A DNA stretch of 28,917 nt from a virus: positions 1 to 28,917 of IMG/VR virus record IMGVR_UViG_3300030118_001093; one strand, written 5' to 3'. The translations under genes were made by a program, and so were the position numbers. Shown here piece after piece: positions 1-28,917 of this stretch. Numbering within the stretch: the first letter of the stretch is position 1; every line of letters starts with the position of its first letter. The notes under the pieces were generated by a model. That model worked only from the letters and a program-made list of their open reading frames with translations. It was not told the DNA's origin and made no database searches.

Positions 1-1
1 C

Positions 2-631
2 AATTTACCTGCTGTTCAAGTATGGGTTAGAAAAGAATATTTACGTGATCATGAAGACGGACATGGCAAGTTTGTAAAAGGTATATGGGTTTCTTGTAAA
101 TCTTTGCCCGGTAGAGCTTTTTATTTTGAAACATATTTACCAGAATACGGTGCTATGTTTGACAAGCTACCAATAAGTGCTTTTGTTAGTGAGCCAAAAA
201 CTCCAGAGCCAGACTTAGATTTGTATAATTTACAGTTTTGGAATTGCATGGATTACAATGTAACCTGCATACAAAAGCAGTTTATAGGATCAATGACATA
301 TGAAATATATACGAGAGATGCAGGCAGTCTCAAAGGCAGTTATATAGCTACATTAGATAATTATCATGGTGACATAGATACAGTTGATTTTAGTACAAGC
401 GAAACGCCACAAGAGCATAAGTCACATAATTTGTTAGAACTAGAAAATGGTCAGTTTTGTTTGTATCCAAACAATAGAACAAGAATATACGATAATAGTT
501 TAACACCAGATAAACCTTTAACACCCGACTTTTTGGTTAGCACAGATTATTATCAAGTTGAAAACGAGGGTAAGTTAGATAGATTTGGTGACAGTGATGA
601 GTATTTTTATAAAACCAAGAAAGAAAAGTAA
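2..631 (+). CDS. Conserved marine-phage virion protein, 5' end cut by the window edge
   Basis: The frame is open from base 2 without a stop, so the gene begins left of the window; the TTG at 104 is not a credible start because coding sequence of the same character (reading NLPAVQVWVRK) continues upstream. At least 209 residues remain. I recognise the type (segments such as ETYLPEYGAMFDKLPISAF, EHKSHNLLELENGQF and PNNRTRIYDNSLTPD) as a conserved protein of marine podoviruses placed near the head-tail genes, but I know of no assigned function. The absence of membrane segments and its place beside the adaptor fit a virion or assembly role. It shares a TAATG stop-start overlap with the next gene. 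The family assignment rests on memory and the function is unknown. Confidence 0.7.
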   Translation, partial: NLPAVQVWVRKEYLRDHEDGHGKFVKGIWVSCKSLPGRAFYFETYLPEYGAMFDKLPISAFVSEPKTPEPDLDLYNLQFWNCMDYNVTCIQKQFIGSMTYEIYTRDAGSLKGSYIATLDNYHGDIDTVDFSTSETPQEHKSHNLLELENGQFCLYPNNRTRIYDNSLTPDKPLTPDFLVSTDYYQVENEGKLDRFGDSDEYFYKTKKEK

Positions 632-1152
632 TGCCCTACTCAGTTGGTAAATATGCATACGGTATATGTGACAAGACAGGATTTAAATATCCTTTAAGAG
701 AACTAATACCAGAGATTAGAAATGGTGCTAAAACTGGTATGATGGTCGGGTATGATGTTGTTGATCCGGATCACCCTCAGAACCATTTAGGTAAATTTAA
801 AACTGATGATAGTCAATCATTACTTAACGCAAGACCGGATAGAATAGAGCCTGCAACAGAGAGGCTATTACTAATAGATCCTTTTACAACCGCTGCTGCA
901 GATAGCGGTAGTACTGTAGTTACTGTTACAGAAAAAGATCATGGAAGGTCTACATCAGACACAGTCAGATTTAGAAACTGTGTGGGATTTGATGGTTTAA
1001 CAGCGGCTAACTTTAATTTGGCTACAGGATATGTTATAACTAAATTAACAGACGATACATATACTATTACTGTTGCTGCATCTTCTACCACCGGCTTAAT
1101 AAAAGGTGGTGGCGTTCATGTTACAGTAGGACCGGTTACTTTGGAGGCTTAG
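631..1152 (+). CDS. Conserved phage virion-associated protein
   Basis: 173 residues; the start overlaps the previous stop (TAATG). The N-terminal third, with CDKTGFKYPLRELIPE followed by a glycine/lysine loop and DPDHPQNHLG, matches a short module I recall from many marine podoviruses, where the front segment often carries a CxxC-type zinc-ribbon-like pair. Here only one cysteine is in that place (CDKTG), so metal binding is doubtful. The C-terminal half (about residues 85-170) is threonine- and valine-rich and looks like a beta-rich repeat domain similar to those in phage surface or neck proteins. It sits directly before the head-tail adaptor, so a neck or tail-joining role is plausible. This is inference from neighbours; no enzymatic motif is visible. 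Confidence 0.65.
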   Translation: MPYSVGKYAYGICDKTGFKYPLRELIPEIRNGAKTGMMVGYDVVDPDHPQNHLGKFKTDDSQSLLNARPDRIEPATERLLLIDPFTTAAADSGSTVVTVTEKDHGRSTSDTVRFRNCVGFDGLTAANFNLATGYVITKLTDDTYTITVAASSTTGLIKGGGVHVTVGPVTLEA

Positions 1153-1800
1153 ATGAGCTTTACATTTGCACAGCTAAAAACAGCAATACAGGATTATACA
1201 GATAATTCTGAAACGACATTTGTAAGTCATCTATCAGACTTTATAAAAGCAGCAGAAGAAAGAATATTTAAGAATGTTGATTTAGAGATATTTAGAAAGA
1301 ATGTTACATCAGCATTATCAACAAGTGATAAGTTTTTAACTATACCAACAGACTATTTAGCATCTTTTTCTTTACAGATCACAACAGCAGGTAGTGAGTC
1401 TTTTCTGTTACAAAAAGATGTAAACTTCATACAAGAAGCATACGATGCTTCATCCTCCACAGCAAAGCCAAGATACTATGCACAGTTTGATGCAAATAAT
1501 TTTATCGTTGGCCCTACCCCAAACTCAAATTATGCAATAGAATTACATTACTATTACAGACCAACCAGCTTAACTGCTGGTTCTGATAGTGGTACAACAT
1601 GGTTAAGCACTAATGCCCCTTTTGCTTTATTATTCGGATCATTAGTGGATGCATATTTATTTATGAAAGGTGAGCCTGATTTGATACAACAATATGAGAA
1701 AAGATTTATGGATCAATTAACAAGACTTAAAGATTACGGAGAAGCAAGAGAAAATACTGATGCGTATTCTGAGGGTTTACCTAGAGCGCAAAGGACATAG
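1153..1800 (+). CDS. Head-tail adaptor protein (SU10-type adaptor family)
   Basis: 215 residues starting at an ATG immediately after the previous stop (TAG-ATG). It has the usual size and layout of the SU10-type adaptor family: an N-terminal helical part (FAQLKTAIQDYTDNSE, then FIKAAEERIFKNVDLEIFRK), a beta segment with TIPTDYLASFSLQI, a short hairpin ending in ELHYYYRPTSLT, and a long C-terminal helical part (APFALLFGSLVDAYLFMKGEP, then the YEKRFMDQL stretch). Adaptors form a ring under the portal and connect head to tail. The flanking virion genes agree with this. Alternatives would be another head-completion protein of the same fold class. The function comes from family resemblance and no direct interaction can be read from the sequence. 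Confidence 0.8.
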   Translation: MSFTFAQLKTAIQDYTDNSETTFVSHLSDFIKAAEERIFKNVDLEIFRKNVTSALSTSDKFLTIPTDYLASFSLQITTAGSESFLLQKDVNFIQEAYDASSSTAKPRYYAQFDANNFIVGPTPNSNYAIELHYYYRPTSLTAGSDSGTTWLSTNAPFALLFGSLVDAYLFMKGEPDLIQQYEKRFMDQLTRLKDYGEARENTDAYSEGLPRAQRT

Positions 1801-1809
1801 GAGTAGAAT

Positions 1810-2283
1810 ATGGCAACAGCAAACGCAGCAACCACCTTTTTAGAAAATAGAATTTTAAGTTTTATTTTTAAAAATAATGCGGCATCTTTTACCACACCCG
1901 GCAATGATATTTTTGTTGGGTTAGCAACAGCAGTATCAAATTTTAATGACTCAACAGGTGAGTCTGGAGATCCTGTTATAACAGAAGCAACCTTTGGTGC
2001 ATATGCAAGAAAAAGAGTCAATCATGCTGATTGGACACTAACAGCAGAATCTGCTGATACACAAACTTGCAAAAATACAAGCGCTATAGAATATCTTGAA
2101 TGCACAAGTGGCAGCAATACAATAACACATATTTTTATAGCAACTGATGAAACTGCTAGTTTAGATGTTGTTGGGTCTGGTGGTAACGTATTATTTATAG
2201 GTGCGTTAGATGCATCTAAAACAATATCAACAGGTGATATATTTAGGATTAATGCAAATAATTTAACAATAGAGTTAAAATAA
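1810..2283 (+). CDS. Gp80-like phage virion protein
   Basis: 157 residues, preceded by a GGAG ribosome binding site (in cataggagtagaat). The order of motifs, an N-terminal helix (FLENRILSFIF), a strand with DIFVGLATA, the segment EATFGAYARKRV and a C-terminal beta-rich part with IFIATDE and VLFIGALD, fits the widespread small phage proteins often labelled Gp80-like or tail fibre protein. These are believed to be structural, possibly tail- or capsid-surface components, but the exact role varies between annotations. It lies between the adaptor and the first fibre gene and overlaps the latter by TAATG. No signal peptide or catalytic motif is visible. I am fairly sure of the family and unsure of the position in the virion. 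Confidence 0.65.
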   Translation: MATANAATTFLENRILSFIFKNNAASFTTPGNDIFVGLATAVSNFNDSTGESGDPVITEATFGAYARKRVNHADWTLTAESADTQTCKNTSAIEYLECTSGSNTITHIFIATDETASLDVVGSGGNVLFIGALDASKTISTGDIFRINANNLTIELK

Positions 2284-3959
2284 TGGCTTTTGTAATAAAC
2301 GACAGAGTAAAAGAAACAACCATTACTACAGGCACTGGTACAATTTCACTAGCTGGTGCGGTTACTGGTTTTGAAACTTTTGGTACTGGTATTGGTAATT
2401 CTAATACAACATATTACGCCATAACCCTACCCGGAACCGCTGAGTTTGAGGTTGGTCTAGGTACGCTTAGTAGTGATTCTAGCACCATAGCCAGAACTAC
2501 AATTATTAGTAGCTCAAACAGTGATAGTGCAGTTGATTTTAGCGCTGGAACAAAAACAATTTTTTGTACAATACCAGCATCTAAGTCAGTCCTTTTGAGT
2601 GACGTTGGGGCTTCTACTTTAGATTTAAGCTCTGCTAATACACATGCAGGTCGATATGGGAGTTCATCAGCACCTATAGAATTTACGGTTACAGTGGCAG
2701 CTAAAACAGCGGCTCATCCTTATTATGGAGATGGCAGCTCTAATGCCTACTTTATAAATGGTGTTGAGTCACCTGCTTTAACATTACATGGTGTTGACAA
2801 TGTAACATCTAATTCAGAATATTATTACAGGTTTACTCTTAGCTCAAGTGATATGTCAAGTCATCCATTTAGACTTTATCTGGATGCAGATAAGACTACA
2901 GCATATACAACTGGAGTAACAACAACTAGTACATATTTACAAATAGCAGTAAATGAGGACACACCTAATATACTTTATTATCAATGTTCTTCTCATGGAT
3001 ACATGGGTAACTATGCAATTACATTAGGATCTAATAAAATAAATCATACTGAAGCTCTGATAAGTTTTCCAACTACAACTGGAACACTTGTAGGAACAGG
3101 TGATACAGGTTCAGTAACTAATGATATGTTAGCAGGAAGTATTGCTTCATCTAAACTAGCAGGGAGTATTGCAGATAGTAAACTTAGCACAATAAGTACG
3201 GCAGATAAGGTATCAGGTGCAGCTATTCAAATAGATGGAGCAACAGACGGAACATCTATTACTATTGCAGATTCAGATAAGTTTTTAATAGATGATGGTG
3301 GCACTACAAAATATGTAAATGCTTCTCAGGTAAACACATATACAAGTGCTAACGCTACTGATGCAGTAAATGCAGCACATGTTTTAGTAACTGATAATGA
3401 AAGCGCAAATGAAGAAAACTTAATCACATTTGTAGAGGATGCTACATCTAGCACTGGAAATGTTGGTTTAGAAATGGATGGTGATTTAACTTACAATCCA
3501 AGCACTGGTACAGTTTCAGCTACAGTTTTTAAAGGTAATATAGATGCAGTTGATGGTGACTTTGATGGTACATTAGAAGCAGATGCGATGACATTAAACG
3601 GCACAGCAATTACAACAACTGCCACCTTATCAACTGGTATATCTAATGGCAATGTATTAGTTGCAACAAGTGGTGTTGCGGATAATGACTTTTTAAGAGT
3701 TGATGGTACATCAATAGAAGGCAGAAGTGCATCTGAAGTATTAAGTGATATTGGTGGTCAAGCCTCCTTAACATTTGGTATATCAAATACTAATGCAGTT
3801 AAGATAGATTCCTCTAGTGTAGCAGATGATGAGTTTGCAAGATTTACTGCAAATGGTTTAGAAAGCAGAAGTGCCTCTGAAGTATTGTCTGATATAGGTG
3901 CAACGTCTGCTTCGGCAGCAGCAGATGAGGCAACGGCTTTAGCAATAGCGTTAGGATAA
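2283..3959 (+). CDS. Tail fibre protein with an embedded cupredoxin-like domain
   Basis: 558 residues. The first 110 residues (MAFVINDRVKETTITTGTGT, GAVTGFETF, FCTIPASKSVLLSD) are a fibre N-terminal module common in marine phages. Residues about 125-250 form a beta domain with the ligand pattern of a type 1 copper site: H194 (SHPFRLYLD) and C235-x2-H238-x2-M241 (YYQCSSHGYMGN). Next come short helical repeats (LAGSIASSKLAGSIADSKL), then beta-shaft sequence, and finally two near-identical units of about 40 residues ending in SASEVLSDIG. No cleavage or lyase motif is visible. Fibre function is supported by composition and by the surrounding adhesin genes. Copper binding is a prediction from the ligand set; the same domain could have kept the fold and the residues only as a scaffold. 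Confidence 0.8.
   Translation: MAFVINDRVKETTITTGTGTISLAGAVTGFETFGTGIGNSNTTYYAITLPGTAEFEVGLGTLSSDSSTIARTTIISSSNSDSAVDFSAGTKTIFCTIPASKSVLLSDVGASTLDLSSANTHAGRYGSSSAPIEFTVTVAAKTAAHPYYGDGSSNAYFINGVESPALTLHGVDNVTSNSEYYYRFTLSSSDMSSHPFRLYLDADKTTAYTTGVTTTSTYLQIAVNEDTPNILYYQCSSHGYMGNYAITLGSNKINHTEALISFPTTTGTLVGTGDTGSVTNDMLAGSIASSKLAGSIADSKLSTISTADKVSGAAIQIDGATDGTSITIADSDKFLIDDGGTTKYVNASQVNTYTSANATDAVNAAHVLVTDNESANEENLITFVEDATSSTGNVGLEMDGDLTYNPSTGTVSATVFKGNIDAVDGDFDGTLEADAMTLNGTAITTTATLSTGISNGNVLVATSGVADNDFLRVDGTSIEGRSASEVLSDIGGQASLTFGISNTNAVKIDSSSVADDEFARFTANGLESRSASEVLSDIGATSASAAADEATALAIALG
3636..3899 (+). repeat. Tandem repeat in the fibre C-terminus (about 48-codon period)
   Basis: Two successive units start with GISN and end with RSASEVLSDIG (40 and 41 residues). 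The nucleotide copies are offset by 141-144 bases: AGAAGTGC recurs at 3723 and 3867. The ends are almost identical while the middles differ (DNDFLRVDG against DDEFARFTA), as expected for diverging shaft repeats of a trimeric fibre. Confidence 0.75.
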
Positions 3960-3963
3960 TAAC

Positions 3964-4323
3964 ATGGCAAATACATTTAAAGTAGTTACAGCACAAGGGA
4001 TAACAACTGAAGATCAAATATATGTTGCAGGTGGTTCGATTGTTGCAACAATAGTTTTAGGAATTATGGTTGCTAACACAACGACAAGCCAAGTCACTGT
4101 ATCAGTAAAACTTGTATCAGATACAGCCAGCAGAACACATAGTGGAACTAATAGTGGTGCTAATAACACAGTTCATTTAATTAAAGATGCACCAGTGCCT
4201 GTAGGTTCATCTCTTGAATTACTAGCTGGTAACAAGGTTGTATTAGAGGACACTGACGAACTTACATTCGCTGCATCAGGAGCATCTGATATAACTATAT
4301 CAATAATGGAGATAACAGCTTAA
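3964..4323 (+). CDS. Small beta-rich virion protein, paralogue of the protein at 13895-14305
   Basis: 119 residues. Begins MANTFKVVTAQG, with strand-like hydrophobic alternations, a central VHLIKDAPVPVGSSLELL and a C-terminal VVLEDTDELTF followed by ITISIMEIT. I recognise this as a conserved small protein found beside fibre and nozzle genes in marine phages. The same plan (a KD turn, a small-residue/SSLEL or TSVELL strand, then a VL/IL-x-GE/DE strand) recurs in the gene at 13895, so the two look like diverged paralogues. It lacks enzymatic motifs, and a virion decoration, fibre-attachment or collar role is possible. It overlaps the next fibre gene by TAATG. Function is not established. Confidence 0.65.
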   Translation: MANTFKVVTAQGITTEDQIYVAGGSIVATIVLGIMVANTTTSQVTVSVKLVSDTASRTHSGTNSGANNTVHLIKDAPVPVGSSLELLAGNKVVLEDTDELTFAASGASDITISIMEITA

Positions 4324-5342
4324 TGCCATATATAGGTAACACAGCAGCAAATAGATTTGTAGCATCTAAAGCAGCATCTGTATTTTCAGGTAATGGATCT
4401 AATCAAAACTTTACCCTAGATCATTCAGTAGGTTCAGATGAAGATATACTTGTATCTGTAGATGGTGTTATCCAAGAACCCTCCGTAGCTTATTCAGTAA
4501 GCAACGGAACTACACTTACATTTACTGCTCCACCATCAAATAACTCAGGTAATAACATCTTTGTATATTACTTGTTTAGGACAGTGGGTACAGTAAGTCA
4601 TCCAAATAATGGTGCATTAAGTGCGTCAACAGGTACATTTAGTGGCGCAATTACAGGCGGTGGTACATTTACACCCGGAGGCAATATAGTTATACCTGAT
4701 GCAGGTAATATTGGTAGTGCAAGTGATACAGATGCTATTTCTATATCAAGTGGCGGTGTTGTTAATTTTACTCAATCACCTACAGGTGGTCCTTTAGTAA
4801 AATTAGTAGACCAAGCTATAAGTACATCTGATGGTACATTTGTTGTTAACAATTCTTTTATAAACAGCACATATGATAGCTATCTTTTTTTGTATGAAAT
4901 ACATACCTCAACAGAAGATGAAAGGCAATTACAAGTTAAATTTTATTTAACAACAACTGCAAGTGGTGATGCTGGAAGCATAATATCAGGTAATCATCAT
5001 TCTTATGGAAACTCTCAATTAGGCATGAACTCAAGCACAGCCGCATATAGATCGCAAAATTACACTAGTTCTTATGGAGTTATAGGAACTGATGAAATAG
5101 GAAATACTACTGGAGAGGGAGGAGCTTTTCATGGTATTTTACAAAATGTAAATACTACAGATGCCCCTGTTGCATTTAATGGTCAGGGTAGTTTTTCTGA
5201 TGAAGATGCTAATCATAAAGCATTTACTTTTCATGTTGGTATGGACCCCGGAACTTATAGTGCTTACTATTGTAGAGGTATATTATTTCAACTTAGTGGT
5301 GGTCAACACACTGGTAAATTTAAATTATATGGATTTAATTAA
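4323..5342 (+). CDS. Tail fibre/receptor-binding protein, cassette 1
   Basis: 339 residues. The N-terminus (MPYIGNTAANRFVASKAASV, then FTLDHSVGSDEDILVSVDGV and FTAPPSNNSGNNIFVYYL) is a virion-attachment module shared by many marine phage fibres. Residues about 100-160 are a glycine/threonine-rich shaft. The last 180 residues are a compact C-terminal domain ending GKFKLYGFN, which resembles the end of the protein at 5649 (GIFKLYGIV). It is followed by its own small chaperone gene, and this pair is repeated immediately downstream. The C-terminal domain is likely the receptor-binding tip. Host receptor cannot be read from the sequence. No S74 motif is present in this fibre, which fits its need for a separate chaperone. 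Confidence 0.8.
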   Translation: MPYIGNTAANRFVASKAASVFSGNGSNQNFTLDHSVGSDEDILVSVDGVIQEPSVAYSVSNGTTLTFTAPPSNNSGNNIFVYYLFRTVGTVSHPNNGALSASTGTFSGAITGGGTFTPGGNIVIPDAGNIGSASDTDAISISSGGVVNFTQSPTGGPLVKLVDQAISTSDGTFVVNNSFINSTYDSYLFLYEIHTSTEDERQLQVKFYLTTTASGDAGSIISGNHHSYGNSQLGMNSSTAAYRSQNYTSSYGVIGTDEIGNTTGEGGAFHGILQNVNTTDAPVAFNGQGSFSDEDANHKAFTFHVGMDPGTYSAYYCRGILFQLSGGQHTGKFKLYGFN

Positions 5343-5351
5343 GGATACAAT

Positions 5352-5645
5352 ATGGCTAGATATCATCAATTAGCAGGTGGCGGAAAACAAAAATTTACAG
5401 CAGAAGAAGAAAAAATAAAAGATGCTGAAGAAAAGGCATGGTTAGATGGCAAAGCAGAAAGACATTTATTAAAATTAAGATCTGCAAGAAATGAATTACT
5501 TGCTGAAACAGATTATATGGCATTAGGTGATGTAACAATGAGCGATGCTTGGAAAAAATATAGGCAAGAATTAAGAGATATAACAAAAACCTTTAAGTCA
5601 ATGAAAGACAAAGATTTTAAGTTTCCTGAGAAACCAACGGAGTAA
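5352..5645 (+). CDS. Tail fibre assembly chaperone, cassette 1 (Phage_tail_APC-like)
   Basis: 97 residues. The C-terminal half has the hallmark pattern of phage tail assembly chaperones: L42-R-x2-R-N47-x-L-L50, then TDY (53-55), a tryptophan at 67 and YRQELRDITK (70-79), ending in a proline-rich FKFPEKPTE. The first 40 residues are a charged, probably helical segment (AEEEKIKDAEEKAWLDGKAE). Such proteins help fold or trimerise the fibre encoded just upstream. A second copy lies at 6266-6565, with the same C-terminal motif (YRQELRDIT, then FKFPDKPTE). The terminal codons ACG-GAG-TAA supply a GGAG ribosome binding site for the next fibre gene. Confidence 0.8.
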   Translation: MARYHQLAGGGKQKFTAEEEKIKDAEEKAWLDGKAERHLLKLRSARNELLAETDYMALGDVTMSDAWKKYRQELRDITKTFKSMKDKDFKFPEKPTE

Positions 5646-5648
5646 CGG

Positions 5649-6266
5649 ATGGCATTAACAAAAGTACAAGCAGAGGGCATAAACTTAGCAGATACATTTG
5701 CATTTAGTGGCTCTGTGACAGGTGCAGGCACAAGAAAACTTCTTAGAACAATAACTATTTCAAGTAATACTGCTACCGTTGATTTTGTTAATGGTAGTAA
5801 TGGTGTTGTTTTAGATAGCACTTACCCAAGATATCAAATTACAATAGATGCTTTTGTCCCAGAAACTAATGGTAAACATATTCGTGTTTTAGTAAGTTCC
5901 GATACAGGTTCATCTTATTATGGAAATAGCCAATATAATTGTATAACTCATAGGTCATACACAAATACTTCAACGACAGCGACAGATGTAAATTATTTTA
6001 ATGATTTTGCTGGATACAATTATCATGGAATAAGTAACACTGCTAATAAAGGTGGTGGTCATGGTACATTGACGTTTCACAATTTAGGAGGAGCAAGACG
6101 AACTGTCATACATGGTGACTTTTGGGCGTTTGGCGATACTTATTATATAATGACTCAATCTTTGGGTGCATATGAATCAAATTCAGTTACTATTGATGCA
6201 ATAAGAATAAAAGCCACATCTGATGATATAGCTAGTGGAATCTTTAAATTATATGGTATTGTATAA
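5649..6266 (+). CDS. Short fibre/receptor-binding tip protein, cassette 2
   Basis: 205 residues, with start supported by GGAG nine bases upstream, inside the previous gene's stop region. The N-terminal stretch MALTKVQAEGINLADTFAFS is the short attachment module found in many phage tip proteins. The rest is beta-rich, with aromatic and glycine-rich loops (SSYYGNSQYN, NYHGISNTANKGGGHGTLTF), and ends GIFKLYGIV, like the C-terminus of the fibre at 4323. It therefore looks like a second receptor-binding tip with a much shorter stem. It overlaps the next chaperone gene by TAATG. The similarity of C-termini suggests duplication followed by divergence, but I cannot align the middles with confidence. 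Confidence 0.75.
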   Translation: MALTKVQAEGINLADTFAFSGSVTGAGTRKLLRTITISSNTATVDFVNGSNGVVLDSTYPRYQITIDAFVPETNGKHIRVLVSSDTGSSYYGNSQYNCITHRSYTNTSTTATDVNYFNDFAGYNYHGISNTANKGGGHGTLTFHNLGGARRTVIHGDFWAFGDTYYIMTQSLGAYESNSVTIDAIRIKATSDDIASGIFKLYGIV

Positions 6267-6565
6267 TGAAAAATAGAATTAAAAATGTAAATGGAATTGA
6301 AATTGAACTTACTGATAAAGAGCAAGAGGAGTTAGAAGCTGAAGAGAAAAAATGGGACAATGGTCAAGCTGAAAGAGATTTAGCTGAATTAAGATTTTTA
6401 CGAAATAACTTATTGACTCAAACAGATTGGACACAATCAAGAGATGTTACTTTATCAAACGATACACAGTGGAAAAATTACAGACAAGAACTAAGAGATA
6501 TAACCAAAAAATTTAAAGCAATTACGGATAAAGATTTTAAATTTCCAGATAAACCAACGGAGTAA
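6266..6565 (+). CDS. Tail fibre assembly chaperone, cassette 2 (Phage_tail_APC-like)
   Basis: 99 residues. Like the gene at 5352 it has a charged N-terminal helical half (TDKEQEELEAEEKKWDNGQA) and a conserved C-terminal half: LRFLRNNLLTQTDW, a tryptophan, YRQELRDITKKFK and FKFPDKPTE. In this copy the TDW motif is canonical, whereas the first copy has TDY. It is most likely the chaperone for the short fibre at 5649. Translationally coupled to it through a TAATG overlap. Again ACG-GAG-TAA at the 3' end provides the ribosome binding site for the next gene, which starts 2 bases after the stop. Confidence 0.8.
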   Translation: MKNRIKNVNGIEIELTDKEQEELEAEEKKWDNGQAERDLAELRFLRNNLLTQTDWTQSRDVTLSNDTQWKNYRQELRDITKKFKAITDKDFKFPDKPTE

Positions 6566-6567
6566 AT

Positions 6568-8022
6568 ATGCCCTACATAGGAGTCAGTCCACAATTTGGA
6601 GTTAGAAGAAAGCACACTTATACTGCTATCGCTGGTCAAACCATTTTTACAGGTGCAGGTTCAGAGGGTGCAACATTAAGTTACACAGATAGTAACTTTG
6701 TTGATGTATATCAAAATGGTGTAAAGTTAGGTGATGCAGACTACACATCTACAAGTGGAACTCAAATAGTATTAACTCAAGCAGCATCAGTTGATGATCT
6801 AGTAGAAATAATAGTTTTTGATGCTTTTAGTGCTGCAGACACTGTAAGCAAAGCAGATGGTGGTACGTTTGATGGAAATGTTACTATGGGTGGTACGCTA
6901 GGAGTTACTGGTGCAGCAACTCTTTCTAGCACACTTGCTGTAACAGGTGATGCTACATTTGATACATCTACATTAAAAGTAGATGCCTCAAATAATCGTG
7001 TGGGCATAGGAACTGCTAGTCCAAGTGTCCCATTAGATATAGGAGATAATGACTCTGGAAGTGCAGGAACCACTGGCATACAAATTCAAAATTCACAAGC
7101 ATTTGCAACAGCATACGATCAAACAAACTCAAACACTTGGGCAGGTATTCAAACAGTAAACCACGATGATACATCTACTCAAACAGGCACGGGACTTATC
7201 TTTGTACATAGGTCATCTGGTTCAGGAATAGCAGCAATTCAAAGCACATCTAGTGCAAGTGATAGGGCTGATATACGATTTATTACAAGAGGTTCTGATG
7301 GCATAAAAGAAAGAATGAGAATTGCTAATAAAGGTTTTCTAAGAGCATCACCAGATAATACTGTTACTAATTCAAGATTAAGTGCTACTACTGCCCATGT
7401 GTTTCATTCACATACAGATGGTTCAATAATGATATTTGCAGAGAACACGCAATCTGATCCTTATGGTATGATGTTTGACTTCTCACAAGCATCACCTGAT
7501 GACAATACAAACTTTTTTATGAAGTTTGAAGATAGCACAGCAGAAAGAGCGCATATATATACAGATGGTGATATGAGAAACCATGATGGTACTTTTTCAC
7601 AATACTCAGATATAAGAATTAAACAAAACATTACAGATGCAAATAGTCAATGGGATGATATAAAAGCCATTAGATTTATAAACTATAAAGCTAAAGATGA
7701 TGTTAGACAGTATGGTGAGGATAAAGCTAAAATTCAACTAGGTGTCATCGCACAAGAAATGGAAAAAATAAGTCCTAAATTAATTAAGGAATATTCACCA
7801 AGTAAAGCAGATGTAAAAAGCTCATCTGAATTTGGAACTCTTTATGAAGAGGGCGATAATATTCCAGATGATAAAACTGTGGGAGATGTAAAAGAAGTAA
7901 AAGATAAGGTAAAGGGAATAGCTTATTCTATACTTTACATGAAAGCAGTAAAGGCGCTTCAAGAAGCAATGACAAGAATAGAAAAGTTAGAAGCAGAAGT
8001 AAAAGCACTAAAAGGTGAATAG
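6568..8022 (+). CDS. Tail fibre with C-terminal Peptidase_S74 intramolecular chaperone
   Basis: 484 residues. Residues 1-85 are an attachment module (VDVYQNGVKLGDADY is typical of fibre necks); 95-160 are glycine/threonine shaft repeats (GTLGVTGAATLSSTLAVTGD); 130-335 are a beta-rich adhesin region with DNRVGIGTASP-like sequence. From about residue 345 comes the S74 domain: YSDIRIKQNI with the predicted catalytic pair S347 and K352, then GVIAQEMEKISP, and a terminal coiled coil (YMKAVKALQEAMTRIEKLEA). In this family the domain trimerises the fibre and then cuts itself off at the serine. If that happens here, the mature fibre ends near residue 346. This explains why no separate chaperone gene follows, in contrast to the two upstream cassettes. 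Confidence 0.88.
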   Translation: MPYIGVSPQFGVRRKHTYTAIAGQTIFTGAGSEGATLSYTDSNFVDVYQNGVKLGDADYTSTSGTQIVLTQAASVDDLVEIIVFDAFSAADTVSKADGGTFDGNVTMGGTLGVTGAATLSSTLAVTGDATFDTSTLKVDASNNRVGIGTASPSVPLDIGDNDSGSAGTTGIQIQNSQAFATAYDQTNSNTWAGIQTVNHDDTSTQTGTGLIFVHRSSGSGIAAIQSTSSASDRADIRFITRGSDGIKERMRIANKGFLRASPDNTVTNSRLSATTAHVFHSHTDGSIMIFAENTQSDPYGMMFDFSQASPDDNTNFFMKFEDSTAERAHIYTDGDMRNHDGTFSQYSDIRIKQNITDANSQWDDIKAIRFINYKAKDDVRQYGEDKAKIQLGVIAQEMEKISPKLIKEYSPSKADVKSSSEFGTLYEEGDNIPDDKTVGDVKEVKDKVKGIAYSILYMKAVKALQEAMTRIEKLEAEVKALKGE

Positions 8023-9030
8023 ATGACCAAAGCAGCAGAATTAGCAAAGATGGGTGAAGTTCTGACCAGTAGTCAACTTGGTGGTAGACGTAATGTTGTA
8101 ATTAATGGTGGATTCCAATGTTGGCAAAGAGCAACCTCAATAACAGTTAGTGGTTTTAGTGCTGACAGATGGAGGTCTACAACTGGTGCTGGTGGTGCTA
8201 TGACAGTTAGCAGACAAGAATTTGCTTTAGGACAAACAGATGTTCCAAGTAATCCAAAATATTTTTTTCGTCATGCACAAACTACTGCTTTTACAAATAC
8301 TGGTTACAATAGTGATAGAACTCGTATTGAAGATGTGAGAACTTTATCAGGTCAACTATGCACATTAAGTTGGTACATGAAAGCAGATGCAAGTAGAACT
8401 GTAAGAGTTAATATTACACAAGACTTTGGAACTGGTGGCTCTCCAAGTGCTGATGTAGAAACTGCTATTGTGTCAAGTCAAGCAATTACAACTTCATGGG
8501 CAGAATATACTGTGACATTTACAATGCCCTCTATAAGTGGAAAAACTATAGGTGATGATGAAGATAGTTTTATTGAATTAGGTTTTGATTATAGAGCAGA
8601 GGTTAATAATACTTTTACTATTGATATTGCAAATGTTCAGTTAGAAGCAGGACAAGCCACACCATTTGAGAATAGGTCATTCGGGGAAGAACTGCGTTTG
8701 TGTCAGAGATATTTTCACAGATGGGACTCTGCAGCAAGTAACTATTTTAACATAGCTATTGGTTATGTATTAGGTGCTAATGCTTCAAGAGCAGTATATC
8801 AATATCCTAATATAATGAGAGCAGCACCAACTATTGATCATAGTGGAACTTTTAGAGTTTATGATGGAACTGCTAGTCGTGCTGTTTCAGATGTAACTTT
8901 TCAAAGAACTAACGAAGAACAAGTGTATATATCTTTTACTACTGGTGGCGATGCTACTGCAAATAGACCATGTGAGATGGGTGCTAACAATGATACTACT
9001 TGTACAATTGATTTTAAAGCAGAGTTATAG
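8023..9030 (+). CDS. Tail protein with carbohydrate-binding-module-like domain
   Basis: 335 residues starting right at the previous stop (TAG-ATG). After a helical N-terminus (MTKAAELAKMGEVLTSSQLG) the sequence NVVINGGFQCWQR, then ADRWR, begins a jelly-roll-like domain of the CBM4/9 type seen in marine phage tail proteins; it closes with IANVQLEAGQATPFENRSFGEEL. The conserved LCQRYF (about 226-231) introduces a second, C-terminal beta domain of about 100 residues. No catalytic residues are evident, so a sugar-binding adhesin or fibre component is the best reading. What it binds is not visible. I am confident of family resemblance, less of the exact position on the tail. Confidence 0.72.
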   Translation: MTKAAELAKMGEVLTSSQLGGRRNVVINGGFQCWQRATSITVSGFSADRWRSTTGAGGAMTVSRQEFALGQTDVPSNPKYFFRHAQTTAFTNTGYNSDRTRIEDVRTLSGQLCTLSWYMKADASRTVRVNITQDFGTGGSPSADVETAIVSSQAITTSWAEYTVTFTMPSISGKTIGDDEDSFIELGFDYRAEVNNTFTIDIANVQLEAGQATPFENRSFGEELRLCQRYFHRWDSAASNYFNIAIGYVLGANASRAVYQYPNIMRAAPTIDHSGTFRVYDGTASRAVSDVTFQRTNEEQVYISFTTGGDATANRPCEMGANNDTTCTIDFKAEL

Positions 9031-9038
9031 GAGATATA

Positions 9039-9224
9039 ATGGATAATATAAACATTGCTTCAGCAAAATACATAAAGGATGAATATGGTGACAATAAAAA
9101 TTGTGCAATTAAGGCTACAATAGATGGTCAAAATTCGTGTGTACCATTAGACCCTAGAAACGCAGAGTATAAAGCAATCCTTGAATGGGTAGCTGAAGGC
9201 AACAAGATAGAGGATGCCGATTAA
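9039..9224 (+). CDS. Small conserved phage protein
   Basis: 61 residues, with a strong ribosome binding site (AGGAG, six bases before the ATG). The C-terminal half, VPLDPRNAEYKAILEWVAEGNKIED, matches a short motif common in small proteins encoded next to phage fibre genes. No membrane segment or known catalytic motif is present. It could be an assembly factor or a minor tail component, but this is a guess from context. The next gene starts at the overlapping TAATG. Confidence 0.6.
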   Translation: MDNINIASAKYIKDEYGDNKNCAIKATIDGQNSCVPLDPRNAEYKAILEWVAEGNKIEDAD

Positions 9225-9703
9225 TGTTGGGTCACTCTGCTATTGCTGATGCAGCTATTGCTGATGTAGGTGGCGTAGTACAAGCGGCAACAGCAGAAAT
9301 GAGCGCCATAGGTTCTTCTGCTACTGTAGCTGTAGGCACATTAGTTGGTGTAATTAATATAAGTGGAATATTTACTCAAACTGCAGAAGTTAGCACCAAA
9401 GCTAGCGGAAACATTGACTTAAGCAGTAATTTTACAACTACAGCAGAAAATATAGCTTTTGTAAAAGAGGCTATTGCAAGTTTAGATAGTAATTTTTCAA
9501 AAACTACTCAAGGTAATTTTATAACTGCTGGGACATCTTCTCAGCAAATAAATTTTACAAAAACAGCGTCTGGAGATATACTATATGTAGCAGTTGTTAC
9601 AGACACTGCAACAGAAACGTTTACTGAGATAACGCCAAGCGGCACAGAGACTTGGACAGAAATAACACCATCTGGATCAGAGACTTGGACAGAAATACAG
9701 TGA
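9224..9703 (+). CDS. Repeat-tailed virion protein of unknown function
   Basis: 159 residues. The start MLGHSAIADAAIADVG resembles the first residues of several marine phage structural proteins. The body is alanine/threonine/serine-rich beta sequence without cysteine. The C-terminus consists of an 11-residue unit repeated in tandem (TETFTEITPSG, TETWTEITPSG, then SETWTEIQ). Such tryptophan/threonine repeats in phage proteins usually form extended beta structures at the virion surface. Coupled to the gene before it by TAATG; a GAGG for the next gene overlaps the stop. Not assigned to a named family. Confidence 0.55.
   Translation: MLGHSAIADAAIADVGGVVQAATAEMSAIGSSATVAVGTLVGVINISGIFTQTAEVSTKASGNIDLSSNFTTTAENIAFVKEAIASLDSNFSKTTQGNFITAGTSSQQINFTKTASGDILYVAVVTDTATETFTEITPSGTETWTEITPSGSETWTEIQ
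9611..9700 (+). repeat. 33-base tandem repeat encoding T/S-E-T-W/F-T-E-I-T-P-S-G
   Basis: Units start at 9611, 9644 and 9677, a constant 33-base spacing. The third unit is cut after TEI and ends at the stop codon. The first unit carries phenylalanine where the others have tryptophan. Confidence 0.85.
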
Positions 9704-9710
9704 GGTAAAA

Positions 9711-10634
9711 ATGGCAAGTACATACACAACTAACTTAGGTATAGAAAAAATAGGAGCTGGTGAACAGGCAGGAGCTTGGGGAACTACTACCAATAATAAT
9801 TTTGATTTAATTGACAGGGCTATTAATGGCGTAGGAGCCATAACTTTATCTGGTACAGCACATAATTTAACAACTAGCGATGGAACATTATCTGAGGGCG
9901 GCAATAAAGTTTTAGTACTAGGAGGAACGCCATCTGGCACAAACACAATAACAATAACACCTAACGATCAAGATAAGATGTATTTTGTTCACAACAATTC
10001 TGGTCAAACAGCTACTTTTAGACAAGGTGATGGAACAGGTGGTACTGTTTCAATACCAAATGGATCAAAAGGATTAATATTTGCAGATGGAGCAGGCACA
10101 AGCGCAAAGGTCACAGATCTTCTTGATGGTTTTTCCTCTGGTGGAACAAAAGTAGCCTCTACAGGAGCAGAATTAAATATACTTGATGGAGATACTTCAG
10201 CAACAGCTACTACTATAGTTGATGCAGATAGAATTGTTTTAAATGACGGTGGCACGATGGTACAGGCGGCTGTCACGGATGTTAGTACTTACGTTAATCA
10301 AAATTTAGTTGAGGTCAAATCACTTGCTACAATCTCAGGTACGTTAAATGTCATAGCAGGTGGAGCTACATCTGTTTATCAACAAATTGTAGTTTCTAGT
10401 GGCACTCAAACAGTAAACGTACAAACTGATAATTTAGTGGCTGGTCAATATGTTATTATTGATAAAAAAACTTCAGCAAACAAAATAACAATTAATTGGA
10501 ATGCTGGTGATGGAAGCACAGCTTTATCTGGGAGTAATGTTTCAACAGGTATTTCTTTAGGAGATAGTGTAGATTTTGCTCTTGGATTATTTAACGGGAC
10601 TAGCTTTTCATTTACAGAAACAGTTAAGTTTTAG
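9711..10634 (+). CDS. Fibre/tail structural protein
   Basis: 307 residues, with a GAGG ribosome binding site before ATG. The N-terminus (TYTTNLGIEKIGAGEQAG, then WGTTTNNNFDLIDRAING) is a recurring attachment module in marine phage tail proteins; here it is followed by a beta domain (about 45-140) and by a shaft-type segment ELNILDGDTSATATTIVDAD, which is a hallmark of many fibre shafts. The C-terminal 100 residues form another beta domain (QQIVVSSGTQTVNVQTDNLV). It most likely contributes to a fibre or to the baseplate rim. No enzymatic motif is seen. Confidence 0.7.
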   Translation: MASTYTTNLGIEKIGAGEQAGAWGTTTNNNFDLIDRAINGVGAITLSGTAHNLTTSDGTLSEGGNKVLVLGGTPSGTNTITITPNDQDKMYFVHNNSGQTATFRQGDGTGGTVSIPNGSKGLIFADGAGTSAKVTDLLDGFSSGGTKVASTGAELNILDGDTSATATTIVDADRIVLNDGGTMVQAAVTDVSTYVNQNLVEVKSLATISGTLNVIAGGATSVYQQIVVSSGTQTVNVQTDNLVAGQYVIIDKKTSANKITINWNAGDGSTALSGSNVSTGISLGDSVDFALGLFNGTSFSFTETVKF

Positions 10635-10641
10635 GTGATAA

Positions 10642-11736
10642 ATGTCAATACCTTTAGTTTCAAATGTTGGATTTACAGAGATAAGTCAATCTGTGTTAGA
10701 TAGCAATTCTGGGGTTTTAAATGATATAGCTGGTACTGCAAAAAGCAAATTACCAGTTCAATTATTTAAATTAACAGAAACTGTTTCAGGTAATTTACAA
10801 ATAAATAATGACTCAGCACATAAAAAAATAATACTTGACACTAATGGCAATGACATAGCCAATCCTAATGGATCACCTCTAACAAATAATTCAAGCACTA
10901 CATTGGAATTAAAAGGTAGTGGTAATATACAGTCTACTTTGAAAACTTCAAATGTAACTCAATCATCAACAAGCCATCTTGGAACTTCAACTTTTGATAA
11001 TTCTAATGGCTCAACAATAGTCGTGTCTAATATAACCACGGACTTAACTGTTGAGAAGTATATAGATCGTACTGGTACTTTTTCTTATAATGGAAATACC
11101 ATAGATTCTCAAGGAACAATAACAGTTGGAGCAGATACACCAAACGCATCAACTATTTTTGGAACTTCTTCTGCATCTAGTACTCGATATAATATTAATA
11201 CTAGCGATGGGAACAATGCTGCTCGATTTATTGGCGATACAGCGCAAGGAGGTTCTTCTCCAGTTGGTAATAATTATGCATTGTATATAGCTACAATAGG
11301 ACCTAATACAGTAAGTGGATTACGTATGGATGAATATGCCAATATAGGTATTTATCAATATAGTGGATCTGTGAGTAGTCATAACAGATACTCTGGTACA
11401 ACTAATCATCAATTAAATTTTTCAGGCGCATTAAGACTTTGGTGGAGATATGTAAGATCGGGCAACGATCGTAAATTTCTTTTTACAAATAATCTAAGTA
11501 TAAGTTGCACATTAAGTGGCACAGTTTTAAATGGCGATACTGCATCATCAGGTGGAACCGCACTTGCAAATGTATCCAATTCTACTGATGGATCTTTTAA
11601 TGTAACTATGACAATATCTGGAAGTAATAGTAGTTTTACTCCAGCAAGGCCATATGCTTTAGCAAATGTTAATAGTGGCACTGGAAGTATCGATACTAGT
11701 GCTTATACTGGAACTTTATCAACGAGGGCGTTCTAA
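10642..11736 (+). CDS. Unrecognised beta-rich structural protein
   Basis: 364 residues. I do not recognise a family. The sequence is rich in serine, threonine, asparagine and glycine with few charged residues, low cysteine and regular hydrophobic alternation, which fits a fibre or adhesin. The only strongly aromatic stretch is ALRLWWRYVRSGNDRKFLF (about residues 257-275), which may be a binding or packing surface. The C-terminal 75 residues look like an immunoglobulin-like beta domain (SCTLSGTVLNGDT, then FNVTMTISGSN). Located between fibre-type genes and the nozzle; overlaps the nozzle start by TAATG. Could be a host-range protein that varies between relatives. Confidence 0.5.
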   Translation: MSIPLVSNVGFTEISQSVLDSNSGVLNDIAGTAKSKLPVQLFKLTETVSGNLQINNDSAHKKIILDTNGNDIANPNGSPLTNNSSTTLELKGSGNIQSTLKTSNVTQSSTSHLGTSTFDNSNGSTIVVSNITTDLTVEKYIDRTGTFSYNGNTIDSQGTITVGADTPNASTIFGTSSASSTRYNINTSDGNNAARFIGDTAQGGSSPVGNNYALYIATIGPNTVSGLRMDEYANIGIYQYSGSVSSHNRYSGTTNHQLNFSGALRLWWRYVRSGNDRKFLFTNNLSISCTLSGTVLNGDTASSGGTALANVSNSTDGSFNVTMTISGSNSSFTPARPYALANVNSGTGSIDTSAYTGTLSTRAF

Positions 11737-13895
11737 TGCCATTAAATAAATTAATGTTTAAACCCGGTATATCTTCAGACACTACTCCATTCAGTAATGA
11801 GGGCGGATTTGTTGATGGAGATAAAATTAGATTTAGAATAGGGTCACCAGAAAAAATAGGTGGTTGGTCAAAGTTTAGTCCTAATACATATTTAGGTAGT
11901 GCAAGAAGACTTCTTAATTGGGTTGCGTTAGACGGCTCTGATTTTCTTGGAATCGGCACACATTTAAAATATTACATAGAAGAGGGGCAAACATTTAACG
12001 ATATAACCCCTGAAAGACAAACAATAAATACAAATGTTACATTTACAACAAACACAACCACAGGCACTGAATCACAGGTCATAGTAAATGCATCAGCACA
12101 TGGGGCAAATTTAAATGATTTTGTTACAATATCAAATGCTGACACTGCAGTTGGTGGGATAGCCGCCTCTGCTATTGGAGACTCTAATGGGAAAGAACAT
12201 CAAATAATAGAAATCGTTAGCTCTAATGCGTTTAAAATTGATGTTGGAAGTAATGCCTCTGGTGTTGCTACAGGAGCGGCAAAAAGTAGCGGTAGTGTTG
12301 AGTTAGTATTTCAAATTAATACGGGCCTTGATGTTACTGTTGGTGGAACAGGATGGGGTGCAGGTCAGTGGAGCGGAACAACAGATGGGGCTTTGGCTAC
12401 ACAACTTAACGAAAACTTAGACACCAGTGAGACCGGCATAGCAGTTGATGATGAAACAGGAATTACAGATGCTGGAGATGTTATTCTTGTGGATAATGAG
12501 CTTATGCTTGTAGCTGGAGATACTGACGATGATACTTTAAATGTAACAAGAGGTCACAGTGGCACAACTGCAGCAACGCATACGGATAACACGCTTGTAA
12601 GATTAGCTGTAGGCAATGACGATTCTGCTAATGACTTTGTTGGATGGGGAAATGCAGCATCGGTTACAGTACCGGGTGCGCAAATTAGGCTTTGGTCACA
12701 TGATAATTTTGGTGAAGATATTATAATAAATCCAAGAGATGGTGGTTTATTTTATTGGGACAAAACAAATGGAACAGGGACTAGAGCAGTAAAACTTAAT
12801 ACTAGATTAGGAACAAAAACAAGTATTCCCACAGTCGCAAAACAAATAATAGTTTCGGATCAAGACAGGCATGTTATAGTTTTTGGTTGTGATGGTTTAG
12901 GGTCTAGTTTAACTGATACAGATGGAGATGGTGTGCAAGATCCATTGTTAATAAGATTTTCATCACAAGAAAATCCCTTGGATTTTTTTCCTACAACCAC
13001 CAATACGGCAGGTGATATTAGGTTAGGTGGTGGCTCTGAGTTTGTTCAAGCTGTAGAAACTAAAGAGCAAATACTAGTTTATACTAATAAAACATTACAT
13101 TCTATGAGATTTATTGGGCCGCCATTTACATTTGGTATAAAAGAGCTATCTAAAAATATAACAATAATGAGTCCAGCTTCTGCTATTGCTGTTGACGACA
13201 GTGTTTATTGGATGGGTGTTGATACGTTTTATTTATATAATGGGCAGACACAGCAGTTACCATGTAGTGTAAAAGATAAAGTTTTTCTTGATTTAAATAT
13301 AGAAGAGCGTGATAAGGTTCATGTCGGAGCTAATACTGAGTTTAGCGAAATATGGTGGTTTTATCCTAGCGCAAGTAGCACTGAAATAGATAAATATGTT
13401 ATATACAATTATTTAGAAAATGTATGGTATTTTGGTTCTTTAGCAAGACAGGCTTGGCTAGATAGAGGTATTAGAACATTACCATTAGCAACAGGTGGTC
13501 AAAATTTATTTAACCATGAAACAGGATTTGATGATGATGGAACAGCAATGACATCATTTGTTGAATCTGCCCCTATGACACTTGGTGATGCAGGCAGATT
13601 TGGTTTTATAAATAGAATAATACCAGATGTAAATTTTGCAGGATCTACATCAGTTAATCCACAAGTTGATTTTACAATAAAGGCAAGAACGCACTCAGGA
13701 TCTGGATTTACGCAGACAGATGACAACAACACATCACAAAGAACAGCCACTACACCTGTAGAAGTATATACAGAAAAGCTAGATGTAAGAGTTAGAGGCA
13801 GAACCTTTGCATTGCGTGTGGAGGCCACGGAGTTAGGTACGAAATTTAAATTAGGAACGCCTCAAGTAAATATTGTGCAAGATGGAAGAAGATAA
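11736..13895 (+). CDS. Tail nozzle/hub protein (T7 gp12 or P22 gp10-like role)
   Basis: 719 residues. Diagnostic segments are KIRFRIGSPEKIGGW (residues about 31-45), GLYY-type YYIEEGQTFNDITPERQ (about 79-95), FSSQENPLDFFPT (about 410-422), and a run of propeller-like strands DSVYWMGVDTFYLYNGQ and VIYNYLENVWYFGSLARQAW. In marine podoviruses proteins of this type are taken to be the tail tubular/nozzle or stabilisation component that closes the tail channel. A loop D394-T-D396-G-D398-G-V-Q-D402 has the spacing of a calcium-binding DxDxDG loop. It is by far the largest tail gene before the lysis region, as expected for a nozzle. The exact homology class (gp12 or gp10) is inferred. Confidence 0.72.
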   Translation: MPLNKLMFKPGISSDTTPFSNEGGFVDGDKIRFRIGSPEKIGGWSKFSPNTYLGSARRLLNWVALDGSDFLGIGTHLKYYIEEGQTFNDITPERQTINTNVTFTTNTTTGTESQVIVNASAHGANLNDFVTISNADTAVGGIAASAIGDSNGKEHQIIEIVSSNAFKIDVGSNASGVATGAAKSSGSVELVFQINTGLDVTVGGTGWGAGQWSGTTDGALATQLNENLDTSETGIAVDDETGITDAGDVILVDNELMLVAGDTDDDTLNVTRGHSGTTAATHTDNTLVRLAVGNDDSANDFVGWGNAASVTVPGAQIRLWSHDNFGEDIIINPRDGGLFYWDKTNGTGTRAVKLNTRLGTKTSIPTVAKQIIVSDQDRHVIVFGCDGLGSSLTDTDGDGVQDPLLIRFSSQENPLDFFPTTTNTAGDIRLGGGSEFVQAVETKEQILVYTNKTLHSMRFIGPPFTFGIKELSKNITIMSPASAIAVDDSVYWMGVDTFYLYNGQTQQLPCSVKDKVFLDLNIEERDKVHVGANTEFSEIWWFYPSASSTEIDKYVIYNYLENVWYFGSLARQAWLDRGIRTLPLATGGQNLFNHETGFDDDGTAMTSFVESAPMTLGDAGRFGFINRIIPDVNFAGSTSVNPQVDFTIKARTHSGSGFTQTDDNNTSQRTATTPVEVYTEKLDVRVRGRTFALRVEATELGTKFKLGTPQVNIVQDGRR

Positions 13896-14305
13896 TGTTA
13901 GTTGTAAGTATCCCACAATATGTTCAAGGATTAACAAACGCCAAAATAGATTTGACTACAAACACTGATGCGAAAACATTATACACAGCACCATCTAACG
14001 CTGATTTTAATCAATCTGTTATAAACTCTATAATAGTTTCTAATGATTCTGGTAGCGCATCAACTATTACAGTTACCATAACTGGCGATGGATTAAATGG
14101 CGCAGGAGCAGTAACAAATCAAACTTTTAATTTATTTCAAGTTAAAGATATAGCCGCAAATACTAGTGTTGAGCTTTTAACAAGAGATCTTATTTTGAAT
14201 GCAGGAGAGATAATTAAGGTAACACCGGGACATGTAGATAGGTTGCATGTTATTGCAAGCATACAAGAATTTGCTGTAGTTAGAACGCCACAGAGTGCTT
14301 TATAA
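13895..14305 (+). CDS. Small beta-rich virion protein, paralogue of the protein at 3964-4323
   Basis: 136 residues, TAATG-coupled to the nozzle gene. It has the same architecture as the protein at 3964: beta strands (SIIVSNDSGSASTITVTIT), a central FQVKDIAANTSVELLTRDL and the terminal strand IIKVTPGHVDRLHVIASI. Homologues that I recall sit next to nozzle genes in marine phages and have no assigned activity. A tail-completion or collar role is plausible; nothing in the sequence proves it. Confidence 0.62.
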   Translation: MLVVSIPQYVQGLTNAKIDLTTNTDAKTLYTAPSNADFNQSVINSIIVSNDSGSASTITVTITGDGLNGAGAVTNQTFNLFQVKDIAANTSVELLTRDLILNAGEIIKVTPGHVDRLHVIASIQEFAVVRTPQSAL

Positions 14306-14505
14306 TGACAGCGTTTGCATTGGCATGTTATCTTGGTGGAATGGCGCAGGGATCTATATATTTTAAATCAGTTGCAGATTGTATATATTATACGAAGTAT
14401 TTAAATGAACAGCAGTATAAAAATGATACAGGGCAGACTATTACATATGAATGTATATGCAAACTTGTACCACAGGTTAATGAAGAGAAAGTGAGGGTAT
14501 ATTAA
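14305..14505 (+). CDS. Small conserved protein with four cysteines
   Basis: 66 residues, TAATG-coupled on both sides. The first 18 residues (MTAFALACYLGGMAQGSI) are hydrophobic and could look like a signal peptide, but lack an N-terminal positive charge. The core motif is DCIYYTKYLN, with a second pair of cysteines in YECICKLV and an end VRVY. I recall short marine-phage proteins with the same plan (hydrophobic start, cysteine plus LN, CK-P-V, V-R-x-Y). No function is known to me. Its position before the holin makes a lysis link possible, but no spanin-type lipobox is present. Confidence 0.6.
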   Translation: MTAFALACYLGGMAQGSIYFKSVADCIYYTKYLNEQQYKNDTGQTITYECICKLVPQVNEEKVRVY

Positions 14506-14900
14506 TGTTACAAGCTCTTATAGGACCAGTTACAGGATTATTAGATAAGTTTATACCTGATGCAGATCAAAAGGCTAAGTTGGCTCACGAAATAGCTACC
14601 ATGTCTGAAAAACATGCTCAGGAGGCTTTGCTTGCTCAGTTAGAGATTAACAAAGCAGAGGCAGCGAGTGGCTCTATATTTAAAGGCGGCTGGCGCCCAG
14701 CAGTTGGGTGGGTCTGTGCGATTGCTTTTGCATATCACTTTATCGTAAAAGATCTAATTATATTTGGTGCAAGTTTTGCTGGTGCAGAATTACCAGAGCT
14801 GCCGGATTTTGATATGGGTACACTTTTAACTGTCCTTGGCGGCATGCTTGGCATCGGAGGACTCAGAACATATGAAAAGCAGAAAGGTCTTACTAAATGA
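14505..14900 (+). CDS. Holin, GTA-type three-transmembrane family
   Basis: 131 residues. Signature sequence: an amphipathic helical front (residues 1-55, with ADQKAKLAHEI and EALLAQLEINKAEA), then GGWRPAVGWVCAIAFAYHFI (61-80, first membrane segment), a second short hydrophobic stretch DLIIFGASFAG (83-93), and the C-terminal segment MGTLLTVLGGMLGIGGLRTYEK (104-125). This is the Holin_3TM pattern known from gene transfer agents and many phages. It would oligomerise in the inner membrane and let the cytoplasmic lysozyme at 15386 reach the cell wall; that lysozyme has no export signal, which agrees. Overlaps the next gene by ATGA. Confidence 0.85.
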   Translation: MLQALIGPVTGLLDKFIPDADQKAKLAHEIATMSEKHAQEALLAQLEINKAEAASGSIFKGGWRPAVGWVCAIAFAYHFIVKDLIIFGASFAGAELPELPDFDMGTLLTVLGGMLGIGGLRTYEKQKGLTK

Positions 14901-15037
14901 GTTTATACAGGAATATACAAGCTAAGAGAAGAAGAATAAAAGCTGGTAGCGGTGAAAAGATGAGAAAGAAAGGTGCAAAAGGCGCACCTACAGCTAAAAA
15001 CTTTAGAAGAGCAAAGCAGACAGTTAAGAAAAAATAA
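14897..15037 (+). CDS. Very basic 46-residue protein
   Basis: 46 residues, starting at the ATG inside the holin's ATGA overlap and ending at a TAATG shared with the next gene, so its boundaries are fixed by coupling on both sides. Composition is strongly basic: runs such as AKRRRIKAGSGEKMRKKG and KNFRRAKQTVKKK. Near-identical openings (MSLYRNIQAKRRRIKAGSG) are, from memory, conserved in marine podoviruses. Such proteins could bind nucleic acid or the inside of the capsid. I know no function. Too short for most automatic gene callers. Confidence 0.75.
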   Translation: MSLYRNIQAKRRRIKAGSGEKMRKKGAKGAPTAKNFRRAKQTVKKK

Positions 15038-15357
15038 TGTCAGATAGACTTTTTAGGATAAGAAGAAAAATGGCTAAAAAAAGAGACCCTAAAGTTGGAA
15101 CAGGAAAGAAACCAAAAGGTTCTGGTAGACGCTTATACACAGATGAGAACCCAAAAGACACAGTTGGTATCAAGTTTGCCACAGAAGCAGACGCAAGAGC
15201 TACGGTTGCAAAAGTTAAAAAAGTCAGTAAACCTTTTGCGAGAAAGATACAGATACTTACAGTTGGCGAGCAAAGAGCAAAGGTGATGGGTAAAAATAAA
15301 GTAGCTAGTATATTTAAAAAAGGCAAAGAAAGCATAAGGAAAGCGCACAAAAAGTAA
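15037..15357 (+). CDS. Basic conserved small protein
   Basis: 106 residues from the TAATG-coupled start; an alternative start at 15070 (MAKKRDPKVGTGKKPKGSG) would give 95 residues, and the homologues I remember begin there. A purine-rich stretch (GATAAGAAGA) upstream of 15070 could serve as its ribosome binding site. The conserved middle is SGRRLYTDENPKDTVGIKF, ADARATVAKVKKV and KIQILTVGEQRAKVMGK; the protein is lysine-rich to the end. No enzymatic motif. Together with its 46-residue neighbour it forms a pair of basic proteins between holin and lysozyme; virion or DNA binding is a guess. Confidence 0.75.
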   Translation: MSDRLFRIRRKMAKKRDPKVGTGKKPKGSGRRLYTDENPKDTVGIKFATEADARATVAKVKKVSKPFARKIQILTVGEQRAKVMGKNKVASIFKKGKESIRKAHKK

Positions 15358-15375
15358 AACTTTACGTAAAGTTTT
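15356..15375. repeat. Perfect 20-base palindrome, copy A
   Basis: AAAACTTTACGTAAAGTTTT reads the same on both strands. It starts within the stop of the basic protein and fills most of the 28-base gap before the lysozyme, the widest gap in the rightward operon. Its right end touches the lysozyme GGAGG. The core TTTACGTAAA recurs at 24016, 26413 and 28232. Confidence 0.9.
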
Positions 15376-15380
15376 GGAGG
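15376..15380 (+). promoter_or_regulatory. Ribosome binding site of the lysozyme, decides its start
   Basis: GGAGG followed by five bases (TAGTT) and ATG at 15386. An in-frame TTG at 15374 would overlap this site, so it is not the start. The site directly abuts the palindrome at 15356-15375. Confidence 0.85.
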
Positions 15381-15385
15381 TAGTT

Positions 15386-15832
15386 ATGGACATTGATAAA
15401 TTAAGACAAGAATTAGAAGCCGATGAAGGGAAAGTATATGCAATTTACTTGGATCACCTTAACCTGCCTACTTTTGGGATTGGCCATTTGGTTCTTGATT
15501 CTGATCCAGAATACGGGCAGCCCGTAGGCACACCTGTAAGTGAAGAGCGTGTAAATAGCTGTTTTGAAAGTGATATTCAAGGAACTATAACAGATTGTAA
15601 AAATTTATTTGACAACTTTGATGACTTGCCAGAAGAGGCTCAATTAATTTTATCTAATATGATGTACAATTTGGGGTACACAAGACTAAGTAAATTTAGT
15701 AAACTTAGAGCAAGTATATCAATTATGGACTTTACTGAGAGCGCAAATCAGATGTATGACTCGAAATGGAGAACACAAGTGCCTAACAGAGCAGAGCGTT
15801 TAATTAATAGAATGAAAGCATTAGGAGCGTAA
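15386..15832 (+). CDS. Endolysin, T4-type lysozyme (GH24 muramidase)
   Basis: 148 residues from ATG 15386. The catalytic arrangement of GH24 is present with canonical spacing: E14, D23 and T29 (E, nine residues to D, six to T), in a segment ADEGKVYAIYLDH followed by NLPTFGIGHLV, matching T4 lysozyme E11-D20-T26. The C-terminal lobe contains LSNMMYNLGYTRLSKF and the basic SKWRTQVPNRAERLINRM typical of the family. It would cut the beta-1,4 bond of peptidoglycan. No signal peptide or SAR segment is visible, so export probably depends on the holin at 14505. Its length is close to the usual 150-165 residues. Confidence 0.93.
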   Translation: MDIDKLRQELEADEGKVYAIYLDHLNLPTFGIGHLVLDSDPEYGQPVGTPVSEERVNSCFESDIQGTITDCKNLFDNFDDLPEEAQLILSNMMYNLGYTRLSKFSKLRASISIMDFTESANQMYDSKWRTQVPNRAERLINRMKALGA

Positions 15833-15833
15833 C

Positions 15834-16898
15834 ATGTTATCAGCAATACTTAGTTTAGCAGCACCAGCAATATTAGGACCGGCAGGGTTAAGTCTTGTTG
15901 CAAACCCTATGGTAGCCAGTGCAATAGGTGGTGGCTTAGGTTCTTTATTGCAAGGTGGTGATACAAAAGACGTTTTAACAGGTGCTGCTTTAGGAGGTAT
16001 TGGTAGTGCTATAGGTGGATCTAGTGCATTTGGGGCTAATCCTACTAACTTATCTGCAACAGCAGGCGGATCAGCGCTTCCTTCAGCTATGACAGGCGGA
16101 ACAAGTCAAATAGCAACAGAAGCAATAGGAGCGCCATCATTTGGTGCAGCGTTAACAAGGCCAGAAGCCATAGGTGCTGGTATAGGTGGTTTAGCTGCAG
16201 ATTCAATGATAATGCCTAAATATAGAGAAGAAAAGGAAGACCCAGTGATGCCAAGAGGCATGCCTATAAAGAACACATCTGTATTTCCTGAGTTTGGGTA
16301 TGACGCTGGTAAAAAGGGTGAATTTAACTACAGAATACCTCGTAATTTCGAAATAGATGAGGAAAAAGAAGATAAAGATAGACCTGTTTTTGCTCTTGCA
16401 GAAGGTGGCGAAGTTAATGCTATGGACATGGCTATGGATGTGGGCATTGGTGGTATGACAGACCAAGGAATGAACGATAAAGAATTAATTAGTAGCACTA
16501 TTGACGTTTTACAAGGTGAAATAATAGACACTGACAGACAAAGTGTAATATTAGCACAATTTGTAGCTCAGTTTGGTCAAGAAGCGTTACAAGATTTAAT
16601 TAACAGAGTTGAATCTGGTGAAATACCAGCTATTCCTAGCGAGGGCGATGGTATGGTTAGCGGTGCAGGAGATGGCATGGCTGATATGATACCTGCCTCT
16701 ATGGAAGGAGATCAAGATGTATTACTTTCTGATGGCGAGTTTGTCGTTCCTGCTGACGTTGTTAGTGGCCTCGGAAACGGCTCCTCAGATGCAGGTGCTA
16801 ATAAATTAGAAGATATGATGGATAGAGTTAGAGAACTAAGAACTGGTGGCAAAGCACAGCCACCTGCTATACCTGATGAGATGATGTTGCCTGCATGA
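15834..16898 (+). CDS. Internal virion/ejection-type protein with AEGGEV and LSDGEFVVPADVVSG motifs
   Basis: 354 residues, one base after the lysozyme stop. Residues 1-130 are a glycine/alanine/serine-rich hydrophobic domain (AILSLAAPAILGPAGLSLV, then MVASAIGGGLGSLLQGG) of the type seen in T7 gp14-like membrane-inserting ejection proteins. A charged linker (about 122-180) follows, then FALAEGGEVNAMD and a long acidic region. The C-terminal 90 residues carry the conserved GDGMADMIPASMEGDQD, then VLLSDGEFVVPADVVSGLGN and MMDRVRELRTG. I recognise this end as conserved in marine phage internal proteins. It probably takes part in building the channel for DNA ejection; this is an inference from position and composition. 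Confidence 0.7.
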   Translation: MLSAILSLAAPAILGPAGLSLVANPMVASAIGGGLGSLLQGGDTKDVLTGAALGGIGSAIGGSSAFGANPTNLSATAGGSALPSAMTGGTSQIATEAIGAPSFGAALTRPEAIGAGIGGLAADSMIMPKYREEKEDPVMPRGMPIKNTSVFPEFGYDAGKKGEFNYRIPRNFEIDEEKEDKDRPVFALAEGGEVNAMDMAMDVGIGGMTDQGMNDKELISSTIDVLQGEIIDTDRQSVILAQFVAQFGQEALQDLINRVESGEIPAIPSEGDGMVSGAGDGMADMIPASMEGDQDVLLSDGEFVVPADVVSGLGNGSSDAGANKLEDMMDRVRELRTGGKAQPPAIPDEMMLPA

Positions 16899-17323
16899 TT
16901 TGCACAGCAGTGCCTCGTGAGGCAATAGACATAGTTTGGGGTGATGTTAGCAATATGCTTAACAAAGCCATAGTAACAAGCGCAGGTAAATATCACATTG
17001 ATGATATTTATCTACATTTAAATGAAGGATATTATAATCTTTGGTTGATTATAGATAATAAGAAAGATGAAAAGGTGATAGCAGCAATAACAACTAGAAT
17101 AATAGAATATCCAAATAAAAAAGCTATGGCTATGGATTGGATAGGTGGCAAAAGAATGATGGAATGGTTGCCAATAGCTATGGAAAGATTAACAAGTTTT
17201 GCAAAAGATTGTGGCTGTAGCCATTTAGAGGGCTATGGAAGAAAAGCATGGTCTAAGATTTTAAAAAAATATAATTGGGAACCAGAATATATAGCTTATA
17301 GAATGGAGATAAATAATGGGTAA
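16895..17323 (+). CDS. GNAT-fold-like phage protein (T7 gp13/P22 gp14-like slot)
   Basis: 142 residues, ATGA-coupled to the previous gene. The pattern YNLWLIIDNKKDEKVIAAITTRIIEY, then WIGGKRMMEWLPIAMERLTSFAKDCGC and HLEGYGRKAWSKILKKYNWEP is that of GNAT-like phage proteins, whose last part (GYGRKAW...YNWEP) is well conserved. In T7-like and P22-like phages related proteins sit among the internal virion genes and are needed for assembly; acetyltransferase activity is not established for them. No clear acetyl-CoA pyrophosphate loop (Q/R-x-x-G-x-G/A) can be seen, so catalysis is uncertain. The start overlaps the previous stop. Confidence 0.7.
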   Translation: MICTAVPREAIDIVWGDVSNMLNKAIVTSAGKYHIDDIYLHLNEGYYNLWLIIDNKKDEKVIAAITTRIIEYPNKKAMAMDWIGGKRMMEWLPIAMERLTSFAKDCGCSHLEGYGRKAWSKILKKYNWEPEYIAYRMEINNG

Positions 17324-18254
17324 AGGCGGATCAAGACCACAACAGCCAACAGAACAAAATATAGTACAAAGCTCATTACCTAAATACTTTGAGCCATATG
17401 CTATAGATATGATAAAAAGAGCAGAGGCTGAATCAAAAAGAGAGTATACACCATATCAAGGGCAAAGACTTGCAGATGAAAATTTAGATACACAAAGATC
17501 AAGAGAAATAGCTAGAAGCGTGGCAGAGGGCGGTATACCCGGATTAGGGCAAGCGACATCTGGAACAATGGCTGGTATGGGAAGAGCGTTAGAAGGCATC
17601 GGATTCAAATCTCAGGACTTTGATTCTGCACAGGCACAAAAGTACATGTCACCCTACATACAAAACGTATTAGATGTGCAAAAACAACAAGCAATATTAG
17701 ACTTTAATAGACAGCAAGCAGGTAGAGATGCTGATGCCGTACAAGCAGGTGCGTTTGGTGGATCTAGACAAGCTGTTGCACAAGCTCTTGCTGGTGAAGG
17801 CTTGCAAAGACAACTAGGTGAAATACAAGCTGTAGGTCAGCAAAAGGCTTTTGAACAAGCACAGCAACAATTTGGAGCAGATAGAGATGCAAGGTTAGCT
17901 GCTGAGAGGCAAGGTTTATCAGCGGCAGAGAGTTTATCTGGACAATCAGCGCAGCTTGCTGCTCTAGGTGAAAAAGCAAGAGCTGGTGATATAGAATCTG
18001 CACAGTTATTAGAAAAGATTGCTAAAGATAGACAGGCAAGAGAACAAGCAGGATTAGACTTAGCATACGAAGATTTTATAAGACAAAGAGATATGCCAAG
18101 AGAAGATTTAACATTCTTATCATCTATTTTGCGTGGTGTTCCTGTGCAACCATCTACAGAAACTACTAAATTTCAACAATACAATCCTATACAGGACCTA
18201 CTAGGTACAGGTATAGCAGGTTTAGGGTTATATAGAGGATTAACAGGCGGATGA
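17316..18254 (+). CDS. Internal virion protein, T7 gp14-like
   Basis: 312 residues; the start lies eight bases inside the previous gene with GGAG upstream. The front (MGKGGSRPQQPTEQNI) is flexible. The main body from about residue 105 is long, glutamine- and alanine-rich helix with the segment YMSPYIQNVLDVQKQQAILDF, then GAFGGSRQAVAQALAGEGL, repeated-looking GQQKAFEQAQQQFGADRDAR and a hydrophobic C-terminus LLGTGIAGLGLYRGLTGG. This pattern is typical of the ejection proteins in marine podoviruses, in the T7 gp14 position. They leave the virion with the DNA to form the periplasmic channel. ATGA overlap couples it to the next gene. Confidence 0.78.
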   Translation: MGKGGSRPQQPTEQNIVQSSLPKYFEPYAIDMIKRAEAESKREYTPYQGQRLADENLDTQRSREIARSVAEGGIPGLGQATSGTMAGMGRALEGIGFKSQDFDSAQAQKYMSPYIQNVLDVQKQQAILDFNRQQAGRDADAVQAGAFGGSRQAVAQALAGEGLQRQLGEIQAVGQQKAFEQAQQQFGADRDARLAAERQGLSAAESLSGQSAQLAALGEKARAGDIESAQLLEKIAKDRQAREQAGLDLAYEDFIRQRDMPREDLTFLSSILRGVPVQPSTETTKFQQYNPIQDLLGTGIAGLGLYRGLTGG

Positions 18255-19642
18255 TGAATGTTTTACAAATACAAGATGATTTAAAAAATTTTTCAGAAGA
18301 TCAGTTAATAAAAGAAATGCAACAGCCTAGCGGCTCTGCTCCTCAGTTTCTTGTACTGTCTGAGTTAAACAGACGAAAAAGAGTAAAGGGTGAGTTTGAA
18401 GCTAGACAGGCAAAAAATATGCCTACAGTTGCAGAAGAGGTTGTTGCTTCCGCAGGTGTGCCTCAATCAGGCATGATGGGCATGTCAGAGGCTATGGCGC
18501 CTGCCAGTGTCGAATCAGGCGGCATAGGATCTATGATGCCTAAAACTATGAAGATGGGCGGTGAAGTTGATTCTTATGCAGAAGGAGGGCTTATAGAAGG
18601 TATAGCTGATAGCGTAAGTCAAAATTCAGAAGCATTGCAAAGCATACAAGAAGCTACAATGCAAAATTCTAAATTATTACAAGATCAACAAAATCAAGCT
18701 GCGCAACAACCACAAATAACTAGACCTATGCCTATACAGCAACCGCCCGGATTTACAGATAGAGGGCCTTTTCCTAGAATACCTAGGCCTAGAGGACCTT
18801 TTCCCGGATTTGGCGGTAAAGGTGGGCCAATAATGGCTAGACCTGCAGTTATAGATAGGCCAAGATTTGGATCGATGGGATTTGGTGGCAGTCCTATGCA
18901 ACCATATAGAGGGCGACTAGGATCAGGGTTAGCGGCTTTAGGTAACAGAATAGCTGAGCCACAATCTATGGCTGAAGGTGGTGTTATAAAAGCATCTAGT
19001 GGCTTTGCTGGTACTGGTAAATCTGCAGATGATATAATCAAACAGATGGAAGAAAAAGATAAAGCAAAGATAGATGAAAATGCTGATGTAGAGAATATAT
19101 CAAAAGACGTTACTACTAAAAATACAGGAGTTGCAGGTAATGTTCCTAATTACACGATAGAGCCTGACATAATACCTTTGGTATCTGATTCTGTAGAACA
19201 AGATATTTTAAATTTACAAAAGGGTCTGCAGAAGGAAAGAGCCTTAGATAGGGCTTTAGCTATCGCACAGGCAGGTTTTGGTATTTTAGCATCAGATGCG
19301 CCAACTTTGGGTCAGGCAGTAGGTGAAGGGGCTTCTACGGGCCTAGAAGCCTACAGAGATGCTAATAAAAGATATCAAGAAGGTGTTGTTGATTTAATAA
19401 ATGCTAGAGCAAAGATTGCTTCTGGCAGAAAGAAAGGCAAGTTAACTGCAAGTGATATCATGAGCAATCTTAATAAAACTAGAGAGCAGCTTTATGGTAA
19501 GCCCGGTGACTTGGCTTATATTAAATCAGAACTTGATGATAAAACTAGGAATCAATTAGCGGCACAAGAAAGATATTTAATGAATCTTCTAAAAGAGGAT
19601 TATGGTATAGATCTACCTATTGCAACAGCCATACCATCTTAA
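18251..19642 (+). CDS. Internal virion/ejection-type protein
   Basis: 463 residues; ATG 18251 overlaps the previous stop. The N-terminal 90 residues (EDQLIKEMQQPSGSAPQFLV, then LSELNRRKRVKGEFEARQ and VASAGVPQSGMMGMSEAMAP) are conserved in marine phage internal proteins. Two AEGG motifs appear (YAEGGLI, MAEGGVI). Residues about 155-225 are a proline/arginine/glycine-rich low-complexity region (PRIPRPRGPFPGFGGKGGP), probably disordered. The C-terminal half has a helical QNLQK-type segment (LQKGLQKERALDRALAIAQAG) and ends in DLPIATAIPS. It is likely packaged and ejected along with its neighbours. No enzymatic motif is visible. Exact role unknown. Confidence 0.68.
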   Translation: MMNVLQIQDDLKNFSEDQLIKEMQQPSGSAPQFLVLSELNRRKRVKGEFEARQAKNMPTVAEEVVASAGVPQSGMMGMSEAMAPASVESGGIGSMMPKTMKMGGEVDSYAEGGLIEGIADSVSQNSEALQSIQEATMQNSKLLQDQQNQAAQQPQITRPMPIQQPPGFTDRGPFPRIPRPRGPFPGFGGKGGPIMARPAVIDRPRFGSMGFGGSPMQPYRGRLGSGLAALGNRIAEPQSMAEGGVIKASSGFAGTGKSADDIIKQMEEKDKAKIDENADVENISKDVTTKNTGVAGNVPNYTIEPDIIPLVSDSVEQDILNLQKGLQKERALDRALAIAQAGFGILASDAPTLGQAVGEGASTGLEAYRDANKRYQEGVVDLINARAKIASGRKKGKLTASDIMSNLNKTREQLYGKPGDLAYIKSELDDKTRNQLAAQERYLMNLLKEDYGIDLPIATAIPS

Positions 19643-19652
19643 AGGCGCATAA

Positions 19653-22600
19653 ATGGGTACAATTAATGTAAAAAGTAACTTAACTGGTAAAACATACCCT
19701 ATATTAATAGCTGGTAACAGGCCCACTGCAGCAGAAGACCAATTCATACAAAATTATATTGCTAGAGAAGATGGTGTTTTATTAGAAGCTCCTGAAACAG
19801 AAGAAGAAAAAGGAAGTCTTATTGATATACCCAAAGGTATAGCAGGAGGATTTTTTCAATCTTTAGCACAAGTACCCGGTGGTATAGCTTCATTAGGCGA
19901 ATCTGTAGGTGAAAAATTAGGCTTTGATGTTGCCCCCGGTGAAAGCGATATAGGCAGAGCTGCACAAGACTTTTCTCGAGGTGCAAGTAGAGCTATAGCA
20001 GATACTTTTGATCTTAACGACAGTGCTTATAGTAAATCAGGACAAGCATTTGGTTCTTTAGCATCATTTTTTATACCCGGCACAGCAGTTGCAAAAGGTG
20101 CATCTTTATTAGGTGCTGGAGCCAAAACTGTTGCTGGGCTTGGATTTGGTACAGCGGCAACACAAGGTGCTGCGGTCCAATCGCAAGATCAAATGAATAG
20201 AATAGCTAACTTTTTAGAACGTGGCGGTATTATAGATGGTTCACAAAAAGCAGATGCTGTTTTATTAAGTGCTTTAGTTGGTACATCAGAGGCTATACCT
20301 TTTGCTGCTTTAAGCAGAAGTTTAGGCGCTGGATTAAAAATATTAAAGAAGGTTAGTAAAAAAGACAGAGATGCTGCTATTAAAACAATAGGCGGCAGAA
20401 TAAGAAGAGGTTTAACTGCTGGTGTTGCTGAGGGAACACAAGAATTACTTGCAGGCATAGCTCAAGATTTAATTGAAGAGGGCATTTACAATCCAGATGT
20501 TCAGGTTGGACAAAGTGCATACGATGACGCTGTGTATGGCGGAGGTGCGGGTACTGCTTTAAGCCTTATACTAGATAGTATAAGAGGAAGAAAACTTAAA
20601 CAACTAGATAAAAAACAACAAGAGTTAGATGATGATGCGGATGAGGCTGCTAGAGAAAACGCTAGTATGGCGCAAAATGCCAAAGATTATCTAAAAACTC
20701 AAGAAGATAAACAAATAAAACTAATAGAGGGTCCGGGCCTTGGTTTGCCTGCACCTGATGCTCCTATTATTCTTCCATCTGGTGATCCTGTTACTGATAT
20801 AGACAATCAGTCAGCAGTTGATGCCCAAGAAAATAAAAAAAGAAAAAATACTGAAGATACATTACAAGCTGCGAGAGAGGCTACAACGCCATATAATCCT
20901 GTGAAATTAGAGAGTTTGCCAGATGATGAAGCATTTAAAATACGTAAACAGAGAATAGAACTAAAAAAAGGTATACCTGTAGATGATCCAGTAACAATGC
21001 AAGAATTAGAAGAAGTTGTTGGGCCTGAAGCATCTTTAAGAGAAAAAATTTTACAAAAACCTACTTTGAATAAAGAACCATTATTAGAAGAAGTTGCAGA
21101 AGCTGAAATAGAAGCAGATAGCATTACACAAGAAACAAAAGAAAAAGTAATTAAGTTTCAAGAAAATGTACTAAAACAAAAAGTAATCAATAGAGCCGCA
21201 GTAAAAAGAGTATATCAAAAATTATTTAAAGAAAAAATGCCAGATGATATTGCTGATGGTGCTTTAGCGCAAATGCTTGGCTCTGGTGTATTGCAATATG
21301 ATGGAAAAGGTAAATATTCACCTAGGAGTCAGGTAGATATTAATTTAGATTTTATAGATCAAGCTAGTGCTTTATCAGAAAGAGCAAGACAAATTAGAGA
21401 TGCAGAAAATAAATTAAGAAAGCAACAAGAGCAACTTGTAAATGATCCTGTAAACTTTGAAACTTTAAATCAACAGTTAGATATATTACAGAGACGATAT
21501 AGTGATGTGCAGTTAGAGGCTTTTAATTTAGAAAATAAAGCAAATCAAGCTGTAGAAGGCCAACAAACAATACAAGCAAGAAGAATAGCACCATCACTTG
21601 CACCCAAAAAGGTCTTTGATCAAGCCCCTAAAACAAAAGAAACTCCAGAATATGTATTAAAGCAAAAGCGTGTGCTTGATGCTCTCAGAGCAGAGCTTAA
21701 TAGGATAGGTCTTACTGATGTTAGATTAGAGGGTAAACCTTTATTAGATCAGGTTCAGCTTACAGAAGATTTAGCCAGAGGAGAAGACATAGGTATTACT
21801 GAGGGGATACAAGAGGTATCGCCTGATGGTAAACGTATTATAGCGTTGGCTATGGAAATATACGATCCTAATATGACTGATGCTGAGTTACAGCAAAAAC
21901 TTGCTAGTGTTATGAACCATGAAGTAATACATGCATTAAAAAGTTTAAATGTATTTACAGAACAAGAATACGACATACTTACAAGAGCGGCTATGACTAG
22001 AAAGTATGTCAAGAGATCAAAGGGCAAGGATACTACTAGAAGTTACACTTATTATGAAAGAGCTAGTCATGCTTATATGCGGACCGGTATGCCAGAGGAT
22101 CAGATAATTGAAGAAGCTATTGCAGAAATGTATAGAGATTATACTGACAACAAACTTAAACTTGGCGGTAAACCTAAGAGTCTATTTGACAGAATTGTTG
22201 CATTTTTTAAGTCTATATTTGGTTCGCATGCGGATCAGGGTTTTACAGAAGCAGATCAGATATTTGAAAACATAGGCACAACAGAGATAGAAAAGCAGAT
22301 AGGCAGAAGAGATAGAAAGCCGGATGATCCTGAAACTGTTACTGAGCCACGTAGGTCACGTATAATTATTGATAGATTGCCAGATTTACACAGAGGTTCT
22401 ATAGGACCCTTACCTATAGCGCATGTTGTTAAGTCTAGATATTTACAATCGATAGGTATGCCTAATACAAGGCCGGATAGATACGTACAAGTAGACGAAG
22501 AGTTGGCTAGAAGAATAGCTAAAGATTTTGATGAAGCAAAGCATGACCCAACTAATCCAGAGGTAATACAGGCATACAAAGCTATGGCTGATGAAACATT

Positions 22601-25600
22601 CAATCAATGGCTATTTATAAAAGATACAGGAATACAAATAGAGTTTATTAAGCCAAATCAAGCAAACCCATACCCAAGAGCATCTAAAGATTTATTAGAA
22701 GATATTAGTAATAATCACATGTGGGTTTTTGCTACAGACGATGGCTTTGGTAGTGATGCTATAACAGACCAAGATATAGCAGATAACCCACTATTACAGA
22801 CAACTGGTGAGATAATTGATGGTCGTGATGCTCGGTATAATGATTTATTTAGAATAGTTCATGATTATTTTGGTCACGCATTAGAGGGGGCTACTTTTTC
22901 AGCTAGAGGCGAAGAAAATGCTTGGCAGGCACATAGCCGTATGTATACCCCGTTAGCCGCTAGAGCTATGACCACAGAAACCAGAGGGCAAAACTCATGG
23001 CTTAACTACAGTGACGCTGTTGGAGATCATAATAGAAATAGTAAAAATAAAGCTGAAGAAACAATATACGCAGATCAAAAGATAACTTTACTATCTGATT
23101 TTGTGCAAACAGAGGGATTAGCTAATAATATAGAAGGAGCAATAGATGAAAGAGCAATTCAAGAAGATGAACGATTTAGTGAAACAAGAGATGATGCAAC
23201 TGACCGAGGAAGAGATGCAAGAAGAGATGGAAGACGCAGCGTTATACGAAGCACGATTGAACCGACAAAAGAAAGGAGGGAACCTGAGTTATCTCCGCAA
23301 AAGACAGTCAAGCTAACACACTTCTCTCCTATCGAGGGCTTGCAAAGCATAGACCCAGAAAAACAAAGGTCAAATTTATTTATGCGGGGAGAAGAGAGGA
23401 GAAGAACTTTTGAGGGATATCCTGCTAGAAGCTATTTTGCTGTGAATATATCTGATCCTAATGGTTATAATCCGGAACAAAATTTAGGAGATAATATATA
23501 CGAAGTAGATGTGCCATATGAAGGTATGTATGATTGGGAAGCAGACCCAGAAAAATTCAACGATGCAGCAAATGCAGAATTAGATAAAAATAGACCTGAT
23601 ATCAAAGACCCAACTGGTCGTGTTAATTATATAACAACTGCCAAAGAAAGAATGATTAAAGAGTCTGGTGCTACAGGTTATTGGATCAATGATCCTTTCC
23701 GTGGGACCATGGCGGCTATGTTCTACGAGTTAAGAGTTCCAGAGACTTATCAAGCTAAGAAATATGATCAGGCTTACAAAGATGGCATAAACCAAAAACG
23801 TGGTGTTGATGCAAAAAGAACCATGAGATCTAGAACAAGAGCAGTGGGACAGGAACACACAGTTAGCACAAGATTTCCTACAGCAAAATCAAGAGAAGTA
23901 GATCCATCCACTAATTTATTATTTATAAATGGTGATATAATTAAAAATGATTCTAGATTATCTGAACAAGCCGCTAATTTGATTAAAGGATATAATTTAT
24001 CAGGTAACTCAAAACTTTACGTAAACTTTTCAAATGAAGAAATAATAGAAGATCACATACAGGCCATGACAAATAATATTTTATTTGTTCATGATACTTA
24101 TCCTGAACAGTTTAGAGGCAGATCTTCGTTATGGTATGATGGCGCCAGAGATATTATAGACAGGTTTTCAAAAACGTATAATTATCCTCCTGAAGTAGTG
24201 GCTGCTGCTATAGCAACCCAATCGCCACAAAAAGATTGGTACATGAATGTTTCTTTAGCAGAGCGTGTATTAGATATAAGCAGAAATCATGGCAATAAAG
24301 AATTTACACCAGAGATGATGAAAACTGCAAAAAGGATTTATGGTAAACCTGTATATAAAGAAGCATTAAATTATATTAGTAATCCTAAAAGAAACTCTAC
24401 TAATTTAGATAATTTAAATCATTCTTTACATAAAGCAATGTGGATTAGAATATTTGATGAAACATATAATGATAGAGGTCATAGAATAATAACACCTGAG
24501 GGTCAGTTTTTAGATTATGCAAGAAGAAAAGATGGAAACAAAAAACTTACAGGCTGGGGTTCAAATAAGGAAATTTCCTCAGCAGTGCAGGCTTTAGAGT
24601 TAAGAGGTGATCAATCTTTACAACAAATATCAATAATATTAGGGGATAGGCATAAAGTAAGAAGTTTTTATAACAATATGATATCACCAATGTCACCTGA
24701 TGGACACTCTACAATAGATACGCATGCTGTAGCAGTAGCTTTTTTGAAACCTTTGAGTGGCAAGTCTGTAGAAGTTGATCATAACTTTGGTGTTTATACA
24801 GGAGAGGGTAGGTCAAAAATATATGGTGTAATACCTAATTCTTCTATTACAGGCGCTAGAGGTATGTATGGATTAATTGCTGATGCATACGCTAGGGCAG
24901 CAGAGCAAAGAGGCGTATTGCCAAGACAAATGCAATCAATAACATGGGAACCAATAAGAGGATTATTTCCAGATACATTTAAAAATCAAAAACAAAATGT
25001 AGAAAAAATAAATTCAATTTGGAACTCATACATTGACGGTGGATTAACTTTAGATCAAACAAGACAGGAGATAATAAATGCTACCCCAGATGGATTTACG
25101 GAACCAAGTTGGGCAAGACCCTCTGATACAATATCTCAATTCAGTAGGGATGCCAGTTACGAGACAGAATTATCTAGACCTTATGTTTCCGGAAGGAATA
25201 CCGGAGATGACAGCGGAATTGGAAGAGATTCTACCGGAGTTCCTGAGACTAGACGCTCAAGAATAAGGGCAACACCATCTAGTGAAAGGCAGAGACAGGC
25301 ACAGCAAAATGATCGTGACATTGCACAGGCTCAGTTAAATATAAGATATAACAATTTAGCAGGTATTTTAGCTAAAGGATTAAAAGTAGTGCCTGAGTCA
25401 TTTTTATTTGGCAATACTAGAGCGCAGGCTGCACAAAAAATAGTGCAAAAATATCAAGACTCTTTTCAACCTGTTGGTGCAATGATGGATGAGTTGCGTG
25501 ATAAAGGCTACACAATAGCCGATGCTATGGACCCTTATCTAAGAGAGGTAAATTCTTCAGGTATTATAGGAGATAAATTAACTGATTTAGAAGAAACTAT

Positions 25601-28214
25601 CGTTAAGCCAACTATTGAAGAAATAAAAAAAATAAAAGTTTCAGATGAAAAATTAACAGAATTAAAAAATGCCTCTGCTAGAGCCGCTGCGCAAGAACAA
25701 GGAGAGGGATTAGTTAACAAAACTATAGACTCTTCAATAGATGTTAAGTTAGCTTTAACAGATATATATCTTTACGCTATGCATGCAAAAGAGAGAAATA
25801 TAGATATAGCAAATCGTTATGCCAGACCTAATGGTTCAGGATTATCAAAGGCTGAAGCTGATGTAATATTAGATTGGTTTGACAGTTTAGATCAGTCAAA
25901 TAAAGATATTTTTCAATTTATTAATAAACAAACTAGAAGAATAGTTAATAGCACTAATAATATTAGATATGAAAGTGGATTAATAGATAAAGCAGAATAC
26001 GATGAGCATCAAGAGGGTGCTAGGTTTAAATACTATGTGCCTTTACGTGGTGATTTAGATATTGATGTTGAGATGAAAGAAGATAGACAGAATACATTAC
26101 GTAAAACAACTAATTACTTTGGCGCTTTAGGAAGGGAGGACAAAGTAGCCAGAGGTCGTGGTATTAAGTATGCAGAAAATATTTTTGCATCAGTTATTGC
26201 GCAAAACCAAAGAGCGATAGATAGATCAGAAAGAAATAAGGTAGGTCAAAGTCTTTTAAGATTATTAAGAGGTCAAGAAGAACAGTCTGATGGTAGCACG
26301 GCTATAAACGATGCGTTGGCTACAGATTTACAGCAAAATTTTGCAGAAATAACTACTGAAGCAGAGCCTATGGACCCACATCAGATTGCAATAAAAGAGA
26401 ATGGTCAACAAGTTTACGTAAACTTTTACAGAGAAAGTATGTCCAGATCTTTCAAACATCATTACGAACCTAAAACACATCATGTTGCATTTAGAACTTT
26501 ATCTAAATTAAATAGATTTTTATCTAATGTTAATACTTCTTACAACCCAGCTTTCGTTATTCCAAACTTTGCAAAAGACTTGGAAACAGCTTTAGTAAAT
26601 ATACAACAACATGATGCAGAAGGTATTACAAAAGAGATAACTAGAGATGTTGCTGGTGCTATAAATGGAATTAGAAAAGTTTTTGGTGTTGGCGCAAATC
26701 CTTTTGGTAAAAGAACACCAGATACATCTAGTTATTGGTCACAAGAATACTTAAAATTTGTAAAAGCAGGTGGCAAGAACGCTACTAACCAAATGGGAAC
26801 TGTACAAGATCAAATGGAGAATCTTAGTAAGTTGCTAATGGATATTAGCGAAGCTAAAACATTAGGATTTAAAAGGAATGGATTTTTTAGGAAAAAAGGA
26901 AGAAGTCTTTTACAGTTTTTAGAAGACTACAATACTGTTATTGAAAATGGTGTACGTGTTGCCACGTTTACTAATTTGAAAAAAAGAGGATTTACTGATG
27001 CTAGGGCTGCTGAAGCAGCTAGGAACGTAACAGTGAACTTTGCTAAAGGTGGTGAAGATAAAGTATTTATGAACTCTTTGTATTTATTTTATAATGCATC
27101 TTTGCAAGGTAGTATGGCTATATACAATGCGGCTTATAAATCTAAAAAGGTAAGAAAAATATTAGGTGGCATAATAGTTTATGGATTTTTGCAAGATCAA
27201 CTATTGGCATTTTTAGATGATCCGGCAGAAGATGATGACCCAATAACTTATGATGAATTAAGTGATTATGATTTAGAGCATAATTTAATATTTCCATCTT
27301 TTGGTCTAATGGAGGACAAGTTTATAGCAATACCATTGGCTTATGGACTCAATATGCCATTTAATTTAGGCAGATCTCTTAGCCGCTACACACGAGGCGA
27401 ATATACTTTTGGTCAAGCAGCAAATAGTATTTTTGACACAACTATGGAAACATTATCTCCTTTTGGTGCAATAGAGAACTTTGAAACATACGTAATACCA
27501 ACTGCTTTTAAACCGGCAGTAGAAATGTATATTAATAAAAATTACAGAAACGATCCTATATACAAAGAAACGCCTATGTACTCAACAACGAATGTTCCTG
27601 ATGCTTATACACATTGGACAAATACCGGTGCTGTATCTAAATTTATAGTGCAAACTATAAACGATTTAACATTTGGAGATGAAGTAGAAAGTGGTTTGAT
27701 TGATATATCTCCGGATACAATAGAATATTTTTATGAATATGTAATAGGAGGTGCTGGAGCTTTTATAGGTAGATCAGCTAATCTAGTTTTTGATGTCATA
27801 CCGGCTATAGCTTCCGGAGACTTTGAGGGTAATTTACCAAACAGAATACCATTTATTAGAAAAGTTATAAAACAGCCGTCAGATAGAGTAGATACACAAA
27901 ATTATTTAGAAAAGAGAAAAGAGCTATACACGATATTTTCTAGAATAGATTTGGCACGAAGAAGAGGCGATCCCGAAACTATACGTAAACTTATCGCTAG
28001 GTACGATGACGAGGTACGCATATATGGTAGATTCAAGGCTTTAGATAACGCAAGAAACAGATTATTGAGACAGATCAAAGAGTTAGAACGTAATCTTCGA
28101 CTGTCAGATGATGTCAGACAAAAACTTATTAAATTACGTAGAGAACGAATACAAGAGATCATGAAAAAAGGTATTCAGTTAATGAGAAGTGTAGGCATAA
28201 GACAAACTGCATGA
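19653..28214 (+). CDS. Giant polyvalent ejection protein (zincin, HD-Y-FGH, ART-like, DUF7178-like, LPD38-like)
   Basis: 2853 residues in one unbroken frame, nearly a third of the window. Order of parts: membrane-active glycine/alanine helices (about 60-175); helical and coiled-coil region with a winged-helix-like patch (about 500-640); zincin-like motif H756-E-V-I-H760 with downstream EEAIAEM (820-826); linker R900-R-S-R; HDYFGH (1070-1075) with EENAWQAH (1087-1094); ART-like start LTHFS at H1223; linker M1391-R-S-R; SPQKDW (1524-1529) and TIDTHAV (1687-1693) of a DUF7178-like domain; linker R1867-R-S-R; LPD38-like region NPAFVIPNFAKD to VNFAKGG (about 2295-2460); hydrophobic IIVYGFLQDQLLAFL (about 2510); basic coiled C-terminus. 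Polyvalent phage proteins combine enzymes injected into the host. Two small genes are nested at 23146 and 25078. Domain names beyond zincin and LPD38 are tentative. Confidence 0.85.
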   Translation: MGTINVKSNLTGKTYPILIAGNRPTAAEDQFIQNYIAREDGVLLEAPETEEEKGSLIDIPKGIAGGFFQSLAQVPGGIASLGESVGEKLGFDVAPGESDIGRAAQDFSRGASRAIADTFDLNDSAYSKSGQAFGSLASFFIPGTAVAKGASLLGAGAKTVAGLGFGTAATQGAAVQSQDQMNRIANFLERGGIIDGSQKADAVLLSALVGTSEAIPFAALSRSLGAGLKILKKVSKKDRDAAIKTIGGRIRRGLTAGVAEGTQELLAGIAQDLIEEGIYNPDVQVGQSAYDDAVYGGGAGTALSLILDSIRGRKLKQLDKKQQELDDDADEAARENASMAQNAKDYLKTQEDKQIKLIEGPGLGLPAPDAPIILPSGDPVTDIDNQSAVDAQENKKRKNTEDTLQAAREATTPYNPVKLESLPDDEAFKIRKQRIELKKGIPVDDPVTMQELEEVVGPEASLREKILQKPTLNKEPLLEEVAEAEIEADSITQETKEKVIKFQENVLKQKVINRAAVKRVYQKLFKEKMPDDIADGALAQMLGSGVLQYDGKGKYSPRSQVDINLDFIDQASALSERARQIRDAENKLRKQQEQLVNDPVNFETLNQQLDILQRRYSDVQLEAFNLENKANQAVEGQQTIQARRIAPSLAPKKVFDQAPKTKETPEYVLKQKRVLDALRAELNRIGLTDVRLEGKPLLDQVQLTEDLARGEDIGITEGIQEVSPDGKRIIALAMEIYDPNMTDAELQQKLASVMNHEVIHALKSLNVFTEQEYDILTRAAMTRKYVKRSKGKDTTRSYTYYERASHAYMRTGMPEDQIIEEAIAEMYRDYTDNKLKLGGKPKSLFDRIVAFFKSIFGSHADQGFTEADQIFENIGTTEIEKQIGRRDRKPDDPETVTEPRRSRIIIDRLPDLHRGSIGPLPIAHVVKSRYLQSIGMPNTRPDRYVQVDEELARRIAKDFDEAKHDPTNPEVIQAYKAMADETFNQWLFIKDTGIQIEFIKPNQANPYPRASKDLLEDISNNHMWVFATDDGFGSDAITDQDIADNPLLQTTGEIIDGRDARYNDLFRIVHDYFGHALEGATFSARGEENAWQAHSRMYTPLAARAMTTETRGQNSWLNYSDAVGDHNRNSKNKAEETIYADQKITLLSDFVQTEGLANNIEGAIDERAIQEDERFSETRDDATDRGRDARRDGRRSVIRSTIEPTKERREPELSPQKTVKLTHFSPIEGLQSIDPEKQRSNLFMRGEERRRTFEGYPARSYFAVNISDPNGYNPEQNLGDNIYEVDVPYEGMYDWEADPEKFNDAANAELDKNRPDIKDPTGRVNYITTAKERMIKESGATGYWINDPFRGTMAAMFYELRVPETYQAKKYDQAYKDGINQKRGVDAKRTMRSRTRAVGQEHTVSTRFPTAKSREVDPSTNLLFINGDIIKNDSRLSEQAANLIKGYNLSGNSKLYVNFSNEEIIEDHIQAMTNNILFVHDTYPEQFRGRSSLWYDGARDIIDRFSKTYNYPPEVVAAAIATQSPQKDWYMNVSLAERVLDISRNHGNKEFTPEMMKTAKRIYGKPVYKEALNYISNPKRNSTNLDNLNHSLHKAMWIRIFDETYNDRGHRIITPEGQFLDYARRKDGNKKLTGWGSNKEISSAVQALELRGDQSLQQISIILGDRHKVRSFYNNMISPMSPDGHSTIDTHAVAVAFLKPLSGKSVEVDHNFGVYTGEGRSKIYGVIPNSSITGARGMYGLIADAYARAAEQRGVLPRQMQSITWEPIRGLFPDTFKNQKQNVEKINSIWNSYIDGGLTLDQTRQEIINATPDGFTEPSWARPSDTISQFSRDASYETELSRPYVSGRNTGDDSGIGRDSTGVPETRRSRIRATPSSERQRQAQQNDRDIAQAQLNIRYNNLAGILAKGLKVVPESFLFGNTRAQAAQKIVQKYQDSFQPVGAMMDELRDKGYTIADAMDPYLREVNSSGIIGDKLTDLEETIVKPTIEEIKKIKVSDEKLTELKNASARAAAQEQGEGLVNKTIDSSIDVKLALTDIYLYAMHAKERNIDIANRYARPNGSGLSKAEADVILDWFDSLDQSNKDIFQFINKQTRRIVNSTNNIRYESGLIDKAEYDEHQEGARFKYYVPLRGDLDIDVEMKEDRQNTLRKTTNYFGALGREDKVARGRGIKYAENIFASVIAQNQRAIDRSERNKVGQSLLRLLRGQEEQSDGSTAINDALATDLQQNFAEITTEAEPMDPHQIAIKENGQQVYVNFYRESMSRSFKHHYEPKTHHVAFRTLSKLNRFLSNVNTSYNPAFVIPNFAKDLETALVNIQQHDAEGITKEITRDVAGAINGIRKVFGVGANPFGKRTPDTSSYWSQEYLKFVKAGGKNATNQMGTVQDQMENLSKLLMDISEAKTLGFKRNGFFRKKGRSLLQFLEDYNTVIENGVRVATFTNLKKRGFTDARAAEAARNVTVNFAKGGEDKVFMNSLYLFYNASLQGSMAIYNAAYKSKKVRKILGGIIVYGFLQDQLLAFLDDPAEDDDPITYDELSDYDLEHNLIFPSFGLMEDKFIAIPLAYGLNMPFNLGRSLSRYTRGEYTFGQAANSIFDTTMETLSPFGAIENFETYVIPTAFKPAVEMYINKNYRNDPIYKETPMYSTTNVPDAYTHWTNTGAVSKFIVQTINDLTFGDEVESGLIDISPDTIEYFYEYVIGGAGAFIGRSANLVFDVIPAIASGDFEGNLPNRIPFIRKVIKQPSDRVDTQNYLEKRKELYTIFSRIDLARRRGDPETIRKLIARYDDEVRIYGRFKALDNARNRLLRQIKELERNLRLSDDVRQKLIKLRRERIQEIMKKGIQLMRSVGIRQTA
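23134..23139 (+). promoter_or_regulatory. Ribosome binding site of the nested gene at 23146
   Basis: AAGGAG six bases before the ATG at 23146, in an otherwise coding context of the giant gene. Such sites directly before +1-frame ATGs are rare inside the giant gene; I found only this one and the one at 25066. Confidence 0.7.
23146..23316 (+). CDS. Nested small gene in the +1 frame of the giant gene
   Basis: 56 residues: MKEQFKKMNDLVKQEMMQLT, then EEEMQEEMEDAALYEARLNR and QKKGGNLSYLRKRQSS, ending TAA at 23314-23316. It has an AAGGAG ribosome binding site at ideal distance and a natural-looking composition: acidic amphipathic helix, then a basic tail. In the giant frame the same DNA codes a highly charged low-complexity linker (about residues 1165-1222, including ATDRGRDARRDGRRSVIR), which lies between two folded domains. 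Overprinting of this kind usually leaves one frame ordered and the other disordered. I do not recognise a function. It is missed by length cut-offs. An accidental frame is possible, but the site and composition argue against it. Confidence 0.6.
   Translation: MKEQFKKMNDLVKQEMMQLTEEEMQEEMEDAALYEARLNRQKKGGNLSYLRKRQSS
24011..24030. repeat. TTTACGTAAA palindrome, copy B (coding)
   Basis: AAAACTTTACGTAAACTTTT inside the giant gene; the 10-base core is a perfect palindrome, and the next base on the right differs from copy A. In the giant frame it reads SKLYVNFS, close to copy C's QVYVNFY. Confidence 0.75.
25066..25070 (+). promoter_or_regulatory. Ribosome binding site of the nested gene at 25078
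   Basis: AGGAG with a seven-base spacer (ATAATAA) before ATG 25078. The giant gene needs no internal site here, so its presence supports the nested gene. Confidence 0.75.
25078..25266 (+). CDS. Nested conserved-type small phage gene in the +1 frame of the giant gene
   Basis: 62 residues with an AGGAG ribosome binding site seven bases upstream. The sequence has the pattern D-P-L-I-x-Y-L-x-S-x-G-M-P-V-T-R-x-N-Y-L-x-L, then FPEGIPE, TAELEEILPEFL, a pattern I recall from small proteins of many phages (PL..YL...GLPVTRENYL...YPEG.P..W.AE.E..LP). That makes it the more convincing of the two nested frames. In the giant frame the same bases give a serine/threonine/arginine-rich linker (residues about 1809-1871) that contains R1867-R-S-R. 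I do not know its function. Recognition is from memory only; a search is needed to settle the family. Confidence 0.75.
   Translation: MLPQMDLRNQVGQDPLIQYLNSVGMPVTRQNYLDLMFPEGIPEMTAELEEILPEFLRLDAQE
26408..26427. repeat. TTTACGTAAA palindrome, copy C (coding)
   Basis: ACAAGTTTACGTAAACTTTT inside the giant gene; AAGTTTACGTAAACTT (26410-26425) is a perfect 16-base palindrome. In frame it encodes QVYVNFY, so the match to copy B may partly reflect a shared peptide. Confidence 0.75.
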
Positions 28215-28226
28215 TAGTAGTTGACC

Positions 28227-28246
28227 AAAAGTTTACGTAAAGTTTT
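28227..28246. repeat. TTTACGTAAA palindrome, copy D (intergenic)
   Basis: AAAAGTTTACGTAAAGTTTT, one base different from copy A (15356). It lies 12 bases after the stop of the giant gene and eight bases before the terminator hairpin, in the convergent gap between rightward and leftward genes. Confidence 0.85.
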
Positions 28247-28254
28247 AGTCTAGC

Positions 28255-28279
28255 TTCCCCGTGCCGGGGAACGACTTTT
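28255..28279 (+). terminator. Rho-independent terminator of the late operon
   Basis: TTCCCCG-TGC-CGGGGAA (28255-28271) forms a seven-base-pair stem with a three-base loop, followed after CGAC by TTTT. It lies after the giant gene and before the convergent leftward genes. The G+C-rich stem stands out in this AT-rich sequence. On the other strand no T-run follows the stem, so it mainly serves the rightward operon. Confidence 0.8.
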
Positions 28280-28284
28280 CATAG

Positions 28285-28509
28285 TCATTTCTTTTTTATT
28301 TTTATTAATTCTTTGAGATACCATTCTGCTTTCATCAAATCTTCTAAACTATTCTTGTGCTTGTGCCTGTATCTCCAAACATATTTAATTATATTTCCTT
28401 GTAGGTAATACTCGTAGCCCTCGCCTAGGGCTGATTTGATGGCATCAATGCACTCCACACTACCTTTGCGATAGTGTTTTGGTCTGTTAATATTATCTTT
28501 ATTCTTCAT
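28285..28509 (-). CDS. DUF3310 protein
   Basis: 74 residues on the minus strand. Contains the DUF3310 signature: RPKHYRKGSVECIDAI, then YYLQGNIIKYVWRYRHKHKN and EDLMKAEWYLKEL. Small DUF3310 proteins are frequent in phages, often near nucleotide-metabolism or replication genes; their activity is not established, although some annotations call them nucleotide kinase. It starts inside the preceding minus-strand gene (11-base overlap), and is the last gene before the convergent terminator. Confidence 0.88.
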   Translation of the reverse strand: MKNKDNINRPKHYRKGSVECIDAIKSALGEGYEYYLQGNIIKYVWRYRHKHKNSLEDLMKAEWYLKELIKIKKK

Positions 28510-28750
28510 CTACATAGTCCTCTATATCATTGATTTTGTGTTGATTAATAAATATGGGTGTATCATCTCCAGACCAAGCACCTATTGTATTATAATCAAA
28601 CCACTCTACAGCCTCTTCTTCACTCCAATTATTATCATGCATCAATATCATTATGCACTTGTCGTAATCATATAATGCCACTTGTTTTCTACTGAAGGCA
28701 CTTATGGTAGTGCCAACAAAAGCATCTTCGTATCCGTCAGCTAATTTCAT
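28499..28750 (-). CDS. Conserved small phage protein
   Basis: 83 residues on the minus strand, with AAGGAG ahead of its ATG (in acaaaggagatagtaaa). The pattern GYEDAFVGTT, VALYDYDKCIMILM, NWSEEEAVEWFDYNTIGAW and DDTPIFI is familiar from many phages and is conserved in length. No function is known to me. It belongs to a leftward operon with the DUF3310 gene and the partial gene upstream, and its ATG overlaps the stop of the latter. Confidence 0.75.
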   Translation of the reverse strand: MKLADGYEDAFVGTTISAFSRKQVALYDYDKCIMILMHDNNWSEEEAVEWFDYNTIGAWSGDDTPIFINQHKINDIEDYVDEE

Positions 28751-28917
28751 TTTACTATCTCCTTTGTTTCGGCTGCCGATAAATCAGAGTGCGAAATAAT
28801 CTTAAAATCCTTAATATCAAAGTGACAAATCGGCTCTTGATCTTGCCAATCATCTCTATCTGATCTACCACCTTGCTTAACATCAAAGTCTGAAAAGAAA
28901 TTTATCCAACCGGTAGC
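28747..28917 (-). CDS. C-terminal end of an unidentified gene, cut by the window edge
   Basis: The minus-strand frame is open from base 28917 to TGA at 28749-28747 and encodes the last 56 residues: FFSDFDVKQGGRSDRDDWQD, then QEPICHFDIKDFKIISHSDL and SAAETKEIVK. Its stop overlaps the next gene's ATG (ATGA). The gene begins beyond the window. Nothing here identifies it. Because it is coupled to two early-type small genes it probably belongs to the replication or host-takeover side of the genome. Confidence 0.65.
   Translation of the reverse strand, partial: ATGWINFFSDFDVKQGGRSDRDDWQDQEPICHFDIKDFKIISHSDLSAAETKEIVK

What the first reader, a model, noticed from the sequence alone, without database searches (positions are those of the whole stretch)
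2658..3035. Cupredoxin-like domain in a tail fibre with a full set of copper ligands
H194, C235, H238 and M241 form H...C-x2-H-x2-M, the ligand set of type 1 copper proteins, in a beta domain of about 120 residues. Similar domains occur in other marine phage fibres, but metal binding has, as far as I know, not been shown. It may stabilise the fibre or sense metal at the cell surface.
Basis: partly seen in the sequence, partly recalled or inferred. Interest (0 to 1): 0.5.

Follow-up and report, generated by a model that had tools for sequence, protein, structure and literature searches.

The report
Copper-protein-like module in phage fibre
A protein of a marine virus's tail carries a swappable domain that looks like a blue-copper protein and keeps all four residues that would hold a copper ion, a pattern shared by many ocean phages and some surface proteins of marine microbes, although copper binding itself has not been tested.

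Summary
Residues 126-251 of the 558-aa protein at 2283-3959 form a beta domain with H194, C235, H238 and M241, an amicyanin-type ligand set. The predicted structure (pLDDT 87.6) matches cupredoxins: 50 of 50 listed VIA-align rows (best Z 8.9) and 43 of 50 listed Foldseek rows, though Foldseek's best E is only 2.1e-3. Among 85 relatives under 82% identity only six columns are invariant: the four ligands, F184 and G242. In a scan fished without any ligand residue, 74 of 77 complete distinct domains keep all four. The domain behaves as a cassette: of 57 relatives with this N-terminus not cut at the 3' end, 10 have it and 47 lack it; five without it share 91-94% of residues 369-480. It also occurs in other tail and baseplate proteins of cyanophages and in lipoprotein-like proteins of marine bacteria and archaea. 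Best reading: an accessory type-1-copper-like cupredoxin module on the virion. Copper binding is likely but unproven; its role (metal-dependent contact with the host surface) is inferred. 'Stabilises the fibre' is disfavoured. The paper searches showed no earlier report, in an open-licence library only.

The parts
2283..3959 (+). 558-aa fibre-like protein that carries the domain
   Evidence: ORF list and translation; PHROG 30742 tail fiber E 1.1e-27, matched over residues 127-400
2283..2627 (+). N-terminal domain (residues 1-115), shared with fibres that lack the cupredoxin module
2658..3035 (+). cupredoxin-like domain, residues 126-251
   Evidence: AF2 model pLDDT 87.6, pTM 0.82; fold matches; family alignment A2
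2862..2864 (+). codon of H194, first proposed copper ligand, just before a beta strand
   Evidence: invariant in 85 of 85; strand position
2985..2987 (+). codon of C235, proposed thiolate ligand at the end of a strand
   Evidence: invariant in 85 of 85; strand position
2994..2996 (+). codon of H238, second histidine ligand in the loop
   Evidence: invariant in 85 of 85
3003..3005 (+). codon of M241, proposed axial ligand
   Evidence: invariant in 85 of 85
3387..3956 (+). C-terminal block (about residues 369-558), closely shared with several fibres that lack the cupredoxin module
   Evidence: L275, L283, L310, L320 and L322 share 102-105 of 112 residues over 369-480; they lack 48 residues further on
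1153..1800 (+). neighbour: SU10-type adaptor protein
   Evidence: PF24175 E 2.4e-25
1810..2283 (+). neighbour: podophage GP4 fibre I (gp80)-like protein
   Evidence: PF23140 E 2.4e-21
6568..8022 (+). neighbour: fibre with S74 intramolecular chaperone
   Evidence: PF13884 E 1.9e-11

Best explanation
Residues 126-251 are a cupredoxin domain of a virion/cell-surface subfamily with an intact type-1-like site (H194, C235, H238, M241; C-x2-H-x2-M loop). It is an accessory cassette set between a conserved N-terminal domain and a C-terminal block shared with other fibres, in a fibre-like protein of what looks like a short-tailed marine phage. The apo domain would fold in the host cytoplasm and take up one copper ion after lysis. 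The metal-loaded loop end would then act at the host surface as a metal-dependent contact or docking element. Shown: sequence, ligand conservation, predicted fold, cassette behaviour, occurrence in several virion protein types and in lipoprotein-like proteins. Inferred: copper as the metal (about 0.65), uptake after release, and a role in surface contact (about 0.4).
For: Ligands exact and the only invariant columns besides F184 and G242 in 85 relatives. Retrieval without ligand residues: 74 of 77 complete distinct domains have all four. AF2 model pLDDT 87.6 with H194 just before a strand, C235 at a strand end, and H238 and M241 in the next loop. VIA-align: 50 of 50 listed rows are copper nitrite reductases, laccases or rusticyanin, best Z 8.9, rmsd 3.7, 97 aligned; the protein's own N-terminal domain, run the same way, has no row at Z 5 or more. 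Global hhalign lays all four residues on amicyanin's H53, C92, H95, M98; score 12.6 against at most 11.66 in 60 column shuffles. A divergent cyanophage relative (L334) finds 11 PDB sequences at E up to 1, all plastocyanins or rusticyanins, E 0.021-0.73. Lipoprotein-like relatives in Marinifilum and others. Cassette behaviour.
Against: No metal measurement exists. The window domain itself has no significant match to a Pfam cupredoxin family or to a PDB sequence. Foldseek's best PDB E is 2.1e-3 with TM over the query at most 0.47 in the listed rows; only 5 of 997 VIA chains reach Z 8, and the tool warns that unmatched models typically have a best Z of 7-8. hhalign's own probability is low: 30.5% for a local match of 24 columns around C, H and M and 1.25% for the global alignment. 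The top PDB hit of profile A2 is not a cupredoxin (8a14, E 0.0099; the alignment runs over what looks like an expression tag). The residue after H194 is Pro, where the ten canonical cupredoxins aligned here have Asn or Thr. Some family members lost the site. No experiment ties the domain to host contact.
Confidence: 0.6

Rival explanations
1. Cupredoxin fold kept only as a generic beta-sandwich adhesion or spacer domain, metal-free in the virion; the four residues are conserved for packing of the loop end.
For: Family members without the site exist and are still kept in phage proteins: gp7 first copy of P-HM2 and MED4-213, L336, L338, L339, L347. Beta-sandwich domains are common in phage fibres (recalled).
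Against: 74 of 77 complete domains fished without ligand residues keep all four chemically specific residues; 220 of 228 uncut stretches in the ligand-masked search. In the cases of loss seen, C and the second H go together.
Confidence: 0.2
2. A redox or copper-sensing function: the type-1 site exchanges electrons with the host envelope or responds to copper to trigger fibre movement.
For: Same ligand set as electron-transfer cupredoxins; an Actinomarina relative lies near a cytochrome b561 and directly before an FAD/NAD oxidoreductase gene (L226).
Against: No redox partner recognised among the window proteins scanned; 47 of 57 relatives of this fibre do without the domain.
Confidence: 0.1
3. 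The site binds another soft metal, Cu(I) carried as cargo, Zn or Ag, rather than working as a type 1 site.
For: Pro after the first His in 74 of the 77 domains where that His was found removes the backbone NH that in canonical sites hydrogen-bonds the Cys sulfur (recalled), so the site may be perturbed.
Against: Laccase type 1 sites also have Pro after this His (recalled); exact C-x2-H-x2-M spacing as in amicyanin.
Confidence: 0.12
4. Unrelated beta-sandwich; the ligand set is a coincidence.
For: No single-sequence match above a Pfam cut-off for the window domain; Foldseek TM over the query at most 0.47; low hhalign probabilities.
Against: Invariance of exactly these residues, fold lists dominated by cupredoxins, ligand-to-ligand profile alignment above all 60 shuffles.
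Confidence: 0.05

Closest known systems
Amicyanin (Paracoccus) and plastocyanin/pseudoazurin-type cupredoxins (PF00127)
   Same: Order and spacing of H...C-x2-H-x2-M; global profile alignment puts ligand on ligand.
   Different: Those are free periplasmic or lumenal proteins (recalled); here the domain is inside a fibre protein, has Pro after the first His, and the window domain has no hit to PF00127.
Multicopper oxidase / copper nitrite reductase cupredoxin domains
   Same: Best structural neighbours (2dv6 Z 8.9; small laccases Z about 7.4-8.1); 2 of 85 relatives hit PF00394, best E 1.6e-4; His-Pro at the first ligand as in laccases (recalled).
   Different: A single domain, without the neighbouring domain and type 2/3 copper sites of those enzymes (recalled).
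PF25489 At5g54830-like domain
   Same: 27 of 85 relatives match at E up to 0.1, best 2.4e-7; the Marinifilum lipoprotein-like protein L186 passes the curated cut-off (29.6 against 27 bits).
   Different: The window domain is below the cut-off (16.5 bits, E 0.0084).
PHROG 30742 tail fiber proteins
   Same: E 3.8e-33 over the domain; fibres of P-TIM68 and P-SSM2 match the model structurally.
   Different: The family's label names no metal; protein length and neighbours differ in the cyanophages seen.
Iron-binding HxH tail fibres (T4 gp37; Alteromonas phage R22Y, PMC11705849, abstract and passages seen)
   Same: Metal site proposed on a marine phage fibre.
   Different: HxH pairs of a trimeric fibre and iron there; a single-chain H/C/H/M site in a cupredoxin domain here.
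Cyanophage plastocyanin (petE)
   Same: Phage-encoded cupredoxin; 401 phage records match a plastocyanin bait.
   Different: A separate small protein annotated as plastocyanin, not part of a larger virion protein.

Membership tests
Cupredoxin fold | Greek-key beta sandwich of about eight strands | tested here: met
   AF2 pLDDT 87.6, pTM 0.82, nine strands of three or more residues; 50 of 50 listed VIA rows and 43 of 50 listed Foldseek rows are cupredoxin-fold proteins (two of the 43 are coagulation factor V, whose fold is recalled); the other 7 Foldseek rows are one protein, SO1698. Predicted, not solved; topology not inspected in coordinates.
Type 1 copper proteins | His, Cys, His and usually an axial Met, the last three in one loop | tested here: met
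   H194, C235, H238, M241; conserved; aligned to amicyanin ligands
Type 1 copper proteins | Ligands within bonding distance in the folded protein | not testable with these tools
Type 1 copper proteins | Copper bound, intense band near 600 nm | not testable with these tools
   Needs purified protein
Plastocyanin/azurin family (PF00127) | Match above the curated cut-off | tested here: inconclusive
   No hit for the window domain; 5 of 85 relatives hit weakly, best E 0.016; cyanophage relatives L333 and L337 E 0.0038 and 0.0033, below cut-off
Plastocyanin/amicyanin proper | Asn or Thr directly after the first ligand His, as in the ten proteins of A3 | tested here: not met
   Pro195 here; Asn or Thr in 10 of 10 of A3; Pro in 74 of the 77 phage domains where the first His was found. 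So not filed in that family.
PF25489 At5g54830-like | Match above the curated cut-off of 27 bits | tested here: not met
   Window domain 16.5 bits; the cellular relative L186 is above it at 29.6
PHROG 30742 (tail fiber) | Profile match | tested here: met
   E 3.8e-33 for the domain with flanks, 1.1e-27 for the protein, starting at residue 127

The most novel reading that the evidence does not exclude
The fibre module descends from, and still imitates, copper-carrying surface lipoproteins of marine microbes: the copper-loaded loop docks on the host partner that normally meets such a lipoprotein, a copper version of the 'Ferrojan horse', and phages gain or lose it by cassette exchange as hosts change.
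Probability: 0.13. Interest if true: 0.85.

Novelty: new variant of a known kind. Interest (0 to 1): 0.58.

Why it matters
If copper is bound, many ocean phages carry a transition-metal site on tail proteins that is under strong purifying selection. That would add copper to the iron-in-fibres idea, offer a testable factor in how phages of marine bacteria recognise hosts, and give a first lead on lipoprotein-like marine proteins whose function is not stated in the data seen here. Even without copper, it defines a widespread virion module for which the libraries searched here have no name of its own.

Tried and rejected
Stabilisation of the fibre as the main role: disfavoured, because 47 of 57 relatives with the same N-terminus (not cut at the 3' end) lack the domain.

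All-or-none loss of the ligands: I first read the data this way, but the ligand-free scan found two near-identical domains that keep the first H and M while losing C and the second H (L369, L385), so I dropped the strict claim.

Sequence search of the PDB with the domain alone gave nothing significant; profile A1 gave a copper nitrite reductase (E 0.27), a galactose mutarotase-related protein (0.44) and pseudoazurin (0.45); profile A2 gave six hits, three of them cupredoxins (E 0.023, 0.025, 0.89), and its top hit (8a14, E 0.0099) aligns over what looks like an expression tag. NCBIfam gave only weak hits, none for the window domain. Searching the window for PF25489 found nothing, nor did the 14 control genomes, so that call says nothing. 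The N-terminal domain has no PDB match with Foldseek E under 0.1 and no VIA row at Z 5 or more. In six IMG/VR records behind my loci the profile found one place each.

Literature, all ten searches: 'cupredoxin'+'phage'+'tail fiber' 0 papers; 'plastocyanin-like domain'+'tail fiber'+'marine' 0; 'cupredoxin'+'cyanophage' 1, on Borgs, not opened; 'cupredoxin'+'phage' inside words 178, of which I saw 40 titles and abstract starts, none about a phage virion domain. Four broader searches and two on metals in fibres showed nothing on it in the rows listed. I saw passages of PMC8115048 (a viral nitrite reductase), the abstract and passages of PMC11705849, and two passages of PMC3037559 (no proteome evidence for these proteins among them). 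Only open-licence PMC papers are held, so absence is weak evidence.

Full report
WHAT IS THERE. The window is a virus record of 28,917 bases. ORF 2283-3959 (+) encodes 558 aa. The gene follows an SU10-type adaptor (PF24175, E 2.4e-25) and a podophage GP4 fibre I-like protein (PF23140, E 2.4e-21), and a protein with an S74 chaperone domain lies downstream. The whole protein matches PHROG 30742 'tail fiber', but only from residue 127 on, so that name rests largely on the domain itself; the neighbourhood supports a fibre independently.

CONSERVATION. A first viral scan gave 80 loci (the best 80 of 118 confirmed); with the window's own locus they gave 61 distinct domains, and 61 of 61 have all four residues. 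From 234 loci (three scans, the window and ten phage records) I kept 85 domains under 82% identity, leaving out the phage-record loci L082-L091. The only invariant columns are F184, H194, C235, H238, M241 and G242. The scans used patterns that include ligand residues among others, which biases this count. Three checks follow. (a) 9 of the 85 rows match none of the ligand-bearing patterns, and all 9 keep the set (first His read by eye). (b) Of 24 domain stretches in genome loci that do not match the C/H/M pattern of that scan, 23 have C..H..M; the exception is a second copy in L230. Of these, 73 have H and C-x2-H-x2-M; L352 has all four with C-x4-H-x2-M; L375 is cut by the locus end; L347 lacks all; L369 and L385, near-identical, keep the first H and M but have Ser for Cys and Asp for the second His. 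That is 74 of 77 complete domains.

LOSS OF THE SITE. A search with ligand columns masked over all loci then held, cupredoxin controls left out, found 232 distinct stretches. My script marked 215 as complete; 5 more were missed by its pattern for the first His and are complete on reading. Of the other 12, 4 are cut by locus ends and 8 lack the site; these 8 come from 6 places, since the gp7 copies of P-HM2 and MED4-213 are each held twice. Some intact copies may likewise be held in two overlapping loci, with slightly different ends. In gp7 of P-HM2 and MED4-213 a copy without the site lies next to an intact copy.

FOLD. An AlphaFold2 model from the 85-row alignment has mean pLDDT 87.6 and pTM 0.82 and nine strands; H194 lies just before a strand, C235 ends a strand, and H238 and M241 lie in the loop to the last strand. 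VIA-align lists copper nitrite reductase (2dv6, Z 8.9, rmsd 3.7, 97 aligned), small laccases (Z about 7.4-8.1) and rusticyanin (2cal, Z 7.9); all 50 rows listed are of these kinds, but only 5 of 997 chains reach Z 8, and the tool warns that models without a clear match typically have a best Z of 7-8. By Foldseek, 43 of 50 listed rows are cupredoxin-fold proteins; the other 7 are one protein, SO1698; the best E is 2.1e-3 and TM over the query at most 0.47, so the match is clear in kind but moderate in strength. As a control, the protein's own N-terminal domain (pLDDT 84.6) has no Foldseek hit under E 0.1 and no VIA row at Z 5 or more. Against viral models the domain matches fibres of P-TIM68 and P-SSM2 and 'beta-sandwich proteins' of Pithovirus LCPAC302 and Marseillevirus LCMAC202 (E 3.9e-8 and 1.9e-7).

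LINK TO KNOWN CUPREDOXINS. The window domain alone has no significant Pfam or PDB sequence hit. Against a profile of ten cupredoxins from annotated records, global hhalign lays the four residues on amicyanin's H53, C92, H95 and M98, score 12.6 against mean 2.1 and maximum 11.66 in 60 column shuffles; local score 25.4 against mean 10.7 and maximum 23.0. hhalign's own probabilities are low: 30.5% for the local match of 24 columns, 1.25% for the global one. Of 85 relatives, 27 match PF25489 (best 2.4e-7), 5 PF00127 (best 0.016) and 2 PF00394 (best 1.6e-4) at E up to 0.1. A divergent copy in cyanophage MED4-213 (L334) finds 11 PDB sequences at E up to 1, all plastocyanins or rusticyanins, best E 0.021. 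Profile A2 against the PDB finds a multicopper oxidase (0.023) and pseudoazurin (0.025), but its first hit, 8a14, is not a cupredoxin. The residue after the first His is Pro in 74 of the 77 phage domains where that His was found, against Asn or Thr in the ten canonical proteins; laccases also have Pro there (recalled).

A CASSETTE. Among 57 ORFs not cut at the 3' end of the locus, 10 carry the domain and 47 do not; of 23 cut ORFs, 4 carry it. In an alignment of ten of these, five without the domain (L275, L283, L310, L320, L322) share 92-96 of 112 N-terminal residues and 102-105 of 112 residues over 369-480 with the window, and have a shorter unrelated module in the middle; L246, which has the domain, shares 109 of 112 N-terminal residues but only 33 of 130 aligned residues over 369-558. 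So the pieces recombine in both directions. In 76 of 161 viral loci with the domain this N-terminus was found; in the other 85 it was not, though some of those loci are cut short. In eight phage genomes picked because they had a hit there are 24 places, 1 to 5 per genome; of the 16 beyond the main copies, 11 have all four residues (two with C-x2-H-x3-M) and 5 have none. Annotated carriers of the domain include tail fibre, tail spike, gp7 baseplate wedge and virion structural proteins.

CELLULAR RELATIVES. Sixty-three loci in bacterial and archaeal genomes. Some look like phage DNA in single-cell genomes (Prochlorococcus, SAR11; my inference). Others are small proteins with a signal-peptide-like start and a lipobox-like Cys, with the domain towards the C-terminus: Marinifilum, SAR86, other gammaproteobacteria, marine group II-type archaea, Actinomarina (signal peptides judged by eye). 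In Actinomarina L226 a cytochrome b561 gene lies nearby and an FAD/NAD oxidoreductase gene directly follows. The Marinifilum protein L186 passes the PF25489 cut-off.

HOW IT LIKELY WORKS. Most likely an accessory cupredoxin module on a fibre-like protein of the virion that binds one copper ion after release and makes a metal-dependent contact with the host surface. The ligand set, its conservation, the predicted fold and the cassette behaviour are shown by the calls above; copper, the timing of uptake and the contact role are inferred. Stabilising the fibre is disfavoured since 47 of 57 relatives of this fibre lack the domain.

NOVELTY. Cupredoxins, phage plastocyanin and iron in phage fibres (PMC11705849, passages seen) are known. 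A cupredoxin module inside virion proteins was not found in the open-licence papers searched, which is limited evidence. I rate it a new variant of a known kind.

Noticed in passing
window 19653-28214: 2853-aa ORF with LPD38 (PF18857, E 1.3e-29) and DUF7178 (E 6.3e-23): a large polyvalent-type protein; it also holds an HEVIHAL zinc-protease-like motif (motif read by eye).
   Followed up: partly
L268, L271, L275, L283, L294, L310, L320, L322 (fibre middle): In place of the cupredoxin module these fibres carry a shorter unrelated module with a conserved YCE..N.H...L...HS-type stretch: a second interchangeable cassette of unknown function.
   Followed up: no
gp7 of P-HM2 (L089) and MED4-213 (L088): Two tandem copies of the domain in a giant baseplate wedge protein, the first without any ligand and the second intact.
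   Followed up: partly
L369 and L385: Near-identical phage domains that keep the first His and Met but have Ser for Cys and Asp for the second His: a natural site variant.
   Followed up: no
BFVD entries A0A481Z6J5, A0A481Z7Q7, A0A481YY19: 'Beta-sandwich proteins' of Pithovirus LCPAC302 and LCPAC304 and Marseillevirus LCMAC202 match the model at E 3.9e-8 to 4.2e-7; the two Pithovirus ones are 124 and 133 aa, so little more than the domain.
   Followed up: no
L226, L214 (Actinomarina contigs): Lipoprotein-like relative near a cytochrome b561 and directly before an FAD/NAD oxidoreductase in L226; L214 has similar-looking neighbours that were not scanned: possible redox partners.
   Followed up: partly
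L173, L196, L197, L199, L211, L227: Phage-structural-looking proteins with the domain on SAR11 contigs, L173 on one of 275 kb: possible prophages or co-captured phage DNA.
   Followed up: no
window 14505-14900: GTA_holin_3TM family protein (PF11351, E 5.5e-22) and a phage lysozyme at 15374-15832 (PF00959, E 2.1e-6): likely lysis pair.
   Followed up: no
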